64,000 bases of DNA from Eubacteriaceae bacterium CHKCI004 (GTDB lineage: Bacteria > Bacillota > Clostridia > Lachnospirales > Lachnospiraceae): contig FCNR01000025.1 of NCBI GenBank assembly GCA_900016875.1, positions 62,001 to 126,000 on the forward strand. Reading direction: 5' to 3'. Both the position numbers and the translations under genes were made by a program. Positions 1 to 64,000 of this stretch are shown here, piece after piece (position 1 is the stretch's first letter; every line of letters begins with the position of its first letter). A model generated the notes under the pieces. The model did no database searches. It was not told where the DNA came from and was given only the letters and a program-made list of their open reading frames with translations.

Positions 1-2
1 GC

Positions 3-695
3 GATATTTCCAAGGAGGTGCTGTTTGGACAGGATGGAGTGGCTTCTGCTCTTGCGCCGGGAAAGGTAGTCTGCGATATGAGCTCTGTGACGCCGGTGGA
101 ATCAAAAGAATGTTTTGAACGTCTGGCAGAGCAGGGAGTTGGATTTGTGGATGCTCCGGTATCCGGCGGCGAGCCGGGAGCAGTGGGCGGCACGCTGGCG
201 TTCATGGCGGGAGGAAGGCAGGAAGATTTCGACGTGCTGATGCCGTACTTTAATATTATGGGCTCCTCAGCCGTGCTGATCGGAGACAGCGGCAGCGGTT
301 CCGTGACGAAGCTTGCCAATCAGATCATTGTCAATAATACCATTGCCATCGTTTCTGAGGCCTTTGTGCTGGCGACGAAGGCGGGAGCGGATCCGGTGAA
401 GGTGTATGAGGCCATCCGGGGCGGCCTGGCGGGAAGCGCCGTTCTTGACGCGAAGGTTCCGATGATGGTGGAGAGAAATTTTGTGCCTGGCGGCAAAATA
501 TCCATCAATCATAAGGATATCAAAAATGTGGTGAATACTGCCCATGCCCTCGATGTACCGATTCCATATTCCGCACAGCTTTATGAGATTCTGCAGACAC
601 TGAAGATACACGGACATATGAATGATGACCATGCAGGCATCGTTCAGTATTTCGAGGCTCTGGCAGACGTGCAGGTGAAAAAGGCGGAGGATTGA
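3..695 (+). CDS. beta-hydroxyacid dehydrogenase, 5'-truncated (2-hydroxy-3-oxopropionate reductase / L-threonate dehydrogenase family)
   Basis: The reading frame is open at the left window edge, so the N-terminal Rossmann NAD-binding part (roughly 70-80 residues) is missing; 230 residues are visible. The visible part carries the family hallmarks: an LFG.DGV segment, DMSS, the substrate-binding motif DAPVSGG with a downstream GTLAFMAGG, and the catalytic lysine in SVTKLANQ. Family members oxidise beta-hydroxy acids such as tartronate semialdehyde, 3-hydroxyisobutyrate or L-threonate with NAD(P). The gene stops 1 nt before a DUF1537 kinase gene, the usual partner of the LtnD-type L-threonate dehydrogenase. 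I infer a four-carbon sugar-acid role rather than glyoxylate-type reduction. The GTG at position 18 is internal, not the start. Confidence 0.85.
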   Translation, partial: DISKEVLFGQDGVASALAPGKVVCDMSSVTPVESKECFERLAEQGVGFVDAPVSGGEPGAVGGTLAFMAGGRQEDFDVLMPYFNIMGSSAVLIGDSGSGSVTKLANQIIVNNTIAIVSEAFVLATKAGADPVKVYEAIRGGLAGSAVLDAKVPMMVERNFVPGGKISINHKDIKNVVNTAHALDVPIPYSAQLYEILQTLKIHGHMNDDHAGIVQYFEALADVQVKKAED

Positions 696-696
696 T

Positions 697-2121
697 ATGG
701 CATTAAAAGCAGATATTTTATCATCATATCCACCGGTTAATGAGAAGGCGGTGGATGAGCTGCTGGCAAAAGAGATTGCTGGCAGCAATAAAAAGATCGT
801 AGTTCTGGACGACGACCCGACGGGAGTGCAGACGGTCCATGATATTTCGGTCTATACGAACTGGTCTGAAGACAGCATAAGAAAGGGCTTTGCCGAGGAA
901 AACAAACTGTTTTACATATTGACCAATTCGCGGGGATTCACTGCGGCGCAGACGGAAATAGCGCACCGGGAGATCGCGAAGGCGGTGGATGCGGTCTCTA
1001 AAGAGACGGGGAAAGAGTACATTTTCATCAGCCGCAGCGATTCCACACTGCGGGGACATTATCCGCTGGAGACTATTATCCTCAAGGAAGAATACGAAAA
1101 AAACACGGGAAATAAGATAGACGGAGAGATTCTCTGTCCATTCTTTAAGGAAGGCGGGCGCTATACCATCGACGATGTGCATTATGTGCGGTACGGAGAT
1201 ACGCTTGTTCCTGCGGCGGAGACAGAGTTTGCAAAAGACAAAACCTTTGGTTACACGGTGTCTGATCTGAAGGAATATGTGGAGGAAAAGACCGGTGGCG
1301 TATATAAGAAGGAGAATGTTACCGCCATTTCGCTCAAAGATATCCGGGCTCTCGCCTTCGATAAGATAGAGGAGCAGCTCATGGCGGTGGAGGATTTCAA
1401 CAAGATTGTGGTCAACGCCATTGATTACGTGGATGTAAAGATTTTCTGTGTGGCGCTGTACCGGGCCATGGCAAAAGGAAAGACTTTCATGTTCCGGACG
1501 GCGGCAGCCATCGTCAAGGTCATGGGAGGGGTGTCCGACCAGCCTCTGCTTACGAGAGAGCAGATGGTTGTGAAGGAGACCGACAACGGCGGCGTCATTG
1601 TGATCGGTTCCCACACGGAAAAGACCACGAGACAGATGGAGATGTTAAAAGAGATTCCGGACATTGCCTTTGTGGAGCTTAACGCCAGGCTGGTGAGAGA
1701 CGAGGCGGCTTTTGCCAGAGAGGTGGAGCGATGTCTGGCTCTGGAAGAGGAGTACATTTCTTCCGGCAGGACCGTGTGCGTATACACTACCAGGACGCTG
1801 ATAACCGCAGATACCGGAGATAAAGAAGACGACCTGCGGCTGGCAGTTCGCATCTCTGACGCCGTGCAGTCTCTGGTGGGCCGTCTGTCTATCGTGCCGA
1901 GCTTTGTTATCGCCAAGGGTGGTATCACGTCCTCGGATGTGGGAACGAAGGCGCTGGCTGTGCAGCGTGCCAATGTGCTCGGACAGATCAAACCAGGCAT
2001 TCCGGTGTGGCAGACCGGCGATGAGAGCAAGTTCCCGCAGACGCCGTATGTCATCTTTCCGGGCAACGTGGGAGAGGATAGTACATTGAAAGAAGCGGCG
2101 GAGATTCTGATAAGGAAGTAA
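697..2121 (+). CDS. four-carbon acid sugar kinase family protein (DUF1537)
   Basis: The 474-residue product begins at an ATG one base after the upstream stop, so the two genes are translationally coupled. The N-terminal domain has the signature DDDPTG at residues 38-43 followed by an SDSTLRGH segment. The C-terminal nucleotide-binding domain has AKGGITSSD and FPGNVG near the end. This is the two-domain layout of OtnK/DtnK-like kinases, which phosphorylate 3-oxo-tetronate made by the partner dehydrogenase. Length is normal for the family (about 420-480). The exact substrate cannot be read from sequence. The partner aldolase or isomerase (OtnC/OtnI) is not in the window and could lie upstream. 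Confidence 0.85.
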   Translation: MALKADILSSYPPVNEKAVDELLAKEIAGSNKKIVVLDDDPTGVQTVHDISVYTNWSEDSIRKGFAEENKLFYILTNSRGFTAAQTEIAHREIAKAVDAVSKETGKEYIFISRSDSTLRGHYPLETIILKEEYEKNTGNKIDGEILCPFFKEGGRYTIDDVHYVRYGDTLVPAAETEFAKDKTFGYTVSDLKEYVEEKTGGVYKKENVTAISLKDIRALAFDKIEEQLMAVEDFNKIVVNAIDYVDVKIFCVALYRAMAKGKTFMFRTAAAIVKVMGGVSDQPLLTREQMVVKETDNGGVIVIGSHTEKTTRQMEMLKEIPDIAFVELNARLVRDEAAFAREVERCLALEEEYISSGRTVCVYTTRTLITADTGDKEDDLRLAVRISDAVQSLVGRLSIVPSFVIAKGGITSSDVGTKALAVQRANVLGQIKPGIPVWQTGDESKFPQTPYVIFPGNVGEDSTLKEAAEILIRK

Positions 2122-2231
2122 ATGTGCTGCCGGCGGCAGAACCGCAGAAAAGGGACTGGAAGATGAGTCTGCCGGCTGCATAATAAAATACACAAGTCAA
2201 ATATCGAACGATTGAGAAGGAGGTTTTTGTT

Positions 2232-2921
2232 ATGTTTATGTTTTTATCACATCCACTGGATCCGGAGGGTTACGCGTGGCCGGGTGAGCCTGTTGTCAAA
2301 GTAAAACAGTGTACGGATGTTTCCGATGACTGTCCGTTCTGCAGCTTCATATCCGAAGTGCCGAATCACTGCGGCACACATATGGATGCTCCGAGACATT
2401 TTGTGAAGGACGGTCTCAGCATCAACGAGCTGCCGATTGAGTATTTCTGCCATACGGAGGTGGCGCTGCTGGAGATTCCGAAGGGACCGGCAGAAGGTAT
2501 CTATAAAGAAGATCTGGAGCCATTTGCAGATACTTTATCCAAAGTATCTTTTGCGCTGATCCGCACCGGCATGGAGAAATACCGCGATACCAATCAGAAC
2601 ATTTACCAGAACGAAGGCGTTTACATTGCGCCGAGCGCCGGCGATTATCTGACAGAGGAATTCCCGAACCTGAAAGGCGTCGGCATGGATTTCCTGGCCA
2701 TCGGTTCCGCTTCTTCCAAATGCCCGGAAGGCGAGCTGCCGCCGGATTGTCACAGACATATGCTTGGTTACTATACAGGCAAGTTTGTGACCGGCGTGGA
2801 GGATATGCATTTATCCGAGATTCCGAAAGGAGCAAAGATCACAAGATTCTTTAACGCTCCGCTTCGCATCAAGGGGCTGGATTCCAGTCAGGTAGTCTGC
2901 ATTGCAGAGATTGAAGATTGA
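2232..2921 (+). CDS. cyclase family protein (kynurenine formamidase-like metal hydrolase)
   Basis: The 229-residue product has the cyclase-family (PF04199) metal-binding motif HCGTHMDAPRH at residues 46-56, where the histidines and aspartate bind the metal. A further conserved GVGMDFLAIGS segment follows in the middle. The ATG at 2232 is preceded by a strong AAGGAGGT site about 8 nt upstream. Known members hydrolyse formylkynurenine, isatin or cyclic amides, but most are uncharacterised. Placement 110 bp after the DUF1537 kinase and before a convergent GntR gene suggests it belongs to the same sugar-acid cluster, possibly opening a lactone or amide. That substrate is an inference. Confidence 0.8.
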   Translation: MFMFLSHPLDPEGYAWPGEPVVKVKQCTDVSDDCPFCSFISEVPNHCGTHMDAPRHFVKDGLSINELPIEYFCHTEVALLEIPKGPAEGIYKEDLEPFADTLSKVSFALIRTGMEKYRDTNQNIYQNEGVYIAPSAGDYLTEEFPNLKGVGMDFLAIGSASSKCPEGELPPDCHRHMLGYYTGKFVTGVEDMHLSEIPKGAKITRFFNAPLRIKGLDSSQVVCIAEIED

Positions 2922-2940
2922 TCATCAAAAAAAGAATAAA

Positions 2941-2977
2941 AAAACAGCGGTTCGCATAGCGGCCGCTGTTTTTTTAG
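2941..2977. terminator. bidirectional rho-independent terminator between cyclase and gntR genes
   Basis: AAAACAGCGG (2941-2950) pairs with CCGCTGTTTT (2963-2972), flanked by A-run and T-run, so it can stop transcription from both convergent genes. It overlaps the stop codon of the minus-strand regulator. Confidence 0.85.
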
Positions 2978-3633
2978 GATTCCAGAAGTTTGAGATTGAT
3001 ATTCTGAGCGGTGGTCAGGTGGTGCTCCACCATATTTTCCAGACCGTTCATATCATGTTCCCGGAGCATCCGGAGAAATGCTTCATGTTCTGTGATAGTT
3101 TCTTCCATACGTCCCTCTCTGGAGAAGGAGGTGACATTCAGCCAGAAGATCCGGTACATAAACCGGCGGTAAATTTCCAGCATGGATTCATTGCCCACGT
3201 ATTGGACAAGACTGCGGTGAAATTCATAATCTTTTCTGCCGAAATCTTCAGTTGAGCAGGTGGTTTCAGCAATCTCCTTCTGGCTGTCAACTTTGGAAAA
3301 GAGCTTTTTATAATACTGTTGTCCCCGGTCCGTGTGAAGGTTTTGGGAAAGCTGTTTGAAACAGTAGACTTCGATGGCGTTTCGGATCTGATAAGTTTCG
3401 ATAATGTCTTCCCTTGTCATTTTGTGGAGAATAAATCCTTTGCTGGGAAGAATGTCAAGATAACGTTCCTGTTCAAGACGCAGCACGGCGTCCCGGAAAG
3501 GCGTCCGGGAAAATCCTGATTCTTTTGCCAGCTGATTTAGAGAATATATGGTATCAGGCTGAAGTTCTCCTTTTTTGATGTGTTCAATGAGATAATCGTA
3601 TGCCTGTGTTTGTAATAATTGTGTTTCTTTCAT
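2974..3633 (-). CDS. GntR family transcriptional regulator, FCD domain
   Basis: The 219-residue protein has an N-terminal winged helix (about residues 8-75, including a QLAKESGFSRTPFRDAVLRLE segment typical of GntR) and an all-helical C-terminal FCD ligand-binding domain containing R, H and E residues (for example FHR and EH..HL) that in this family coordinate a metal and bind carboxylic acids. It faces the dehydrogenase-kinase-cyclase cluster and shares a terminator with it, so it is the likely ligand-responsive regulator of that cluster. The start ATG has a GAGGTA site 5 nt upstream. Effector unknown; a sugar acid is a reasonable guess. Confidence 0.85.
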   Translation of the reverse strand: MKETQLLQTQAYDYLIEHIKKGELQPDTIYSLNQLAKESGFSRTPFRDAVLRLEQERYLDILPSKGFILHKMTREDIIETYQIRNAIEVYCFKQLSQNLHTDRGQQYYKKLFSKVDSQKEIAETTCSTEDFGRKDYEFHRSLVQYVGNESMLEIYRRFMYRIFWLNVTSFSREGRMEETITEHEAFLRMLREHDMNGLENMVEHHLTTAQNINLKLLES

Positions 3634-4020
3634 GGCAGTACCTCGAATTATTTTTTAATATCAGATTATTTGTCAGATTGCTTGTCCGGAATATTTTATA
3701 ATGATTGTATGATAAAATGAAATCTCCGGGTTGTCAATGAAGAGAACAATGAGAACCGGAATAAAATAAAAAGGGATATAATAGAAAAAAAGTCTGGTAT
3801 TCTTCTGCGCGGTGTGATAAAATAAGCAAGATTAGGCAATAGTAATAATAATATAGCAGACAAACAATGGGAAGTGCGTGACCGGGACTTCTGAAAAGCA
3901 CATTGGTGAACAGTGTATTTTTCAGTTGTTTCGGAGCCTTCCCAATGATGCGTGGATACGGGCAGTGTTTTTTAACCTTCCCGTATTATGTTTGTCATAA
4001 TGGATTTAGGAGGTATCAGA
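3634..4020. promoter_or_regulatory. intergenic region: gntR upstream sequence and pnp leader
   Basis: No gene seen in 387 bp. A TCAGATT direct repeat (3661-3667 and 3673-3679) lies in the gntR upstream region and could be an operator. A TATAAT hexamer is at 3697-3702, but no well-spaced -35 could be assigned. In the pnp leader, TGGGAAG (3868-3874) can pair with CTTCCCA (3938-3944), giving a large stem-loop like the structured leaders through which PNPase often controls its own mRNA. The pnp ribosome site AGGAGG is at 4008-4013. Confidence 0.4.
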
Positions 4021-6111
4021 ATGATAAAACAGTTTTCCATGGAACTGGCAGGAAGAACTCTGTCGGTCGAGATCGGAAGAGTTGCCGCTCAGGCCAACGG
4101 CGCGGCATTTATGCATTACGGAGATACGGTGGTACTGTCTACGGCCACTGCATCCGATAAGCCGAGAGAAGGAATTGATTTCTTCCCTCTGAGCGTGGAG
4201 TTTGAGGAGAAAATGTACTCTGTCGGAAAGATTCCGGGAGGATTTAATAAGAGAGAAGGAAAGGCGTCCGAGCATGCTGTGCTCACATCCCGTGTCATTG
4301 ACCGTCCGATGCGTCCGCTTTTCCCGAAGGATTACAGAAATGACGTAACTTTAAATAACCTGGTGATGTCTGTGGATCCGGACTGTTCACCGGAGGTGAC
4401 AGCGATGCTCGGTTCTTCCATTGCCACCTGTATTTCCGACATCCCGTTTGACGGACCGATCGCAGCCACACAGATGGGACTCATTGATGGAGAGTTCATC
4501 GTGAACCCGACAGCGGATCAGCAGCAGGTATCCGACCTGGCGCTGACCGTTGCATCCACCGCAGAGAAGGTTATCATGATCGAGGCGGGCGCCAACGAGG
4601 TGCCGGAGGATGTGATGATCGACGCTATTTTTAAGGCCCATGAGGTCAACAAAGAGATCATCGCATTTATTCAGAAGATCGTTGATGAGTGCGGTAAAGA
4701 GAAACATGACTATGAGCATGTGGACACACCGGAAGAACTGTGGAACGACATGGTGGAGTTCATTACACCGGAAGCCATGGAAGAAGCGGTATTTACCGAT
4801 GTGAAGCAGGTGCGTGAAGAAAACATCCGCCAGATTGAGGAGAAACTGGAAGAAAGATATGCGGAAGAGCATGAAGACTGGCTGCCGCTGATCGGCGACG
4901 CTGTGTACAAGTTCCAGAAAAAGACTGTCCGCAAGATGATCTTAAAAGATCACAAACGTCCGGACGGCAGAGCGATCGACGAGATCCGCCCGCTGTCCGC
5001 AGAGATCGACATTCTGCCTAGAGTACACGGTTCCGGTATGTTCAAGAGAGGACAGACACAGATCATGACGATCACGACACTGGCGCCGTTATCCGAAGTA
5101 CAGAAGGTGGATGGCATAGATGTAAATGTAACATCCAAGAGATATATGCATCATTATAATTTCCCTAGCTATTCTGTGGGCGAGACCAAGCCGAGCCGAG
5201 GACCGGGACGCCGGGAGATCGGACATGGCGCTCTGGCAGAGCGGGCGCTGGTACCGGTGCTGCCAAGCGAGGATGAGTTCCCGTACGCAATCCGTACCGT
5301 ATCCGAGACACTGGAATCCAACGGTTCCACTTCACAGGCCAGCGTGTGTGCTTCCACCCTGTCTCTGATGGCAGCTGGTGTTCCGATTAAGAAACCGGTA
5401 GCTGGTATCTCCACAGGTCTTGTGACCGGAGATACTGATGACGATTATCTGATCCTTACAGATATTCAGGGGCTGGAAGACTTCTTTGGAGACATGGATT
5501 TCAAGGTTGCCGGAACTCATGATGGTATCACTGCCATCCAGATGGATATCAAGATTCACGGCCTGACGCCGGATATCATCAAAGGAGCCATCACAAAGGC
5601 AAAGGCTGCAAGAGAGTACATTCTTACTGAGGTTATGGAGCCGGTAATCGCCGAGCCAAGACCGGAGGTTGGTAAATACGCGCCTAAGATTCAGCAGATG
5701 CATGTGGAGCCGGATAAGATCAGCGAGATCATCGGCAAACAGGGCAAGACTATCAACGGCATCATTGATGAGACCGGCGTGAAGATTGATATCAACGATG
5801 ACGGAAGAGTGGATATCTGCGGCGTGGAACAGGATATGATTCATAAGGCTATGGAGCTGATTCGTCTTATTGTGGAGCCGGTAGAGGTCGGAGCTATCTA
5901 TGAAGGCGAAGTTGTGAGAATCATGAATTTCGGTGCATTTGTACAGCTTGCTCCGAACAAAGACGGACTGATTCATATTTCCAAATTATCCAGAGACAGA
6001 GTAAATAAAGTAGAAGATGTGGTCAATATCGGTGACAAGGTGAGAGTAAAGGTTCTCGAGATCGACAAGATGGGCAGAATCAACCTGGCACTGAGAGAGA
6101 AATTAAGCTGA
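4021..6111 (+). CDS. pnp: polyribonucleotide nucleotidyltransferase (PNPase)
   Basis: The 696-residue enzyme degrades RNA from the 3' end using phosphate. Two RNase PH-like core domains are visible with the linking alpha domain. The second core holds FGDMDFK with the catalytic aspartates. A KH domain follows (IIGKQGKTINGIIDETG) and then an S1 domain (EGEVVRIMNFGAFVQL, DKMGRINL). The start at 4021 is chosen because AGGAGG sits 7 nt upstream and the protein then begins at the conserved MIKQFSMELAGRTL. An in-frame ATG at 3988 would add 11 residues and lacks a ribosome site. rpsO, often next to pnp, is not adjacent here. Confidence 0.97.
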   Translation: MIKQFSMELAGRTLSVEIGRVAAQANGAAFMHYGDTVVLSTATASDKPREGIDFFPLSVEFEEKMYSVGKIPGGFNKREGKASEHAVLTSRVIDRPMRPLFPKDYRNDVTLNNLVMSVDPDCSPEVTAMLGSSIATCISDIPFDGPIAATQMGLIDGEFIVNPTADQQQVSDLALTVASTAEKVIMIEAGANEVPEDVMIDAIFKAHEVNKEIIAFIQKIVDECGKEKHDYEHVDTPEELWNDMVEFITPEAMEEAVFTDVKQVREENIRQIEEKLEERYAEEHEDWLPLIGDAVYKFQKKTVRKMILKDHKRPDGRAIDEIRPLSAEIDILPRVHGSGMFKRGQTQIMTITTLAPLSEVQKVDGIDVNVTSKRYMHHYNFPSYSVGETKPSRGPGRREIGHGALAERALVPVLPSEDEFPYAIRTVSETLESNGSTSQASVCASTLSLMAAGVPIKKPVAGISTGLVTGDTDDDYLILTDIQGLEDFFGDMDFKVAGTHDGITAIQMDIKIHGLTPDIIKGAITKAKAAREYILTEVMEPVIAEPRPEVGKYAPKIQQMHVEPDKISEIIGKQGKTINGIIDETGVKIDINDDGRVDICGVEQDMIHKAMELIRLIVEPVEVGAIYEGEVVRIMNFGAFVQLAPNKDGLIHISKLSRDRVNKVEDVVNIGDKVRVKVLEIDKMGRINLALREKLS

Positions 6112-6125
6112 TTGGTTCCTTTTCC

Positions 6126-6168
6126 CAGTGCAGTGCTTTTCCCGTTTTCAGGAACGCGCACTGCACTG
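6126..6168 (+). other. inverted repeat after pnp
   Basis: CAGTGCAGTGC (6126-6136) and GCACTGCACTG (6158-6168) are a perfect 11-bp inverted repeat with a 21-nt loop. There is no T-run after it, so it may be an mRNA 3' stabiliser or a weak terminator rather than a classic rho-independent terminator. Confidence 0.5.
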
Positions 6169-6205
6169 ACCGGGATACATAAGATACAGCCAGGGAGGAA
6201 CATGT

Positions 6206-6703
6206 ATGAAATGTCCATTTTGCGGTATGGATAACACCCGCGTGATTGATTCCAGACCTGCGGATGACAATGCGTCCATCCGGAGAAGAAGACAGTGTGA
6301 TGAATGTGGGAAACGTTTTACCACATACGAAAAGGTAGAGATCATTCCTCTCACTGTCATAAAGAAGGACAGGAGCCGGGAGCCATATGACAGGAGCAAG
6401 ATCATGGCCGGCGTTCTTCGTGCCTGCCACAAGCGGCCGATTCCTGTGGAGAAGATAGAAGAGACTGTCAATAAGATCGAGAATGACATTTTCAATCTGG
6501 AGTATAAGGAGATTGAAAGCAAGGTTATCGGCGAGATTGTCATGGAACGACTCAAATCACTGGAGCAGGTGGCATATGTTCGATTTGCATCGGTTTACAG
6601 GGAGTTCAAAGATGTTAATACATTTATGAATGAACTGAAAAAGATGCTGGATTCCAGCAGCGATGCCGGCGGACAGGGAGAGTCAGAAATAAAAGGCGTG
6701 TAA
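6206..6703 (+). CDS. nrdR: transcriptional repressor NrdR
   Basis: The 165-residue protein has an N-terminal zinc ribbon with cysteines 3, 6, 31 and 34 (MKCPFC...CDEC) and a central ATP-cone (about residues 49-139) beginning [19 protein letters not shown]. NrdR senses the ATP/dATP balance and represses ribonucleotide reductase genes by binding paired NrdR boxes. Length is slightly above the usual 150-155 because of a Ser/Gly-rich tail. It starts at an ATG with GGGAGG upstream and ends in a strong terminator. No NrdR box pair is seen nearby. Confidence 0.96.
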
Positions 6704-6714
6704 AGCATAAAACA

Positions 6715-6754
6715 TTAAAAAACTTCGGTATGAGCAATACCGGAGTTTTTTTAG
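6715..6754 (+). terminator. rho-independent terminator after nrdR
   Basis: AAAAAACTTCGGTAT pairs with ATACCGGAGTTTTTT around a GAGCA loop, followed by a T-run (6715-6754). Confidence 0.9.
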
Positions 6755-6785
6755 AATATAAAATGTAAAATAATGTAAAATGCAC

Positions 6786-6814
6786 TTGAAAATGTAAAAA
6801 TAATATGTTAAAAT
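6786..6814 (+). promoter_or_regulatory. sigma-A-type promoter for comM-dprA
   Basis: TTGAAA (6786-6791), a 17-nt spacer and TAAAAT (6809-6814), with a TGT extended -10 just upstream. It lies 24 bp before the comM start. Confidence 0.75.
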
Positions 6815-6837
6815 CTGGAAAAGTCAGGAGGTGAAAC

Positions 6838-8415
6838 ATGGTAGCAGAAGTTTTAAGCGGTATGGTACAGGGCGTACATGGAGAGATCATTACAGTACAG
6901 GCAGATGTTAGTGACGGTCTTCCGGTTTTTGGTCTGACCGGACATCTGTCTTCTGAAGTGAAGGAGGCAAAGGAACGAGTTCGCACTGCCCTGAAGAATA
7001 CAGGCTGCCATCTTCCTCCCAGACGTGTCTCAGTGAATCTTGCGCCGGCAGATGTGAGAAAAAGCGGTACCTGCTATGATATAGCCATCGCCGTCGGCAT
7101 TATGACAGCCATGGGACTGATACCGCAAAGTGCTGTCAGAGGAATTGTGTTTCTGGGCGAGCTGGCTCTTGACGGTATGCTGTCGCCTGTTACGGGTGTG
7201 CTCGCTATCCTGAGGACTGCGCAGGAAGCGGGATACCATACCTGTGTAGTTCCTCCGGCCAATGTGCAGGAGGCGTCTCTCCTGCCGGAGATGAGGGTTC
7301 TGGGTTTTGCCAATTTAAAAGAAGTGACCGCCTTTTTGAGGGGGACGGCAGAGGATGAATATTCCGAAAGAAGAATCGTAACCTGTGTTAAAGATGTGGG
7401 GAAAACAATAAGAGCGGCGGGATGTCCGGACGGAGGGGCCGGGTATCCTGATTTATCGGAGGTAAAAGGACAGCGTATGGCTAAGAGAGCGCTGGAGATT
7501 GCTGTGGCCGGATATCACAATCTGTTTCTGGACGGGCCGCCCGGAGCGGGCAAGTCCATGCTGGCGTCATGCACGCCGGGGATTATGCCGGGAATGACCA
7601 GAGAAGAGATGATAGACGCTACCATGGTATACAGTGTGAAAGGGTTGCTGCGGGAAGGTTTTTCTCTGGTGGAGAACAGACCTTTCCGGGCTCCGTCTTC
7701 TTCTGTCACCATGGCCGGAATGTTCGGAGGAGGAAAGAATCCGAGCCCCGGGGAAGTGACTCTGGCACATCATGGGGTATTATTCCTGGATGAGTTTCCG
7801 GAATTTAAAAGAGAATTAATTGAGATGTTCCGGGTAGTGCTGGAAGATCATCAGGTCAGACAGATCAGAAACGGTAAAACGGTGACATTTCCGGCGGATT
7901 TTATTTTTATTGCCGCGGCCAATCCCTGCCCGTGCGGATATTTTCCTGACCGAAGATACTGCCATTGCAGTCCGAGGGAGATCTTTCATTATCAGAATCG
8001 TCTGAGCGGGCCCATTCTGGATCGTCTGGATCTTTTTGTGCGCTGTGACAAAATGTCTTATGAGACGATGACGGAGGAGAAAGAAGGAGAAACTTCAGCG
8101 ATGGTCCGGGAAAGAGTCCGGGAGGTATGGGGAATGCAAAAGGAACGTTTTAAATCAGGCGGAAGTAATTTTAACGGACGTATGACGCCGAAAGAAGTGA
8201 AAAAATACTGCGTGCTGGATGAAAATTCACGGAAGCTGATGAAAGAAGTATTTGACCGTCTGCGGCTGACCGGCCGCTCATACAACCGTATTCTCAAAGT
8301 GGGAAGAACAATCGCTGATATGGAAGGCTCCGCCCGGATCAGGGAAGAACATCTGCGGGAGGCGCTGATGTTCCGCCGGACTGCGCCTTTTGGGCAAGAT
8401 CCGGATACGCCGTAG
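6838..8415 (+). CDS. comM: YifB/ComM family Mg-chelatase-like AAA+ ATPase
   Basis: The 525-residue protein has an N-terminal Lon-protease-like (ChlI) domain (about residues 1-190), a central AAA+ module with Walker A GPPGAGKS near residue 232 and Walker B VLFLDEFPEF near 311, a CPCGYFPD cysteine segment, and a C-terminal Mg-chelatase lid domain ending in RTIADMEGS and an EALMFR segment. ComM is a hexameric branch-migration helicase that extends heteroduplex in natural transformation. It starts at an ATG preceded by AGGAGGTG and is directly followed by dprA, so the two form a DNA-uptake or recombination operon. Confidence 0.93.
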   Translation: MVAEVLSGMVQGVHGEIITVQADVSDGLPVFGLTGHLSSEVKEAKERVRTALKNTGCHLPPRRVSVNLAPADVRKSGTCYDIAIAVGIMTAMGLIPQSAVRGIVFLGELALDGMLSPVTGVLAILRTAQEAGYHTCVVPPANVQEASLLPEMRVLGFANLKEVTAFLRGTAEDEYSERRIVTCVKDVGKTIRAAGCPDGGAGYPDLSEVKGQRMAKRALEIAVAGYHNLFLDGPPGAGKSMLASCTPGIMPGMTREEMIDATMVYSVKGLLREGFSLVENRPFRAPSSSVTMAGMFGGGKNPSPGEVTLAHHGVLFLDEFPEFKRELIEMFRVVLEDHQVRQIRNGKTVTFPADFIFIAAANPCPCGYFPDRRYCHCSPREIFHYQNRLSGPILDRLDLFVRCDKMSYETMTEEKEGETSAMVRERVREVWGMQKERFKSGGSNFNGRMTPKEVKKYCVLDENSRKLMKEVFDRLRLTGRSYNRILKVGRTIADMEGSARIREEHLREALMFRRTAPFGQDPDTP

Positions 8416-8505
8416 CATCGTAGAGCGTTCCGCACGGAGGTATTTTGCGGCAGAGTGATACCGCGGGACGCAGGGGCGCCAGGTGAGAATGGTCGGGGGG
8501 CAGAT

Positions 8506-9654
8506 ATGAGCGATAAAGAGACAGATTATAAAGTGGAAGAAAACAACGCGTTTTTCTGGTATTGGTTTGTGAACATATCCGGAGTAGGCAGTGTGTCCAG
8601 AAAGAAGCTGCTGGACCGCTTTATCCATCCGGCAGTCCTGTATCATGCGGGAAAAAGAGAGTACGAAGATATCCTGAGTCCAAAGCAGTGCGTATATTTA
8701 CAAAACTCCCGCAATACATATAGGATAAATCAGTCGATGCAGAAGTTGGAGGCTTCCGGCGTGCGTTTTGTGCATTGGGAATCTCCGGAGTATCCCCGGA
8801 AGTTCAGGCAGCTGTTTGATCCTCCGTATGGCATATATGTCAAAGGAAGGCTTCCGGCAGAGGATATGCCGGTGCTTGGCATGGTGGGATCCCGGGCGGC
8901 GACTCCCTATGGTCTTCATATGGCGCAGAGCTTCGCGGAGTCATTGGCGCTGCAGGGCATCCAGATCGTCAGCGGTCTGGCAGCGGGAATTGATGCTGCA
9001 AGCCACAGAGGAGCACTTCGGGCCGGAGGATACACTCTTGGAATTCTGGGCGGAGGCATCGATAGTATGTATCCCCGGGAGAATTTTTCTTTATATATGC
9101 AAATGTATGAAAGAGGAGGTGTGCTGTCAGAATATAATCTCGGCGTTCCCAACAGTCCGGGATTGTTTCCGCTCAGGAATCGTCTGATCAGTGGAATCGC
9201 GGACGGAGTATTTGTGCTGGAGGCAGGAGAAAAAAGCGGTTCTTTTATCACCATAGACCAGGCGCTGGAACAAGGGAAAGAGGTGTTCGCAATGCCGGGG
9301 AGAGTTTCGGATCCGCTGAGCGCCGGATGCAACAGACTCATCGCGGAAGGAGCCTCTCTGGTACAGTGTCCCGAAGACATTGCCGGTCAGTTACTTGCCA
9401 AGTATGCAAAATCTGAGAAAAAGAATGGAAAAGAACAGGTAAAGTTTGCAAAAGAACGGGCAGCGTGTCTTTTGGAAGATCCGGAACAGCAGCGAATCTA
9501 TGAACTTCTGGATGCAAAAAATCCGACAAGTTTTAATGAACTTTTAGAGAAAAGCGGGTATAATTTTGTAAAATTGCAGTATATTTTATTGGAAATGGAG
9601 ATTTCTCAGTATATTTATCAGCCGTCACAGAACACTTATCTGAGAAAATTTTAA
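8506..9654 (+). CDS. dprA: DNA-processing protein DprA
   Basis: The 382-residue product has an N-terminal SAM-like region with helix-hairpin-helix character (NISGVGSVSRKKLL), the Rossmann-like DprA core with GSRAATPYG, SGLAAGIDAASHRGAL and LGGGIDSMYPREN, and a C-terminal winged helix (IYELLDAKNPTSFNELLEKSG). DprA loads RecA on incoming single-stranded DNA. The start at 8506 (ATG, preceded by a GGGGGG tract) is preferred; an in-frame GTG at 8455 would add 17 weakly folded residues. It lies 90 bp after comM. Confidence 0.92.
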   Translation: MSDKETDYKVEENNAFFWYWFVNISGVGSVSRKKLLDRFIHPAVLYHAGKREYEDILSPKQCVYLQNSRNTYRINQSMQKLEASGVRFVHWESPEYPRKFRQLFDPPYGIYVKGRLPAEDMPVLGMVGSRAATPYGLHMAQSFAESLALQGIQIVSGLAAGIDAASHRGALRAGGYTLGILGGGIDSMYPRENFSLYMQMYERGGVLSEYNLGVPNSPGLFPLRNRLISGIADGVFVLEAGEKSGSFITIDQALEQGKEVFAMPGRVSDPLSAGCNRLIAEGASLVQCPEDIAGQLLAKYAKSEKKNGKEQVKFAKERAACLLEDPEQQRIYELLDAKNPTSFNELLEKSGYNFVKLQYILLEMEISQYIYQPSQNTYLRKF

Positions 9655-9818
9655 AAATTTTTTTCTTGCGAACCCATGTGAAATGGTGTATTATTGATAA
9701 TTGTTTTACAGGACAAGGCTTTTTATCAGAATAATATAGCAAAATATTTGTCCTGGAATATGAGGTTAAGAGTTTTTTTATGCCATCTATCTATATATAA
9801 GTTGGGAGTGTATTGTAA

Positions 9819-11891
9819 ATGGCAAGCAAGTTAGTGATTGTGGAATCACCTGCAAAGGCAAAAACGATTCAGAAGTTTTTGGGAAAAAGTTATAAGGTCA
9901 TTGCCTCCAACGGACATGTCCGTGATCTTCCCAAAAGTTCTATGGGAATTGATTTTGATAATGATTATGAACCGAAATATATAACAATCCGGGGGAAGGG
10001 AGAGATTCTGGCTCAGCTTCGCAAGGAAGTGAAAAAGGCAGATAAAGTTTATCTCGCAACTGACCCGGACCGGGAAGGCGAAGCGATTTCCTGGCATCTT
10101 TATAACGCTCTGAAGCTGGAAGGAAAAAAATGCAGCCGGATTACTTTCAATGAGATCACGAAGGATGCGGTGAAGAGATCGATTAAGAATTCCCGGGATA
10201 TTGATATGAACCTGGTGGATGCGCAGCAGGCACGGCGCGTGCTGGACCGTATTGTGGGTTATAAGATCAGCCCGATTCTCTGGTCAAAGATTAAGAGAGG
10301 ACTGAGCGCCGGACGTGTGCAGTCAGTGGCGCTGCGTATCATATCTGACCGCGAAAAAGAGATCAATGAGTTTATTCCGGAAGAATACTGGAGCATAGAT
10401 GCGGATCTGCAGGTGGAAGGCGCGAAAAAACCGCTGGAAGCGCATTTTACAGGCGACAAAGATGGTAAGATCGAGCTCCGCAGCAAAGAAGATGTGGAGC
10501 GTATCACAAAAGAACTGGAAGGATGCCGCTATGAAGTTCTGGGTATCAAGCGCGGGGAGCGGAGGAAAAAACCGCCGCTGCCATTTACTACCAGTACCCT
10601 GCAGCAGGAAGCTTCCAAGAAGCTGAATATGTCTACGCAGAAGACCATGCGTCTGGCGCAGGAGCTCTATGAAGGCGTTTCTCTGAAAGGCCGCGGGACC
10701 ATCGGTCTCATTACTTATCTTCGTACAGACTCCACCAGAATATCCGAGGAAGCGGATGCAGCCTGCCGGGAGTATATCAGAACCCGGTACGGAGAAGATT
10801 TTGTGGGAAACGGCACTGCCAGGAAGACGGGAGCCGGCAAGATTCAGGATGCTCATGAAGCCATCCGGCCTACGGACAGCAGCCTGTCGCCGTCGGATTT
10901 GAAAGAAGAGTTGTCCAGAGATCTGTATCGTCTGTATAATCTGATCTGGACCCGCTTTATTGCCAGCCGCATGTCAGAGGCTGTATATGAGACCGTGTCT
11001 GTGAAGATCGGAGCCGGCGACTATCGTTTCAGCGTGTCGGGCGCACGGATTAAGTTCGACGGTTTTATGACGGTATATCATTATGATGATGAGAAGTCCA
11101 CGCTGGACACCGCCCTCAAAAAGATCAGCGAGGATTCAGAGCTTACGTTAAAAGAACTGAAACCGCAGCAGCATTTTACACAGCCGCCGGGACATTTTAC
11201 CGAGGCCAGTCTCGTTAAGACTCTGGAAGAGCTGGGAATAGGACGCCCGAGTACCTATTCGCCTACTATCACTACGCTTCTTGCCAGAAGATATATTGTG
11301 AAGGAAAATAAAAATCTTTACATGACGGAGCTTGGCGAAGCGGTCAACGAACTGACTGTGAAAGGTTTTCCTTCTATTGTAAATGTGAATTTTACAGCCA
11401 ATATGGAGTCGCTTCTCGATGGAGTGGAGGAAGGAAAAGTAAAGTGGAAAACCATCGTGGAAAACTTCTACCCGGATCTCAATGATGCTGTGGAAGCGGC
11501 CGAGAAGGAACTGGCGGAAGTGAAAATTGCCGATGAAGTCAGCGATGAGGTCTGTGAAGAGTGCGGCAGAAACATGGTGATCAAATACGGACCGCACGGT
11601 AAGTTCCTGGCCTGCCCGGGATTTCCGGAATGTAAGAATACGAAGCCATACTACGAGAAGATTGGCGTTGCCTGCCCGAAATGCGGCAAGGATATTGTGC
11701 TGAAGAAGACCAAGAAGGGCAGAAAATATTATGGTTGTATTGATAATCCGGAGTGCGATTTCATGAGCTGGCAGAAGCCGTCAAAGATACCATGTAAGGA
11801 ATGCGGCGGTCTTATGGTGGAAAAAGGCAAAAAACTTGTGTGTATGAATCCGGAGTGCGGATATGTGACCGATAAGCCGGATGAGGAATAG
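9819..11891 (+). CDS. topA: DNA topoisomerase I
   Basis: The 690-residue type IA topoisomerase relaxes negative supercoils. The Toprim domain opens with LVIVESPAKAKTI and holds the metal-binding DPDREGE motif. The active-site tyrosine is Y300 in ITYLRTDSTR. Three C-terminal four-cysteine zinc fingers are visible (C..C...C...C around residues 571-600, 620-650 and 660-683). It starts at an ATG preceded by GGGAG. The dprA-topA-codY order is common in Clostridia and Bacilli and supports chromosomal identity here. Confidence 0.97.
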   Translation: MASKLVIVESPAKAKTIQKFLGKSYKVIASNGHVRDLPKSSMGIDFDNDYEPKYITIRGKGEILAQLRKEVKKADKVYLATDPDREGEAISWHLYNALKLEGKKCSRITFNEITKDAVKRSIKNSRDIDMNLVDAQQARRVLDRIVGYKISPILWSKIKRGLSAGRVQSVALRIISDREKEINEFIPEEYWSIDADLQVEGAKKPLEAHFTGDKDGKIELRSKEDVERITKELEGCRYEVLGIKRGERRKKPPLPFTTSTLQQEASKKLNMSTQKTMRLAQELYEGVSLKGRGTIGLITYLRTDSTRISEEADAACREYIRTRYGEDFVGNGTARKTGAGKIQDAHEAIRPTDSSLSPSDLKEELSRDLYRLYNLIWTRFIASRMSEAVYETVSVKIGAGDYRFSVSGARIKFDGFMTVYHYDDEKSTLDTALKKISEDSELTLKELKPQQHFTQPPGHFTEASLVKTLEELGIGRPSTYSPTITTLLARRYIVKENKNLYMTELGEAVNELTVKGFPSIVNVNFTANMESLLDGVEEGKVKWKTIVENFYPDLNDAVEAAEKELAEVKIADEVSDEVCEECGRNMVIKYGPHGKFLACPGFPECKNTKPYYEKIGVACPKCGKDIVLKKTKKGRKYYGCIDNPECDFMSWQKPSKIPCKECGGLMVEKGKKLVCMNPECGYVTDKPDEE

Positions 11892-11969
11892 ACAGCAGCT
11901 GCCGGATGTGCGGAAAAGACAAGCTGGCAGATACCATAGGATAAGCAGAGTCTGCTATCAGACAGGGAT

Positions 11970-12011
11970 CATCTGCAGTTATGGAAATAACATAGCTGCA
12001 GATGTTTTTTT
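11970..12011 (+). terminator. rho-independent terminator after topA
   Basis: CATCTGCAGTTATG (11970-11983) pairs with CATAGCTGCAGATG (11991-12004) with one G-U pair, followed by seven T. Confidence 0.9.
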
Positions 12012-12077
12012 ATGTTTGTCTGAAATATTTTAATAATTGGATGGATTAATAAATTCTTGAATTTTTAGATAATATCG

Positions 12078-12106
12078 TTGTGATTGTGCGGTAGATGTGT
12101 TAAAAT
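12078..12106 (+). promoter_or_regulatory. promoter for codY, with a possible CodY box just downstream
   Basis: TTGTGA (12078-12083), a 17-nt spacer and TAAAAT (12101-12106), with TGT before the -10. The promoter overlaps an upstream in-frame start at 12084, which rules that start out. AATTGTCAGTTAATA at 12121-12135 matches 11 of 15 positions of the CodY box consensus AATTTTCWGAAAATT and could allow autoregulation; this is a weak match. Confidence 0.65.
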
Positions 12107-12149
12107 AATTTTTAATAAAGAATTGTCAGTTAATAATATGGAGGTTTCT

Positions 12150-12920
12150 ATGAGTGTCCAATTGCTTGATAAAACGAGAAAAATTAACAAACTGCTGCAC
12201 AACAACAATTCACACAAAGTAGTATTTAATGACATCTGTGAAGTTCTCAGCGAGATTCTTTTATCGAACGTTCTGGTCATCAGCAAGAAAGGAAAGGTTC
12301 TTGGAATTAAGGACAGAGCAGATATTGAGACGATCAATGAACTCATTAATAATGAAGTGGGTGAATATATCGACCCTCTGTTAAATGAGAGGCTCCTCGG
12401 AGTTTTATCGACAAAAGAAAATGTGAATCTGGAAACACTGGGTTTTGAATTTTCAGACATTTCCGAGTATCAGGCAATTATTACTCCGATCGATATTGCC
12501 GGCGAGAGACTTGGAACTGTTTTCATGTATCGAAAAGAGAAACATTATGAGATTGACGATATCATTCTGGTGGAATATGGCACCACGGTGGTAGGGCTTG
12601 AGATGATGCGTTCTGTCAATGAAGAAAATGCGGAGGAGACAAGGAAGGTCTCCATCGTAAAATCGGCAATTTCCACCCTGTCTTTTTCAGAGCTGGAGGC
12701 TATTCAGCACATTTTCGATGAGCTGGACGGGGAAGAAGGCATCCTGGTGGCCAGCAAAATTGCCGACCGGGTGGGGATCACCAGGTCTGTCATTGTCAAT
12801 GCTCTCCGGAAGTTTGAGAGTGCCGGAGTGATAGAGTCCCGCTCTTCCGGCATGAAAGGAACCTATATCAAGGTACTCAACGATGTTGTATTTGACGAAC
12901 TGAAGAAAATGAAACATTAG
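12150..12920 (+). CDS. codY: GTP-sensing pleiotropic transcriptional regulator CodY
   Basis: The 256-residue protein is the normal CodY length. An N-terminal GAF-type domain (about residues 1-155) binds branched-chain amino acids. A C-terminal winged helix follows (ASKIADRVGITRSVIVNALRKFESAGVIESRSSGMKGTY), the DNA-recognition part. CodY with GTP and isoleucine/valine/leucine represses nutrient-scavenging genes in low-GC Gram-positives. The ATG at 12150 is chosen over in-frame starts at 12084 and 12138 because GGAGG lies at 12140-12144 and the promoter lies at 12078-12106. Confidence 0.97.
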   Translation: MSVQLLDKTRKINKLLHNNNSHKVVFNDICEVLSEILLSNVLVISKKGKVLGIKDRADIETINELINNEVGEYIDPLLNERLLGVLSTKENVNLETLGFEFSDISEYQAIITPIDIAGERLGTVFMYRKEKHYEIDDIILVEYGTTVVGLEMMRSVNEENAEETRKVSIVKSAISTLSFSELEAIQHIFDELDGEEGILVASKIADRVGITRSVIVNALRKFESAGVIESRSSGMKGTYIKVLNDVVFDELKKMKH

Positions 12921-12981
12921 ATTTGCACCCTGCATATATGAATAACAGAGAAAGGCTACGATAGGATAAAGGAGTAACATC

Positions 12982-14769
12982 ATGGCGGATAATTATAAGA
13001 TAACCCAGTATTCAGTCAGTACAATTTTAGGATATGTTGAGAATTCTCAGATTGCCATTCCGGAAATTCAAAGACCATTTGTCTGGAAGGGGCAGGAGGT
13101 CAGAGATTTGATCGACTCCCTGTATGAAGGATATCCCATCGGGTATCTGATTGTATGGCAGAATTCTCAGGTCAGAATCCGCGGATTTGGTAAAGGCGGA
13201 ACGAAAAAAATCCTCATAGACGGCCAGCAGAGAGTGACGGCGCTGATGGCGGCTCTTCTGGGCAGGGAAGTACTGGACTCCCAGTACAGATCTCACCGGA
13301 TCAAGATCGCATTTTATCCTCTGGCGCAGCCGGGAGAGGAAAAGTTTGCGGTCAGCGACGCCTCCTATGAGGATAAGCCGGGATGGATTCCGGACATCTC
13401 CGTTTTATTCCGGAGAGATTTTTCCTTCCGTAAATTTGAAAAAGAATATAAAGAAAAGAATCCGAATCTGGACACTTCCCTTCTGGAAGCTGCCATAGAC
13501 CGGTTAAAAGGAATTGTCAAACATCAGGTTGGCGTCATAGAACTGTCCTTCCTGCTGGACATTGATGTGGTATCGGAAATATTTATCCGCATTAATCTAC
13601 AGGGCAAGCCGCTCAATCAGGAAGATTTCGCCATGTCAAAGATATCTGTCAACGAGCAGTATGACGGAGATCTTATCAGAAACTGCATCGATTATTTCTG
13701 TCATCTTATAAAAGAACCATCCTTTATGACGATTCTCAAAGCAAATGAAAAGGAATTTATGGAGACAGAATACGGCAGACTGCTGGGATGGCTGCAAGAA
13801 GGGGAGGAATTGCTCTATGTTCCTTCTTATTCTGATGTGCTGAAGGTTGTACTTATTGCTGGATTCGGAAAGAGCAAGATTGGCGATCTGGTCAATCTGC
13901 TGTCCGGCAAGACGAAAGATAAGACCTTCGCCAGAGGAGAGGTTTCCCAGAAAGTGGCGAAGGAAGCCTTTGAGACGCTGGGACGGGGAGTCAGAGCTTT
14001 CGTCAGCGAAGAGAATTATAAAGGTTTTCTGAAAGCTCTCCGCAGAGCGGGATATACCAGCGAGAGGCTGTTGTATTCCCAGGCGGTGTTGAATTACTGT
14101 TATGCCATGTATCTTCTCATGGATATGGAGGGACTTTCTTCCGATAAGAAAGAAAGTCTCATGGGCCGGTGGATGACCATGTGCCTGATCACCGGGCATT
14201 ACCAGAGTGCGCCGGATACGGTTGTCATGAAAGATTACAAGGAGATCAGGGAAGCCGGCATGGAAAGCTATCTGCGCCAGATTGAAGAGCTTCGTCTCGG
14301 CGAAGAATTCTTTGCTTCGGTTCTTCCGGAAAAATTTACTTCCACCACGGCACGGACGGCACCATATCTTGCTTATCTGGCAGCGCAGACAGCTTCCGGC
14401 ACTCTTTCCCTTTACAGCGGGGAGAATACGGTGGGCGGACTTTACGCCGCTAAAGCGGAAGCATACCAGATTCTGCCGAAGGATTATCTGGAAAAATGTG
14501 GTTTCAAGACCAGAGAGACCTATGGACAGGTGGCGAATCTGACATACATTTCCAAAGAAGTGAAAGCAATCGTCAGGAGAAAGTCTCCGGCCGATTACAG
14601 AGGAGAACTGGAAAAACAGCTTTCCGCAGAGGAGATTCAGGCGTCTCTGGCTGCCAACGATATTCCGGAGAATATTTTTGATGCGGACACCGGCAGCGTG
14701 CCGGAGATTCTGGCGGAGAGAAGAAGAAAAATGGCCCGGAAGATTCAGAACCATTATTATTCTTTATAG
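12982..14769 (+). CDS. stand-alone DUF262 domain protein (GmrS/ParB-like nuclease fold)
   Basis: The 595-residue protein has the DUF262 signature: PEIQRPFVW at residues 27-35, LIDSLYEGYPIG, and IDGQQRVTAL at 79-88. DUF262 is a ParB/sulfiredoxin-like NTPase-nuclease domain found in type IV restriction enzymes (GmrSD) and phosphorothioate-linked defence proteins (SspE). No DUF1524 HNH nuclease is visible in the C-terminal half, and no partner gene follows, so function is open. A long helical region fills residues 200-595. It starts 61 bp after codY with an AAAGGAG site, so it may be co-transcribed with codY. A defence role is inference only. Confidence 0.75.
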   Translation: MADNYKITQYSVSTILGYVENSQIAIPEIQRPFVWKGQEVRDLIDSLYEGYPIGYLIVWQNSQVRIRGFGKGGTKKILIDGQQRVTALMAALLGREVLDSQYRSHRIKIAFYPLAQPGEEKFAVSDASYEDKPGWIPDISVLFRRDFSFRKFEKEYKEKNPNLDTSLLEAAIDRLKGIVKHQVGVIELSFLLDIDVVSEIFIRINLQGKPLNQEDFAMSKISVNEQYDGDLIRNCIDYFCHLIKEPSFMTILKANEKEFMETEYGRLLGWLQEGEELLYVPSYSDVLKVVLIAGFGKSKIGDLVNLLSGKTKDKTFARGEVSQKVAKEAFETLGRGVRAFVSEENYKGFLKALRRAGYTSERLLYSQAVLNYCYAMYLLMDMEGLSSDKKESLMGRWMTMCLITGHYQSAPDTVVMKDYKEIREAGMESYLRQIEELRLGEEFFASVLPEKFTSTTARTAPYLAYLAAQTASGTLSLYSGENTVGGLYAAKAEAYQILPKDYLEKCGFKTRETYGQVANLTYISKEVKAIVRRKSPADYRGELEKQLSAEEIQASLAANDIPENIFDADTGSVPEILAERRRKMARKIQNHYYSL

Positions 14770-14811
14770 AAACCAACAAAACAATAGAATTCAACAAGAT
14801 GATATATACAG

Positions 14812-14965
14812 ACAGCGGAATCCTGAAAAAGGAGACCGCTGTTATATATTATAGGAGATTCCTATAATATATAACGCCCTCCGGGCGGGATGCGCACTCG
14901 CGCGAAATAGAATTTTGTCGCTAAAGCGACCGCGCTCGGCGCGAGAGTTCTGACAAGCAGAACTC
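14812..14965. repeat. dense cluster of inverted repeats between the DUF262 gene and rpsB
   Basis: The 14770-15025 region holds no gene but five hairpins in a row: ACAGCGG/CCGCTGT (14812-14842), a perfect 16-bp GTTATATATTATAGGA/TCCTATAATATATAAC (14841-14875), CGCCC/GGGCG (14875-14887), CTCGCGC/GCGCGAG (14897-14945) enclosing GTCGC/GCGAC (14917-14930), and GAGTTCTG/CAGAACTC (14945-14965). The first may end DUF262 transcription. The rest resembles a dispersed palindromic element; only a search of the host genome can tell. Confidence 0.6.
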
Positions 14966-15025
14966 TTTATTCAGGGAATGCTCCGGCGGTGTACAAATTT
15001 TCTGCAATAATTTAAACGGAACTTC

Positions 15026-15054
15026 TTGCCAAGGGAGTTTTTGTATGCTATACT
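15026..15054 (+). promoter_or_regulatory. strong promoter for rpsB-tsf
   Basis: TTGCCA (15026-15031), a 17-nt spacer and TATACT (15049-15054) with a TGC extended -10. The predicted leader of about 140 nt before rpsB is GC-richer and contains short inverted repeats; autogenous control by S2 is possible, but no named leader motif was recognised. Confidence 0.8.
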
Positions 15055-15198
15055 ACCTTCGGTAAAAAAGTAACAGTCATGCCGTGACTTTCGCGGCAGG
15101 ATAAAACACACGTTATCGGATTCTGTCGGTCGGTGTGCCTTTCGGGGTGGCTGAGGAATATGAAGATGACGGAAGACAAACAAAAAAGGAGAATTGAC

Positions 15199-15930
15199 AT
15201 GAGTGTAATTTCAATGAAACAGTTACTCGAAGCAGGTGTTCATTTCGGACATCAGACAAGAAGATGGAACCCTAAAATGGCTCCGTACATTTACACAGAG
15301 CGTAACGGCATCTACATCATCGACCTTCAGAAGTCTGTAGGTAAAGTAGACGAAGCTTACAACGCAATCAGAGACTGTGTGGCAAACGGAGGAAAGATTC
15401 TTTTCGTTGGTACAAAGAAACAGGCACAGGATTCTATCAAGAACGAGTCTGAGAGATGTGGAATGTTCTACGTAAACCAGAGATGGTTAGGTGGTATGCT
15501 CACTAACTTCAAGACCATCCAGAGCCGTGTTGCCCGCTTAAAGAAGATCGAGGAGATGGCAGAGGACGGAACTTTTGAAGTACTTCCTAAGAAAGAAGTT
15601 ATCCAGCTCAAGAGAGAGCAGGAGAAGCTTGAGAAGAACCTGGGCGGTATCAAAGAGATGCAGGATATTCCTGATATGATCTTCGTTGTTGACCCAAGAA
15701 AAGAAAGAATCTGTATTCAGGAAGCACATACTCTTGGTATTCCTTTAGTTGGTATCTGTGATACAAACTGCGATCCTGAAGAACTGGATTACGTGATCCC
15801 AGGAAACGACGATGCAATCCGTGCAGTCAAATTAATCGTTTCCAAGATGGCTGACGCAGTAATCGAAGGCAATCAGGGACAGGATGCAGAAGTTGCAGAA
15901 GAAGAGGAAGCTGTAGAAGAAGAAGCTTAA
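15199..15930 (+). CDS. rpsB: 30S ribosomal protein S2
   Basis: The 243-residue protein begins [19 protein letters not shown], the conserved S2 N-terminus, with WNPKMAPYI and DTNCDP segments later. The C-terminus is acidic ([14 protein letters not shown]), as is common. The start at 15199 has AAAGGAGA upstream; an in-frame ATG at 15133 would add 22 non-conserved residues. It is followed by tsf in the usual rpsB-tsf operon. Confidence 0.97.
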
Positions 15931-15950
15931 TTCTGACCGCAGTTCCATAC

Positions 15951-15985
15951 GCCTCAGCCTGCATCTCGCAGGCCGGGGCATTTTT
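15951..15985 (+). terminator. rpsB-tsf intergenic hairpin, probable attenuator
   Basis: GCCTCAGCCTGC (15951-15962) pairs with GCAGGCCGGGGC (15968-15979) with a small internal mismatch, followed by ATTTTT. It probably lowers tsf expression relative to rpsB. Confidence 0.65.
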
Positions 15986-16101
15986 GTGTGATATGTAACC
16001 TGCGCATTCCCGGTAACGAACCCCTGCCATTTGGCAGTGTCGGGGCAGCCGTCGGGAATACCGGACACAAAAAATGATTTGATAATTTTGGAGGAATGAA
16101 A

Positions 16102-17034
16102 ATGGCTATTACAGCAAAACAGGTAAAAGAATTACGTGAAATGACAGGTGCCGGAATGATGGACTGTAAGAAAGCTCTTACAGCTACAGAAGGCGATTTT
16201 GATAAAGCGATTGAGTTCTTAAGAGAAAAAGGTCTTGCTACTGCTGAGAAGAAAGCAGGAAGAATTGCTGCAGAGGGTATCGTAAAAGTTCTCGTTTCCG
16301 AGGACGGAAACAAAGCTGTCGCTGTTGAGGTAAACGCTGAGACAGACTTCGTTGCAAAGAACGAGAAGTTCCAGGCATACGTTGGACAGGTTGCTGAGCA
16401 GGCAATGGACACAACAGCTGCAGATCTGGACGCTTTCCTTGCTGAAACATGGAAGTTTGACGAGACAAAGACTGTAAAAGAAGCGCTGGCCGGACAGATT
16501 GCTATCATCGGCGAGAACATGAACATCCGCAGATATGAGCAGGTAAAAGAGGACGCCGGATTCGTGGCTTCCTACACTCACATGGGCGGCAAGATCGGTG
16601 TTCTTGTTGACGTTGTAACTGACGTTGTCAACGACGAGATCAAAGAGATGGCAAAAAATGTCTGCATGCAGGTTGCAGCTTTAAAACCGAAATACACAAG
16701 CAGAGCCGAAGTTGATCAGGACTATCTTGCAAAAGAAGAAGAGATCTTAATGGCAGCTGCAAGAAACGAGAAACCGGACGCCAACGACAAGATCATCAGC
16801 GGTATGGTAAAAGGCCGTCTCAACAAAGAGTTAAAAGAGATCTGCCTGCTTGACCAGGTATATGTAAAAGCAGAAGACGGAAAACAGAGCGTAGGCAAAT
16901 ACGTAGAAGAAGTTGCCAAAGCAAACAATGCAAAAGTCACCATCAAAGGATTTGTCCGCATGGAGACAGGCGAAGGAATCGAGAAAAAACAGGAAGACTT
17001 CGCAGCAGAAGTTGCAGCTCAGATGGGCATGTAA
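16102..17034 (+). CDS. tsf: elongation factor Ts
   Basis: The 310-residue nucleotide exchange factor for EF-Tu starts MAITAKQVKELREMTGAGMMDCKKAL, the conserved UBA-like N-terminal domain, and has the second signature AVEVNAETDFVAKNEKF. A paired core domain follows. The ATG at 16102 is 7 nt after GGAGG; the ATG at 16096 is only 1 nt from it and is rejected. Second gene of the rpsB-tsf operon, closed by a terminator. Confidence 0.97.
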   Translation: MAITAKQVKELREMTGAGMMDCKKALTATEGDFDKAIEFLREKGLATAEKKAGRIAAEGIVKVLVSEDGNKAVAVEVNAETDFVAKNEKFQAYVGQVAEQAMDTTAADLDAFLAETWKFDETKTVKEALAGQIAIIGENMNIRRYEQVKEDAGFVASYTHMGGKIGVLVDVVTDVVNDEIKEMAKNVCMQVAALKPKYTSRAEVDQDYLAKEEEILMAAARNEKPDANDKIISGMVKGRLNKELKEICLLDQVYVKAEDGKQSVGKYVEEVAKANNAKVTIKGFVRMETGEGIEKKQEDFAAEVAAQMGM

Positions 17035-17071
17035 GCGAAGTTTTCTAATCATATTTCATTAAAGTAGTAAC

Positions 17072-17137
17072 GGGCTCCAAAAGCCTCGTAAACACGGTAT
17101 ATCCCTGTGATTATGAGATTTTTGGGGCCTTTTTTTA
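17072..17137 (+). terminator. rho-independent terminator after tsf
   Basis: GGCTCCAAAA (17073-17082) pairs with TTTTGGGGCC (17120-17129), with a further short stem inside, followed by seven T. Marks the end of the chromosomal core block. Confidence 0.85.
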
Positions 17138-17170
17138 TCGGTAAATAAGAGATTGGAAATATCGCTAAAT

Positions 17171-17268
17171 ACCGTCTAAAACCGTCTAAAATCACTTCAA
17201 GTTGAGTATTATTCAAGTCGCAAATTGAGTAAATGGAGTATCCGCAATCTTTGGCGAAGTTTACTCAA
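17171..17268. repeat. short direct and inverted repeats at the presumed ICE left boundary
   Basis: The 17138-17338 stretch has no gene. It contains a perfect tandem 10-bp repeat ACCGTCTAAA (17171-17180, 17181-17190), two direct TTGAGTA copies (17202-17208, 17225-17231), and TTTACTCAA (17260-17268) inverted to TTGAGTAAA (17225-17233). Such arrays are typical of recombinase arm sites or partition sites, but neither can be assigned without the other element end. Confidence 0.4.
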
Positions 17269-17338
17269 ATTATCAGTGTTTTTGAAATTTTCCAGATTAA
17301 AAAGTACATAGAAAATATTATAGTAGGAGGAAATTATA

Positions 17339-17488
17339 ATGGCAAACACAGCGACAAGTGCAAATGAGAAGAGTACTCGCACAACTATTTTCAAGAAGAG
17401 AAAACACGAAAAAATTTTCAGAGGTAATTTTAAAATGCCAATATCAGGACCAATATTATTATGTAAATTGGGAGGAAACGTATGCTGA
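17339..17488 (+). CDS. hypothetical 49-residue basic protein
   Basis: An ATG at 17339 preceded by AGGAGG (about 8 nt upstream) opens a 49-codon frame rich in Lys and Thr at the N-terminal half. Its stop overlaps the next gene by 7 nt, which suggests coupled translation. No recognised domain. It could instead be a leader peptide for the gene that follows. First gene of the mobile region. Confidence 0.45.
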   Translation: MANTATSANEKSTRTTIFKKRKHEKIFRGNFKMPISGPILLCKLGGNVC

Positions 17489-17649
17489 AAATTAGATTGC
17501 AAGGAACTATCAGTGATATGGAATGGTTCCAGCAAATTATGAAACGACATAGGAAAATCAAAGTTCTGCAAGTGTCAAAACCATTTAGAAATAAAGGAAC
17601 AAATAAATACTTTCGTGTTTATGCAGAGATTGAGAAGGAAGAGAGGTAG
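17482..17649 (+). CDS. small DUF3970-like protein
   Basis: A 55-codon frame starts at an ATG 6 nt after GGGAGG and ends 9 bp before parA. The product reads as one alpha-beta unit: MLKIRLQGT, a helix with DMEWFQQIM, then VLQVSKPFRN and YFRVYAEIE. This resembles the short DUF3970 (YvzF) proteins found on Firmicute plasmids and conjugative elements. Function unknown. The tight spacing with parA suggests an operon. Confidence 0.55.
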   Translation: MLKIRLQGTISDMEWFQQIMKRHRKIKVLQVSKPFRNKGTNKYFRVYAEIEKEER

Positions 17650-17658
17650 GTAGAAAAT

Positions 17659-18444
17659 ATGTGCAGAGTAATCGCAGTTGCAAATCAAAAAGGTGGAGTA
17701 GGAAAGACGACGACGTGTGTAAATTTAGGGATTGGACTTGCAAGGAAAGGGAAAAAAGTTCTTCTGGTAGAAGCGGACGCCCAGGGGAGCCTCTCGGTGA
17801 GCCTTGGAATACAGGAGCCCGATGAACTGGAGATGACATTGGTGCAGATCCTTGGAAAAGTAATCAATGAGGAAGAAATCAATCTGGAAGAAGGAATCCG
17901 TCATCATGAAGAAGGCGTCGACTTTATTCCGGCGAATATCGAGCTTGCCGGGCTGGAGACTTCGCTGGTGAACGTGATGAGCCGGGAACAGGTCCTGCGT
18001 CTGTATCTGGAAGAGATCAAAGACAGATATGATTATATACTCATTGACTGCATGCCGTCTCTGGGGATGATCACAATCAATGCCCTGGTGGCGGCAGACA
18101 GTGTCCTGATACCGGTGGAAGCGGCATACCTTCCTGTGAAAGGGCTGCAGCAGCTGATTAAGACGATCGGAAAAGTACACAGACAGCTGAACAGAAAACT
18201 TTCCATCCTGGGAATCCTTTTGACAAAAGTGGACCGGCGGACCAATTTTGCAAAAGATATTGAAAAACAGATTCGGGAAGTTTATGGGGATAAGGTACAT
18301 ATTTTTGCCCACTGCATCCCGATGTCGGTGCGGGCGGCCGAAACGACAGCAGAAGGGAAGAGCATCTATCTGCATGACCCGAAAGGAAATGTTGCCGAAG
18401 GATACCGTCTGCTTACAGGGGAGGTGCTCGCCGATGAAAAGTAG
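17659..18444 (+). CDS. parA: ParA family partition ATPase
   Basis: The 261-residue protein has a deviant Walker A KGGVGKTT (residues 11-18), an LLVEADAQGSLS segment (A' region, with E in place of the more usual D), and IDCMPSLG as the switch/Walker B region. ParA-type ATPases move DNA along the nucleoid with a ParB partner. There is no N-terminal HTH, so it is the Soj-like short form. It overlaps parB by 11 nt. A partition pair on an ICE suggests an extrachromosomal replicating phase. Confidence 0.93.
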   Translation: MCRVIAVANQKGGVGKTTTCVNLGIGLARKGKKVLLVEADAQGSLSVSLGIQEPDELEMTLVQILGKVINEEEINLEEGIRHHEEGVDFIPANIELAGLETSLVNVMSREQVLRLYLEEIKDRYDYILIDCMPSLGMITINALVAADSVLIPVEAAYLPVKGLQQLIKTIGKVHRQLNRKLSILGILLTKVDRRTNFAKDIEKQIREVYGDKVHIFAHCIPMSVRAAETTAEGKSIYLHDPKGNVAEGYRLLTGEVLADEK

Positions 18445-19333
18445 AAGTGCACAAAAGATCAAGCTGACTTCTTATGATGAGTTGTTTGGCATCGGGGAAA
18501 ACAGTGTGCAGGGAGAGTATACGGTTCTTCCGCTCCGTTTACTCTGTCCTTTCAAAGGACACCCATTCCTGGTTCTGGATGATGAAAAGATGCAGGAAAC
18601 GGTGGAGAGCATCAAACAGCATGGGGTTATCCAGCCGGGGATTGTCCGTCCCTGTACCGATGGGTATGAGGTGATAGCCGGGCACCGCCGGTGGCGTGCT
18701 TGTGAATTGGCAGGGATAGAGGAGATGCCTGTCATCATCCGGGAACTGGATGACGATGCGGCCACAGTCCTCATGGTAGACACGAACATCCAGCGGGAAA
18801 ACCTGCGTCCCAGTGAAAAGGCAAAGGCATACAAGATGAAATATGAAGCAATGAAGCACCAGGGGAGCTGGGGAGAAAAACGTACCGCGGATGTTGTCGG
18901 GGAAAAAGCAGGAGACAGTGGGCGGACAGTACAAAGATACATTCGCCTGGCAGAGCTGACCGATGAACTGCTTTTTATGGTAGATGCCGGGAATATAGGG
19001 ATGACTGCAGCAGAGAAACTGTCGTATCTGAAAAGACAGGAACAGGAATGGGTGCAGAAAGCCTGTCAGGACGCCGGCAGATATCCGACTTTGTCCCAGG
19101 CAGGGAAGCTGAAAGAATGCAGTGAAAATGAAAGCCTGAAAGAAACAGTGGTATATGAGATCTTGGCAAAAAAAGAAAAACGAGCTGTCTGTGTGTCACT
19201 GGCCCCAAAAAAGATCAGGGAGTATTTCCCGCCGACATACACAAGTGCACAGATGGAAGAAGTGATCTATGCACTGCTGGAGCAATGGAAAAAAGGAAAG
19301 GAAGGGGAAGAAGATGCAGGGGCTGAAGTTTGA
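18434..19333 (+). CDS. parB: ParB family DNA-binding partition protein
   Basis: The 299-residue protein has the ParB N-terminal domain with GHRRWRAC at residues 83-90 and the DTNIQRENLRPSEKAKAY segment, then an HTH region (about 165-215). The start at 18434 overlaps the parA stop by 11 nt and has GGAGGTG 8 nt upstream; the same frame is open back to 18248, inside parA, but the protein homology begins at 18434. It would bind a parS site and load ParA; no parS could be identified by eye. Confidence 0.9.
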   Translation: MKSRSAQKIKLTSYDELFGIGENSVQGEYTVLPLRLLCPFKGHPFLVLDDEKMQETVESIKQHGVIQPGIVRPCTDGYEVIAGHRRWRACELAGIEEMPVIIRELDDDAATVLMVDTNIQRENLRPSEKAKAYKMKYEAMKHQGSWGEKRTADVVGEKAGDSGRTVQRYIRLAELTDELLFMVDAGNIGMTAAEKLSYLKRQEQEWVQKACQDAGRYPTLSQAGKLKECSENESLKETVVYEILAKKEKRAVCVSLAPKKIREYFPPTYTSAQMEEVIYALLEQWKKGKEGEEDAGAEV

Positions 19334-20531
19334 ATATTATTATGGAATGGAAGCAGACCAATACAGTTTTTACCGGGTCCCGAAGATGCTTTTTACGGAA
19401 ACATGTTTTCAGTCTCTTTCCTGTGAGGCCAAAATATTATACGGCCTTATGCTGGACCGCATGGGGCTCAGTGTGAAGAACCAGTGGTTTGATGAGAAGA
19501 ACCGGGTCTATATCATATTTACCGTCGAAGAGATCATGGAGCTGCTGGGATGCGGGCGGCAGAAAGCGGTCAAGAGCATTGCGGAACTCGATGGGGAAAA
19601 AGGTATTGGGCTGATCGAAAAGAAACGGATGGGACAGGGAAGGCCGAATATCATCTATGTCAAAAATTTTGTCATGGAGGACTGTGATGCCGGGACAAGA
19701 GATGGTACAGTCCAGGAAGATTTTCAGAAGTATGAAAATCAAACTTCTGGAAGTATGAAAAACGAACTTCCAGAAGTATCAGAAAGTGCCTGCCAGAAAG
19801 ATAGAGGCCGGATTTCAGGGAATGAAGAAGCCGGAGATCGGGAAATATCGGCTGAAAAACAGCACAAATACCAGGCTATTTCAGAGAAAACAGTCACAAA
19901 AAGGTATGATACTCAAGAAAAAAAGGCACAGGGATATAAAAATGATTTTGCCGCGGTCATAGAGGATAGAACCCAGGAGGAGCCATATGCGAACTTTCAG
20001 AAGTATGAAAATCAAACTTCAAGAAGTATGAAAAACGGACTTCCAGAAGTTCGAAAATCAAACGGTAATGATACTGAGGATAATAATACCGATAAGGATA
20101 GATCTATCATATCCTATCAATCGCTAAAGAGGGGACGGGAAAATCCTGCCGGGAAGAAAAAGATGGATGAGATGGAAGTATATAGGGCAAAAATAAGGGA
20201 AAATATCGAATATGACAGTTTCACTGGAAGAAGTCCGCTGGAACGGGAAGAGGTGGATGAACTGGTGGAATTGATGGTGGAGATCATGATCCTTCCCGAT
20301 GAAAGTGTTGTAAGGATTGCTGGAGTGAATAAGGCGGCGGAAATCGTAAAGAACCGTTTTATGAAATTACGGTTTTCCCATGTGGATTATATCCTTTCCT
20401 GCCTACATAAAAATACGACAAAAGTAGGAAATATCCGCGCCTATCTTTTGACGACGCTTTATAATGCGACCATGACGATGAACCATTATTACCAGGCAGA
20501 AGTGAACCATGACCTGTATGGAGGGATGTAA
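19314..20531 (+). CDS. repA: RepA_N family replication initiator
   Basis: The 405-residue protein begins with a RepA_N domain (about residues 1-120: YYYGMEADQYSFYRVPKMLF, LSCEAKILYGLMLDRM, IMELLGCGRQKAVKSIAEL, KKRMGQGRPNIIYVKNF). The middle is low-complexity and polar. A C-terminal helical domain follows (SPLEREEVDELVELM to the end). RepA_N proteins initiate theta replication of Firmicute plasmids and often carry their origin inside the gene, and matching repeats are present here. It overlaps parB by 20 nt, so parA-parB-repA is one operon. The start at 19314 follows GGGGAAG. Confidence 0.88.
   Translation: MQGLKFEYYYGMEADQYSFYRVPKMLFTETCFQSLSCEAKILYGLMLDRMGLSVKNQWFDEKNRVYIIFTVEEIMELLGCGRQKAVKSIAELDGEKGIGLIEKKRMGQGRPNIIYVKNFVMEDCDAGTRDGTVQEDFQKYENQTSGSMKNELPEVSESACQKDRGRISGNEEAGDREISAEKQHKYQAISEKTVTKRYDTQEKKAQGYKNDFAAVIEDRTQEEPYANFQKYENQTSRSMKNGLPEVRKSNGNDTEDNNTDKDRSIISYQSLKRGRENPAGKKKMDEMEVYRAKIRENIEYDSFTGRSPLEREEVDELVELMVEIMILPDESVVRIAGVNKAAEIVKNRFMKLRFSHVDYILSCLHKNTTKVGNIRAYLLTTLYNATMTMNHYYQAEVNHDLYGGM
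19724..20066 (+). repeat. iteron-like repeats inside repA, candidate replication origin
   Basis: Two near-identical blocks lie at 19724-19779 and 19995-20062, about 271 bp apart. Each contains CAGAAGTATGAAAATCAAAC, then a GAAGTATGAAAAACG half-repeat and CTTCCAGAAGT. The smaller unit AGAAGTATGAAAA recurs four times, and ACTTCnnGAAGT forms inverted repeats. The encoded peptides (FQKYENQTS, SMKN.LPEV) are repeated too. This is where RepA_N plasmids carry their origin. Confidence 0.6.
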
Positions 20532-20570
20532 AAATATTTATCTGAATTTAAAATTAATATCGGAAACAGG

Positions 20571-20605
20571 AAAAAGCAGCCTGCCGGGAGACCGGGCTGC
20601 TTTTT
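20571..20605 (+). terminator. rho-independent terminator after repA
   Basis: AAAAAGCAGCC (20571-20581) pairs with GGCTGCTTTTT (20595-20605). Confidence 0.85.
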
Positions 20606-20620
20606 CTGATAGGGAAATAA

Positions 20621-20643
20621 CTTCGCGCCAACATGGCGCGAAG
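20621..20643. repeat. perfect 10-bp inverted repeat upstream of the sigma-like gene
   Basis: CTTCGCGCCA (20621-20630) and TGGCGCGAAG (20634-20643) separated by ACA. GC-rich, with no T-run, so an operator or partition-type site is as likely as a terminator. Confidence 0.5.
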
Positions 20644-20728
20644 TGCGGTATGGCAGAAAAGATAACAGGCAGCAGGTGCTGGGTAAAGGCATGCTGCCAT
20701 TGAGTATGGAATGCAGTGGTAAGAAAAA

Positions 20729-21301
20729 ATGTATGAGCTGGATGTAAAAGATATCAAAGAAATTTTAATGGATTATAGTACGATTCGGGAACAGACGAGG
20801 CAGCAAATCTTTGATTTGTATCGAGATTTACACGATACCGATGATTTGATTGAGGTGATTTCAATTAGAAAAAATAAAATCAGTGATATGCCTGGAACAA
20901 AAAGAGATGTGGGAAAGAACCAGGATTTATCCGATATCATCCTGCGCCACCAAAGACAGCTGAGAAACTGGTACAAAGAGATATCTTATGAAATAGATAT
21001 CCTTTTGGGAAAAGAAGAGATGCTGCACAGGCTGTGGATCTGTTACCGGCTTCTGCCGGAAAGACAGTACCGGGTGCTCACAGAAATCTATGTCCATAAA
21101 CAGCCGTGGAAAAAGGTGGAAAAAGAATCACAAGAATCGAAATCCACTTTTTTGCGCCTTGTAAACAGAGGATTAAATAATATCAAGAAGATGTATGACA
21201 GTGGGTATTCCAATGAATATCTTCTGCGGCATTCTTTGCAGGATATAACAAGAAGAGAAGAAAAAAGGAATAAAGGAAAGGATGGGATGAAGGAAAAATG
21301 A
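20729..21301 (+). CDS. sigma-70-region-4-like / ArpU-like ICE protein
   Basis: The 190-residue helical protein has a C-terminal half reading LPERQYRVLTEIYVHKQPWKKV and SKSTFLRLVNRGLNNIKKM, the layout of a sigma-70 region 4 HTH as in ArpU/RinA-type phage and ICE regulators. The N-terminal 100 residues are charged helices. The stop overlaps the sortase start (ATGA), so the two are co-translated. It may regulate transfer or late gene transcription; direct evidence is absent. The start ATG has only a weak GGTAAG site. Confidence 0.6.
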   Translation: MYELDVKDIKEILMDYSTIREQTRQQIFDLYRDLHDTDDLIEVISIRKNKISDMPGTKRDVGKNQDLSDIILRHQRQLRNWYKEISYEIDILLGKEEMLHRLWICYRLLPERQYRVLTEIYVHKQPWKKVEKESQESKSTFLRLVNRGLNNIKKMYDSGYSNEYLLRHSLQDITRREEKRNKGKDGMKEK

Positions 21302-22068
21302 TAAAAAGAACAGTATATTATATGTTAATTCTTGGAATTTTTACAGGGGCACTGGTATGTGCGGTATTTGCCGTAAAGGATGCGGCCCCTTTTATAAAAA
21401 GTGACTGGGAGATCCGGCAGCTGCGGGAGGAGGTGAAGACAGAAGAGAACGATCCCAACGGGGAAAAAATGACAGGAGATAACATCCATTGGGATCAACT
21501 GCGTAAGATCAATGCTGACATCGTAGCCTGGATCACAGTGCCGGGGACAAAGATCGATTATCCGGTGCTGCAGTGTTCCACTTGGAATGAATATCTGCAT
21601 AAAGATTATAAAGGTGAGTATAGCTACCCTGGCTCTATATTTATCCAGCCGGGTGTGAGTTTTTTCGACCAGCATGTCGTGGTCTATGGACATAACATGG
21701 CCAGCCGGGCGATGTTTGGTTCTCTCCATGACTATGAATCGAAAGATTTTGCGAGAAAACATCCTGACGTATATATCTATGAGCAGGGAAGGACGATCCA
21801 TGCCAGGATTTACAGTACCTATGACTGTGAAGATGCCAGTGAGACATATTTAACGGAGTTTCGAACGGGGAAAGAATGGATGGCCTGGCTGACGATGACA
21901 GTGGAAGAAAATTATTATGGCATGGGAGTAGTGCCTGTCAAAGAGGATAGAGTGATCACACTTTCCACCTGTTCTATGGGGCGAAGCGAAGATTCAAGAT
22001 ATACGGTACACAGTGTGGTACAGAAGAGAACAGAAGACATAGATGAAGATCAAATGGAAGGAGATTAA
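21298..22068 (+). CDS. srtB: class B sortase
   Basis: The 256-residue membrane-anchored transpeptidase has an N-terminal hydrophobic segment (about residues 5-26) and the catalytic triad His132 (VVVYGHNM), Cys225 (TLSTC) and Arg234 (EDSRYTVHSV). Class B sortases attach surface proteins to the cell wall or build pili. The same element encodes two proteins with C-terminal wall-sorting-like tails (adhesin at 42262, small protein at 48532), which are the probable substrates. The start overlaps the upstream stop by 4 nt. A second, broken copy lies at 35450-36098. Confidence 0.92.
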   Translation: MIKRTVYYMLILGIFTGALVCAVFAVKDAAPFIKSDWEIRQLREEVKTEENDPNGEKMTGDNIHWDQLRKINADIVAWITVPGTKIDYPVLQCSTWNEYLHKDYKGEYSYPGSIFIQPGVSFFDQHVVVYGHNMASRAMFGSLHDYESKDFARKHPDVYIYEQGRTIHARIYSTYDCEDASETYLTEFRTGKEWMAWLTMTVEENYYGMGVVPVKEDRVITLSTCSMGRSEDSRYTVHSVVQKRTEDIDEDQMEGD

Positions 22069-22069
22069 G

Positions 22070-22411
22070 ATGAATCTATCAGTTTTATTGGGAAGGCTTG
22101 TATATGAGCCGGAATTGCAGAGAAAAGAAAAAGATGGCAGTACGACATACTGGTGCCGGTTTCGAATAGCAGTGGACCGGGAATACGCAAAAGAAAAGGA
22201 AGCAGATTTTTTTAACTGTGTCGCGTATGGCGGCAGGGCAAGATACCTGGTGTCCTATGCCAAAAAAGGAGGTCGACTGCTCCTTGTGGGACGTGTAAAA
22301 AATGAGGATTATACCAATAAAGAGGGAAAACGGGCCTGTTTTACGGAAATCGTCGTGGAAGACTGCCAGATCATTGACTATGCAGATGATAAGATTGAAA
22401 AAGAGGGATAA
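22070..22411 (+). CDS. ssb: single-strand DNA-binding protein (short SSB), copy 1
   Basis: The 113-residue OB-fold protein begins MNLSVLLGRLVYEPEL and has FRIAVDRE, DFFNCVAYGGRARYLVSYAKKGGRLLLVGR, the SSB core pattern. It lacks the long acidic C-terminal tail of housekeeping SSB, as is usual for element-encoded versions that coat DNA during transfer. The start at 22070 has AAGGAG 7 nt upstream and follows the sortase stop by 1 nt; an in-frame ATG at 22043 is rejected. About 93% identical to copy 2 (36125) over the first 75 residues but divergent after that. Confidence 0.9.
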   Translation: MNLSVLLGRLVYEPELQRKEKDGSTTYWCRFRIAVDREYAKEKEADFFNCVAYGGRARYLVSYAKKGGRLLLVGRVKNEDYTNKEGKRACFTEIVVEDCQIIDYADDKIEKEG

Positions 22412-22493
22412 TTTGATACAGAACCGGAATATGGGATATCAAGGTTTGCTTTTTTCATATTTCAATTGAAAAAATTTTGTATCATAAAAAATA

Positions 22494-22521
22494 TTGAATA
22501 AAACAAGAATATGTATATAAT
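22494..22521 (+). promoter_or_regulatory. orphan promoter, duplicate of the BlaI-gene promoter
   Basis: TTGAAT (22494-22499), 16-nt spacer, TATAAT (22516-22521). The surrounding 80 bp resemble 36820-36900, the promoter of the BlaI-like gene, but here the gene is gone. It now points at the IS3 element. Confidence 0.6.
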
Positions 22522-22611
22522 AGTATGTAAAAATATCTGCACATATAATGAGAATGAAGAGGATATTTTATATAGAAAGAGAATTGAAAAACCCCAATTT
22601 TTTTATGACTC

Positions 22612-22762
22612 AAACTTTTTCAGTCTAGTTAAAATTTAAGATTTTCAAATGCTTTCTAAAATTTAAAAAATTAGCACTCACCTCTTGGCTCGTTTGGGGT
22701 GGTTTTGTCCTGTTGCGTCAGAGCCCGCAAAGCCTTATTTTATGAAGACACTGAAAAAGTTT
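22612..22762. mobile_element. 151-bp MITE-like element with 13-bp inverted ends
   Basis: AAACTTTTTCAGT (22612-22624) is perfectly inverted as ACTGAAAAAGTTT (22750-22762). The interior has no gene. It is either a miniature inverted-repeat element or the two joined ends of a deleted insertion sequence. The IS3 element begins exactly at its right end. Confidence 0.5.
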
Positions 22763-22813
22763 GGTCCTATGTCAAGATTTAGTACAAGTTAAAATGAGAA
22801 ATTTTTCCTCATC

Positions 22814-23734
22814 TTAACTTACTAAGAGCAGTTCGTTTGTCTGTGTCTGCTCATATAGTTTTTCAAAGTCATCTGGTGACATGTAATCGCAATGACTATG
22901 AATCCGTTTGGTATTATAAAAGGCTTCTATATACTCGAATATCAGACGATATGCCTGCTGATAATCATGTATTTTAAACCGGTTCAGCCATTCCCGTTTG
23001 ATAAGCGCATGGAACGATTCGATACATGCATTATCCCATGGAAAAGCTTTTTTCGAGTAGCTGCGCTGCATCTTTGCTGTGGCTTCCCGATAGGTTTGGG
23101 ACACATATTGGCTTCCTCTGTCACTATGGATAATGAGCGGCAATTCCATGTTGCGCCTGGCCTTTGCTTTATTGATGGTATCGATCACACAGGACACCTC
23201 TAATGTCCGGCTGAGTGTCCAGGCGATGATCTTACGGGAATACAGATCCATGATACTGGTCAGATACACGAAACCATCGGTCGTCCGGATATATGTGATA
23301 TCACTGCACCACACTGCATTTGGGCGTTCTGGAGCAAACTGTTCATCCAGGATATTTTGAAGTTCGTTACTGAAATCGGAATCTATGGTAGTGATCGTCC
23401 ATGGTTTCACCCATTGGGCTTTAATCCCCATTTCCTTCATATATTTTCCGACGGTACGTTCTGAGATGGTCTCTTCCTTCTGGTGTAGTGTTTTGGTGAT
23501 TTTTGGAGCTCCGTAGTTTTGTTTCGATTCATCATAAATATTCTGTATTTTGGCTTTTATGTATTCCATGCATTTTTCTGTATCAGAGGGAGTACGATGC
23601 AGCCAGGAACGGTACCCAGACCGTGAAACGCCTAAATATTTCAGCATTCCGGAGACGGAAACCCGGCGGTGTTGCTTTGTGGCAGCTTCCGTCTTTTCAG
23701 AAACTTCGAGATAAATGGCTTCTGTTATTTTCCC
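22814..23734 (-). CDS. IS3 family transposase OrfB (IS150 group)
   Basis: The DDE-type integrase domain has the catalytic residues in CSDITYIRT, IIHSDRGSQY and ACIESFHALIKRE, with the HTH_21 segment LGVSRSGYRSWLHR before it. The frame has no usable start between the orfA stop and an internal ATG at 23647, and it runs open back to the slippery site at 23728-23734. Expression as an OrfAB fusion by -1 frameshifting is therefore likely. About 300 residues from the shift point, normal for the group. Confidence 0.9.
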   Translation of the reverse strand, partial: GKITEAIYLEVSEKTEAATKQHRRVSVSGMLKYLGVSRSGYRSWLHRTPSDTEKCMEYIKAKIQNIYDESKQNYGAPKITKTLHQKEETISERTVGKYMKEMGIKAQWVKPWTITTIDSDFSNELQNILDEQFAPERPNAVWCSDITYIRTTDGFVYLTSIMDLYSRKIIAWTLSRTLEVSCVIDTINKAKARRNMELPLIIHSDRGSQYVSQTYREATAKMQRSYSKKAFPWDNACIESFHALIKREWLNRFKIHDYQQAYRLIFEYIEAFYNTKRIHSHCDYMSPDDFEKLYEQTQTNELLLVS

Positions 23735-24009
23735 AGAATGCTGATAGCTTTTTTTAGTACATCAAGTGCGTCCTGGGCATCACGAAGTTCCCGCTTCAGT
23801 CGGGCAATCTCCTTTTGTTCATCAGAAGCATAATTACCGGAACCACGGACAGGGATATCTCCAGACTCCCGGAAATCCTTCAGCCATTTTGTCAGAGTGC
23901 TGTAACCTACACCGAGATTTTGGGCACAGCCACAGACGCCAAGTTCCTTGTGATCGAGATAGTACTGGACAGCATCCAGCTTAAATTGTTTGTCATGTTG
24001 CTTTGCCAT
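23725..24009 (-). CDS. IS3 family transposase OrfA
   Basis: The 94-residue HTH protein (LDAVQYYLDHKELGVCGCAQ, GYSTLTKWLKDF) ends in a leucine-zipper-like segment EIARLKRELRDAQDALDVLKKA that mediates dimerisation in this family. It supplies DNA-end recognition. It ends SILGK immediately before a TAA inside the frameshift window. Confidence 0.9.
   Translation of the reverse strand: MAKQHDKQFKLDAVQYYLDHKELGVCGCAQNLGVGYSTLTKWLKDFRESGDIPVRGSGNYASDEQKEIARLKRELRDAQDALDVLKKAISILGK
23728..23734 (-). other. programmed -1 frameshift heptamer G GGA AAA
   Basis: Reading the minus strand, the last orfA codons are CTG GGA AAA TAA. The heptamer G GGA AAA has the X XXY YYZ form, and slipping back one base enters the orfB frame (GGG AAA ATA ACA). 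Confidence 0.8.
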
Positions 24010-24107
24010 AATGAGATCCTCCTTCAGTCCGATATTTTTATTGTATCACGTATTGTCTATTTGGAATTTTCTCATTTTGACTTGCACTATTTATATTCTA
24101 GCACCAG

Positions 24108-24215
24108 TATGACAGGGAACGTATAGCAAATGAATTAATGAAGGAGGTAAGCGATTCAGAAGAACGAGAAAAAGCAGATGCTCTTACAAAAATGGCTGTT
24201 ACACAAACATTGTAA
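24108..24215 (+). pseudogene. 3' remnant of an unidentified gene cut by the IS3
   Basis: Right after the IS end, a frame of 35 codons reads YDRERIANELMKEVSD...ALTKMAVTQTL and stops at 24215. It lacks a start and looks like the charged helical C-terminus of a larger protein. The rest of that gene was lost to the left of the IS. Its identity cannot be told from 35 residues. Confidence 0.45.
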
Positions 24216-24266
24216 AGTGTGTCAAATAGTGCAACCCATTATTTCAAGAGGAGGAGAAGTTTATAA

Positions 24267-24941
24267 ATGGCAAAAAGTAAAATTATCAAAGAATTTGCCA
24301 ACAACGAAATATCGTTGGAGGTAGCATTGAATCGTTTGATTATTATTGCTAGTGATATAGAAAATGATGAATTAGCGCAGTGGGCAGAAAATGAGTTGAA
24401 TGGTTATCATGAGGCTTCTAAACTTCCGGTATACAGAATTATTGAAAATACTAGATTTCTATACAGCGGAATAAATGGAAATTTAAATGTGACCAATGCG
24501 CCATTACAACTTACGGAGATAATTGGAGCTGACAAGCTAGATGATAAATTTTATATTTTTGATGGTGTTGAATCACTAATCTCATTCGTAAATAGTCAAA
24601 ATAAGTACGAATATGCGAAAGACTTAACTGCTTATGCGGGAATAGTTAGAGCAAAAACAGGAGTATTATGTACATTAATTAAGCAGGTTATCCCTATAAA
24701 TGAAATTGTGAATATTATCAGTACAATTAAATCCAAATTATTAAAAGTGTTGATTGCATTAGATAAAGAATATGGGTGTCTTGATAAATTAGATATTGAT
24801 ATTACGCACAAAGATCCAAAAAAAGTTCGCAAAATAAATAGTATTATTATTAATTATATTTATGAAGATCGAAGTATCAAAATAGGAGACAAAAATCGAA
24901 TAGATAGTACGGATATTCAAAGTGGAGAAAAACATGGATAA
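24267..24941 (+). CDS. AbiTii domain protein
   Basis: The 224-residue protein has an N-terminal AbiTii-like region: FANNEISLEVALNRLIIIAS and ENDELAQWAENELNGY (residues 11-48) match the family pattern of SLETALRRL..LA followed by EL..W...ELNGY. AbiTii proteins occur in abortive-infection contexts, with mechanism poorly known. The C-terminal tail reads RSIKIGDKNRIDSTDIQSG, a motif echoed in the next gene. Strong AGGAGGAG site about 9 nt before the ATG. The gene is AT-rich compared with the ICE backbone. A defence role is inferred from family and from its neighbours. Confidence 0.7.
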   Translation: MAKSKIIKEFANNEISLEVALNRLIIIASDIENDELAQWAENELNGYHEASKLPVYRIIENTRFLYSGINGNLNVTNAPLQLTEIIGADKLDDKFYIFDGVESLISFVNSQNKYEYAKDLTAYAGIVRAKTGVLCTLIKQVIPINEIVNIISTIKSKLLKVLIALDKEYGCLDKLDIDITHKDPKKVRKINSIIINYIYEDRSIKIGDKNRIDSTDIQSGEKHG

Positions 24942-25134
24942 AAAAGTAGAAGATAATAGTATACATATTGGAAATGGAAACAAAATTAAAAATAGTGTAA
25001 TTGGGAAAAATATTAAATTTGATCAAGATCATGTTCAGGAGAAATGGTATCATAAATTAGTGTGGAAATTGATTGTCCCTATTGTTGTTACTGTTGTTGC
25101 GGCGGCAATATGTGTGGTATTAAACATCAATTAA
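24934..25134 (+). CDS. small single-pass membrane protein coupled to the AbiTii gene
   Basis: The 66-residue product starts at an ATG overlapping the AbiTii stop by 8 nt, with GGAG 6 nt upstream; an in-frame GTG at 24922 is less well placed. It reads NSIHIGNGNKIKNSVIGKN near the N-terminus and ends in one transmembrane helix (about residues 42-64, LIVPIVVTVVAAAICVV). The I.IG.GN.I motif parallels the end of the AbiTii protein. It could be an anchored partner, or the C-terminal part of a longer ancestral AbiTii protein now read in another frame. Confidence 0.65.
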   Translation: MDKKVEDNSIHIGNGNKIKNSVIGKNIKFDQDHVQEKWYHKLVWKLIVPIVVTVVAAAICVVLNIN

Positions 25135-25234
25135 GCCTTTTAGGTAAGGCAGGTGTCAATGATAAAATTTTTTTAAGGCTATATCTACTAATGCCATACC
25201 ATTAAATCATTGATACAGAAATTATTCTAAGTGA

Positions 25235-26101
25235 ATGGTGGTTTACGAGACAATGTATGAATTGACAACCGTTTTGACAACGATAGCAGCATGTTCCGCA
25301 TCTATTGTTGCAATTTTGGGTGGCTTAATTGCAAGTAAATTAATAGCATTAAATACAGAGCGCGATGAAGTGAAGGCTCGAATTACTGAGCTAAATGAAG
25401 AGATTGACTTTTTCACACAGGAGTGTGATATGCTTCAAGAACAGCTTGATGAGGATGATGCTTTAGACTTTATAGAGGAAAATGTTCAGTGTTTGATACA
25501 GAAAGAAAAATTCAGTAATATTTACAAAGAGGAAAACCGTCCTCAATTGCCACGAGATGTTTTACAAGTATATTGGAGTAGAGCGGAAAAAGTAAACGAA
25601 ATCTTAACAAGTTTTTTTCACGATGAAAATAATCATGATTGTAAGTGGAATGAGGATGGAGTCCCTGTAAAAATAGCAAAAATAATTACGCAAAATTTTG
25701 AATATAGCGTATGCGAGAAAATTTGCGACTATTTATATCAACAAACTTGCTTTTCTAATACGAGATATTATTTGAATTCAAATGTTTCACACGGGAATTG
25801 GTATGCTAACACGCAAGAAAAGAGGATATCTGTAGACAACAAAATTTCCTATCTTACATTGCAAAAAAAACAACTGATTACCAGAAGAAAAGCACTTGAA
25901 AAATCTAAAGGAATGAAAGCGGGATTGTTATTATTTGCAATTTTTTCTTTTTTAAATATTGTTTTACCGTTGTGTTTAGTACCTTTTTTAACAGATAATT
26001 ATTATTTTTTTCTTATCGTAAAAATAAGTTTTATCCTAACTTTTTTTGTAGGGTTGATAGCAATTATGTGTTACTTAGTATATCTTCTTCATTGGAATTA
26101 A
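25235..26101 (+). CDS. coiled-coil membrane protein of unknown function
   Basis: The 288-residue protein has one N-terminal hydrophobic helix (about residues 13-36), a heptad-rich coiled coil (about 42-75, ERDEVKARITELNEEIDFF), a cytoplasmic-looking middle with several cysteines, a second charged helix (about 195-228), and two C-terminal membrane helices (about 229-250 and 258-284). No domain was recognised. The ATG at 25235 is listed; ATG 25253 is an alternative, and neither has a good ribosome site. It sits between AbiTii and the type I restriction operon, so it is a candidate membrane effector, an inference from location and topology only. Confidence 0.6.
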   Translation: MVVYETMYELTTVLTTIAACSASIVAILGGLIASKLIALNTERDEVKARITELNEEIDFFTQECDMLQEQLDEDDALDFIEENVQCLIQKEKFSNIYKEENRPQLPRDVLQVYWSRAEKVNEILTSFFHDENNHDCKWNEDGVPVKIAKIITQNFEYSVCEKICDYLYQQTCFSNTRYYLNSNVSHGNWYANTQEKRISVDNKISYLTLQKKQLITRRKALEKSKGMKAGLLLFAIFSFLNIVLPLCLVPFLTDNYYFFLIVKISFILTFFVGLIAIMCYLVYLLHWN

Positions 26102-26235
26102 GAAGTAAAAAGCGGAATGGAAGTTTATATCCAAATTACAGACCGATCCAGGACTGAAAAAGAGCTTGCGAAAATGGATTTGGTTCAGATTATGTGATGG
26201 CTTAGATTTCTTCGAGAAATCCTAATAATATACAC

Positions 26236-26281
26236 ACTCGCTCTAGCTATAATCTACGTGCAGATAGAGCGAGTTTTTTTG
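26236..26281 (+). terminator. rho-independent terminator before the restriction operon
   Basis: ACTCGCTCTA (26236-26245) and TAGAGCGAGT (26265-26274) are a perfect 10-bp stem followed by seven T. Confidence 0.9.
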
Positions 26282-26325
26282 GAATATATAATATAGAATA
26301 ATCAGAAATTTTGTTGATTTATTGG

Positions 26326-26367
26326 TGTTATACTGGTAAAATTGTTCTATGTTATAGAACATAGAAC
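26326..26367 (+). promoter_or_regulatory. extended -10 promoter and palindromic operator of the restriction operon
   Basis: TGTTATACT (26326-26334) is an extended -10 without a clear -35. Ten bases downstream, at the expected transcription start, lies GTTCTATG-TTATAGAA-CATAGAAC (26344-26367), a perfect 8-bp inverted repeat whose centre repeats the same half-sites. The first gene of the operon encodes an HTH protein, so autoregulation like that of controller proteins is likely. Confidence 0.7.
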
Positions 26368-26390
26368 AAAAAGTAAAAGGAGGTATCGAA

Positions 26391-26810
26391 TTGCCAAACA
26401 TAGTGGCTGTAGATCAACAAGCTAAAGACATGATAATAGAACTAGGCATGTTGATTCGTGAGTGCCGTGGAACGATCAGTCAATCTCAATTAGCCAAAAG
26501 AGTTGGTTTGCCTCGTTCCAATATGAAATACATAGAGGACGGCGTCAATGCTCCGACAGCAGAGGTCTACGACAAGCTGATTAAGGAGCTAAAGCCAGAT
26601 TGGCAGACACGTCGTCGCATGGATTGTCTGTACATGGCAATTCGAAAAGTCCCTCCGCCGGACATTTGCCGAACCATTACACAAAACAAGGATTTAGTAG
26701 ATGCAATGCGAAAACTGGAAGATTGTAATCTGACACCCGATCAGATCAAAAGTGTTGCTGCCTTGTTTGCGTCTTTTCAAGAGAATAGAGAAGGAGAAAC
26801 CCTAAAATGA
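26391..26810 (+). CDS. XRE-family HTH regulator of the type I R-M operon
   Basis: The 139-residue protein has a Cro/C1-type HTH at about residues 20-70 (IRECRGTISQSQLAKRVGLP, NMKYIEDGVNAPT). The start is a TTG at 26391, preceded by AAGGAGGT 6 nt upstream; no ATG fits. Its stop overlaps the hsdM start (ATGA), so regulator and methylase are translationally coupled. The palindrome just upstream is its probable operator. The likely job is to delay or balance restriction after the element enters a new host. Confidence 0.8.
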   Translation: MPNIVAVDQQAKDMIIELGMLIRECRGTISQSQLAKRVGLPRSNMKYIEDGVNAPTAEVYDKLIKELKPDWQTRRRMDCLYMAIRKVPPPDICRTITQNKDLVDAMRKLEDCNLTPDQIKSVAALFASFQENREGETLK

Positions 26811-28939
26811 GAGATAGATATTTTTACGAAGTTATGTTTGATGATACATCCATTGATGTAAGTAAGGAAGTCGGATTAGTCTGGTCCATTGCCAACTCCC
26901 TCCGTGGTGCCTATACTTCGGATAAATATAAGGATGTTATTATCCCCATGGTTATTATCCGCCGGTTTGAGTGCGCTTTGGAAGCTACCAAAGATGCAGT
27001 TGTGGCAAAGCACAAACAGAACCCTAACCTCCCGGCTGCGATTCTTTGTCAGGTTTCCCAATATCCTTTTTACAACTATAGTGAATACAACCTCAAACGT
27101 CTTCTGGATGACAGTGATAATATTGCGTCCAATCTCAAATCTTACATTGAAGGTTTTTCTGCCAATATCCAGTTGATTATGGAAAAACTGCTGAAGTTCA
27201 GCACCCAGATTGACAAGATGGACAAGAGCAACCGTCTATACAGCGTGGTTAAAAAGTTCTCTGACTTGGATTTATACCCCTCTCATGTGGACAGCATGAA
27301 GATGGGCTATATTTTCGAGGATATTATCCGCCGATTTTCAGAAAATGCCGAGGCTGGTGATCACTATACACCCCGTGAAGTGATCCGTTTAATGGTCAAT
27401 GTGCTACTGGCAGAGGGTTGTGATGACCTGCTGACAGAAGACGGAAAGATTGCAACCGTACTGGATGCTGCCTGTGGCTCGGGAGGAATGCTTTCCACTG
27501 CCTATGATTTCCTGCGCCGCAAAAATCCCTATGTGGATGTGCGCCTGTTTGGACAGGAAATCAACCCAGAATCCTATGCCATTTGTTTGGCAGATATGCT
27601 AATCAAGGGACAAGACATTAAAAATATCATGGGTGATGAGGAAGCCAATACCCTGAAAACAGATTGTTTCCCGGACCAGAAGATGCGGCTGGTGATTATG
27701 AATCCTCCATTTGGTACACCCTGGGGTGGCAAAGATGCACCGGAAGGTCAGGAGAAGGCTGTTCGTGAGGAAAATAAGAAAGGCGGACGATTTGAACACG
27801 GTCTTCCCGGAACTGGTGACTCTCAGCTGCTGTTCATGCAACACGCCATCAATAAGCTGGACAAGAAAAACGGGCGTGCAGCAATCATTACCAATGGCTC
27901 GCCTCTTTTTTCCGGCGGAACCACCAGCGGCGAAAGCCAGATCCGACGCTGGATGCTGGAAGAAGATTTAATTGAAGCAATTATTGCCCTGCCTACCCAG
28001 CTTTTCTATAACACCGACATCGGCATTTATATCTTCATTTTGTCCCGAAACAAGCGCCCTGACCGCCGTGGAAAGGTGCAGCTGATCAATGCGGTGGATA
28101 TGTGGAAGCCCCTGCGCAAATCTTTGGGGAAAAAACGTCGTGAAATTGACCGGGAAAGTATGAAGAAAATTACTGAACTGTACTCCAATTTCGAGGAAAA
28201 TCAGTATTGTAAGATTTTTCCAAATGAGGAGTTTTTGTATAAGGAATATGCGGTCTATCAACCGTTGCAGCGCCGAGGCGTACTAAATGAGGAGAGCATC
28301 GAACGATTGCGTACCAGCAGTTATTTCACCAGTAACTCCAACATTTTTAACAAGACGGATTTTGAACAGCTGAAAGAGATGAATCCGCGCAGTGCTGCCG
28401 ACAAGAAGAAATACCAGAAATATCTGGCGGGGCAGCAGTTTGTGGAGAATGTGTTGGCCATTCTGGAAGCCAACCGTTCTGACCATGTGTTTATGGATTA
28501 CGGCGAGTTTGAAAAGCACCTGAAATCCCTGTTGAGCAAAGTTGAGGGAATGTCTGCTAGCCGGTTGAACGGCATTGCAATGGTACTGGCGATGATGGAT
28601 AAAACCGCTGTGGTGCAGAAAGACCGCAAAGGAAAAATTATCAAGGATACCACCACCAAGGATACAGAGATCATCAAGCTCACTCAGGACCCGGAGGAAT
28701 ATTTCTATCGGGAAGTGTATCCCCATGTACCTGACGCTATCTGGGCGTATGAATATGATCCGGAGAAAAAGGAAAGTTCCACCAATAAGGAAAAACTGGG
28801 TGCAGAGTTCCCGTTTACCCGATTCTTCTATGAGTACAAGGAGCCGGAAAAGGCAGATGATTTGCTGGACCAGTTTATGGAACTGGAAAAGTCCCTTTCC
28901 AAAAAAATTGCAGCCTTGCAAGAAAGCGAGGAAGCGTAA
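26807..28939 (+). CDS. hsdM: type I restriction-modification system DNA methyltransferase subunit HsdM
   Basis: The 710-residue subunit has an N-terminal helical HsdM_N domain, the SAM-binding motif I (VLDAACGSGGML near residue 220), and the catalytic motif IV NPPFG near residue 299, typical of N6-adenine methylases. A C-terminal extension (about residues 480-710) is longer than in EcoKI-type HsdM. It methylates adenines in the bipartite site read by HsdS. The start overlaps the regulator stop, and the stop overlaps the hsdS start by one base. Confidence 0.94.
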   Translation: MRDRYFYEVMFDDTSIDVSKEVGLVWSIANSLRGAYTSDKYKDVIIPMVIIRRFECALEATKDAVVAKHKQNPNLPAAILCQVSQYPFYNYSEYNLKRLLDDSDNIASNLKSYIEGFSANIQLIMEKLLKFSTQIDKMDKSNRLYSVVKKFSDLDLYPSHVDSMKMGYIFEDIIRRFSENAEAGDHYTPREVIRLMVNVLLAEGCDDLLTEDGKIATVLDAACGSGGMLSTAYDFLRRKNPYVDVRLFGQEINPESYAICLADMLIKGQDIKNIMGDEEANTLKTDCFPDQKMRLVIMNPPFGTPWGGKDAPEGQEKAVREENKKGGRFEHGLPGTGDSQLLFMQHAINKLDKKNGRAAIITNGSPLFSGGTTSGESQIRRWMLEEDLIEAIIALPTQLFYNTDIGIYIFILSRNKRPDRRGKVQLINAVDMWKPLRKSLGKKRREIDRESMKKITELYSNFEENQYCKIFPNEEFLYKEYAVYQPLQRRGVLNEESIERLRTSSYFTSNSNIFNKTDFEQLKEMNPRSAADKKKYQKYLAGQQFVENVLAILEANRSDHVFMDYGEFEKHLKSLLSKVEGMSASRLNGIAMVLAMMDKTAVVQKDRKGKIIKDTTTKDTEIIKLTQDPEEYFYREVYPHVPDAIWAYEYDPEKKESSTNKEKLGAEFPFTRFFYEYKEPEKADDLLDQFMELEKSLSKKIAALQESEEA

Positions 28940-30276
28940 TGACAGAGAAGATGAAACCCAGTGGGATTGATTGGATTAAGGATATTCCATCGTCATGGGA
29001 TATCAATAAGGTCAAATATTTGGCAACGGAACCTGGAACTTTGTTTCTTGATGGTGACTGGATAGAAAGCGATGTTATAGAAGAAAGTGGGATTCGTTAT
29101 CTAACTACCGGAAACGTTGGCGCTGGATTTTATAAGGAGCAAGGGAGCGGACACATTTCCGAAAAGACTTTCTCAGAATTACATTGCTTGAATGTGTACC
29201 CGGGTGATTTGATGATTTCACGGCTTAATGAGCCGATTGGAAGAGCTTGCATTATTCCGGATACTGAATCCCGTTATGTTGTGGCTGTTGATAACGTTAT
29301 TTTGCGTCCAAATGCCAACTATAATAAAAAGTTTATTATGTATGGGATGAATGCTGATGGATATGCTGAACACGCCAATATGATTGCCCGTGGTGCAACA
29401 ATGTCGAGAATCAGTCGAAGCCAACTGGGACAGTTTTGGCTTGCTTTTCCAAATATTGAAGAACAACAGGCTATCGCAGATTTTCTCGACAAAGAATGTG
29501 CCCAAATTGATAGCATTGCCGCAGATTTGGAAAAACAGATTGCTCTTTTGCAGCAATACAAAAAGTCCCTGATTACCGAAACAGTAACCAAGGGACTGGG
29601 TAAGTCTGCTCCGATGAAGGATAGTGGGGTTGAGTGGATTGGACAGATAGCATCTTCAAATTATATTTGCCGTTTGAAATATTTAACAACAATCAAAGAC
29701 GGTACTCATGATACTCCCGCTTATGTAGATGAAACTGAAGATACTTATCCTCTTATTACAGCTAAACATATTGATTATAAAACAAAACAAATCAATTTTT
29801 CTTCAGCTAATCATATATCAAAATCGGACTTTGAAGCTATATATAAACGATCAGATGTAGAATATGGAGATATTATTATGCCGATGATTGGAACTATTGG
29901 AAATCCTGTTATTGTAACTACACATAACAAGTTTGCAATTAAAAATGTTGCACTTTTTAAAACTGGACTTGATTTAGTACAAGCGAAATATATATTTTAT
30001 CAATTCTATTCTAATTTTCTCTCTGAACAGTTTGCCTTAATGTCAAGAGGTGGCGTGCAATCGTTTGTATCACTAGAAGTGTTAGGAAATTTGATTTTTG
30101 TTGATTGTAATCAAGATCAAAAGAAAAGAATTGTGAAATATTTAGATGCTACTTGTGAACAAGTTGATGAACTAATAATAGGTAAACAAAACCAGCTTTC
30201 CATCGTTCAACAACACAAAAAATCCCTCATCTACGAATATGTTACCGGCAAAAAACGAGTAAAGGAGGTGCAGTGA
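28939..30276 (+). CDS. hsdS: type I restriction-modification specificity subunit HsdS
   Basis: The 445-residue protein has two target-recognition domains, each ending in a conserved helical spacer: EEQQAIADFLDKECAQID...QQYKKSLITETVTKGL after TRD1 and a matching RIVKYLDATCEQVDELI...QQHKKSLIYEYVTGK after TRD2. Each half starts with a similar SGIDWIKDIPSSW or SGVEWIGQIASSN segment. The two TRDs set the two halves of the DNA target. TRD2 (about 29650-30170) is distinctly more AT-rich than the conserved parts, a sign of TRD exchange. No invertase or silent hsdS is seen nearby. Confidence 0.93.
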   Translation: MTEKMKPSGIDWIKDIPSSWDINKVKYLATEPGTLFLDGDWIESDVIEESGIRYLTTGNVGAGFYKEQGSGHISEKTFSELHCLNVYPGDLMISRLNEPIGRACIIPDTESRYVVAVDNVILRPNANYNKKFIMYGMNADGYAEHANMIARGATMSRISRSQLGQFWLAFPNIEEQQAIADFLDKECAQIDSIAADLEKQIALLQQYKKSLITETVTKGLGKSAPMKDSGVEWIGQIASSNYICRLKYLTTIKDGTHDTPAYVDETEDTYPLITAKHIDYKTKQINFSSANHISKSDFEAIYKRSDVEYGDIIMPMIGTIGNPVIVTTHNKFAIKNVALFKTGLDLVQAKYIFYQFYSNFLSEQFALMSRGGVQSFVSLEVLGNLIFVDCNQDQKKRIVKYLDATCEQVDELIIGKQNQLSIVQQHKKSLIYEYVTGKKRVKEVQ

Positions 30277-30277
30277 G

Positions 30278-33200
30278 ATGGCTATCAAAGCAGGGCAATT
30301 AAAGGAACGGGCAGATTATCAGGCGTACATACTGGAAAAGCTGCGTGAAGAAAACAGCTATCAGGTGCGTCCCTCTACCGCTTACGATTCCGGATATGGT
30401 ATGGATGTAGAGCTGCTATTTTCCTTTTTGGAAGCAACCCAGGCAGAGGCAATGGCTCGGTTGGAAAAGCTTTATGGTGACAAAACCCGCCAGACCATCC
30501 TCAATTACATCAATAATGAGGTCAATAAGAAAAGACGCAGTCTGCTGGATGTACTGAAACATGGCGTGGAGTTTGATAACGGCGTATCCTTGACCTTCAT
30601 GTACCGCAAGCCTGCCACCACCTTCAACCAAAAAGCGGAGGCGCTGTATCAGAAGAATATCCTCTCGGTGATGGAAGAAGTCTGGCACAAAGAGGGCGAG
30701 CGCATTGACCTTGTAATCTGCCTCAATGGCATTGCCATTTTCACCTTTGAGCTGAAATGCAACACCAGCGGACAGAACTATGAGGATGCAATCCGTCAGT
30801 ATAAGTTGGAGCGGGATTACAAGACCCGTCTGCTGAAATTTAAGGCGGGCTGCTTGGCTCACTTCGCCATGGACTTGAACGAAGTCTATATGTGTACCCA
30901 CCTGAAAGGGCGGTCTTCCTTTTTCCTGCCGTTTAATAAAGGCTGTGGTGTTGGCATTCACTCCGGCAAGGGCAACCCGCACAATGAAAACGGCATCAAT
31001 GTTTCTTATATGTGGGAAGATATTCTTAAAAAAGATACGGTGCTGTATCTCATTGACAAGATCATTTTCTTGCAAAAGGAAACTAAGAAGGACCCGGATA
31101 CCGGTAAGCGTGTCACCAAGGAAACGCTGATTTTCCCTCGTTATCACCAGTTTAATGCCGTGCGCAAGCTGGTAGCAGATATAGTAAAACACAATAGCGA
31201 GAAGAATTATCTGATTGAGCATTCGGCCGGCAGCGGCAAAACCAACACTATTGCATGGCTGGCCCATCGTCTCGCCTCTTTGCACGACAGGGAAAATAAA
31301 GTTATTTTTGATACGGTCTGCATTATCACTGATCGTATCGTGGTAGACCGTCAGCTTCAGAATGCCGTACTGTCGCTGGAGCACAAGGTCGGTTTGATCA
31401 AGGTCATGGATGAAAAATGCACTTCTAAAGATCTTGCAGATGCCCTCAACGGCAATACAAAAATCATTGTGACTACCATCCACAAGTTTATGTACATTCA
31501 GGAACTGGTACAGGAGCTAAAAAGCAAGACCTTTGCTGTAATCATCGATGAGGCTCATTCTTCTACCGCCGGAACTGCTATGGAGTCGGTGACGTATGTT
31601 CTTTCGGAAAGCCGCAAACTGAGCGAGGCCACCCCTGTTGATGTGTCGGAAGAAGAAAAATCCATGGGAGATATCATTGAGGACGAAATTGCCCGCAGTG
31701 GAAAGCAGCCCAATGTTTCTATGATTGCTTTTACCGCAACCCCGAAGCCGACTACCTTGCAGCTGTTCGGCTGCCTGAATGAAGAAGGAAAAAAGGTTGC
31801 TTTTGACCTGTATTCCATGAAACAAGCGATTGAGGAAGGTTTCATTCTGGATGTGCTGCAAAACTATGTGACCTATAAGACCTACTTTGAACTCAATAAA
31901 GCGATTGAGGATGACCCGGAGCTGGATACAATTGCCGCAAAGCGCAAGATTGCCAAGTATATTGAATTGCATGATACAAACATTGCCCAGAGAGTTGAGA
32001 TTATTGTTGAGCACTTCCGCAATAACATCATGAAAGAGTTAGGCGGAAAAGCAAAAGCGATGGTCATTACTTCATCACGGCAAGCAGCAGTCAAATACCG
32101 GAACGAGTTTGAAACCTATATTTCCAAGCATGGGTACACGGGCATTCGTGCACTGGTGGCGTTTTCGGGCAAGGTCTCTCTGGACGGCCACGAATACACC
32201 GAAGCGGTGATGAACGGCATTAAGGAAGAAGATTTATCGGAAGTGTTTGACAGTAACAGTTTTCAGGTGCTATTGGTGGCGAACAAATATCAAACCGGCT
32301 TTGACCAGCCGAAGCTCTGTGCCATGTATGTGGACAAGCGCCTACGTGGAGTCAATGCTGTACAGACCCTTTCTCGCCTGAACCGCATTTGTGCGCCCTA
32401 TGATAAAAAGACTTTTGTTCTTGATTTCAAAAACGAATATGAGGATATTCAAGCAGCCTTTGCCCCATTTTATACGGAGACAATTCTGAACGAGACGATT
32501 ACGCCATCAGATATTCGAGCAGTGGAAGCCCAGGTGGATCAGTACAATTTCTTGGATATTGATGATATTGAGGAATTTAACGGTTATCTGTATCAGGACA
32601 AGCGGACAGCCAAAGAAAAAGCCCGGATGTGGGCGCTGTTGGACAAGTCCTTGCAAATCATCAATCGCTGCATGGAACTGGAAAAGTTGGAGATTCGTGC
32701 AACAATCAAGCGTTTCCTGCGGTTTTACAGTTTCTTGATTCAGGCGACCTGTTTTGAAAGCGTGGATCTGCATAAGAAGTACAATTTCCTTTCGTATCTA
32801 GTTAAGGAGATTGAAGTGGGCAGTGGCGGAAATGATTTTGATATTGCAGACAAAATCACTGCTTCTAACTTCCGTCAGAAAAAAACTGGGGAAAACACAC
32901 ATGAGATCGAATCAAAACCAGAAGTGAGCCTACCTACACCTAACGAGGTCTTTATGGATGAAGCCGTGAAAAAGAAGCTGTCTGAGATCATCGATGAGAT
33001 CAATGCAGCGTATAACAAAAACTTTGATGTTGATGTGGCCTCCAAGTCCGCTCTGCAAATGAGGGATATTCTGTTGAAGAACGGGCATCTGCGGGACAGT
33101 GCACGAAATAACTCACTGAAAGATTTCCGTTTCGCTTATTTTGATGCCGTACAGGATGCTCTGATTGCCGGGTATGAGCAGAACCAGGACTTCTTTGCGC

Positions 33201-33859
33201 TCCTGCTTGATAATGACGAAAAGAAACGTGAACTGATGCAGGTGTTTCTGGAGGATGTATATGCGAAGCTCAGAGACAATACAATAACCGCTCAGGATTC
33301 TTCCGATACAGGCAGCGCTATAAAAATCTATAATGCCACGGAGCAAGAAGCAATTAATGCTATAGCAACGAACTTGAATTGTGACTTAGAACTTTCTCAA
33401 ACCTTAATTCATTGTTTACAAGAGTTGCAGCCGTCACAAGAGGTATATAACAGTAGCATGCAATTCCCAGAATCAAAACCAGGCGTAATGCATTTAATGG
33501 TTATGATTCATAAGATGAATATCAACATTTCTAAAGCAGCCTTAGAAGTCCTCTTATTTCTATTGGGGTTAATACCTGTTTTTGGAACTATACATGGGGC
33601 CGGGGAATTATGTGTCAAAATGAAAGGTTCAATTGTAAAGCTTACAGAACATGAAAAAGCGATGATAATTTTGCTTAGGGCTCTTAGTTATGATGGCAGA
33701 GATGAACTAAGTATTGTTAATATTCGCCGAGTATTTCGAAAGTATTCAAAAGTGAACGCAGTATTACATAACGAAGAAAATTTGAATGAAATTTTGGATT
33801 CACTCGATGAGAAGGGGCTTATTGAAATAAAGACAGAAACTATAAAAGTAATGAAATGA
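30278..33859 (+). CDS. hsdR: type I restriction endonuclease subunit HsdR with C-terminal extension
   Basis: The 1193-residue motor nuclease has the HSDR_N nuclease domain with RIDLVICLNGI and FELKCN (about residues 140-165), helicase motif I HSAGSGKTN near 315, DEAH-type motif II IIDEAHSS near 424 and FTATPKPT as motif III. It translocates DNA and cuts at a distance when the site is unmodified. The usual protein would end near residue 1000. Here about 190 more residues follow (from about 33285), AT-rich, with a hydrophobic stretch VLLFLLGLIPVFG and a winged-helix-like end. ATG 30278 follows AAGGAGGTG. Confidence 0.92.
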   Translation: MAIKAGQLKERADYQAYILEKLREENSYQVRPSTAYDSGYGMDVELLFSFLEATQAEAMARLEKLYGDKTRQTILNYINNEVNKKRRSLLDVLKHGVEFDNGVSLTFMYRKPATTFNQKAEALYQKNILSVMEEVWHKEGERIDLVICLNGIAIFTFELKCNTSGQNYEDAIRQYKLERDYKTRLLKFKAGCLAHFAMDLNEVYMCTHLKGRSSFFLPFNKGCGVGIHSGKGNPHNENGINVSYMWEDILKKDTVLYLIDKIIFLQKETKKDPDTGKRVTKETLIFPRYHQFNAVRKLVADIVKHNSEKNYLIEHSAGSGKTNTIAWLAHRLASLHDRENKVIFDTVCIITDRIVVDRQLQNAVLSLEHKVGLIKVMDEKCTSKDLADALNGNTKIIVTTIHKFMYIQELVQELKSKTFAVIIDEAHSSTAGTAMESVTYVLSESRKLSEATPVDVSEEEKSMGDIIEDEIARSGKQPNVSMIAFTATPKPTTLQLFGCLNEEGKKVAFDLYSMKQAIEEGFILDVLQNYVTYKTYFELNKAIEDDPELDTIAAKRKIAKYIELHDTNIAQRVEIIVEHFRNNIMKELGGKAKAMVITSSRQAAVKYRNEFETYISKHGYTGIRALVAFSGKVSLDGHEYTEAVMNGIKEEDLSEVFDSNSFQVLLVANKYQTGFDQPKLCAMYVDKRLRGVNAVQTLSRLNRICAPYDKKTFVLDFKNEYEDIQAAFAPFYTETILNETITPSDIRAVEAQVDQYNFLDIDDIEEFNGYLYQDKRTAKEKARMWALLDKSLQIINRCMELEKLEIRATIKRFLRFYSFLIQATCFESVDLHKKYNFLSYLVKEIEVGSGGNDFDIADKITASNFRQKKTGENTHEIESKPEVSLPTPNEVFMDEAVKKKLSEIIDEINAAYNKNFDVDVASKSALQMRDILLKNGHLRDSARNNSLKDFRFAYFDAVQDALIAGYEQNQDFFALLLDNDEKKRELMQVFLEDVYAKLRDNTITAQDSSDTGSAIKIYNATEQEAINAIATNLNCDLELSQTLIHCLQELQPSQEVYNSSMQFPESKPGVMHLMVMIHKMNINISKAALEVLLFLLGLIPVFGTIHGAGELCVKMKGSIVKLTEHEKAMIILLRALSYDGRDELSIVNIRRVFRKYSKVNAVLHNEENLNEILDSLDEKGLIEIKTETIKVMK

Positions 33860-33980
33860 TTTTTGTTCAGAAAGAACCGTCCGTTATAATAGCAATCAGT
33901 ATAAGCTTAACCATAGCAATGCTATATTAGGTCGTCATCCCTCTACTCATTAAACAGCTGTCTCCTTTACGATTTGTCGA

Positions 33981-34031
33981 AACAGTCAGGTAGAAGGTCT
34001 TAGGGCAGCGCCCTAACGAGAAAAGACTGTT
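33981..34031. other. nested hairpin after hsdR
   Basis: The 33860-34087 gap has no gene. AACAGTC (33981-33987) pairs with GACTGTT (34025-34031), and inside it TTAGGGC (34000-34006) pairs with GCCCTAA (34010-34016) around AGC. A TTTT follows within the outer arm. It may be the hsdR terminator or a small structured RNA. Confidence 0.45.
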
Positions 34032-34137
34032 TTACGACCGTGGGAGTAAAAATAGTCTGCTCGCTAAGATGATACCGAAAACCGGAGTGGTCCTCTGTCA
34101 AGAAATTGTACAAATAAAACATGCCCTTTTCTGTCCT

Positions 34138-35064
34138 CTATCCCGCTAATCTTACTGCTTCTTTTTCCAGAGAAGAATTATATTCTTTTTCATACTCATT
34201 GGGGGAAAGATATCCACAATGGCTGTGACTCCTTTTTGTATTATAGAAGGTTTCGATGTATTCAAATACCAGTTTGTATGCATGCTGATGATAATCAAAG
34301 ATGCGGAAGCGTCCCAGCCATTCCCTTTTTATCAGCGCATGGAACGATTCGATGCATGCGTTATCCCATGGATATGCTTTCCTTGAATAACTGTTTGTCA
34401 TATCTTTTGTTTCTTCCAGGAAAATCTTTGATACATACTGACTTCCTCTGTCTGTATGTATCAGGAGGGGATGTTTGATGCGGCGGTTCTGTTTTGCTTT
34501 TTTCACACAATCTGCCACATGGACTGCTTCCAGTGTCGTACTCAGTTCCCAGGCGATAATCTTCCGGGAATACAGGTCCATGATACTGGTCAGATAGACA
34601 AAACCATCCAATGTCCATATGTATGTAGTATCCGATACCCATACCGCATCCGGACGTTCCGGAGAAAACTGCTCATCAAGGATATTTTTAAGACCGGCAC
34701 TGAAGTCAGGCTGCACCGTTGTCTGTATATAAGGTTTTACCCACTGGGCGCGCAGCCCCATCTGGCGCATATAATTCCCTACTGTCTTTTCTGAAATATG
34801 TCTTCCTTTTTTGAGAAGTTCCTGCGTAATCTTCGGTGCCCCGTAATTTTTGTGGGAATCGGCATAGATGTGACGGATATCCTTTTTGATTTTTCCCCGG
34901 TATCTTTGTGCCGCAGAGGGCACACGTTTTTTCCATGCATAGTAACCGGAACGCGAAACACCCAGATGCTGCAGTATCCCGCTGACACAGACAGGGTGTT
35001 TCCCAGAGTGCTGTTCCATTTCTGCTGTATATTTGGATACAGCAGTATAAATGTTCTGTGTCAT
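34138..35064 (-). CDS. IS3 family transposase OrfB (IS150 group)
   Basis: The 308-residue DDE integrase has catalytic residues in VSDTTYIWT, LIHTDRGSQY and ACIESFHALIKRE, and an HTH_21 segment HLGVSRSGYYAWKKR. Its ATG overlaps the orfA stop (ATGA), so it can be made by reinitiation, or as an OrfAB fusion by slipping at the same G GGA AAA site as in copy 1. Length is normal. Confidence 0.92.
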   Translation of the reverse strand: MTQNIYTAVSKYTAEMEQHSGKHPVCVSGILQHLGVSRSGYYAWKKRVPSAAQRYRGKIKKDIRHIYADSHKNYGAPKITQELLKKGRHISEKTVGNYMRQMGLRAQWVKPYIQTTVQPDFSAGLKNILDEQFSPERPDAVWVSDTTYIWTLDGFVYLTSIMDLYSRKIIAWELSTTLEAVHVADCVKKAKQNRRIKHPLLIHTDRGSQYVSKIFLEETKDMTNSYSRKAYPWDNACIESFHALIKREWLGRFRIFDYHQHAYKLVFEYIETFYNTKRSHSHCGYLSPNEYEKEYNSSLEKEAVRLAG

Positions 35065-35360
35065 TTTCCCAGGATACTGATTGCTTTTTTTAATACTTCC
35101 AAGGCATCTTTCGTATCCCGCAGTTCCCGTTTCAACCTGGCGATCTCTCTGGCTTCTTCACTAGCATAGTTACCGGAACCGGGAGAAGGGACAGAGCCGT
35201 TATTTACTTTTGCAGAGTGAATCCAATGTTTGAGTGCGGATTCACTGATTCCGAGATTATCTGCCGCCTGCTTTGCTGTCAGTTCAGGATGATCTTTTTT
35301 ATAACGGACAGCATCTTCTTTAAACTGTTGAGAATATTTTGAACCCTTTGACATGACCAA
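35061..35360 (-). CDS. IS3 family transposase OrfA
   Basis: The 99-residue protein has an HTH (LTAKQAADNLGISESALKHWI) and a C-terminal leucine-zipper-like helix EIARLKRELRDTKDALEVLKKA. The last eight codons, AISILGK and stop, coincide with the frameshift heptamer at 35064-35070, as in the copy at 23725. It gives end recognition and multimerisation. Confidence 0.92.
   Translation of the reverse strand: MVMSKGSKYSQQFKEDAVRYKKDHPELTAKQAADNLGISESALKHWIHSAKVNNGSVPSPGSGNYASEEAREIARLKRELRDTKDALEVLKKAISILGK
35064..35070 (-). other. programmed -1 frameshift heptamer G GGA AAA (copy 2)
   Basis: Minus strand CTG GGA AAA TGA: slipping one base back gives GGG AAA ATG ACA, the orfB frame. Same heptamer as in IS3 copy 1. 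Confidence 0.75.
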
Positions 35361-35449
35361 ACTCCTTTTCTTTTTATTATTTTAGTATAGCATGGAATAA
35401 AAGATTTAGATGGTCACGTTTATTTTGTACTATTTTTATCCTAGTATCA

Positions 35450-36098
35450 AAGTGACTGGGAGATCCGGCAGCTGCGGGAGGAGGTGAAGACAGAAGAGAA
35501 CGATCCCAACGGGGAAAAAATGACAGGAGATAACATCCATTGAGATCAACTGCGTAAGATCAATGCTGACATCGTAGCCTGGATCACGGTGCCGGGGACA
35601 AAGATCGATTATCCGGTGCTGCAGTGTTACACTTGGAATGAATATCTGCATAAAGATTATAAAGGCGAGTATAGCTACCCTGGCTCTATATTTATCCAGC
35701 CGGGTGTGAGTTTTTTCGACCAGCATGTCGTGGTCTATGGACATAACATGGCCAGCCGGGCGATGTTTGGTTCTCTTCATGACTATGAATCGAAAGATTT
35801 TGCGAGAAAACATCCTGACGTATATATCTATGAGCAGGGAAGGACGATCCATGCCAGTATTTACAGTACCTATGATTGTGAGGATGCCAGTGAAACATAC
35901 AGGACATATTTTCAAACGGAGAAAGAATGGGTGACCTGGCTGACAATGACTGTGAAGGATAATTACTATGATATGGGAGTGGTACCTGTCAAAGAGGATA
36001 GGGTGATCACACTGTCTACTTGTTCTACAGGTAAAAGTGAAGATTCAAGATATACTGTACACAGTGTGATAAAAGAGATTACAAACGATGTGGATTAA
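35450..36098 (+). pseudogene. srtB: class B sortase, second copy, 5'-truncated and with a nonsense codon
   Basis: The sequence matches 21399-22068. The first 34 codons, including the membrane anchor, are missing because IS3 copy 2 ends at 35449. The codon for Trp65 of copy 1 (TGG) is TGA here (35541-35543). Downstream the frame is open and keeps the catalytic His, Cys (TLSTC) and Arg (SEDSRYTVHSV). Identity to copy 1 is nearly complete to about 35870, then falls clearly. An internal frame from 35589 could encode a soluble catalytic fragment, but without an anchor it is unlikely to act as a sortase. Confidence 0.88.
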
Positions 36099-36124
36099 AA
36101 ATATTATGGAAAGAAGGAGAGATC

Positions 36125-36490
36125 ATGATGAATCTGTCGGTTTTGTTGGGAAGGCTTGTTCATGAACCAGAATTGCAAATGAAAGAAAAAGTTGATAGTA
36201 CCACTTATTGGTGCCGGTTTCGGATTGCAGTAGATCGGGAATATACAAAAGAAAAGGAAGCTGATTTTTTTAACTGTATTGCTTATGGCGGCAGGGCAAG
36301 ATACCTGGTATCCTATGCGAAAAAAGGAGGACGTCTGCTGGTAATTGGACAAATGAGGACAGGCAGCTATGTGAAAAAAGATGGAACAAAGACTTATTTT
36401 ACAGAACTGTCTGTGACAGACTGTCAGGTCATTGATTTTGCAGATCAGGAAAATATAGATTCTAAAATGAAAGATCAAAATCCAATATAA
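36125..36490 (+). CDS. ssb: single-strand DNA-binding protein (short SSB), copy 2
   Basis: The 121-residue OB-fold protein parallels copy 1 (NLSVLLGRLVHEPEL, DFFNCIAYGGRARYLVSYAKKGGRLL) and diverges after about residue 75. It follows the sortase pseudogene as copy 1 follows the intact sortase. AAGGAG lies 5 nt before the ATG at 36125 and 8 nt before a second ATG at 36128; the latter matches the start of copy 1. It appears intact, so the element encodes two SSBs. Confidence 0.88.
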   Translation: MMNLSVLLGRLVHEPELQMKEKVDSTTYWCRFRIAVDREYTKEKEADFFNCIAYGGRARYLVSYAKKGGRLLVIGQMRTGSYVKKDGTKTYFTELSVTDCQVIDFADQENIDSKMKDQNPI

Positions 36491-36493
36491 GAT

Positions 36494-36697
36494 TTATGAT
36501 TCATCTTTGATGTATTTCATGATGTCGAATACATCGCAGTTGAGAATGGTACAAAGCTGGTTAATGGTATTGACAGTAACACTTCTGCCATATTTGAGGG
36601 CATAATAAGTGGAACGGGAAAACCCTCTTTTTTCAAGTTCGTAAGAACTGATATGTTTCTTTTTCATTGTCTCAAATAATGGTTCGTAACTGATCAT
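36494..36697 (-). CDS. small XRE-type HTH regulator
   Basis: The 67-residue protein is nearly only a Cro/C1-like HTH (SSYELEKRGFSRSTYYALKYGRSVTVNTINQLCTILNC), similar in design to YozG-like regulators. The ATG at 36697 with AGGTGA 9 nt upstream is preferred; an in-frame GTG at 36703 is an alternative. It is convergent with ssb copy 2, three bases away, and has no equivalent behind ssb copy 1. It may control the divergent promoter at 36824. Confidence 0.7.
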   Translation of the reverse strand: MISYEPLFETMKKKHISSYELEKRGFSRSTYYALKYGRSVTVNTINQLCTILNCDVFDIMKYIKDES

Positions 36698-36823
36698 ACC
36701 CACACATCACCTCATATGTTTATACCTAATTATATGTATATGTATGAAAAATCGGTATGTGTGAATATTCATACATATAAGAGGAAAGAGATGAATAACA
36801 GTTATTTTCCAGTATAAGAAATA

Positions 36824-36852
36824 TTGAATATAGAGAAATATTCGTATATAAT
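36824..36852 (+). promoter_or_regulatory. promoter of the BlaI-like gene (now separated from it by IS66)
   Basis: TTGAAT (36824-36829), 17-nt spacer, TATAAT (36847-36852), then a ribosome site AAGGAGGAAA at 36891-36900 just before the IS66 insertion point. The region between the small HTH gene and here (36704-36823) is AT-rich with ATATGTATATGTAT-type repeats and no gene. Confidence 0.75.
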
Positions 36853-37103
36853 AATATGTGTAAAGATTCGCACATATTTTGAAAAAATGTAAGGAGGAAA
36901 ATATATTGAAAGTAAGCGCTAAATAATCGACCGGATAGCAATGAATCGGATTTTATGAGATACTTCAGATACTTGGAGTAATTCACTTCATATCCGGATC
37001 TTGGATTTACAAAAGTTGCGATTTCACTTCATATCTACCGTTGCTTTTGTTGTACCTGATTACTCCAAAGTCTAACTTCTTAACTTTACAGGAGATGAAT
37101 CAA

Positions 37104-37463
37104 ATGAGTACAGCTTCAATCTCGCAGGATCACTGGTTAGAACTGATCAGCCAGTGCAGATCCAGCGGACTTACGGATCGTCAGTGGTGTATTCAGAACG
37201 GAATCCCTACCAGCACGTTTTATTACCACGTAAAGGCTTTGCGAAAGAAAGCCTGTGAGATTCCGGAAACTTCTGTTGCTGCCACACAGAAACAGGAGGT
37301 GGTCCAGATCCCGCTTTGGGAAACAGAATCACATCCGGATACCGTTCCGGTTTCTTCACCATCGGTCTGCCTCGAAATGCAGGGGATCCGTATCGAAATC
37401 CATGAACAGGCCGGGGCAGATGTGATCCGTAATACACTGCTTGCCCTGCGGCAACTTTGTTAG
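37104..37463 (+). CDS. tnpA: IS66 TnpA (OrfA)
   Basis: The 119-residue protein has an HTH-like N-terminus (WLELISQCRSSGLTDRQWCIQNGI, TSTFYYHVKAL), the IS66 OrfA pattern, and a C-terminal beta segment VCLEMQGIRIEI. The ATG at 37104 follows GGAG at 37091; an in-frame upstream start at 37041 is not supported. Needed for IS66 transposition together with TnpB and TnpC. Confidence 0.85.
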   Translation: MSTASISQDHWLELISQCRSSGLTDRQWCIQNGIPTSTFYYHVKALRKKACEIPETSVAATQKQEVVQIPLWETESHPDTVPVSSPSVCLEMQGIRIEIHEQAGADVIRNTLLALRQLC

Positions 37464-37810
37464 GCGAGCTGTCCGGTGTGGCAAAATTTTTCCTGGTGAC
37501 AGGCTACACCGACATGCGCAAGAGCATCGACGGGTTAATGGCAATCGTCCGGGACACCTATGAATTGGATCCATACAGTAACTCCCTGTTCCTTTTCTGT
37601 GGGAGACGCTGCGACCGGATCAAGGCGCTTCATTTTGAAAAGGATGGATTCTGCCTCTATTATAAACGTTTGGATAACGGTCGGTTTCAATGGCCCAGGG
37701 ATTCTTCCGAAGTAAGAAACCTTACCCGCCAGGAATACCGATGGTTACTGGAAGGGCTGTCTATTGATCAGCCTAAGGCGATCCGCCCGGCCAGGAAGAA
37801 GGATTTTTGA
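37457..37810 (+). CDS. tnpB: IS66 TnpB (Orf2)
   Basis: The 117-residue protein carries the family pattern VTGYTDMRKSIDGLMAIV, LFLFCGRRCDRIKALHFEKDG and YKRLDNGRFQWP. It starts at a TTG overlapping the tnpA stop by 7 nt, so translation is coupled. Role in transposition is essential but biochemically undefined. Confidence 0.92.
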   Translation: MLGELSGVAKFFLVTGYTDMRKSIDGLMAIVRDTYELDPYSNSLFLFCGRRCDRIKALHFEKDGFCLYYKRLDNGRFQWPRDSSEVRNLTRQEYRWLLEGLSIDQPKAIRPARKKDF

Positions 37811-37874
37811 TCTTTGTGCAAAAGGGAGAAATTTTTTCCTGCTCTTATAGGCTGATAAAAAAACTGCGGATGAC

Positions 37875-38012
37875 TTATCCACATGATAATGGGACAGTTA
37901 AAAGCCCCGGTGGTGGATAACAGGCTCTATTTCTCACTGGATTGTCATTTATATGTGGAAACCATAAATTTTTTCCCAGGTAACTACCTGTAAAATCCGT
38001 CCGTTATCCACA
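37875..38012. other. DnaA-box-like cluster between tnpB and tnpC of IS66
   Basis: The 304-bp gap 37811-38114 has no gene. It holds two perfect DnaA-box matches TTATCCACA (37875-37883 and 38004-38012) and a third at 8 of 9 positions on the opposite strand (TTATCCACC, 37912-37920 reversed). Two perfect 9-mers plus a near match in 140 bp is unexpected by chance. Confidence 0.45.
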
Positions 38013-38114
38013 TTTTCTTTTCGTTAAAATGACGGTGGCAGTACTGCGGGAAATTCGCCTTTTTGCTGAGTTTCCGGTATAATAGGAACCAGTAAAAAGA
38101 AAGGTGGTCCCTTC

Positions 38115-39752
38115 ATGCCGCAGTCAGAAATGGAAGCGCTCCTGCAGCTTCAGAAAGAGACAATTGAATCCCTAAGGCAGCTTGTAGAGAGCCAGCGTCT
38201 TACCATTGAACAGATGTCCAAAAGCCACGAGGAGCAGACCGCACAGCTAAACCAGACGATTGCAAATCTTAATGAAACAGTCGAATATCTGAAGAAAAAG
38301 CTGTTTGCGTCATCCAGTGAAAAATCAAACAAGGATGTATTTCCAGGGCAGATAAATCTGTTCAATGAGGCAGAAGCTGCCGCGGATCCATCGGTTCCGG
38401 AACCAACTCTGGAAGAAGCCGTCCGTGGTTATAACCGCCAGGCAAGGAAACCGAAGGCTGCCAGGGAAGAGATCCTGGCAGGACTGCCGGTGATCGAAGT
38501 CCCATGTACAGTGCCGGACGAGGACAGGAACTGCCCCTACTGCAATACTCCGATGGAAGTCATCGGGAAAAAGGTTGTCCGTGAGGAACTGCGGATTACC
38601 CCTGCAAAAGTGGAACGGATCCAGTATGTCCAGGAAGTCCTTGGCTGTCCAGAATGCAAGAAAGACGGCGCTTCCGTTATCGTTGGAGCTGAAACACCAA
38701 GCCCGCTGCTGAAGCACAGCCTTGCGTCTCCTTCCACGGTTGCTTACGTGATGTACCAGAAATATGTGAACAGCATCCCGTTATACCGCCAGGAAGCGGA
38801 CTGGAAACAGCTTGGAGTGAAGCTTTCCAGGGCGACACTGGCGAACTGGGTCATCAAATGCGGCATAGATTATATGGAGCCGGTGTATGAACAGCTTCAC
38901 CGGCATCTGCTGAAGAGGGACATCATCCATGCAGATGAAACACCCTGCCAGGTACTGAAGGAGGAAGGGAAAACGGCACAGTCCAAGTCCTATATGTGGC
39001 TGTATGGCTCCGGAAATGACGGGCTGCCGCCGATCCGTCTGTATGATTACCAGCCCAGCCGGGGCGGATATCATGCGGAAGAATTCCTGAAAGGATTCTC
39101 CGGATACCTTACCTGTGATGGCTTCAACGGCTACAATAAGCTGAAGGATGTCATCCGCTGCGGCTGCCTTGCCCATATGAGACGGTACTGGCATGATGCA
39201 CTTCCCGGGAAATCGAAGAAATCCCCGGATAAGACTCCGGCAGAGATTGGTTTCGATTACTGCAACCAGTTATTCGAACTGGAAAAGGAGTATGCGGATC
39301 TGGATGCCGATACACGGAAAGCCAAGCGCCTTGAGACGGAGCCTGCCATATGGGAGGCTTACTGGTCATGGCTTGAAACTGTGAACCCAGCTGGCGGAAG
39401 CCGTCTGGCCAAAGCGGTGACCTATGCGAAAAACCAGAAGCCATATATGGAGAACTACCTGTTGGATGGGAGGTGCTCCATATCGAACAATATCGCAGAA
39501 AATATAGCCCGCCCCTATGCGGTAGGACGGAAAAATTTCCTGTTCCACGATACTGTAAAAGGCGCCCGTGCCAGTTCCATCATTTACAGTTTAGTAGAAA
39601 CTGCAAAACTCAACAATCTGAACATCTACGCATATCTGGAGACCGTACTGCTCTATATGCCGGACTACAAAAATGAGCCCGAAGGTATAGAAGAGCTGAT
39701 GCCCTGGTCTGACATGATACAGCAGAGCTGTCAGATCAAAAACAAACATTGA
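38115..39752 (+). CDS. tnpC: IS66 family transposase TnpC
   Basis: The 545-residue DDE transposase has an N-terminal coiled coil (about residues 1-70), a zinc ribbon (CPYCNTPM ... CPECKK), the DDE core with HADETP and CDGFNGY, and the C-terminal SNNIAENIARPYAVGRKNFLF signature with the late Glu. Length is normal. It starts at an ATG with AAAGGTGG upstream. All three IS66 genes look intact, so the element may be active. Confidence 0.95.
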   Translation: MPQSEMEALLQLQKETIESLRQLVESQRLTIEQMSKSHEEQTAQLNQTIANLNETVEYLKKKLFASSSEKSNKDVFPGQINLFNEAEAAADPSVPEPTLEEAVRGYNRQARKPKAAREEILAGLPVIEVPCTVPDEDRNCPYCNTPMEVIGKKVVREELRITPAKVERIQYVQEVLGCPECKKDGASVIVGAETPSPLLKHSLASPSTVAYVMYQKYVNSIPLYRQEADWKQLGVKLSRATLANWVIKCGIDYMEPVYEQLHRHLLKRDIIHADETPCQVLKEEGKTAQSKSYMWLYGSGNDGLPPIRLYDYQPSRGGYHAEEFLKGFSGYLTCDGFNGYNKLKDVIRCGCLAHMRRYWHDALPGKSKKSPDKTPAEIGFDYCNQLFELEKEYADLDADTRKAKRLETEPAIWEAYWSWLETVNPAGGSRLAKAVTYAKNQKPYMENYLLDGRCSISNNIAENIARPYAVGRKNFLFHDTVKGARASSIIYSLVETAKLNNLNIYAYLETVLLYMPDYKNEPEGIEELMPWSDMIQQSCQIKNKH

Positions 39753-39827
39753 AGTTGGAGCAGTTTGTTTCAACTATAGTAGAACACTTAGCAAAAGTCT
39801 AGCCGGTTTATTATTTAGCGCTTACTA

Positions 39828-40223
39828 TTGAAAAAAATAACAGATAGTGAACGGGAAGTGCTTAATCTGTTGTGGGATATGGGGGAACCCCTTAGTTCGA
39901 CAGAAATCGTGAAATTGAGTGTAGACAAAACCTGGAAACCTAGTTACATTCATATCATGATCAAGTCTCTGCTGGATAAAGAGATGATTAGAGTGGCTGG
40001 TTTCAAAAAGACAACAAAAAATTATGCACGTGTTTTTGAACCGACAATGACAAGGGAACAATGGAGTTTGATCCAGATAAAACAGGGGAAAAACGAGTAT
40101 GGTGATTTGATTAAAAAAATGCTTGTTTCTTTTTTGCAGGAAGAGACGGATGAAAAAATCCTGAGTGAGTTATCAGAATCCATCACAAAAAGGAAAAAGG
40201 AACTGAACGATGTTTCTTCTTAA
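39828..40223 (+). CDS. BlaI/MecI-type penicillinase-repressor family regulator, ribosome site removed by IS66
   Basis: The 131-residue protein has the winged helix of this family: ITDSEREVLNLLWDMGEPLSSTEIVKLS, YIHIMIKSLLDKEMIRVAGF. BlaI-type regulators are dimeric repressors usually paired with a BlaR1 sensor protease; no such partner is present. The TTG start lies in the right copy of the IS66 target duplication. Before insertion it would have followed AAGGAGGAAAATATA (now at 36891). Now the upstream bases are IS66 end sequence with no ribosome site, so translation is probably poor. Confidence 0.8.
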   Translation: MKKITDSEREVLNLLWDMGEPLSSTEIVKLSVDKTWKPSYIHIMIKSLLDKEMIRVAGFKKTTKNYARVFEPTMTREQWSLIQIKQGKNEYGDLIKKMLVSFLQEETDEKILSELSESITKRKKELNDVSS

Positions 40224-40456
40224 TTTAATCCCTGAAAAAATTCTGAGATATCTACACAAAAAATTTTGGATAATGCGATAAGTTCGCTTACTTTAATATT
40301 CATGCGGTTGGTTTCGATTTTTGCATAACTGCTTTTCGATATCTTGATCCCCATAAGCTGTAAACGAGCGATTGTCTGGTCCTGTGTCAGACCAGCACGC
40401 TGGCGAAGATAGCTGATATTGCGACCAATATCCATATCTGGTCTGATTTTCTGCAT
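40220..40456 (-). CDS. XRE-family HTH regulator
   Basis: The 78-residue protein is a full Cro/C1 HTH domain (NISYLRQRAGLTQDQTIARLQLMGIKISKSSYAKIETNRMNIKVSELIALSKIF). It is convergent with the BlaI-like gene, their stops overlapping by 4 nt. A perfect 36-bp palindrome lies 72 bp upstream of its start and is the probable operator. AAAGGAA precedes the ATG. It probably represses itself and the rightward transcript. Confidence 0.82.
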   Translation of the reverse strand: MQKIRPDMDIGRNISYLRQRAGLTQDQTIARLQLMGIKISKSSYAKIETNRMNIKVSELIALSKIFCVDISEFFQGLN

Positions 40457-40527
40457 TATAATTCCTTTCTTTTTCCACTATGTTATACAGAATATAGATT
40501 GATTATATGCAGTATTTTAAATCCAAT

Positions 40528-40563
40528 GTTTCGTTATAAAGAAATGTTTCTTTATAACGAAAC
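40528..40563. promoter_or_regulatory. perfect 36-bp palindrome, probable operator
   Basis: GTTTCGTTATAAAGAAA (40528-40544), TG, TTTCTTTATAACGAAAC (40547-40563): 17-bp arms without mismatch. Each arm also contains TTATAA, so a -10 element could lie within. It sits between the minus-strand HTH gene and rightward sequence, as expected for a divergent operator. Confidence 0.75.
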
Positions 40564-40581
40564 AGATTAAAAGGAGAAAGT

Positions 40582-40635
40582 GTGTCATATAAAGTTAGCC
40601 AAAAGGATTATAAAAAGAATAAGAAAAAGCAGTGA
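40582..40635 (+). CDS. 17-codon reading frame with good ribosome site, possible gene stub
   Basis: GTG at 40582 is 5 nt after AAGGAG and opens MSYKVSQKDYKKNKKKQ, then stops. It lies just right of the 36-bp palindrome. It may be the surviving start of a deleted gene or a short leader peptide. The rest of 40636-40816 holds nothing recognisable. Confidence 0.25.
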   Translation: MSYKVSQKDYKKNKKKQ

Positions 40636-40816
40636 AAACAGATGGAGGTAAGTGGAGGTGGAAGTCTAAAAATAAGGATGATATGATATACTTATGATAC
40701 TTTGACTGAGATAAAGGCTTTTTTGTTTTTCATCAAGTAAAAGTGCATACTGAAATCTGGTATGTAGAAAGCAAGAGAATTATTTGCAGTTAGAGATTAC
40801 AAAAATCCTAGGCATA

Positions 40817-40845
40817 TTGTTTTTCCTCGATTATAGTAATATAAT
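40817..40845 (+). promoter_or_regulatory. promoter of the Ig-like secreted protein gene
   Basis: TTGTTT (40817-40822), 17-nt spacer, TATAAT (40840-40845). Ribosome site GGAAAGGAG lies just before the ATG at 40876. Confidence 0.75.
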
Positions 40846-40875
40846 ACAATTAGTATAAAGAAAGGGGAAAGGAGC

Positions 40876-41958
40876 ATGAAAAATCTCAAAGCCAATTTAA
40901 TCAAAGTAACTATGTTGTTAGCAATTTTGTTTGTTGCAGGTGCAGGAGTTAACACTCAGGCAAAGGCAAAACCTAAGTTAAGTAGTAAGAAAATTACTAT
41001 TAAGGTAGGTCAGAAAAAGAAACTCAAAGTAAAGAATGTGAAAAAGAAAAAGGTTAAATGGTCTACAAAGAACAAAGCCATTGCAACCGTAAACAAGAAA
41101 GGCAAGGTAGTTGGTAAAAAGAAAGGTAAAACTACTATCATTGCAAAAGTAGGTAAGAAGAAACTGAAATGCAAAGTAACTGTTAAAAAGAAATCTTCTA
41201 CAAAGAAGAGTAGCAATAAGAGTTCTTCCTCGAATAAGAAGCTTAATTTGAGTAAAGAAATCAAAAAGCAACTTCCGTATGGTGATGATTATACAACTTT
41301 CTATTACCCAGAAACTTTATCATTAGGAACAACAACTGATTTATTTAAATGTGTTGGAAATGCTGGTGACACACTTCCAACACCATCAAACGAAATTAAA
41401 TTAAATTATTACAAATGGTATAGCTCAAATCCAAGTGTTATCTCTATTGATAAGTATGGCGTAGCAACAGCCCATAAAGAAGGAAAATCTAAAGTATACT
41501 TCAAAAGAGTAAATAAGCAGGGTGAATGGGTTACATCAAAAACTGGTACAATCACTGTCAAGAATTTAGGTAACGTAACTTACACAGTTGCGTATGGTTT
41601 AAACAAGGATTGGGTTGATTTATCACCAAAGTATTATGAAGCAGTTACTAAAAGTATGAATCAACCTGGAGCATACAATTATGTAAATGTTACAGTAACC
41701 AATAATTCTGATTCTCCAATTGTGATTGAAAATACTTTTGATATTCAAACAGGTAGTTGGTGGTATTTCCATACTGTAGATGATAGTAAAACTACTATTC
41801 CTGCAAAATCATCGAAAACTATTCTATTTAGATTAAGCGCAAAAGGTGGAGTATTTAATACTAGCAGCATTTACAGATTTTGTTTAGAATATTCTATTCA
41901 AAATAAAGATAATGGAATTTACTATTATCCAGATACAAATTATTATGAGCTTTGGTAA
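40876..41958 (+). CDS. secreted lysine-rich protein with BIG_2-type Ig-like domain
   Basis: The 360-residue protein has a signal peptide (residues 1-30, hydrophobic VTMLLAILFVAGAGV, then QAKA). A BIG_2-like domain at about 33-105 has the usual WSTKNKAIATVNKKGKVVGKKKGKTTIIAKV pattern. A Lys/Ser linker (105-125) follows, then a second Ig-like segment (WYSSNPSVISIDKYGVATAHKEGKSKVYF) and a beta-rich C-terminal domain. The N-terminal third is extremely basic, which may serve attachment to anionic wall polymers, as no wall-sorting signal is present. Very AT-rich, with its own promoter and terminator. Confidence 0.78.
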   Translation: MKNLKANLIKVTMLLAILFVAGAGVNTQAKAKPKLSSKKITIKVGQKKKLKVKNVKKKKVKWSTKNKAIATVNKKGKVVGKKKGKTTIIAKVGKKKLKCKVTVKKKSSTKKSSNKSSSSNKKLNLSKEIKKQLPYGDDYTTFYYPETLSLGTTTDLFKCVGNAGDTLPTPSNEIKLNYYKWYSSNPSVISIDKYGVATAHKEGKSKVYFKRVNKQGEWVTSKTGTITVKNLGNVTYTVAYGLNKDWVDLSPKYYEAVTKSMNQPGAYNYVNVTVTNNSDSPIVIENTFDIQTGSWWYFHTVDDSKTTIPAKSSKTILFRLSAKGGVFNTSSIYRFCLEYSIQNKDNGIYYYPDTNYYELW

Positions 41959-41984
41959 ATAGTTAATTTAATTAAATAACTTCC

Positions 41985-42020
41985 AGAAATCTCAAGAGTA
42001 AAATCTTGGGATTTCTTTTT
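41985..42020 (+). terminator. rho-independent terminator after the Ig-like gene
   Basis: AGAAATCTCAAGA (41985-41997) pairs with TCTTGGGATTTCT (42004-42016), followed by TTTT. Confidence 0.85.
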
Positions 42021-42022
42021 GG

Positions 42023-42081
42023 AAAAGGGAGACCTTTAATGCAATACCTAGTTGTGTTGCTATCCAAAGGTTTCCCTTTTT
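42023..42081 (+). terminator. second hairpin terminator in tandem
   Basis: AAAAGGGAGACCTTT (42023-42037) pairs with AAAGGTTTCCCTTTT (42066-42080) with one mismatch, ending in T. Two consecutive terminators isolate the adhesin gene from upstream transcription. Confidence 0.75.
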
Positions 42082-42176
42082 CTATTTATAGCTTTAGACA
42101 AGTCCACGACTAGACAATGTATTTTATCTAATTCTGGACAGTCAGTAAGCTTTTAATTTAGAAAAGAAAGGAGTTG

Positions 42177-42230
42177 ATGATAATTAAAAAAGAAAGACCT
42201 CCGCCGTTTTTCTACTCTTTAGTCTATTAA
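42177..42230 (+). CDS. 17-residue leader peptide upstream of the adhesin, with a triple-proline motif
   Basis: AAAGGAG lies 3-9 nt before the ATG at 42177, which opens MIIKKERPPPFFYSLVY and stops at 42230, 31 bp before the adhesin ATG. Three consecutive prolines stall ribosomes without EF-P. The codons around them (GACCTCCGCC) could pair with the adhesin ribosome site AAGGAGAG. A translational attenuator is plausible but unproven. Confidence 0.4.
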   Translation: MIIKKERPPPFFYSLVY

Positions 42231-42261
42231 TTAAAATTCTATAGAAAAGGAGAGTAGGAGA

Positions 42262-45200
42262 ATGAACAAATTAAAATTTAAGTTAAAACGGATGTTGTCT
42301 TTCTTTACAACATTTGTTTTAGCAATGTCTACAATAACCACAGCAGTAACACCTATGACCGTGTATGCTGCAAGTACAGTAAAAGATGTTAGTATTAGTA
42401 GATTAGACAAAGCAGTAACCCAGGGTTATGGTCATTTTAATCTTGAATCTGATTCTTCTGGGTATGAGGTTGAATACTCTAAAAATCTTACCAAAGCAAA
42501 GAAGACAGGAGATAAAGATTGGATTTGGGAAGATAGAGATCAAGGTAGTAGTAATTCTATTAAAAATCTTGGAAATGCTTATATCTCAAGTTTAGAAAGT
42601 GGAGAGAATTATTGGATTCAGTACAATGGAATTCAAATGTTTGATAATGATGGTCGACCACTAGGTACCTATGACGTTCGTGCTGTTTTCAATAATCCAA
42701 AAGGTGCTATCAGTGGTGCTGATGGAAAAGATATCGCTGTATTTGACGGACAGTTGGGCGCAGTTAGATTTCGTGGATACAAGAGTTTAGACTGTGCTAT
42801 TTACATCTATGAGCACGGTACAAAAAATCTGGTAAGTGGTGACCCTGGTAAGATGCACCTGAGATTTATCGATATCGACTGTAATCAGGCAATTGAAATC
42901 TTAACTCCAGGTCGTGTTGATTGGGCTTACAGAGGTAAAAAGATTTCTTGGGCAGGAGATTCTAAATGTAATGCAATCGGTGCTACTCAAGGCAACACAG
43001 TATGGTTTGATGGTGATCATGATGAACCAGATAATAATATTCAATCCACAAATAAAGATCAATATAACAGCGCTAAAAAATACACCTTTACATTAGGTTT
43101 CACGCCTCCTTCAGGTGCAGAAAATACCTTTAAGGTTCGCTACTACGCAGGTGGTGTTAATTCCGCAGGTGGAACTGGTTCTCAGAAAAACGGTGCTTTC
43201 TTTAGCTTTGATGGAAACTTAGATTTCCCAGACCCTGATGAAAAATTCTTCGATGCATCTTTAAGCAAACAGGTAAATGGCACAACAGATGCTACTTTAG
43301 CCAACGCTAAAGAAAATTTTACCTACACACTGAATGCAACAATCGCAGATGGCTCAACTGGAGCAAAAGCATTCACAGTTACTGATACTTTAGAATCAGT
43401 TCTTCAGCCAGTATCTGTTACCTCTATTACAAAAGGTGGTGCAGATGTATCTGGTAATTTTGATGTAAGCATTAATGGACAAACTGTAACGGTAAGCGCA
43501 AAGAGTACCTACCTTGCAACTAACCCTACAGGAACAATTTCTATTAATGTTGCAGCCAAAATCAGAGATGGTGCTAACTTAAGCAGTTACAAACAGGGTG
43601 ACTATTTTGTAATTCCTAACAAGAGTTACCTGTCTTACACAGACAGCGAAGATGACACAATGAGTTCTGAGTCAAACACTGTTACCGTCAAAGTACCTCT
43701 CGCAGAGTTAACTTTAGACAAGGTAGCAGATAAGTATGAGTACAAAGTAGGCGACACAGTTACCTACACGATCTCAACAAAGAACGTAACAGCTAATGCA
43801 ACTGCTTATGATGTTGTTGTTACAGATTCTATTCCATCTGATCTTAAAGTGACAAATGTTACACCGAGCAAAGGTTCTGCTTCTGTAGATGGACAGAACA
43901 TCAGAGTAAGTGGTGCTGATTTAGCCTACAACGAAACCCTGACTATTAAAGTAACTTGTACAGCTTTAGAATCAGGAAACACAAAAGAGCTTTACAATAC
44001 AGCACAGAGCACATGTTGGAATATCAAAAATTCTGGTGGTCATGCAGATGACGATGCTGAGACTTATATCAATACAGCTAAATTAGCAGTAGATAAAACA
44101 GTCGATAAGTATGAGTATGAAATTGGCGACAAAGCTACATTTACCATCAAAGTAAGCAACAGCGTAGGTCTTGGAAATAATGTAGTGATTACAGATAATG
44201 TGCCAGAAGGCATGACTTTAGACTACGATTCTGTTAAGATTTCTGGTCTGCCAGCAAGTGTTTCAAGACACATTGCAGGTACAGTTGACCCAACAAATCA
44301 GCTGAATCCAGATAAAAGAAATGAAACAGAAGTAAGTAACATTACAGCAGAAAAGGCTAAAAGCGGAGATAATGGTTTCAAATACACAATCAATTATTTC
44401 CCAGCAGGTGCTACTGCAACCATTACCTACACAGCAACAGCCAATGAAAAAGGCAATGGTAAAGAAAGCCAGAACGTTGTAACAGTAACAGCAGATAATG
44501 CACAGAAGGTACAGGATGATGCTGAGTTCTATATCAACACTGCAAAACTGACAATTGACAAGAAGTACATCAATCCTTACAAGGATGAAAAGAAAGATAA
44601 TCGTTGTGATAACGAATTCCGTATTTACGAAGAAGAGACTGGATTTGAGAAAGTTCAGTATCAGGTTGTAGTAAAGAGTGCTGGTGATGACGGTACAGTT
44701 GCAAAAAATGTGGTGATTGATGATGTGACTTTACCAGAAGGTTTAGCACTGAATTATGGAGATATTGTAATTACCGAAACAGCAGCAGACGGAACTGTTA
44801 AAACTTTTGAAAAGGCATCCGGCGGAAATGGTACTACCTTCAAATACAAAGTTGCAGGTACTGCAGATGAGACCAATAAGCTGAATCCAGAAATCTACAA
44901 TGAGACAGAAGACCGTACACCAGAAATCACAATTGAAAAATCTGGCAACGGATTCATTGTAAGAGATACCTATTTAGAGAAAGGTGCATACCTTACAATT
45001 AAGTATGATGCCAATGCACTGGAAAATGATGAGGTTGATGTTAACGGTACAGAAATTACCAATACAGCAACAGCAACAGCTGACAATTTAGACAAGGACG
45101 ATAGTGGTAAAAACGTTGTAGTTAAAGATGATACTACCGTTTACATTAACTCCCCACGTCTTAAAATTGTTAAAACAGCAGATTCCGATGAGTATGAGAT

Positions 45201-48200
45201 TGGTGACAACGTATCCTACACAATCGATGTAATCAACACACATGTAGGTACAATCGCACGTAATCTTGTTTTCACTGATGTATTGCAGACACCTGGTGCA
45301 GAATTCTTGACAGGTACGATCGAGTTATACGACACAGATGGTTATACCCTTCGTGAAGGAACCGATTTGGCCGGAGAAGATGATTATACGAAGACAGCGA
45401 AAGTCGATGCATTTATCCTGCGTTCCGATAAGCACCTTGTGGTGGATGGCAATTATGATCTCTATGACCTGGGAAACGGCAAAAATCCGGAGGAACAGGG
45501 AACCTGGAACCCGCCATATGTGAATGTCACCAGTGAGACAAAAATGTCCATCAAATATGACATGAAGATCACGGATAAAGACATGGCAGGGAAGGAAATC
45601 TTGAATACTACGACCGCGGTATCTGACGAGGCATTAGAAGTTACAACGGATGAGACAGTGATTCCAGACGGCCCGAACCCGAAAGTAGAAAAAGAGATCG
45701 ACAATGCTTCCCCGGTAGTCGGGAAAGACGTGACGTTCACCCTGACATTTACCAATCAAAACCAGAATACCACCGCAGAAGATGTGCAGATCATGGATTC
45801 CCTGGATCAGACTGGGATGGTCACCATCTATGCGGATTCCATGTCTGTGAAGCTGAATGATGAAGATGTTACGGAACAGGTACAGATCTCTTATAATGAG
45901 ACGATGGATGGATTTGACATGGATACCGGTCTTGACCTGACCGAAGACGATACCCTCGTTGTCACATACCGGGCAAAGGTGCTGCCGGAAGCCGGGGATG
46001 TGGAACTTATGAATACTGCTGGTGTGAGCTGCAGTAACAACCCGGAGTGGAAGTATGATAGTGTGCCGTTTATCCCGGAGAAAAAGGTGCCGAAACTGGC
46101 CATCGAAAAGACCTCTGATAAAGATGTCTATCAAGTAGGGGACACTGGACACTATGCCGTCACCGTTACCCAGACCACAGAAGACATGACTGCAAAGCAG
46201 GTCGTGATCAAAGATGCGCTGCAAGTAGAAGGCGCAAAAATACAGGTGGATACCATTAAGCTGTATTTTAACGATGTGGAGATTACACCGGCGAATATCA
46301 CTTCAGACGTAAATGGCTATACCATAAAGACAGGGAAAGACTTGACCGATAAGGACAGCCTGAAAGTCACTTATGATGTATACTTTGAATCCGGACGTCT
46401 TAATGGCCAGACCGTACCAAACACAGCAAAAGCGAAGGCACAAAATACAGAAGTAGAGACGGACCGGGAAGTACCGCTCACACTAGTAGGAGATGGTTTA
46501 GAAGCCAAAAAAGAGGCGGACCCAGCAGGCGGCACCGTTGTAAAAGCAGGAGATACCATCCAGTATACCATCACAGTGAAAAACACCTCTGATACAGAAA
46601 AAACGAATGTCCTTGTCCGTGATGCCATTCCAGATTTAACAACTTATGTAGAGGGAAGTGGCGGGGAATTGTTCACAATCGACGAACAGCCGTATGTCCG
46701 GTTTGTCATCCCGGCGATTGCCGCAGGCGAGGCACAGCAGGTTTCTTTTAGCGTAACGGGTAATGAAGGAGCGACGGAAGATGATGTCATCCGCAATACG
46801 GCACAGGTCTATGGACCGACAGCAGAAGAAGTCGGGGAAGATGGAACGATTCCGGAAGAAACCTGGAGCAGTGATAAGTTTGAGGATACCAACACTATCA
46901 CCCATCCACTGGATGACTGGGTCATCACTGACCACGAAGTCGATGTGGTATCCCCGACATTGGCCATCGAAAAGACCTCGGATAAAGACGTCTATCAGGT
47001 AGGGGAGACCGGACACTATACGGTCACTGTCACCCAGACGAAAGAAGATCTCACCGCAAAACAAATTGTAGTCAAAGATGATCTGCAGGCAGATGGCGCT
47101 GAGATCCAGCCGGATACCATCAAAGTATATTTCAACGATACAGAGATCACACCAATCTCTGTAACTGCAGATGCCAAAGGCTATCGGATCGAGACAGGCA
47201 TGGACCTTTCTGACAGTGACATCCTCACAGTAAATTACGATGTATCATTTGTATCGGAAAGCCTGATGGATGGTACTGTACCAAACACGGCAAAAGCAAA
47301 GGCCGATAATGCCTATGCAGAGACCGACCATGAAGTACCACTGATCCCGGTGGGAGATGATCTCTCTGCCAAAAAAGAAGCAGACCCGGTGAGCGGCACA
47401 GTTGTGGAAGCTGGCGAGACGATCCAGTATACCATTACTGTGAAAAACACATCCGACAAAGAAAAAAACAATATCCTCGTCCGTGATGCTGTCCCGGAAT
47501 TCACTACTTATGAGGAAGGTAGTGGCGGAGAAGTATTTATGATTGGGGAACAGCCGTATGTCCGCTTTGTTATCCCGTCTATCGCTGCCGGGGCGGAGCA
47601 GAAAGTTTCCTTCTCCGTGACCGTAAAGGAAGATGTCGATAAGGATGAAGTCATCAAAAACGTGGCACAGGTCTACGTGCCGACAGAGGACGAAGTAGGG
47701 GAAGACGGCACCATTCCGGAAGAAGTATGGAGCAGCGACAGATTCCACGATACGAATACAACTCTTCATCCACTGGACAACTGGGTCGTGACAGAACACG
47801 AAGTTGGTGTGGGAACCCCGGATGTGTCCATCGAAAAGAAAGCAGATGCTACCGTATATTCCGTTGGAGAGACGATCCAGTATACGATTGTCGTCAGCCA
47901 GGATACCGAAGGGGCAACAGTGACCAATGCCATCGTGGAAGATAAAGACTTAACAAAAGGCGTAGACATTGATTATACTTCTATCAAAGTCGATGATGCA
48001 GCCGTACCGGAAAAGGATGAGGTGGAGATGGATGCCGATACGGTCCATATGGTACGCACGGATGGCGGATTTCGAGTGGTATATCCGACTTTGTCTGGCC
48101 AGTCTGAGATTACATTTCATGCGACTGTCACCAGTGAAGACCTGACCGGACAGAAGATTCACAATACAGCAACGGTCATCACAGATCAAACGCCGGAAAA

Positions 48201-48423
48201 AGAGGCGACCGTCACCGTCAAGGTACCAAAATCCCCACTGGAGAAAGTGGTGGAGAAAACATTTCATCCAGATGGAGCTTCGTCTAAAGAGGATGATGAG
48301 GGAACAAGCGGCCCGAAAGGAGCAAAGACGGGTGTCATCAGTTATGCCGGATGGTTCGCACTGGCAGCAGCAGCCTTTGGCGGAACTGGAGTCTTCCTTA
48401 TCCGGAGAAGACGAAAAAAATAA
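42262..48423 (+). CDS. giant wall-anchored adhesin with DUF11-like isopeptide/Ig repeats
   Basis: The 2053-residue surface protein has a signal peptide (about residues 1-37, ending TVYAAS), an N-terminal domain to about residue 330, and about ten DUF11-like repeats. Each repeat starts with a pattern such as LAIEKTSDKDVYQVGDTG or LTLDKVADKYEYKVGDTV and contains Y.(I/V).V.NT...A..V...D. A C-terminal tail follows with GAKTG, a hydrophobic helix (YAGWFALAAAAFGGTGVFLI) and RRRRKK, a sorting-signal layout with a non-LPXTG motif. It probably promotes mating-pair contact or host adhesion, fixed by the element's class B sortase. Base composition shifts near 45.3 kb, and two 288-residue blocks are tandem copies. 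The ATG follows AAGGAGAGTAGGAG. Confidence 0.88.
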   Translation: MNKLKFKLKRMLSFFTTFVLAMSTITTAVTPMTVYAASTVKDVSISRLDKAVTQGYGHFNLESDSSGYEVEYSKNLTKAKKTGDKDWIWEDRDQGSSNSIKNLGNAYISSLESGENYWIQYNGIQMFDNDGRPLGTYDVRAVFNNPKGAISGADGKDIAVFDGQLGAVRFRGYKSLDCAIYIYEHGTKNLVSGDPGKMHLRFIDIDCNQAIEILTPGRVDWAYRGKKISWAGDSKCNAIGATQGNTVWFDGDHDEPDNNIQSTNKDQYNSAKKYTFTLGFTPPSGAENTFKVRYYAGGVNSAGGTGSQKNGAFFSFDGNLDFPDPDEKFFDASLSKQVNGTTDATLANAKENFTYTLNATIADGSTGAKAFTVTDTLESVLQPVSVTSITKGGADVSGNFDVSINGQTVTVSAKSTYLATNPTGTISINVAAKIRDGANLSSYKQGDYFVIPNKSYLSYTDSEDDTMSSESNTVTVKVPLAELTLDKVADKYEYKVGDTVTYTISTKNVTANATAYDVVVTDSIPSDLKVTNVTPSKGSASVDGQNIRVSGADLAYNETLTIKVTCTALESGNTKELYNTAQSTCWNIKNSGGHADDDAETYINTAKLAVDKTVDKYEYEIGDKATFTIKVSNSVGLGNNVVITDNVPEGMTLDYDSVKISGLPASVSRHIAGTVDPTNQLNPDKRNETEVSNITAEKAKSGDNGFKYTINYFPAGATATITYTATANEKGNGKESQNVVTVTADNAQKVQDDAEFYINTAKLTIDKKYINPYKDEKKDNRCDNEFRIYEEETGFEKVQYQVVVKSAGDDGTVAKNVVIDDVTLPEGLALNYGDIVITETAADGTVKTFEKASGGNGTTFKYKVAGTADETNKLNPEIYNETEDRTPEITIEKSGNGFIVRDTYLEKGAYLTIKYDANALENDEVDVNGTEITNTATATADNLDKDDSGKNVVVKDDTTVYINSPRLKIVKTADSDEYEIGDNVSYTIDVINTHVGTIARNLVFTDVLQTPGAEFLTGTIELYDTDGYTLREGTDLAGEDDYTKTAKVDAFILRSDKHLVVDGNYDLYDLGNGKNPEEQGTWNPPYVNVTSETKMSIKYDMKITDKDMAGKEILNTTTAVSDEALEVTTDETVIPDGPNPKVEKEIDNASPVVGKDVTFTLTFTNQNQNTTAEDVQIMDSLDQTGMVTIYADSMSVKLNDEDVTEQVQISYNETMDGFDMDTGLDLTEDDTLVVTYRAKVLPEAGDVELMNTAGVSCSNNPEWKYDSVPFIPEKKVPKLAIEKTSDKDVYQVGDTGHYAVTVTQTTEDMTAKQVVIKDALQVEGAKIQVDTIKLYFNDVEITPANITSDVNGYTIKTGKDLTDKDSLKVTYDVYFESGRLNGQTVPNTAKAKAQNTEVETDREVPLTLVGDGLEAKKEADPAGGTVVKAGDTIQYTITVKNTSDTEKTNVLVRDAIPDLTTYVEGSGGELFTIDEQPYVRFVIPAIAAGEAQQVSFSVTGNEGATEDDVIRNTAQVYGPTAEEVGEDGTIPEETWSSDKFEDTNTITHPLDDWVITDHEVDVVSPTLAIEKTSDKDVYQVGETGHYTVTVTQTKEDLTAKQIVVKDDLQADGAEIQPDTIKVYFNDTEITPISVTADAKGYRIETGMDLSDSDILTVNYDVSFVSESLMDGTVPNTAKAKADNAYAETDHEVPLIPVGDDLSAKKEADPVSGTVVEAGETIQYTITVKNTSDKEKNNILVRDAVPEFTTYEEGSGGEVFMIGEQPYVRFVIPSIAAGAEQKVSFSVTVKEDVDKDEVIKNVAQVYVPTEDEVGEDGTIPEEVWSSDRFHDTNTTLHPLDNWVVTEHEVGVGTPDVSIEKKADATVYSVGETIQYTIVVSQDTEGATVTNAIVEDKDLTKGVDIDYTSIKVDDAAVPEKDEVEMDADTVHMVRTDGGFRVVYPTLSGQSEITFHATVTSEDLTGQKIHNTATVITDQTPEKEATVTVKVPKSPLEKVVEKTFHPDGASSKEDDEGTSGPKGAKTGVISYAGWFALAAAAFGGTGVFLIRRRRKK

Positions 48424-48441
48424 GTAAATAGGAAACAGATG

Positions 48442-48469
48442 AGCAGGAAAGAAGGAGCCTGCTTTTTTT
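48442..48469 (+). terminator. rho-independent terminator after the adhesin
   Basis: AGCAGG (48442-48447) and CCTGCT (48458-48463) followed by T-run. A second hairpin, GCCCGTAC/GTACGGGC (48495-48519), lies just before the next gene. Confidence 0.7.
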
Positions 48470-48531
48470 GTGCCCAAAAACTGGAAAGGAGACGGCCCGT
48501 ACTGCATTCCCGTACGGGCTGATGGGAAAGA

Positions 48532-49098
48532 ATGAGAATAAAAAAGCTATTGCCCGGCACTTTGTTCCTGTTTTTATGCCTGCTTTGTGGCATTGGGATT
48601 GTTCTATTTTTTTACCAGTCGGCACCGCAGCCTCCTGCAATACAGATAGGTCCCCGTCTAGTAGGGACCAGGGATATTGTCATTGATATCGGAGGATCTT
48701 TGCCAGACCTGAAGGAAGGACTGGGGGTCAATGACGCAGTGGAACGAGTAGAGATCGACACCAGTGCGGTTGATACAGGGACGGCTGGGCAATACCCTAT
48801 TATCTATCGTTATACTGATGTACGGGGAAAGACTTATGAAGTAGAGACTACTTGTACGGTAACGGCATCGGAAAGTACAACCATGGCAGAAGGGCAGGAG
48901 AAAACAGAGGGACAGCAAAAAAATTCCGGGCAGAAAAAAGAGAAAGAGGCAGGACAAAAGAAAAACGCGAAGGAGACGGCGCACACTACACCGCCGCAGA
49001 CTGGGGATTGGGACGGTTTTCCAGGGTATGCGGCATTGTTCCTGGCATCTGCCTTTTTGTCCCTGCTGCTCATTCTCCGCCGGTGTTTTTTTAGATGA
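48532..49098 (+). CDS. small cell-wall-anchored surface protein with PPQTG sorting motif
   Basis: The 188-residue protein has a membrane/signal helix (about residues 7-27), a short Ig-like domain (about 35-110, with DTGTAGQYPIIYRYTDVRGKTYEVETTCTV typical of bacterial cadherin-like or DUF5011 domains), a Lys/Glu/Gln linker, and a tail with PPQTGD (154-159), a hydrophobic helix and RRCFFR. It is a probable sortase substrate, made with the adhesin just upstream. It might act as a minor pilin or base subunit. Confidence 0.75.
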   Translation: MRIKKLLPGTLFLFLCLLCGIGIVLFFYQSAPQPPAIQIGPRLVGTRDIVIDIGGSLPDLKEGLGVNDAVERVEIDTSAVDTGTAGQYPIIYRYTDVRGKTYEVETTCTVTASESTTMAEGQEKTEGQQKNSGQKKEKEAGQKKNAKETAHTTPPQTGDWDGFPGYAALFLASAFLSLLLILRRCFFR

Positions 49099-49172
49099 GT
49101 ATCCCAATGACAGATCGGATATGGCGATTTCGTCTGGATGGGTGTAGATAGAAAAGCAAGGAGGATTGATGG

Positions 49173-50210
49173 ATGGAAGGAACACAGAAATATCAAGAGC
49201 AGACAGATCGGAACGAAGAGCTGCCGCAGTCCACTCCGGTGGCGGATATGCTGGAGAAGATGCGGAAAGTCTTTGTGGAACGGGATGAGGAATATGCCCG
49301 GATGGAAAGTGCATACCAGAAACGGAAAGAAACGCTGGATGCTAAAGAAGTCGCTTTGCAGGAGACTTTGGCCGTAGAAAAAGCGGCGATGCAGGAAGCA
49401 AAGGCAAAGTTTGAGAAAGAAAAAACAGAGCAGTGGATGAAAATTTCCCTAGCCCGTGAGGAAGCCCGGAATGAAAAGCTCCGGTGCCAGAGACTGGTCC
49501 AGGAGTATGAAGAAAAGTTATCAAGACTTCCAGGGGACGGTGCGGATTTTATCTTCCAACAGGGCAAGACAGAGCAAGATTTTCAGAAAATAGAACAGGA
49601 AAATGCACGACTGCAGGAGGAGAACCAGCGTCTCACGGAAACCAACCGGGAATTGGAAGAAGAGAGCCGGCGCCTGCAAGAAGAAAAAGGAGAACTGTTT
49701 CGGAAACTGATGGGGAAGGAAAGCGTGACGGAGAAAAATGGGCAGAAAGAGCACCGCTTAAAAGAAGAGTTGGTCACAGAGCAGGATGACCTTTTGGTGG
49801 ATAAAAGAGAAACAGGGTCTACAGACGAAACGTGGGTGAAAGACAGTCCGTTGACGGCAGAAACTTTGCAAGCCTATTGGATCGAAACCGGAACAGATGC
49901 CCGCCTCCTTCATTCCCGGGACGGGGAGCTGGTCGCTGTTACATTGGAAGGAATGAATATCATGTTTTCTTTCCGGGAGACACCCTGGTTTGATATTAGA
50001 AAGAAACAAAAGGGCGGATGGGGCATGAAAAAACTCATGAAGCGTTATAACGAAAATAATGCAGGGTTGTCGTTTTCTTATGATGAAATCGAGGAAGAAC
50101 TGATCGGTTCCGGAGAGTTTTCTCTTTCGATGTCTCCGGAAGAACTTGTCCATAAAGTATACCAGGCTGCCCGTATGTACTTTGGTCATCAGGATGAGGG
50201 AAAAGAATGA
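49173..50210 (+). CDS. coiled-coil protein of the conjugation module
   Basis: The 345-residue protein is a long coiled coil from about residue 25 to 200 (heptads in RKETLDAKEVALQETLAVEK and ENARLQEENQRLTETNRELE), then a compact C-terminal domain (about 225-345) with AYWIETGTDARLLHSRDGEL. No signal peptide or membrane helix, so it is cytoplasmic. GGAGG precedes the ATG. It overlaps the next gene (ATGA). Function unknown; it opens the transfer operon. Confidence 0.6.
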   Translation: MEGTQKYQEQTDRNEELPQSTPVADMLEKMRKVFVERDEEYARMESAYQKRKETLDAKEVALQETLAVEKAAMQEAKAKFEKEKTEQWMKISLAREEARNEKLRCQRLVQEYEEKLSRLPGDGADFIFQQGKTEQDFQKIEQENARLQEENQRLTETNRELEEESRRLQEEKGELFRKLMGKESVTEKNGQKEHRLKEELVTEQDDLLVDKRETGSTDETWVKDSPLTAETLQAYWIETGTDARLLHSRDGELVAVTLEGMNIMFSFRETPWFDIRKKQKGGWGMKKLMKRYNENNAGLSFSYDEIEEELIGSGEFSLSMSPEELVHKVYQAARMYFGHQDEGKE

Positions 50211-50641
50211 GCCGGGAGCTTATGGTCATCGCGAGTCTGTCTTTTGGCTTTGCCCTCTTTTTGACCTTGTTTCTCCTATGGGTGCAGGGGATACGGGATG
50301 CGGTGCCGAGGTACAAAAGAGGGCTTCCGGCAGTCAGATACGGGAAGGATACGATAGAGTGCCTGCAAACTTCCTACCGGGCGGCAGGAAGCATAGAAGG
50401 GACTCTCCTGCTGGTATCCCGGAAATGTCAGCAGAAAAAGGCGAGAAGGCGGTTCCGGGCGGCGGTCAGTTACTTAAAGGAAAGCCGGTATCAGGATTAT
50501 GAGACGGCCCTGCTTTTTTATGCGTCGGACAGTTCCGAGGATTGTAATAAACTGTTTACTTACTTGATAGAGTTGGAAGTCCAGAAAACCCGCGGGCTTC
50601 CTGTAAGAAGGAGTGAAAAAGAACATTATGAAGAAACATAG
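50207..50641 (+). CDS. membrane-anchored protein of unknown function
   Basis: The 144-residue protein has one N-terminal transmembrane helix (about residues 6-27, VIASLSFGFALFLTLFLLW) and a basic, helical cytoplasmic domain with repeated aromatic residues. No family recognised. Overlaps both neighbours, so it is tightly coupled in the transfer operon. Confidence 0.55.
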   Translation: MSRELMVIASLSFGFALFLTLFLLWVQGIRDAVPRYKRGLPAVRYGKDTIECLQTSYRAAGSIEGTLLLVSRKCQQKKARRRFRAAVSYLKESRYQDYETALLFYASDSSEDCNKLFTYLIELEVQKTRGLPVRRSEKEHYEET

Positions 50642-50840
50642 TTTTATCAAAGGCATCGCCGTGATCGTGGCGTTTGCCATAGGGTTACTTGCGAATATAG
50701 CGGCACGGAATCTGTTGCTGCCGCATATCCTTCCAGACAACATGCTGTCACTGACAGGGTTCCTTTCCTTGTTGGTTCAGATCGTGGTATCCGTTGTGAT
50801 CGTATTAATGATTGGCTTTTTAAACAGAAGGGGTGATTGA
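50628..50840 (+). CDS. small two-helix membrane protein
   Basis: The 70-residue product has two hydrophobic helices (about residues 6-26 and 38-64). The ATG at 50628 overlaps the upstream stop; a GTG at 50613 in the same frame is only 1 nt from an AAGGAG site. Function unknown; position suggests a minor transfer channel part. Confidence 0.5.
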   Translation: MKKHSFIKGIAVIVAFAIGLLANIAARNLLLPHILPDNMLSLTGFLSLLVQIVVSVVIVLMIGFLNRRGD

Positions 50841-50843
50841 ATC

Positions 50844-51209
50844 ATGCAGAAAAAGAATTTAAAAACGATACTAAAGAAAATAAGCAGAAAAGTACTAACA
50901 ATAGGGCTGTCCGTCTGCATGGCAGCCTTTTTTATTTCCCTTCATGTACAAGCGCAGAACCAGGGCATAGACCAGAGCGTCATCCAGACAGGATTTACTT
51001 CGCTGTATCAGGTCGTCGCTTCGATTGTATCCAATATCGGACAGTTATTCCTGCTCTGGGGTGTTTTTGAGATGGCGGCATCCATGAATACACAGGATGG
51101 CATGGCACAGTCTTCCGCGTTTAAGCGAGTTGGCGGCGGCCTGATTGCCTGCATTGCTCCGCAGATCATTCCGTTGATCAACATTGGAGCAGGGACAGGT
51201 GGAAATTAA
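50844..51209 (+). CDS. VirB2/TrbC-like small membrane protein (putative conjugation pilin-like)
   Basis: The 121-residue protein has a signal-like N-terminus (basic, then VLTIGLSVCMAAFFISL, ending QAQ), then two hydrophobic segments (LYQVVASIVSNIGQLFLLWGVF and GGGLIACIAPQIIPLI) around a polar loop, the size and layout of VirB2/TrbC and Maff2-type proteins in Firmicute ICEs. It directly precedes the VirB6-like gene. Family assignment rests on layout and position. Confidence 0.6.
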   Translation: MQKKNLKTILKKISRKVLTIGLSVCMAAFFISLHVQAQNQGIDQSVIQTGFTSLYQVVASIVSNIGQLFLLWGVFEMAASMNTQDGMAQSSAFKRVGGGLIACIAPQIIPLINIGAGTGGN

Positions 51210-51226
51210 AAAGGGGGAAGATAGAG

Positions 51227-52051
51227 ATGCCCGATTGGGTGATGAACTTTTTTGGAGGATTTTCCATTGGATTGGCCAACACCATTTGGAAGGCAGCTAT
51301 GGGTCTGATTGGCGGGCTGCTTGGAACAGCGCCGCAGGATTTCTCTCCGGATACCTGGAATTTTGTAGAGCAGACCCTTTATCCCTGGTCTTTAGCTATA
51401 GGTGTTTCTTTATTGAATCTTTTTTTCATCATTGCTATTTTCCGCGCCGTCAGTGACTTACATCACAATATCACCTTGGAAATGATCATTGAAGCGTTCA
51501 TAAAGATTGTAGTCGCCAATGTCATTTATCTCAATCTTTTTTTGTTGATGCGGTTGGTATTATCCATTGCATCTGCCATGGTGGGAGAGATATTTACGAC
51601 ACAGAACCCGGACCTGATCGTTGATGAGATGGATATCGGTTCTACGCTGTTTTACCTGCTTTTTGGCATCTTTTTTGTCCTGGCAGCAATCGTGTGCAGT
51701 TTTTTGATGCTGTTGACGGTTTACAGCCGGTACATCAAGATCTACCTGCTGATCGTGCTGGCCCCTTTTGCGGTGCCTGCCCTTATCGGCGGACGGGAAA
51801 CGGAACGGAGTTTCTATGCCTGGCTAAGAACATTTTTGTTAAGTGTGTTTGAGATCGTAGTGATTGCCCTCGTTATGGTGATATCGTTTCAGATCATTGA
51901 TGCTGGGATTTCCGTATTTGAAGGCTCTGGTCTGCTAGAAGAGGCGGTTGACGGTTTTTGGGATGCGTTAAATGCTTTATTTACAATGATCTTTATGACA
52001 GCCAGTGTCAAAGGGGCGAACAGCCTGCTGGCAAGAGCATTTGCATTATAA
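51227..52051 (+). CDS. VirB6/TrbL-like polytopic membrane protein
   Basis: The 274-residue protein has about six transmembrane helices (for example PWSLAIGVSLLNLFFIIAIF, LFYLLFGIFFVLAAIVCSFL, IYLLIVLAPFAVPALIGG, VFEIVVIALVMVISF). The RYIKIYLLIVLAPFAVPAL segment is characteristic of TrbL/VirB6-type channel proteins in Gram-positive type IV secretion. Located between VirB2-like and PrgI genes, as in related ICEs. GGGGGA precedes the ATG. Confidence 0.75.
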   Translation: MPDWVMNFFGGFSIGLANTIWKAAMGLIGGLLGTAPQDFSPDTWNFVEQTLYPWSLAIGVSLLNLFFIIAIFRAVSDLHHNITLEMIIEAFIKIVVANVIYLNLFLLMRLVLSIASAMVGEIFTTQNPDLIVDEMDIGSTLFYLLFGIFFVLAAIVCSFLMLLTVYSRYIKIYLLIVLAPFAVPALIGGRETERSFYAWLRTFLLSVFEIVVIALVMVISFQIIDAGISVFEGSGLLEEAVDGFWDALNALFTMIFMTASVKGANSLLARAFAL

Positions 52052-52061
52052 GGAGGAGCAG

Positions 52062-52448
52062 ATGAAGATTGATATTAACGAGGATTTTGAAGCCGTTTTT
52101 CAAAATGAGATCTTTGCCGGTTTTACCTCACGCCAGTGTATATGTGCGGGCATCGGCCTGTTGGCAGGATTGGGTACGATGGTAGCTTTGTGGCATTATA
52201 CCGGTATGCCTGTCGTACAGTGCAGTTATGTGATGGTGCCGGTGATGGTTCCATTTTGCGCGGTTGGTTTTTTCACATATCAGGGCCAGTCTCCCCTGCA
52301 GTTGTTAAAAGCCATATGGTATGTCCGGCAAACCGCACGACTGACGTATCAGGCGGCAGAACGGCAGGAGACAATGGGCAGAGTCTTTACCATGAAAAGG
52401 ACTCTGCCAAAAAAGCAGAAAAGGAGGAAGGACGATGGCCATATTTAA
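52062..52448 (+). CDS. prgI: PrgI family (VirB3-like) conjugation protein
   Basis: The 128-residue protein begins MKIDINEDFEAVFQNEIFAGFTSRQCIC, the PrgI family start, with two membrane helices (about residues 29-48 and 55-73). In type IV systems VirB3 proteins partner the VirB4 ATPase, whose gene overlaps this one by 14 nt. The ATG at 52062 follows AAGGAGGAG; the frame's earlier start at 52005 lies within the upstream gene. Confidence 0.85.
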   Translation: MKIDINEDFEAVFQNEIFAGFTSRQCICAGIGLLAGLGTMVALWHYTGMPVVQCSYVMVPVMVPFCAVGFFTYQGQSPLQLLKAIWYVRQTARLTYQAAERQETMGRVFTMKRTLPKKQKRRKDDGHI

Positions 52449-55086
52449 TGCGGACATCCGGTTCCGGGAACAGAAGCGGATGAGCCTGCCGATTGTCAAA
52501 GTTCCGAAGAATGTCCGGGAAGCGTTTCATATCGACACCCTTTTTGCAAATGGGATTGCCAAACTGGAAAAAGGGAAAAAAAACTGTCTGTATGACCGTT
52601 GTTACTTATTGGAGGAGATCAATTATATCAACAAGGATGACGGGGAAAAGACCCGGTTTTTAAATCAGTTCATGGGATGGTTAAAGGCGATGAACGTTGA
52701 TTTTAAGATAACTGTGGCAAACGAATTTCAAAGTGCGTTTGATTTTATCAAAAAATATCGGTCAAATAAAAATAAGGACAAATATCCGGAAGCAGAAGAA
52801 GGCGTTCGGGAATGGATCGAAGAGAAGATGGGAGAATCCAATCCCAATGTAACGACATATCGGTATCTGACCGTTTCCTGCCGGGCAGAGACCCAGACAG
52901 AGGCAATGATCCTGTTAAACAGCATTGATACGGTCATCCACGATATGTTCCGGATGTGGAGGGGCCAGGTCATGCGGCTGTCTGCCAGGGAAAGACTGCT
53001 TTGTCTCCATTCCCTGCTCCGCCCCGGCCGGATGGACGAAGAAGCATATCTGTCCTACGGAAAAGGCCATGACTGGAAAAATGATATCCTGCCCCGGAAG
53101 GTCCGCCAGAAAACAAATTTCCTTGTCCTGGATGAAACCTATATATCCGTCTTGTTCGGGCATAAATACCGGGGAGCCATAGATGCGGACAGCTTTGTCC
53201 GCAGCTTTTCCCATATGGAATTTCCATCCTATCTCACGCTGGATTATGCTCCGGTTGCCCCAGACATCATCGAAGATAAACTGGGGGCGGCATCCATGAA
53301 TAATGAACGGGCGATCAGTAATGAAGAAGAGAAAAAGAGAAAGAGGAACATGATCTCTACCGGGCCGTCTTACCGTCTGCAAAAACGAAAAGAAAGTATT
53401 GAGGAGTATACCGACCAGATCAATGACAATGATGAGACCGGTTTTTTTGTCAACTTTTTGTTGGTCGTCACCGCTCCGGATGAGGAGACGCTGTCCGAGC
53501 GTGTCGGCCAGATGGAAGCCATCGGGCGCAAAGAAGGGGTATCCATCGAGACGGCAGACTGGAATCAGTTAAAAGCGCTGAATACCGCCTTGCCATATGG
53601 AGGGCGCCAGGTGGATTATATGCGCTTTTTTCTGTCTTCTTCTGTTGTCGCATTGCAGCCATATTATGCACAGGATGTCATCGACCTGGGCGGGTATTTT
53701 ATGGGGATCAACCGGACGACAAAACGGCTGATCTTTGGTAACCGCAAATTATTGAAAAACCCCCACGGCATCATCATCGGCCATACCGGTTCCGGAAAAT
53801 CGGTCATCATCAAGCTGACAGAAATCCTGCAGTCCCTGATCGCGACGGATGATGATGTTTTGATCCTGGACCCACAGAATGAATTTGAAGCGGTCATCCG
53901 GATGCTGGGTGGAGCCTATTTTGATCTGACGCCAAAGAGCGGAATGAACTTAAATGGCTTTGAAGTGACAGAAGAAGTCTTTTATGCGGATAAAAGGACA
54001 AAAGAAAAATTTGTGGCGACCCAGACCGCCTATGCCAAAAGTCTCGTAGCTGCCACCATGAATAACATCCTGTTTACACAGGAACATGCCACTTATGTGA
54101 GCCGGGCGACTGGAATCATGTACGAAAAGATATTCGCACAAAAGAGACTGAAAAAACAGCCGACATTAAAGATGCTCCGGGAAGAGATCGATACGATCTT
54201 GTCCGGAGAGGCCGGACAGGACAGCCATAACCGGGAAATCTTACAGACCATCGATAACTGTCTGGAAGAATACACAGAAGGGAGCTGTGATATGCTGGCC
54301 CATCCATCCACCATCCGGCTGGATAACCGGCTGGTGGGATTTGGACTTAAGAATGTGCCGGAAGATAACTGGGAGGCGGTGATGCTGACGGTGATGCATT
54401 ACACATCATCCCGTATCGAATATAATCAATCCCTGCAAAGGGCGGTCCATTTCGTTGTAGATGAGACCCAGGTCATCTGCCAGAAGGGGACCTCAGCGGC
54501 GCAGCTCAACACAGCGGTTACGACTTATCGGAAATTTGGTGGGATCTGTACCATGTCGATGCAGAACCTGACCGCGGCGCTCCACGATGAAAAACTGACA
54601 GAGTTATTTAGTAACTGCGATTATAAATGCTTTCTCGATCAAGGTGGTGTGGATGCCAATGCCTTGCGGGAGATTCAGGAGTTGTCGCAGACAGAGTTCG
54701 ACGCACTAAACGCGGAAGGGTACGGACAGGGTGTCATGGTCTGGGGGAAAAAGGTTGTCTTGTTTGATATGCGGATATCCAAGGATAATCCCTTGTATCC
54801 ATTGATATCAACGAATTTCCATGAGAAAGCGGCAAAGGCAGTCGAACAACAAGTAAAAGAGCAAGACAGCAAAGCCCCAGAAGAGGCCGCCTATACGGAA
54901 ACCAGCCGGACGGAGCAGATCATCTTGCAGATGGCGGATTTTGCGGAAATCAGTGCGAGGGATATTTTATCTGTACTGGATATTTCGCAAGATGAGGCGG
55001 AACTGCAGTTATCTTATCTTGTTGAGAAGGGCAAGCTTTTGGAGATCCAGACAGAGGGTATCACAAAATATAAGAAGGCGGGGTGA
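52435..55086 (+). CDS. virB4: VirB4/TraE-type conjugation ATPase
   Basis: The 883-residue protein has an N-terminal adaptor domain, Walker A GHTGSGKSVI near residue 448, Walker B DVLILDPQNEF near 473, the downstream VDETQVIC segment and MSMQNLTAAL. It is the energy unit of the type IV secretion channel. A winged-helix-like C-terminal extension (about residues 820-883, DFAEISARDILSVLDISQDEAELQLSYLVEKG) is unusual for core VirB4 but seen in Firmicute ICE versions. Start overlaps prgI by 14 nt. Confidence 0.93.
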   Translation: MAIFNADIRFREQKRMSLPIVKVPKNVREAFHIDTLFANGIAKLEKGKKNCLYDRCYLLEEINYINKDDGEKTRFLNQFMGWLKAMNVDFKITVANEFQSAFDFIKKYRSNKNKDKYPEAEEGVREWIEEKMGESNPNVTTYRYLTVSCRAETQTEAMILLNSIDTVIHDMFRMWRGQVMRLSARERLLCLHSLLRPGRMDEEAYLSYGKGHDWKNDILPRKVRQKTNFLVLDETYISVLFGHKYRGAIDADSFVRSFSHMEFPSYLTLDYAPVAPDIIEDKLGAASMNNERAISNEEEKKRKRNMISTGPSYRLQKRKESIEEYTDQINDNDETGFFVNFLLVVTAPDEETLSERVGQMEAIGRKEGVSIETADWNQLKALNTALPYGGRQVDYMRFFLSSSVVALQPYYAQDVIDLGGYFMGINRTTKRLIFGNRKLLKNPHGIIIGHTGSGKSVIIKLTEILQSLIATDDDVLILDPQNEFEAVIRMLGGAYFDLTPKSGMNLNGFEVTEEVFYADKRTKEKFVATQTAYAKSLVAATMNNILFTQEHATYVSRATGIMYEKIFAQKRLKKQPTLKMLREEIDTILSGEAGQDSHNREILQTIDNCLEEYTEGSCDMLAHPSTIRLDNRLVGFGLKNVPEDNWEAVMLTVMHYTSSRIEYNQSLQRAVHFVVDETQVICQKGTSAAQLNTAVTTYRKFGGICTMSMQNLTAALHDEKLTELFSNCDYKCFLDQGGVDANALREIQELSQTEFDALNAEGYGQGVMVWGKKVVLFDMRISKDNPLYPLISTNFHEKAAKAVEQQVKEQDSKAPEEAAYTETSRTEQIILQMADFAEISARDILSVLDISQDEAELQLSYLVEKGKLLEIQTEGITKYKKAG

Positions 55087-55088
55087 AC

Positions 55089-57485
55089 ATGGGAATCAAG
55101 AAGAGCAAAGAATCTACGTTTCATGTGATCAACAGTGGATTTCGTGCATCGAGAAATGGTATCCGCCGGGCTGGAAAATATGTAGATTCCTCTGGAGAAA
55201 TTGATGAGGACCAGGACCAAAGGGCAGATCCCATCCAGTTTTTACCCAGAAAGCTACAAAAGAAGTGGATGAAATTGCCGGAAGTCAAAAAGCAATTTTA
55301 TAAAGAGCAGGCAAGACGGACAATCCAACGCAAGACCAGAAAAAAGGGAGTGGCTTTCAGCCAGGAACAGCCGGGGATAGCAAGTCCAGAAACCGTGCAG
55401 GAAGCCGCAAAACTTTTTATAAAAGAGGAAGCCTATGGAACCCATGGATGGCGGAGACCAAAAGATAAAAAGATCATCGGAATTGATGGCATACCAGGAC
55501 AGGCAGCAAAGAAAAAAGCAAGAGTCGCTGCCTTGGCCACAGCAACAAAAAAAGCCGATGACAAAAATCCAGAAGAAGAGATCGCGGCAAAAACGGAGCA
55601 GGGCGGCCAGGCAGCCTTTCGTCAATCTGGACTGTCTGTCATAGAAACCCCGACCCGTATGTCTGGGATGGCAGGGAAAAAAGCAGCAACGACCGCTTCT
55701 GTCCCTTTGCAGGCTGGCATGACAGTTACCGTAGCAAAAAAAGCAGCCGGCATGTTTGCGGAGCGGGTAAAGATGCAAAATAGCGCATTGGAAAACCAGA
55801 GGATTCGGCTGCAGTCAAAGATTGATCATGTCAAAGAATCGCACCAGCAGATGGGGACGCCATCCGATGCAGTTGCTTATGTAACGGCGGTGGCGGCGAC
55901 GGGATTGCTGGCGGTGGCACTCATGGCGTTTCAATTATTTGCGGCCATTTTTTCCGCCTTTTTGGTCATACTCCTTCCCGTGCTTGTGATCGCACTGATC
56001 ATCAGTACCATTGTATCTGTTTTGACGAGTATCTTTGGTGCGGTAGATCCCATCTATGCTTTTAGCACCGGTGAGAGTATCGTAGTCGTTGCGATGGGCG
56101 AGATCGGCTATCATGAGGGAGCCGGGAACGAAACGAAATATGGAGAGTATACGGGCACCAACGGTATGTCCTGGTGCCACGCCTTTGTGAGTTGGTGCGC
56201 TAACGAATGTGGGTTTGTCGATATGGGAATATTTCCAAAGACGGCGTCTTGTGAAATCGGACGGCAGTGGTTTATCGGCCATCAGCAATACCAGGCATCA
56301 GATGGAACTTACGAGCCAAAACCGGGCGATATTATTTATTTTGATTATGGACAAGAAGGCGTTTCTCACCATGTAGGCATTGTAGAATACACGGAAAATG
56401 GCGTAGTACATACCATTGAAGGCAATAAAAATGACCAAGTGATGCGGGCACACTACAACCTGAATTATGTAGGTATCATGGGATACGGTAAGCCCGCTTA
56501 TCCGGATACAGGGGTAGAAAATTATGGGACGGCATCAGAATTTTTATCGGAGTGTAAACGGATTGTGGATACCATCGTTGGGGATGGAGACTGGGTGTAT
56601 TCCAACTGGAGGCTCCAGGATAATTTTGAGGATGCCAGAAAAAAAGCCAGAAAAACAAACTGCGCGATGTATGTTGCCTGGTGTATGCAGGAGTTTGGCA
56701 CACTGAAAAAAGGACAATATTTTTACAGCAACTGGGATGGGAAACTCACTTGCAGCAGTACAGTACGGGAACAGTTGGAGAAATATTATGATATCTATCA
56801 GGTGGGAAACGATTTTTCAGAAAAGGATTTGAATCCAGGAGATATCTGCCTGTGGAAAGGGCATACCAATGTCTATGCCGGAAAAGACAGCCAGGGAAAG
56901 CGTCTCTGGTATGATCTTGGACACAACCAGACATCCGACAATAAAGCAGAAAGCGGGCCGTTTGTCCGCGGCGTCCGTGTCGGGAATATGGGTTGGACAG
57001 AACTTACGGCAGTGCTCCGCTTAAAAGACCAGGACTCTTATGGTTCCGGCAAGACGATCACTCTGCCAAAAGGACTGGGCGATGTGTATTCCTACATGGG
57101 CTGGGAGATGATTACATCCCGTGGAACAAGACAGTATGAACTGCGGATCCAGAGTGGCGAACCGTATGACCGGAATGGCTTTGGTGTCATCGATGGCCGC
57201 TATGTGGTTGCCTGCACTTCTACCTTTGGAGAAATTGGAGACGAGGTTGATTTTGTCCTCGGCAATGGAAAAGTCATCCATGCGATCATTGGAGAGTATA
57301 AAAGTTTTGATGACCCGGACTGCAACACCTGGGGACATGAATACGGTCACTGTGTCGTGGAGTTTTGTGTAAATAAATCTTCCTGGTATGGTTACGGCAA
57401 GAGTATCACTAGGTATCATCCGGAGTGGGCGGATACCACTGTTGTAAAAGCTGTGAACTTGCAGAAAAATTTTTTTGACGATTAA
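55089..57485 (+). CDS. CHAP-domain peptidoglycan hydrolase of the conjugation apparatus (VirB1-like)
   Basis: The 798-residue protein has a long basic N-terminal cytoplasmic part, a transmembrane region (about residues 262-315), and an outer CHAP amidase/endopeptidase domain with the catalytic Cys in GMSWCHAFVSWC (near 360) and His in GVSHHVGIVEY (near 424). A second NlpC/CHAP-like segment follows (KTNCAMYVAWCMQEFG, GDICLWKGHTNVYAG), then a C-terminal domain. It opens the cell wall for the transfer channel. The ATG at 55089 is preferred over GTG 55083; it lies 2 bp after the virB4 stop. Confidence 0.88.
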   Translation: MGIKKSKESTFHVINSGFRASRNGIRRAGKYVDSSGEIDEDQDQRADPIQFLPRKLQKKWMKLPEVKKQFYKEQARRTIQRKTRKKGVAFSQEQPGIASPETVQEAAKLFIKEEAYGTHGWRRPKDKKIIGIDGIPGQAAKKKARVAALATATKKADDKNPEEEIAAKTEQGGQAAFRQSGLSVIETPTRMSGMAGKKAATTASVPLQAGMTVTVAKKAAGMFAERVKMQNSALENQRIRLQSKIDHVKESHQQMGTPSDAVAYVTAVAATGLLAVALMAFQLFAAIFSAFLVILLPVLVIALIISTIVSVLTSIFGAVDPIYAFSTGESIVVVAMGEIGYHEGAGNETKYGEYTGTNGMSWCHAFVSWCANECGFVDMGIFPKTASCEIGRQWFIGHQQYQASDGTYEPKPGDIIYFDYGQEGVSHHVGIVEYTENGVVHTIEGNKNDQVMRAHYNLNYVGIMGYGKPAYPDTGVENYGTASEFLSECKRIVDTIVGDGDWVYSNWRLQDNFEDARKKARKTNCAMYVAWCMQEFGTLKKGQYFYSNWDGKLTCSSTVREQLEKYYDIYQVGNDFSEKDLNPGDICLWKGHTNVYAGKDSQGKRLWYDLGHNQTSDNKAESGPFVRGVRVGNMGWTELTAVLRLKDQDSYGSGKTITLPKGLGDVYSYMGWEMITSRGTRQYELRIQSGEPYDRNGFGVIDGRYVVACTSTFGEIGDEVDFVLGNGKVIHAIIGEYKSFDDPDCNTWGHEYGHCVVEFCVNKSSWYGYGKSITRYHPEWADTTVVKAVNLQKNFFDD

Positions 57486-57499
57486 TAGGATAAAAAGGA

Positions 57500-57518
57500 T
57501 GTACTGAAAATCAGTACA
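57500..57518. other. 8-bp hairpin between CHAP and the next gene
   Basis: TGTACTGA-AAA-TCAGTACA, perfect, without T-run. Possible mRNA processing or operator site. Confidence 0.4.
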
Positions 57519-57566
57519 CATGAAAACATCAGTGGTAACAGATTTGAGAAAGGAAGTGAAGACCCG

Positions 57567-58394
57567 ATGAGAAAAAAAGCATTCCTGCTTGCAATCTTCG
57601 TTGTCGTACTTACTGCCCTGTGCATCTGCCTGGGGCTTTTTTTATTACGGCGGGATGACGGTAGAGAGCCCAACAGAGCAGAAACGACAGGGGAACAGAT
57701 TGGCATAAGCACAGCAGAAGAGAAAACAACAGAGGCAGCCAATGTGCCGGAAACGACAACGGAGAAAAAGAAAAATCCATATGCATTTTTGAATTTAGGA
57801 AAAATTTATTATCTTCCACTGGATACAACGGCTTTCAAAAACCAGGTGGCAGCCTTTATGGAAAACAATCATCTGACCGCCACAACAGTACTGGCACTTG
57901 GAAAGGTGGAAGATAACAAGGAAGACCCAGACGGAACGGCAAATTTTTATCTCCAGCTTGATGATGTGGCAGGGACAATCCTCCAGGCAGCTTATGATAA
58001 AAAAGCAAAAGCATTTACTTTGTCTATCTCAGACCCTATCCCGGAGGTAGAAAAATATGGCGGCGTTGCAACAACGGAAGCCAACCAAAATGTATCTGGG
58101 ACAGGACCGGAATATTCCAGCGAAGGGACAGAAGTCATCAACTTTGGTAATGCCAATATCACAGATGTGGAACAGACGTTGTCCCGTGTGGCAGATATGG
58201 AAACGTTGCAACATAACCTGGGGATTTTCTTAAGTGAAAATGGAGAAGAGCGAAGGAATCTGTTCGTTTTGTCAATGAAAAAAACAGAAACGGGTTATAA
58301 AACCATTTTAGAATTTGAGACAGCCCGTATTGACCGGAAGAAAGTGCGTGTACGTTTTGAAAATGGAAAATATCATTTTTCCCTGGTGGAGTAA
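57567..58394 (+). CDS. membrane-anchored extracellular protein of the transfer operon
   Basis: The 275-residue protein has an N-terminal membrane helix (about residues 5-27), a Thr/Glu-rich linker (40-72, for example TTEAANVPETTTEK), and a folded domain with two related halves (about 75-155 and 170-275), each with helix plus beta strands. No family recognised. Position after the CHAP gene suggests a cell-wall-spanning assembly or VirB8-like role; that is inference. Confidence 0.5.
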   Translation: MRKKAFLLAIFVVVLTALCICLGLFLLRRDDGREPNRAETTGEQIGISTAEEKTTEAANVPETTTEKKKNPYAFLNLGKIYYLPLDTTAFKNQVAAFMENNHLTATTVLALGKVEDNKEDPDGTANFYLQLDDVAGTILQAAYDKKAKAFTLSISDPIPEVEKYGGVATTEANQNVSGTGPEYSSEGTEVINFGNANITDVEQTLSRVADMETLQHNLGIFLSENGEERRNLFVLSMKKTETGYKTILEFETARIDRKKVRVRFENGKYHFSLVE

Positions 58395-58420
58395 ACAGAA
58401 AAATAAGAAAGAAGGTGAGC

Positions 58421-58732
58421 ATGATGGACAAAGAAGATCTTATTTTTGAATCGGAGAAATATTTTCTAAATCTGATGAAAGAGAGTAAGACCAGTCTTTA
58501 TATCCGGGCAGGGGAGATCGACTGTAAAAAGAATTTCTTCCAGCATTTGAAAGACAAAGAAGATGTATTGGGGGAGGGGACTTATCTGGGACTGGTCTCT
58601 GACGCGGCAGACCGTTTTTATCTTTTCTTTTTAGAAAAGTATGAAAAAAAGCTGCAGGATCTGTATGACAGGGCTGCCGCAGAGTGGATGCAGGATGTGT
58701 TTTACCGAGGCGTCTTGGCCGCTGGAAAATGA
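58421..58732 (+). CDS. small helical protein preceding oriT
   Basis: The 103-residue product is charged and helical (KYFLNLMKES, FYLFFLEKYEKKLQDLYDRA) without membrane segments. The ATG at 58421 has GAAGGTGAG upstream; a GTG at 58415 is in the same frame. Last gene before the oriT-like region. Function unknown. Confidence 0.5.
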   Translation: MMDKEDLIFESEKYFLNLMKESKTSLYIRAGEIDCKKNFFQHLKDKEDVLGEGTYLGLVSDAADRFYLFFLEKYEKKLQDLYDRAAAEWMQDVFYRGVLAAGK

Positions 58733-58753
58733 GATTTTGTGGAAAACGGGGTC

Positions 58754-58970
58754 TCAGGGGTGTCCCCTGACAAGAGGCATTTGTATATACAAAATGCGTA
58801 TCTTGCAAAAAGCCTGCGGCTTTTTATGTCATAGCAGAGGCGGTGAAAGACCAAAACCGGTAGGGATTTACCGTAACTGGTAGCAAAAGAATACCGGAAA
58901 TGGTTGGAAATCCTACCAGGGCTGGTATCCATTTACCAGAATTGGTATCCCAAACAGAGCGAAAATGGTA
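58754..58970 (+). other. oriT-like region: inverted repeats, nic-like site and phased GGTA/TACC array
   Basis: Three parts lie in order. TCAGGGG-TGT-CCCCTGA (58754-58770) is a perfect hairpin. GCATTTGTATATACAAAATGC (58777-58797) is a near-perfect inverted repeat, followed at once by GTATCTTGC (58798-58806), close to the IncP/MOBP nic consensus YATCCTG/Y. Then GGTA and TACC alternate at 58859, 58869, 58879, 58892, 58902 (GGTT), 58914, 58924, 58934, 58944 and 58967, mostly 10 bp apart. Genes for a small DNA-binding protein, MobC and a MOBP-type relaxase follow directly. Confidence 0.7.
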
Positions 58971-58994
58971 GGAAAACGGAGAGGAGGGAAAGGG

Positions 58995-59246
58995 ATGGCG
59001 GTGCAGAAACATTTCCGACTGCCGGAAGACGTGGTGGAAAAGATTGCAAGCAGGGACAGGGGAAAATATCCGACAGAAAACAGCTATGTCAGTATGGCAA
59101 TCCGGAAATTTTCGGTTTATGAGGAACAGGAAGAAATCCGAAAAGAGCTGTTGGAAATCCGGAACAGAGTGGAGGAAATCCATGTGTTTTGCAGAAATGG
59201 TTTTTCTGCAGACAGTGATATTTATGGGAAAAATTTTTCATACTAA
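58995..59246 (+). CDS. small DNA-binding protein, probable oriT auxiliary factor
   Basis: The 83-residue protein starts MAVQKHFRLPEDVVEKIASRD, a short beta strand then helices as in ribbon-helix-helix proteins (MobC/TraY/Arc type), with TENSYVSMAIRKFSVYEEQEE as the second helix pair. AGGAGGGAAAGGG precedes the ATG at 58995. It lies immediately right of the phased GGTA/TACC array, which is its most likely binding site. Such proteins bend oriT and recruit relaxase. Confidence 0.65.
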   Translation: MAVQKHFRLPEDVVEKIASRDRGKYPTENSYVSMAIRKFSVYEEQEEIRKELLEIRNRVEEIHVFCRNGFSADSDIYGKNFSY

Positions 59247-59308
59247 TGAGTACACGGCTAGTCATGGAAAAAGATTTTATTTTTGATGGATAGATGGAGG
59301 TGGAACTT

Positions 59309-59638
59309 ATGGACTGGCAGGAACAGATCATCCGGCTGGAGGAAAGATTGTATAAGATTACAGAAAAAAAGAAAAAAATCTTAGAGGAAGAAAAGGAAGT
59401 ACTGGAAAAACTCAAGGAAATCAAAAAGAAAAAGGAGGAAGAAGAAAACCGGAAACTGGCGGACATGGTGCAGGAACAGCTGGGAGAAATGAGTGAGCAA
59501 AAGATGGAAGCGTTAAAGAATTTCCTGATGCAGCACGCGGGGGAGATCCAGGGAAATATAGAAAGTTTTGAGGAAAAGTCACAGGAAAATAAAAAGGAAA
59601 GGAGGGAGGACCACTGGGCAGGGACCGGACATTTTTGA
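59309..59638 (+). CDS. coiled-coil mobilisation-operon protein
   Basis: The 109-residue product is a Glu/Lys-rich coiled coil (about residues 1-55, heptads IIRLEERLYKITEKKKKIL) followed by a helical tail with MEALKNFLMQHAGEI. The layout resembles DUF4315-type small proteins near ICE relaxases. ATG 59309 follows GGAGGTGG; it overlaps the MobC frame. Function unknown. Confidence 0.5.
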   Translation: MDWQEQIIRLEERLYKITEKKKKILEEEKEVLEKLKEIKKKKEEEENRKLADMVQEQLGEMSEQKMEALKNFLMQHAGEIQGNIESFEEKSQENKKERREDHWAGTGHF

Positions 59639-59985
59639 TCCGTTTTACACAGGAGGAATATGAGCAGCTTTTCTATCTGGCAGGAAAAGACAGTGGGGCA
59701 GGGCATCAAAAAATGAAAGGGAAAAATGTATCTGCTTTTATCCGAAAATGTATTTTTGAGAAGACAGACAATCCTTTGGCCTTAAAAAAAGAAGTAAAGA
59801 ACTTAACGTATCAAGTGCGGAAAATTGGTGTCAATATCAATCAGGTGGTGACAAAAATCAACAGTGGATATGGCACCCCCTCAGATAGGAATCAGCTGTT
59901 TTTTTATCTCAAAAAAGTAGAAGAGGCATTTATCCAGTTGGAAAAAAGAATAGAAAAAACATATGGCAATCACAAAATTGAGTAA
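59614..59985 (+). CDS. mobC: MobC-type relaxosome protein
   Basis: The protein has the MobC pattern: IRFTQEEYEQLFYLAG at the start, then SAFIRKCIF and LTYQVRKIGVNINQVVTKIN. It assists relaxase at oriT. The frame is open from 59593 and has no ATG or GTG start. CTG at 59614 follows a strong GGAGGGAGG site by 5 nt and is taken here (123 residues); TTG at 59635 (116 residues) has no ribosome site. It overlaps the relaxase gene by 23 nt. Confidence 0.82.
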   Translation: MGRDRTFLIRFTQEEYEQLFYLAGKDSGAGHQKMKGKNVSAFIRKCIFEKTDNPLALKKEVKNLTYQVRKIGVNINQVVTKINSGYGTPSDRNQLFFYLKKVEEAFIQLEKRIEKTYGNHKIE

Positions 59986-61354
59986 CATCGGGATGCCAAA
60001 AGGCGGCGGAGCCGCTCACTTGAAAAATGCCATTGTCTATATCATGAACCCGGATAAGACAGAAAACGATGTGTGGATCGGCGGCAATGCTGGGAACACG
60101 CCGAGGGAAGTATACCAGACGATGTTGGATACAAAAAGAGAGTGGGGAAAAGAAGGCGGGCGCCAGGGATATCACTTTGTCATCTCCTTTCCACCGGGGG
60201 AAGCAACGGTACAACAAGCCTATGCGGTCATCCGTGACTTTTGCGAAGAATATCTGGGGGAAAATTATGATTACGTATTTGCTGTGCATACAGACCAGGC
60301 CCATATGCACGGTCATGTCATTTTTAATTCTGTGAACCGGATGAGCGGATATAAGTATCGTTATGAGAAAGGCGACTGGGAAACATGCATCCAGCCGATC
60401 ACAGACCGCATCTGTGAAAAGTATGGGCTGCCACCTCTTACTTATGAAAAGGAAGGAAAGAGGAAAGGAAAGACATATGCGGAGCATTTCGCAGAAAAAG
60501 AAGGAAGGCCGACAGAGACAAAGATCATCAAGGCAGACATGGACTATTTTATCAAGCGTGCAGTGAACTGGGAAGATTTTGTGGAACAGATGCAACGGTG
60601 TGGATACGAGATCCGGCAGAAAAAATATGTGACTTACAAAGCGCCGGGGTATGGAAACGGGCGTCGGGATTATCGGCTCGGGCCGGGATATACAAAAAAA
60701 GAGATCATCAGGAGGATTGCCCAAAAAGACAAGGAAATGCCAGGGAAGCCTTTGCTGTCCCCAAAACTTTTCCACAGATATCAGAGAGGATTGTCCCAGT
60801 ATCTTTCTCCCACTCTGTCCCCATACCAGATGAAAAAACTCCGGATTTTTTATCGGGCAGGCCGTTACTTAGAGGATAGAAATCCGTATCGCAGGGACCG
60901 GGCCGATGTCCGGAAACATGCTATCCATATCAATCAGCTTTATGAAGAATGCCGGTACATACTACAAAGCGGTATCAAAAATCCAGAAGATCTGCAGGAA
61001 CGTTTGCTGGAATTAAAAAAAGAAGAAAGCGTGTGGAAAAATCGACGCAGTACATCCGCGGCGGTCTATGACCAGGAGCTGGTGAAGAAATATCAGAAGA
61101 TGAAAAAAGAACTGGATTTCCTTCCGGCCTGGGACGACTGTTTTGAGACACTGCAGGAAGGATTGGCACAGCTGGAGCAGGAAATGCCGGAAAATTTTTT
61201 CACCGATTTTGCAAAAGAAAAAGAAAAGATCGATGCCAGCCTGCGGGACATCCGTAAAGAGAAAAGGCTGGTACAACGGATGCTGCAGGAAGGAGAGCAA
61301 AAGGAAAAAGAGAAAAAAACAGAGAAAGGGGTGGAGCATGGGCCAAAGAGGTAA
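59963..61354 (+). CDS. MOBP-type relaxase (relaxase/mobilisation nuclease domain)
   Basis: The 463-residue protein has an N-terminal relaxase domain with the metal-binding motif HTDQAHMHGHVIFN (histidines near residues 110, 115 and 117) and an N-terminal region containing NAIVYIMN, where the catalytic tyrosine is expected (Y26). The C-terminal half is helical and basic with a coiled coil. It nicks oriT and pilots the strand into the recipient. It shares an operon with mobC, and the oriT-like region lies 1 kb upstream. Confidence 0.9.
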   Translation: MAITKLSNIGMPKGGGAAHLKNAIVYIMNPDKTENDVWIGGNAGNTPREVYQTMLDTKREWGKEGGRQGYHFVISFPPGEATVQQAYAVIRDFCEEYLGENYDYVFAVHTDQAHMHGHVIFNSVNRMSGYKYRYEKGDWETCIQPITDRICEKYGLPPLTYEKEGKRKGKTYAEHFAEKEGRPTETKIIKADMDYFIKRAVNWEDFVEQMQRCGYEIRQKKYVTYKAPGYGNGRRDYRLGPGYTKKEIIRRIAQKDKEMPGKPLLSPKLFHRYQRGLSQYLSPTLSPYQMKKLRIFYRAGRYLEDRNPYRRDRADVRKHAIHINQLYEECRYILQSGIKNPEDLQERLLELKKEESVWKNRRSTSAAVYDQELVKKYQKMKKELDFLPAWDDCFETLQEGLAQLEQEMPENFFTDFAKEKEKIDASLRDIRKEKRLVQRMLQEGEQKEKEKKTEKGVEHGPKR

Positions 61355-61405
61355 TGTCTGTACGGGAAAGAAAGTACAGGCATTTCTTTTTGGAAAAAAC
61401 AAAAG

Positions 61406-62215
61406 ATGGATAATATTTCCGCAATACGCCAGCACCAGGCGGTGATGGCCTGGGCAGACTGTGCAAAAGAAATCCAGCAGTTTATCGAAAAGATACCAGA
61501 CGGGCTACTGTGCGAACTGTTTTATCTCTGTGCGTTGGATGGGATGAAACTGGATGAATTGCAGAGGCTTGATGCCCTGCCGGCAAAAGACCGGACGGAA
61601 AAAGCAGTCATGATCTGGAAAGAACGCCAGATATTTTTACAGAAAATCTATGGAAATGATCCAGACAGGGAGAGACATAAGGAAGAATTGCACCGGGAAA
61701 CAAAGCAGATGTTCGCCAACAGTGAAAAGATATGGAAAAAGTTAGAGGAGGGTATGGCAGAAACACTGGCTATACAGAAATCTTTACTGGAAGGGCAAAA
61801 AGTGACCAGTGAGACGGCTCTTAATGGAAAGGGAAAACAGATCCAGGAGAAAGAGGAGAAAATACAGGAGCTAGAAGGGCAGATATTCTCTTTGCAAGAA
61901 CAGTGTGACCGGCTGCAGAAAGAAAACCAGCAGATCAAGGAAAATGTGAAAAAAAGGGATGCCCGGCCAAAGGGCTTCCGGGGCATATGCTGGAAGGTCC
62001 GGAGAAAAGCAAAGGCAGATGCTTTTATTGCGGCGTATCTGGAGAATAAGGAATACAGCAGGGAACAGAAGGAATATCTGCTGCAGTGTCTGGAAAGTGG
62101 GGACAGTCTCCGAGAGATCAAGACATTTGCTTCTCCGGGACTTACTATCCCCATGATGGAACGACTCCGGAATCTTAACAGGAAACCATCCGCTGGCCAA
62201 AGGAAGGAGGAATGA
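61406..62215 (+). CDS. coiled-coil protein downstream of the relaxase
   Basis: The 269-residue protein has a globular N-terminus (AIRQHQAVMAWADCAKEIQQ), a coiled coil (about residues 95-190, for example KIQELEGQIFSLQEQCDRLQ), and a helical C-terminus with YLENKEYSREQKEYLLQCLE and REIKTFASPGLTIPMMERL. Similar genes follow relaxases in related ICEs. No function known. It ends 1 bp before the ArdC-like gene. Confidence 0.5.
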   Translation: MDNISAIRQHQAVMAWADCAKEIQQFIEKIPDGLLCELFYLCALDGMKLDELQRLDALPAKDRTEKAVMIWKERQIFLQKIYGNDPDRERHKEELHRETKQMFANSEKIWKKLEEGMAETLAIQKSLLEGQKVTSETALNGKGKQIQEKEEKIQELEGQIFSLQEQCDRLQKENQQIKENVKKRDARPKGFRGICWKVRRKAKADAFIAAYLENKEYSREQKEYLLQCLESGDSLREIKTFASPGLTIPMMERLRNLNRKPSAGQRKEE

Positions 62216-62216
62216 C

Positions 62217-63284
62217 GTGGGAAGACCGATGGAACCGCAGCCGGTACGGCCCCTCCTCTTTACTTCCCGTGATCCGTCTGACAAGATGAAAGAACTGACA
62301 GACCGTCTGGAACAGGGGATCCGGGATGTATTCCAAAGCAGGCAGTATCAGGAGTACCTGCAGGTCATGGCCAAGTTTTATGATTACAGTTTCAACAACG
62401 TGCTCCTGATCGCCATGCAGAAACCGGATGCCTCCCTGGTTGCCGGATATGCAGCCTGGCAGAAACAGTTTGGACGGTATGTGAAAAAAGGAGAAAAAGG
62501 AATCAAGATCCTGGCGCCGATGTTCCGAAAAACGAAAAAAGAGGAGGGAAGCAGAGAGACAGTAGAGCTTGCGGCAGAGCAGCCGGGGGAAGAAGAAAAG
62601 ACAGAAAAGATCCTCACGGGTTTTAAAGTGGTATCTGTTTTTGATATTTCCCAGACAGAAGGGAAGGAACTTCCCACATATGGTGTTCCTATGCTGCAGG
62701 GAGATGTGGAAGGATATGCGGAATTTTTTCAGGCAGCCAGGGAGATATCGCCGGTTCCGGTATCCTTTGAGACCATACAAGGGGAAGCCCATGGGTATTA
62801 CCATCAGATAGAAAAGCGGATCGCTGTGGCAGAAGGGATGAGTGAACTGCAGAATGTAAAGACCCTCCTCCACGAAATTGCCCACGCAAAACTGCATGTC
62901 ATGGACCCGGATGCCCCAAAAGGGCAGGAGACATTGGACCGGCATACAAAGGAAGTCCAGGCGGAGAGTGTCGCTTACGTGGTCTGCCAGCATTATGGCC
63001 TGGACACCTCGGAATATTCGTTTGCGTATGTGGCGGGATGGAGTTCGGGCAAGGAACTGCCAGAGCTGCGCTCTTCCCTGGAAATAATCCGGAGTACAGC
63101 CAGGGAAATGATCACAGGGATCGATATTCGGCTGCCGTTATTACGAGCACAGAAAAAGCAAGAAAGGAAGAATGAAAATGAAAGAGTATATCACAGAAAC
63201 ACAGGATATCAGAAAATGGGAAAAAAGACAGAGGGAAAGGATGTCCGCGTATCAGGCGAGGATAAAAGGATGCACAAACGGTGA
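62217..63284 (+). CDS. ardC: ArdC-like antirestriction protein with ssDNA-binding and metalloprotease domains
   Basis: The 355-residue protein has an N-terminal ArdC_N-like domain (about residues 10-110: YQEYLQVMAKFYDYSFNNVLLIAMQKPDASLVAGYAAW, VKKGEKGIKILAPMF) and a zinc metalloprotease-like domain with LLHEIAHAKL near residue 220. ArdC of conjugative plasmids binds single-stranded DNA and protects incoming DNA from restriction. It starts at GTG 62217, 6 nt after AGGAGG; ATG 62229 is an alternative. The element thus codes for both restriction and antirestriction. Confidence 0.85.
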   Translation: MGRPMEPQPVRPLLFTSRDPSDKMKELTDRLEQGIRDVFQSRQYQEYLQVMAKFYDYSFNNVLLIAMQKPDASLVAGYAAWQKQFGRYVKKGEKGIKILAPMFRKTKKEEGSRETVELAAEQPGEEEKTEKILTGFKVVSVFDISQTEGKELPTYGVPMLQGDVEGYAEFFQAAREISPVPVSFETIQGEAHGYYHQIEKRIAVAEGMSELQNVKTLLHEIAHAKLHVMDPDAPKGQETLDRHTKEVQAESVAYVVCQHYGLDTSEYSFAYVAGWSSGKELPELRSSLEIIRSTAREMITGIDIRLPLLRAQKKQERKNENERVYHRNTGYQKMGKKTEGKDVRVSGEDKRMHKR

Positions 63285-63315
63285 GAAAAAAACAGAAGGA
63301 GGAAAGAAGGCATGA
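63178..63315 (+). CDS. small 45-residue protein between ArdC-like and DUF5688-like genes
   Basis: An ATG at 63178 (with AAAGGAAG about 9 nt upstream) opens a frame within the end of the ArdC gene that reads MKEYITETQDIRKWEKRQRE and stops at 63315, overlapping the next start (ATGA). It is short, basic and helical. It fits the overlapping operon style but has no recognised family. Confidence 0.4.
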   Translation: MKEYITETQDIRKWEKRQRERMSAYQARIKGCTNGEKKTEGGKKA

Positions 63316-64000
63316 TGGATAAGAACGAATTTTTTAATTATATGAGAGAACATATCCGTACCTATCTCCCGGCAGAGTATGCCGATGCAAGGATCACGAC
63401 AGAAGAAACGGTAAAGCATAATGATGTGCATCTGACAGCGCTGCTGATCCGGCAGGAAGGGGTATCCATCGTACCGAGCATCTATATGGATGACCTATTT
63501 CGGGATTACCAGAATGGGCGGCCGGTAGAAGATTGTCTGGAAGCAGTCGCACAGCTGCGGGTCCGGGAAGAACATAACATACGGGTACATATGGATATGA
63601 TCAAAGGCATCATGGATTATGACAATATAAAAGACCGCCTGCAGCTGCGGGTCTGTGATTATGAGGATAACAAAGAACGGTTACAGGGGACGGTCTATGA
63701 AAGACAGGGAGATCTTGCCCTGACGTGCCATGTGCTTTTGGAAAGCAGCCAGGAGATGGAGGCAGGATTCCGGGTGATGGAAAGCATGCTGGAACAGTGG
63801 GGCGTAGACCGTGATACCGTTTACCAGGATGCCCTGGCAGCCGATGCAAAAAGAGGACCGGTCCTTCACAACATGGATGATGCACTGGGGATCGTCCTGT
63901 ACGGCAGCTCAAATAAAGAAAATCTGCTGAAAAGGGAAGGAACATTGGATATGGAAGGATGGAACCTGCCGTTATTTGTCTTGACCAGCCAGTCAGGGAA
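63312..64000 (+). CDS. DUF5688 family protein, 3' end outside the window
   Basis: The frame is open from the ATG at 63312 (after GGAGGAAAGAAGG) to the window end, 229 codons. It begins MMDKNEFFNYMREHIRTYLP and has VHLTALLIRQEGVSIVPSIYMDDLFRDYQNG, the pattern of DUF5688 proteins common in Lachnospiraceae conjugative elements. Later segments read YERQGDLALTCHVL and NLPLFVLTSQSG. Function unknown. Its start overlaps the small upstream frame by 4 nt. Confidence 0.75.
   Translation, partial: MMDKNEFFNYMREHIRTYLPAEYADARITTEETVKHNDVHLTALLIRQEGVSIVPSIYMDDLFRDYQNGRPVEDCLEAVAQLRVREEHNIRVHMDMIKGIMDYDNIKDRLQLRVCDYEDNKERLQGTVYERQGDLALTCHVLLESSQEMEAGFRVMESMLEQWGVDRDTVYQDALAADAKRGPVLHNMDDALGIVLYGSSNKENLLKREGTLDMEGWNLPLFVLTSQSG

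Follow-up and report, generated by a model that had tools for sequence, protein, structure and literature searches.

A phased array of short repeats between a putative transfer origin and a candidate ribbon-helix-helix gene in Tn1549-type conjugative elements

SmpO of the staphylococcal plasmid pWBG749 is a ribbon-helix-helix (RHH) protein encoded beside the origin of transfer (oriT). The sites of SmpO are described as setting oriT specificity, and a single N-terminal residue of the protein switches the oriT subtype that is used (PMC8136818). In the same source, TraM is said to bind four GANTC motifs cooperatively (PMC8136818). Plasmid pLS20 encodes two RHH proteins, Aux1 and Aux2, between oriT and the relaxase gene; Aux1 binds a fragment containing TGGTACCA, and one Aux1 site is reported (PMC5675868). 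On R388, the stbDRs are short repeats with an 11-bp pitch, belonging to an operon next to oriT and bound by StbA, the product of the adjacent gene (PMC3098194).

Here we describe an array of short repeats at positions 58849-58970 of the window (the whole stretch of 64,000 nucleotides that was analysed), located between an oriT-type core and a small gene that starts at 58995. The best reading, by analogy, is that the array works like the SmpO sites of the staphylococcal plasmids. We put the probability at roughly 0.7 that it is an oriT accessory array which is bound by the 58995 RHH protein, aids the relaxosome, sets oriT identity and probably takes part in autoregulation. The protein would bind TACC-N6-GGTA dyads, probably with one RHH dimer per half-site, and neighbouring dimers about one turn apart would lie roughly on one side of the DNA. 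An extended and presumably cooperative protein-DNA complex would then form about 40-165 bp from nic, help MobC and the relaxase to open and cut nic, and pass the complex to the VirD4 coupling protein. It would also give each element its own oriT identity, and binding would probably repress the row of genes that encodes the RHH protein, a coiled-coil protein, MobC and the relaxase.

The window resembles the pWBG749-family plasmids, with SmpO and ossA/ossB, in having a probable RHH gene beside a MOBP oriT, and that family also combines a conserved core with variable accessory sites, as was found here (PMC8136818, PMC4652767). They differ in that two binding sites 65-67 bp apart are described for pWBG749, whereas the GGTA arrays of our loci contain 3 to 9 phased dyads, and in that the core of the pWBG749 family is another one, CTTATGCTCTT. 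SmpO is likened to the 58995 protein by description and not by sequence.

The oriT-type core of the window consists of three hairpins at 58755-58825, before the array. When 58755-58835 was folded as single-stranded DNA, the fold z was -4.4 and none of 200 shuffles was equally stable. Hairpin 1 (58755-58769, plus strand), CAGGGG/CCCCTG, was predicted by the DNA fold and had paired changes at 2 of its 5 predicted pairs. The nic hairpin with the putative nic, ACAAGA-(GCATTT..AAATGC)-GTATCTTGC, follows at 58770-58806 (plus strand), with paired changes at 6 of 13 predicted pairs. Hairpin 3, AAAAAGCC-TGC-GGCTTTTT, was also predicted by the DNA fold and lies directly 3' of the putative nic at 58807-58825 (plus strand); a terminator scan gave no match at this hairpin. 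Among 22 of the 25 extracted cores, aligned without L078, L066 and L041, 8 of 18 predicted pairs had at least one sequence that was changed on both sides with the pair kept. The nic core was found in all loci of the close clade defined below (as ACAAGG in L215) and in more distant relatives. The middle part of the core resembles the inverted repeat and nic of MOBP origins, and the position of nic is taken from known MOBP oriTs. At the place of hairpin 3, a hairpin with other letters but with the pairing kept was seen by eye in L215, L062, L209, L065, L206 and L208, and no hairpin immediately 3' of the putative nic was seen by eye in L216 or L217. With this conserved nic-like core, and with MobC and a MOBP relaxase also encoded, the original prediction of an oriT-like region was borne out.

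The half-sites of the array start at 58859 (GGTA), 58869 (TACC), 58879 (GGTA), 58892 (TACC), 58902 (GGTT), 58914 (TACC), 58924 (GGTA), 58934 (TACC), 58944 (GGTA) and 58967 (GGTA). These words, their positions and their spacings (10, 10, 13, 10, 12, 10, 10, 10 and 23 bp) had been predicted exactly, and comprise nine GGTA or TACC words and one GGTT. The interval first proposed, 58754-58970, is right in its array part, but its start takes in the oriT core. We took the unit of the array as a 14-bp dyad, TACC-N6-GGTA, because the first and the last GGTA each have a left partner 10 bp ahead of them, GACC at 58849 and a weak GAGC at 58957. Five dyads and a half dyad result, with start-to-start distances of 20, 23, 22, 20 and 23 bp. 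Dyad 1 (58849-58862) is GACC-N6-GGTA, its left arm being one letter off TACC. From the word positions, dyad 2 (58869-58882) is TACC-N6-GGTA, dyad 3 (58892-58905) is TACC-N6-GGTT, and dyads 4 (58914-58927; inverted repeat I10) and 5 (58934-58947; repeats I10 and D7) are again TACC-N6-GGTA. Half dyad 6 (58957-58970) is GAGC-N6-GGTA, of which the right arm alone matches. The half-sites had been placed on one face of the DNA, and this holds only approximately, since, with two of the steps at 12 and 13 bp, the period that fits best is 10.9 bp (its resultant is 0.78, compared with 0.60 at 10.5 bp; the overlapping AACC at 58855 was also counted as a half-site in this fit).

The array is real and non-random. 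In 58840-58994, nine exact GGTA/TACC words were found against a mean of 2.0 in dinucleotide shuffles, and none of 5000 shuffles reached nine, in a count that used the word given in the original prediction. A chain test was also applied to 58807-58994, in which every 4-mer except single-letter runs was tried with steps of 9-13 or 20-24 bp. The longest chain had nine members, compared with a maximum of six in 3000 dinucleotide shuffles. Among 3191 overlapping stretches of the 64-kb window, chains of eight or nine occurred only over the array, and the best elsewhere was seven. A chance origin of the array was rejected on the word-count shuffles and the all-4-mer chain test. Counts of the commonest 5-mer and 6-mer, which were made without the control L063, gave mixed values (52 and 34 of 500 shuffles reached the count observed in the window) and A-rich words were common in the shuffles, so these counts were replaced by the lag and chain tests. 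Like the array, the oriT stretch of pLS20 contains a chain that is rare in shuffles (six AAAT, 8 of 500); pLS20 differs in its MOBL relaxase and in its core.

The array begins 43 bp past the end of the nic-like core (58806) and ends just before the RHH gene. It thus has the oriT core on one side and the ribosome-binding site of that gene on the other, a position in which it might act mainly as a transcription operator at which the RHH protein represses its own row (RHH, coiled-coil, mobC and relaxase genes), with a secondary role in transfer. MobC of RA3 is described as an RHH autorepressor encoded beside oriT (PMC4175270). The sole promoter-like match in 58700-59020, however, is at 58767-58795 and overlaps the oriT core, not the array. 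A terminator scan gave a single match, at 58873-58858 on the minus strand inside the array (0.4 expected). Simple operators usually need one or few sites, compared with the 3 to 9 dyads here, and we consider a mainly regulatory array unlikely. An operator role is compatible with an accessory array at oriT, and the two are not exclusive. Autorepression is a probable part of the accessory-array reading as well, given that the row starts directly downstream of the array.

The RHH gene (58995-59246, plus strand; start set from homologues) encodes 83 amino acids and is proposed to encode the array-binding protein. It is followed by a gene for a 114-amino-acid coiled-coil protein (59294-59638, plus strand), which was found with tblastn in L001, L044, L043 and L209; ORFs resembling it were seen by eye in L062, L214, L215 and L217, and it seems to be absent from L216, L077 and L078. 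Next come mobC (59635-59985, plus strand; PF19514 and PF05713 above cut-off), a relaxosome accessory gene, and the gene for a 463-amino-acid MOBP relaxase (59963-61354, plus strand; PF03432 Relaxase, E 6.9e-35), which also matched NF041893 TraI_MobP below the model cut-off. MobC is homologous to PcfF, which is encoded on pCF10 (probability 96, E 2e-9 when the MobC profile was aligned with PcfF by hhalign). A VirB4-type ATPase of the CD1110 family belonging to the same element (52435-55086, plus strand; NF045971, E 3.8e-128, above cut-off) is encoded upstream of the array along with PrgI, and a VirD4-type coupling protein (PF02534) just past the window end, at L207. From these genes, the element is probably an integrative conjugative element of the Tn1549/CD1110 type. 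Ahead of the transfer genes, a 2053-amino-acid protein is encoded at 42262-48423; it has a hydrophobic C-terminus and seven DUF11 repeats and is perhaps a surface adhesin.

In pCF10 the relaxase gene follows pcfF, as it follows mobC here. pCF10 differs in that the gene before pcfF is annotated LtrD, with no small gene in between, and in that the stretch before pcfF has no phased chain (383 of 500 shuffles). Tn1549 in pMG2200 (L199) is the same element type, and its relaxase is 35% identical over 252 amino acids. Its core, CCCCAACAAGC...TATGCTTGC by eye, and its relaxase gene are on opposite strands. In the window the two share a strand, and the elements may differ in the direction in which they enter the recipient. 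No array was seen by eye in 3440-3720 of L199, and no extra RHH gene is annotated there between the HTH gene and mobC.

Relaxase searches with a threshold of E 1e-60 gave relatives in 10 of 397 family genomes, and with a threshold of E 1e-75 in 7 of 24 genus genomes; the same query found no relative in the viral_contigs set. A core-pattern scan of viral_contigs was set aside as too loose, with at least 120 stretches. We defined the close clade by relaxase matches at E 1e-100 or better and examined 13 places, of which 12 are distinct: the window, L212, L213, L214, L215, L216, L217, L043, L062, L209, L077 and L078. L212 is the same place as L001, and L213 is the local duplicate of L044; duplicates were counted once. 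L209 was found by its core pattern, and the other relatives by the relaxase searches. The order nic core, array, small RHH gene, mobC and relaxase was present in all 12 distinct loci, window included (mobC was judged by eye in L214-L217, L077 and L078). In L215 the RHH and coiled-coil genes are separated by an additional helix-turn-helix regulator gene (675-1283).

The combination that marks the clade was incomplete in the six relaxase places that rank next (L201-L206; E 1e-60 to 1e-100). The core was present in L206, with no array signal in the lag and chain tests. L201-L205 did not match the core pattern; they have a mobC-type gene, and the 1.2 kb that precede mobC or the relaxase contained no extra small RHH-like ORF that could be recognised. 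When the chain test was run on the 500 bp preceding the same gene in L201-L205, 289, 8, 63, 299 and 5 of 300 shuffles, respectively, reached the observed chain; the chains that are rare in shuffles, in L202 and L205, are of the words AGAA and ACAC. The core was also present in L211. Of 39 regions that were picked by eye, 15 had a relaxase downstream (tblastn). The lag and chain tests were run without L051, L057 and L065, whose stretches were under 60 bp, and the array tests also excluded L208, L210, L066 and L041, which is truncated.

A repeat array beside oriT might instead be a partition or localisation site of the ParR/parC or StbA/stbDR type that serves the excised element. ParR is typically an RHH protein, and its repeat arrays differ between families (PMC9426499). 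In R388, StbA binds 9-bp repeats that are 2 nt apart and arranged in two sets of five, and it affects stability and transfer alike (PMC3098194). In the window, by contrast, none of 20 neighbouring proteins was ParM- or ParA-like in a Pfam scan, and in all 12 distinct loci the array lies beside the nic core with the RHH gene in a row leading to mobC and the relaxase. A partition site is therefore quite unlikely in our estimate. R388 differs from the present locus in its direct 9-bp repeats and in their plasmid-stability function, and StbA is likened to the 58995 protein by description, not by sequence (PMC3098194). It also provides a precedent for a long phased array near oriT, with ten repeats at an 11-bp pitch in an operon next to oriT, so the earlier suggestion that our array is more extended than the known oriT accessory sites is not supported as worded (PMC3098194). 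From the sequence comparisons, the array probably belongs to a known kind of relaxosome accessory array, of which the unusually long phased form and the variable letters would be new. In the titles and abstract openings of openly licensed literature, there was no report of the 58995 RHH family or of this array type in Tn1549-like elements.

The 58995 product matched no Pfam or NCBIfam family at E 0.1, and the Pfam Arc match was at E 0.11 only. When a profile of 12 homologues was compared with a profile of eight MobC proteins, the RHH regions were in register (probability 88, E 3.1e-6). The gene next to the array, which had been called a small putative RHH gene, thus probably encodes a distant RHH relative of MobC. 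The PHROGs models gave weak matches for the family, including Arc-like and regulator models. Among the best 60 of 81 matches of a PDB profile search, coiled-coil chains predominated and no RHH protein was recognised. Two structure predictions, both made from single sequences, were of limited confidence, and that of the 58995 protein had a mean pLDDT of 65 with no strand shown. With the 58995 protein as query, there was no match among plasmids and phages at E 1e-5, one relative in genome_contigs, and matches in 5 of 397 sampled family genomes, those in G349 being mobC-type genes. When the family was compared with single sequences using hhalign, no similarity was detected to PcfF (probability 1.2) or to Aux1 and Aux2 (probabilities 2.3 and 0.4), in which the locus differs from pCF10 and pLS20. 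Since the 58995 family matches the MobC RHH profile and MobC matches PcfF, we infer that the element encodes two RHH proteins. By analogy with PcfF, MobC would probably serve the repeat at nic, and we propose that the extra RHH protein serves the array.

A lack of the spacing pattern in homologous elements had been named as a refuting outcome; phased arrays were found in all 12 distinct clade loci, so that the spacing is conserved across the clade. The letters, as read by eye, are TACC/GGTA in the window, L212, L213, L214 (about nine dyads) and L215 (three dyads), TTCCC/GGGAA in L217, GTTC/GGAAC in L043, GTACAC-like in L216, AATAC in L062 and L209, and GTAAC/GCAAC in L077 and L078. In a scan from 8 to 14 bp, the best-fit half-site period was 10.3-11.3 bp in 12 of 12 arrays; the half-site words for these fits were chosen by eye and the probabilities are naive. 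The strongest direct-repeat lag was 20-23 or 42-45 bp in 11 arrays and 33-34 bp in L062. In the direct-repeat lag test, 0 or 1 of 200 shuffles reached the observed value in 11 of the 12 arrays; for L215 the number was 11 of 200, and 1 of 200 in the inverted-repeat test. The inverted-repeat signal was strong in the GGTA lineages and absent in L216, L077 and L078 (172, 200 and 179 of 200 shuffles). The chain test over all 4-mers gave at most 23 of 500 shuffles for 11 of the 12 arrays, with CATA and not GGTA as the best chain word in L215, and L216 failed it (476 of 500). Strict alternation of orientation, which the original prediction had emphasised, proved to be lineage-specific: the orientation alternates in the GGTA lineages and is constant in L062, L209, L077, L078 and L216.

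As controls we used seven loci with the core and without the extra RHH gene (L042, L053, L056, L067, L070, L206 and L040). In this order, 124, 0, 87, 7, 20, 102 and 0 of 200 shuffles reached the observed value in the direct-repeat test, and in the chain test the numbers were 63 to 500 of 500, with none of the seven below 63. L053 (GATATC-like) and L040 (GTATGT/ACATAC-like) have direct-repeat arrays beside the same core, and mobC was the only RHH gene seen in them. MobC may therefore bind arrays, and in the window, too, the protein on the array could be MobC, or else the relaxase or a host protein, instead of the 58995 product. The relaxase TraX of pAD1 is described as binding five direct repeats far from nic (PMC12857230). 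However, MobC here is a homologue of PcfF, which is described as binding inverted repeats at nic (PMC6514445), and the extra RHH gene accompanies the array in 12 of 12 distinct close-clade loci, which makes another binder distinctly improbable. A neutral tandem-repeat expansion with no bound protein, to which the 42-45 bp lags as signs of duplicated two-dyad blocks might point, has hardly any probability, because in the window and L214 the spacers vary around half-sites that are kept, and because the helical period is found again in arrays whose letters are unrelated.

If the 58995 family binds the arrays, as we propose, its contact residues may differ with the array letters. By analogy with Arc, we take residues 4, 6 and 8 of the RHH strand to contact the DNA. 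These residues are Q-H-R in the window, L213, L214 and L215 (GGTA lineages), D-H-R in L217 and L043 (GGGAA and GGAAC arrays), H-H-R in L216, R-Q-R in L077, and S-T-R and M-S-R in L062 and L209 (AATAC arrays). A phased GGTA/TACC array was present in 4 of 4 Q-H-R lineages and in 0 of 6 others, which have other phased words; L216 holds six GGTA/TACC words that are unphased. This pairing of Q-H-R with phased GGTA words is suggestive: a simple count that takes no account of descent puts it at 1 in 210. Shared descent could also account for it, since the four Q-H-R lineages are among the closest relatives. A Mantel test of array 5-mer content against contact residues was not significant (r 0.22, 249 of 2000 permutations), so we regard the pairing of array and protein as a lead and not as a result; after relaxase distance was removed, r was 0.01 (954 of 2000).

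The spacing is kept while the letters change in related elements, so the array may set which transfer start is recognised. A tentative extension, to which we give clearly less than even odds, is that the clade has a diversifying docking code at oriT, in which the core is fixed, the letters track the RHH strand residues, the pitch stays at about two and four turns, and the array serves as an identity tag against cross-mobilisation. Such a tag would keep sibling elements in one cell from mobilising each other, and the genome of the window, with two such elements whose GGTA arrays have 10-bp and 9-bp arm spacing, would be a test case. In our searches, gut bacteria of the same genus and family as the window carried elements of this clade. 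If the accessory-array reading is right, these loci would reveal a relaxosome RHH family without a curated model in the searched libraries and with long helically phased arrays, and would offer a natural series of, by our reading, about six site types paired with proteins. RHH DNA specificity and oriT identity could then be read from sequence, which would aid the finding of transfer origins in unstudied gut conjugative elements and predict which mobilisable elements ride on which.

Two of the loci add to the range of arrays. L041 (contig C42 of G077) has at 1046-1150 the core and a further array type, GTCA/TGAC, and the contig ends beyond it. The second clade element in the genome of the window (G000) is at 1030-1300 of contig C44 (L044), with a relaxase that is 72% identical. 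The arms of its GGTA array are 9 bp apart, compared with 10 bp in the window, and the two elements form a natural pair for cross-talk.
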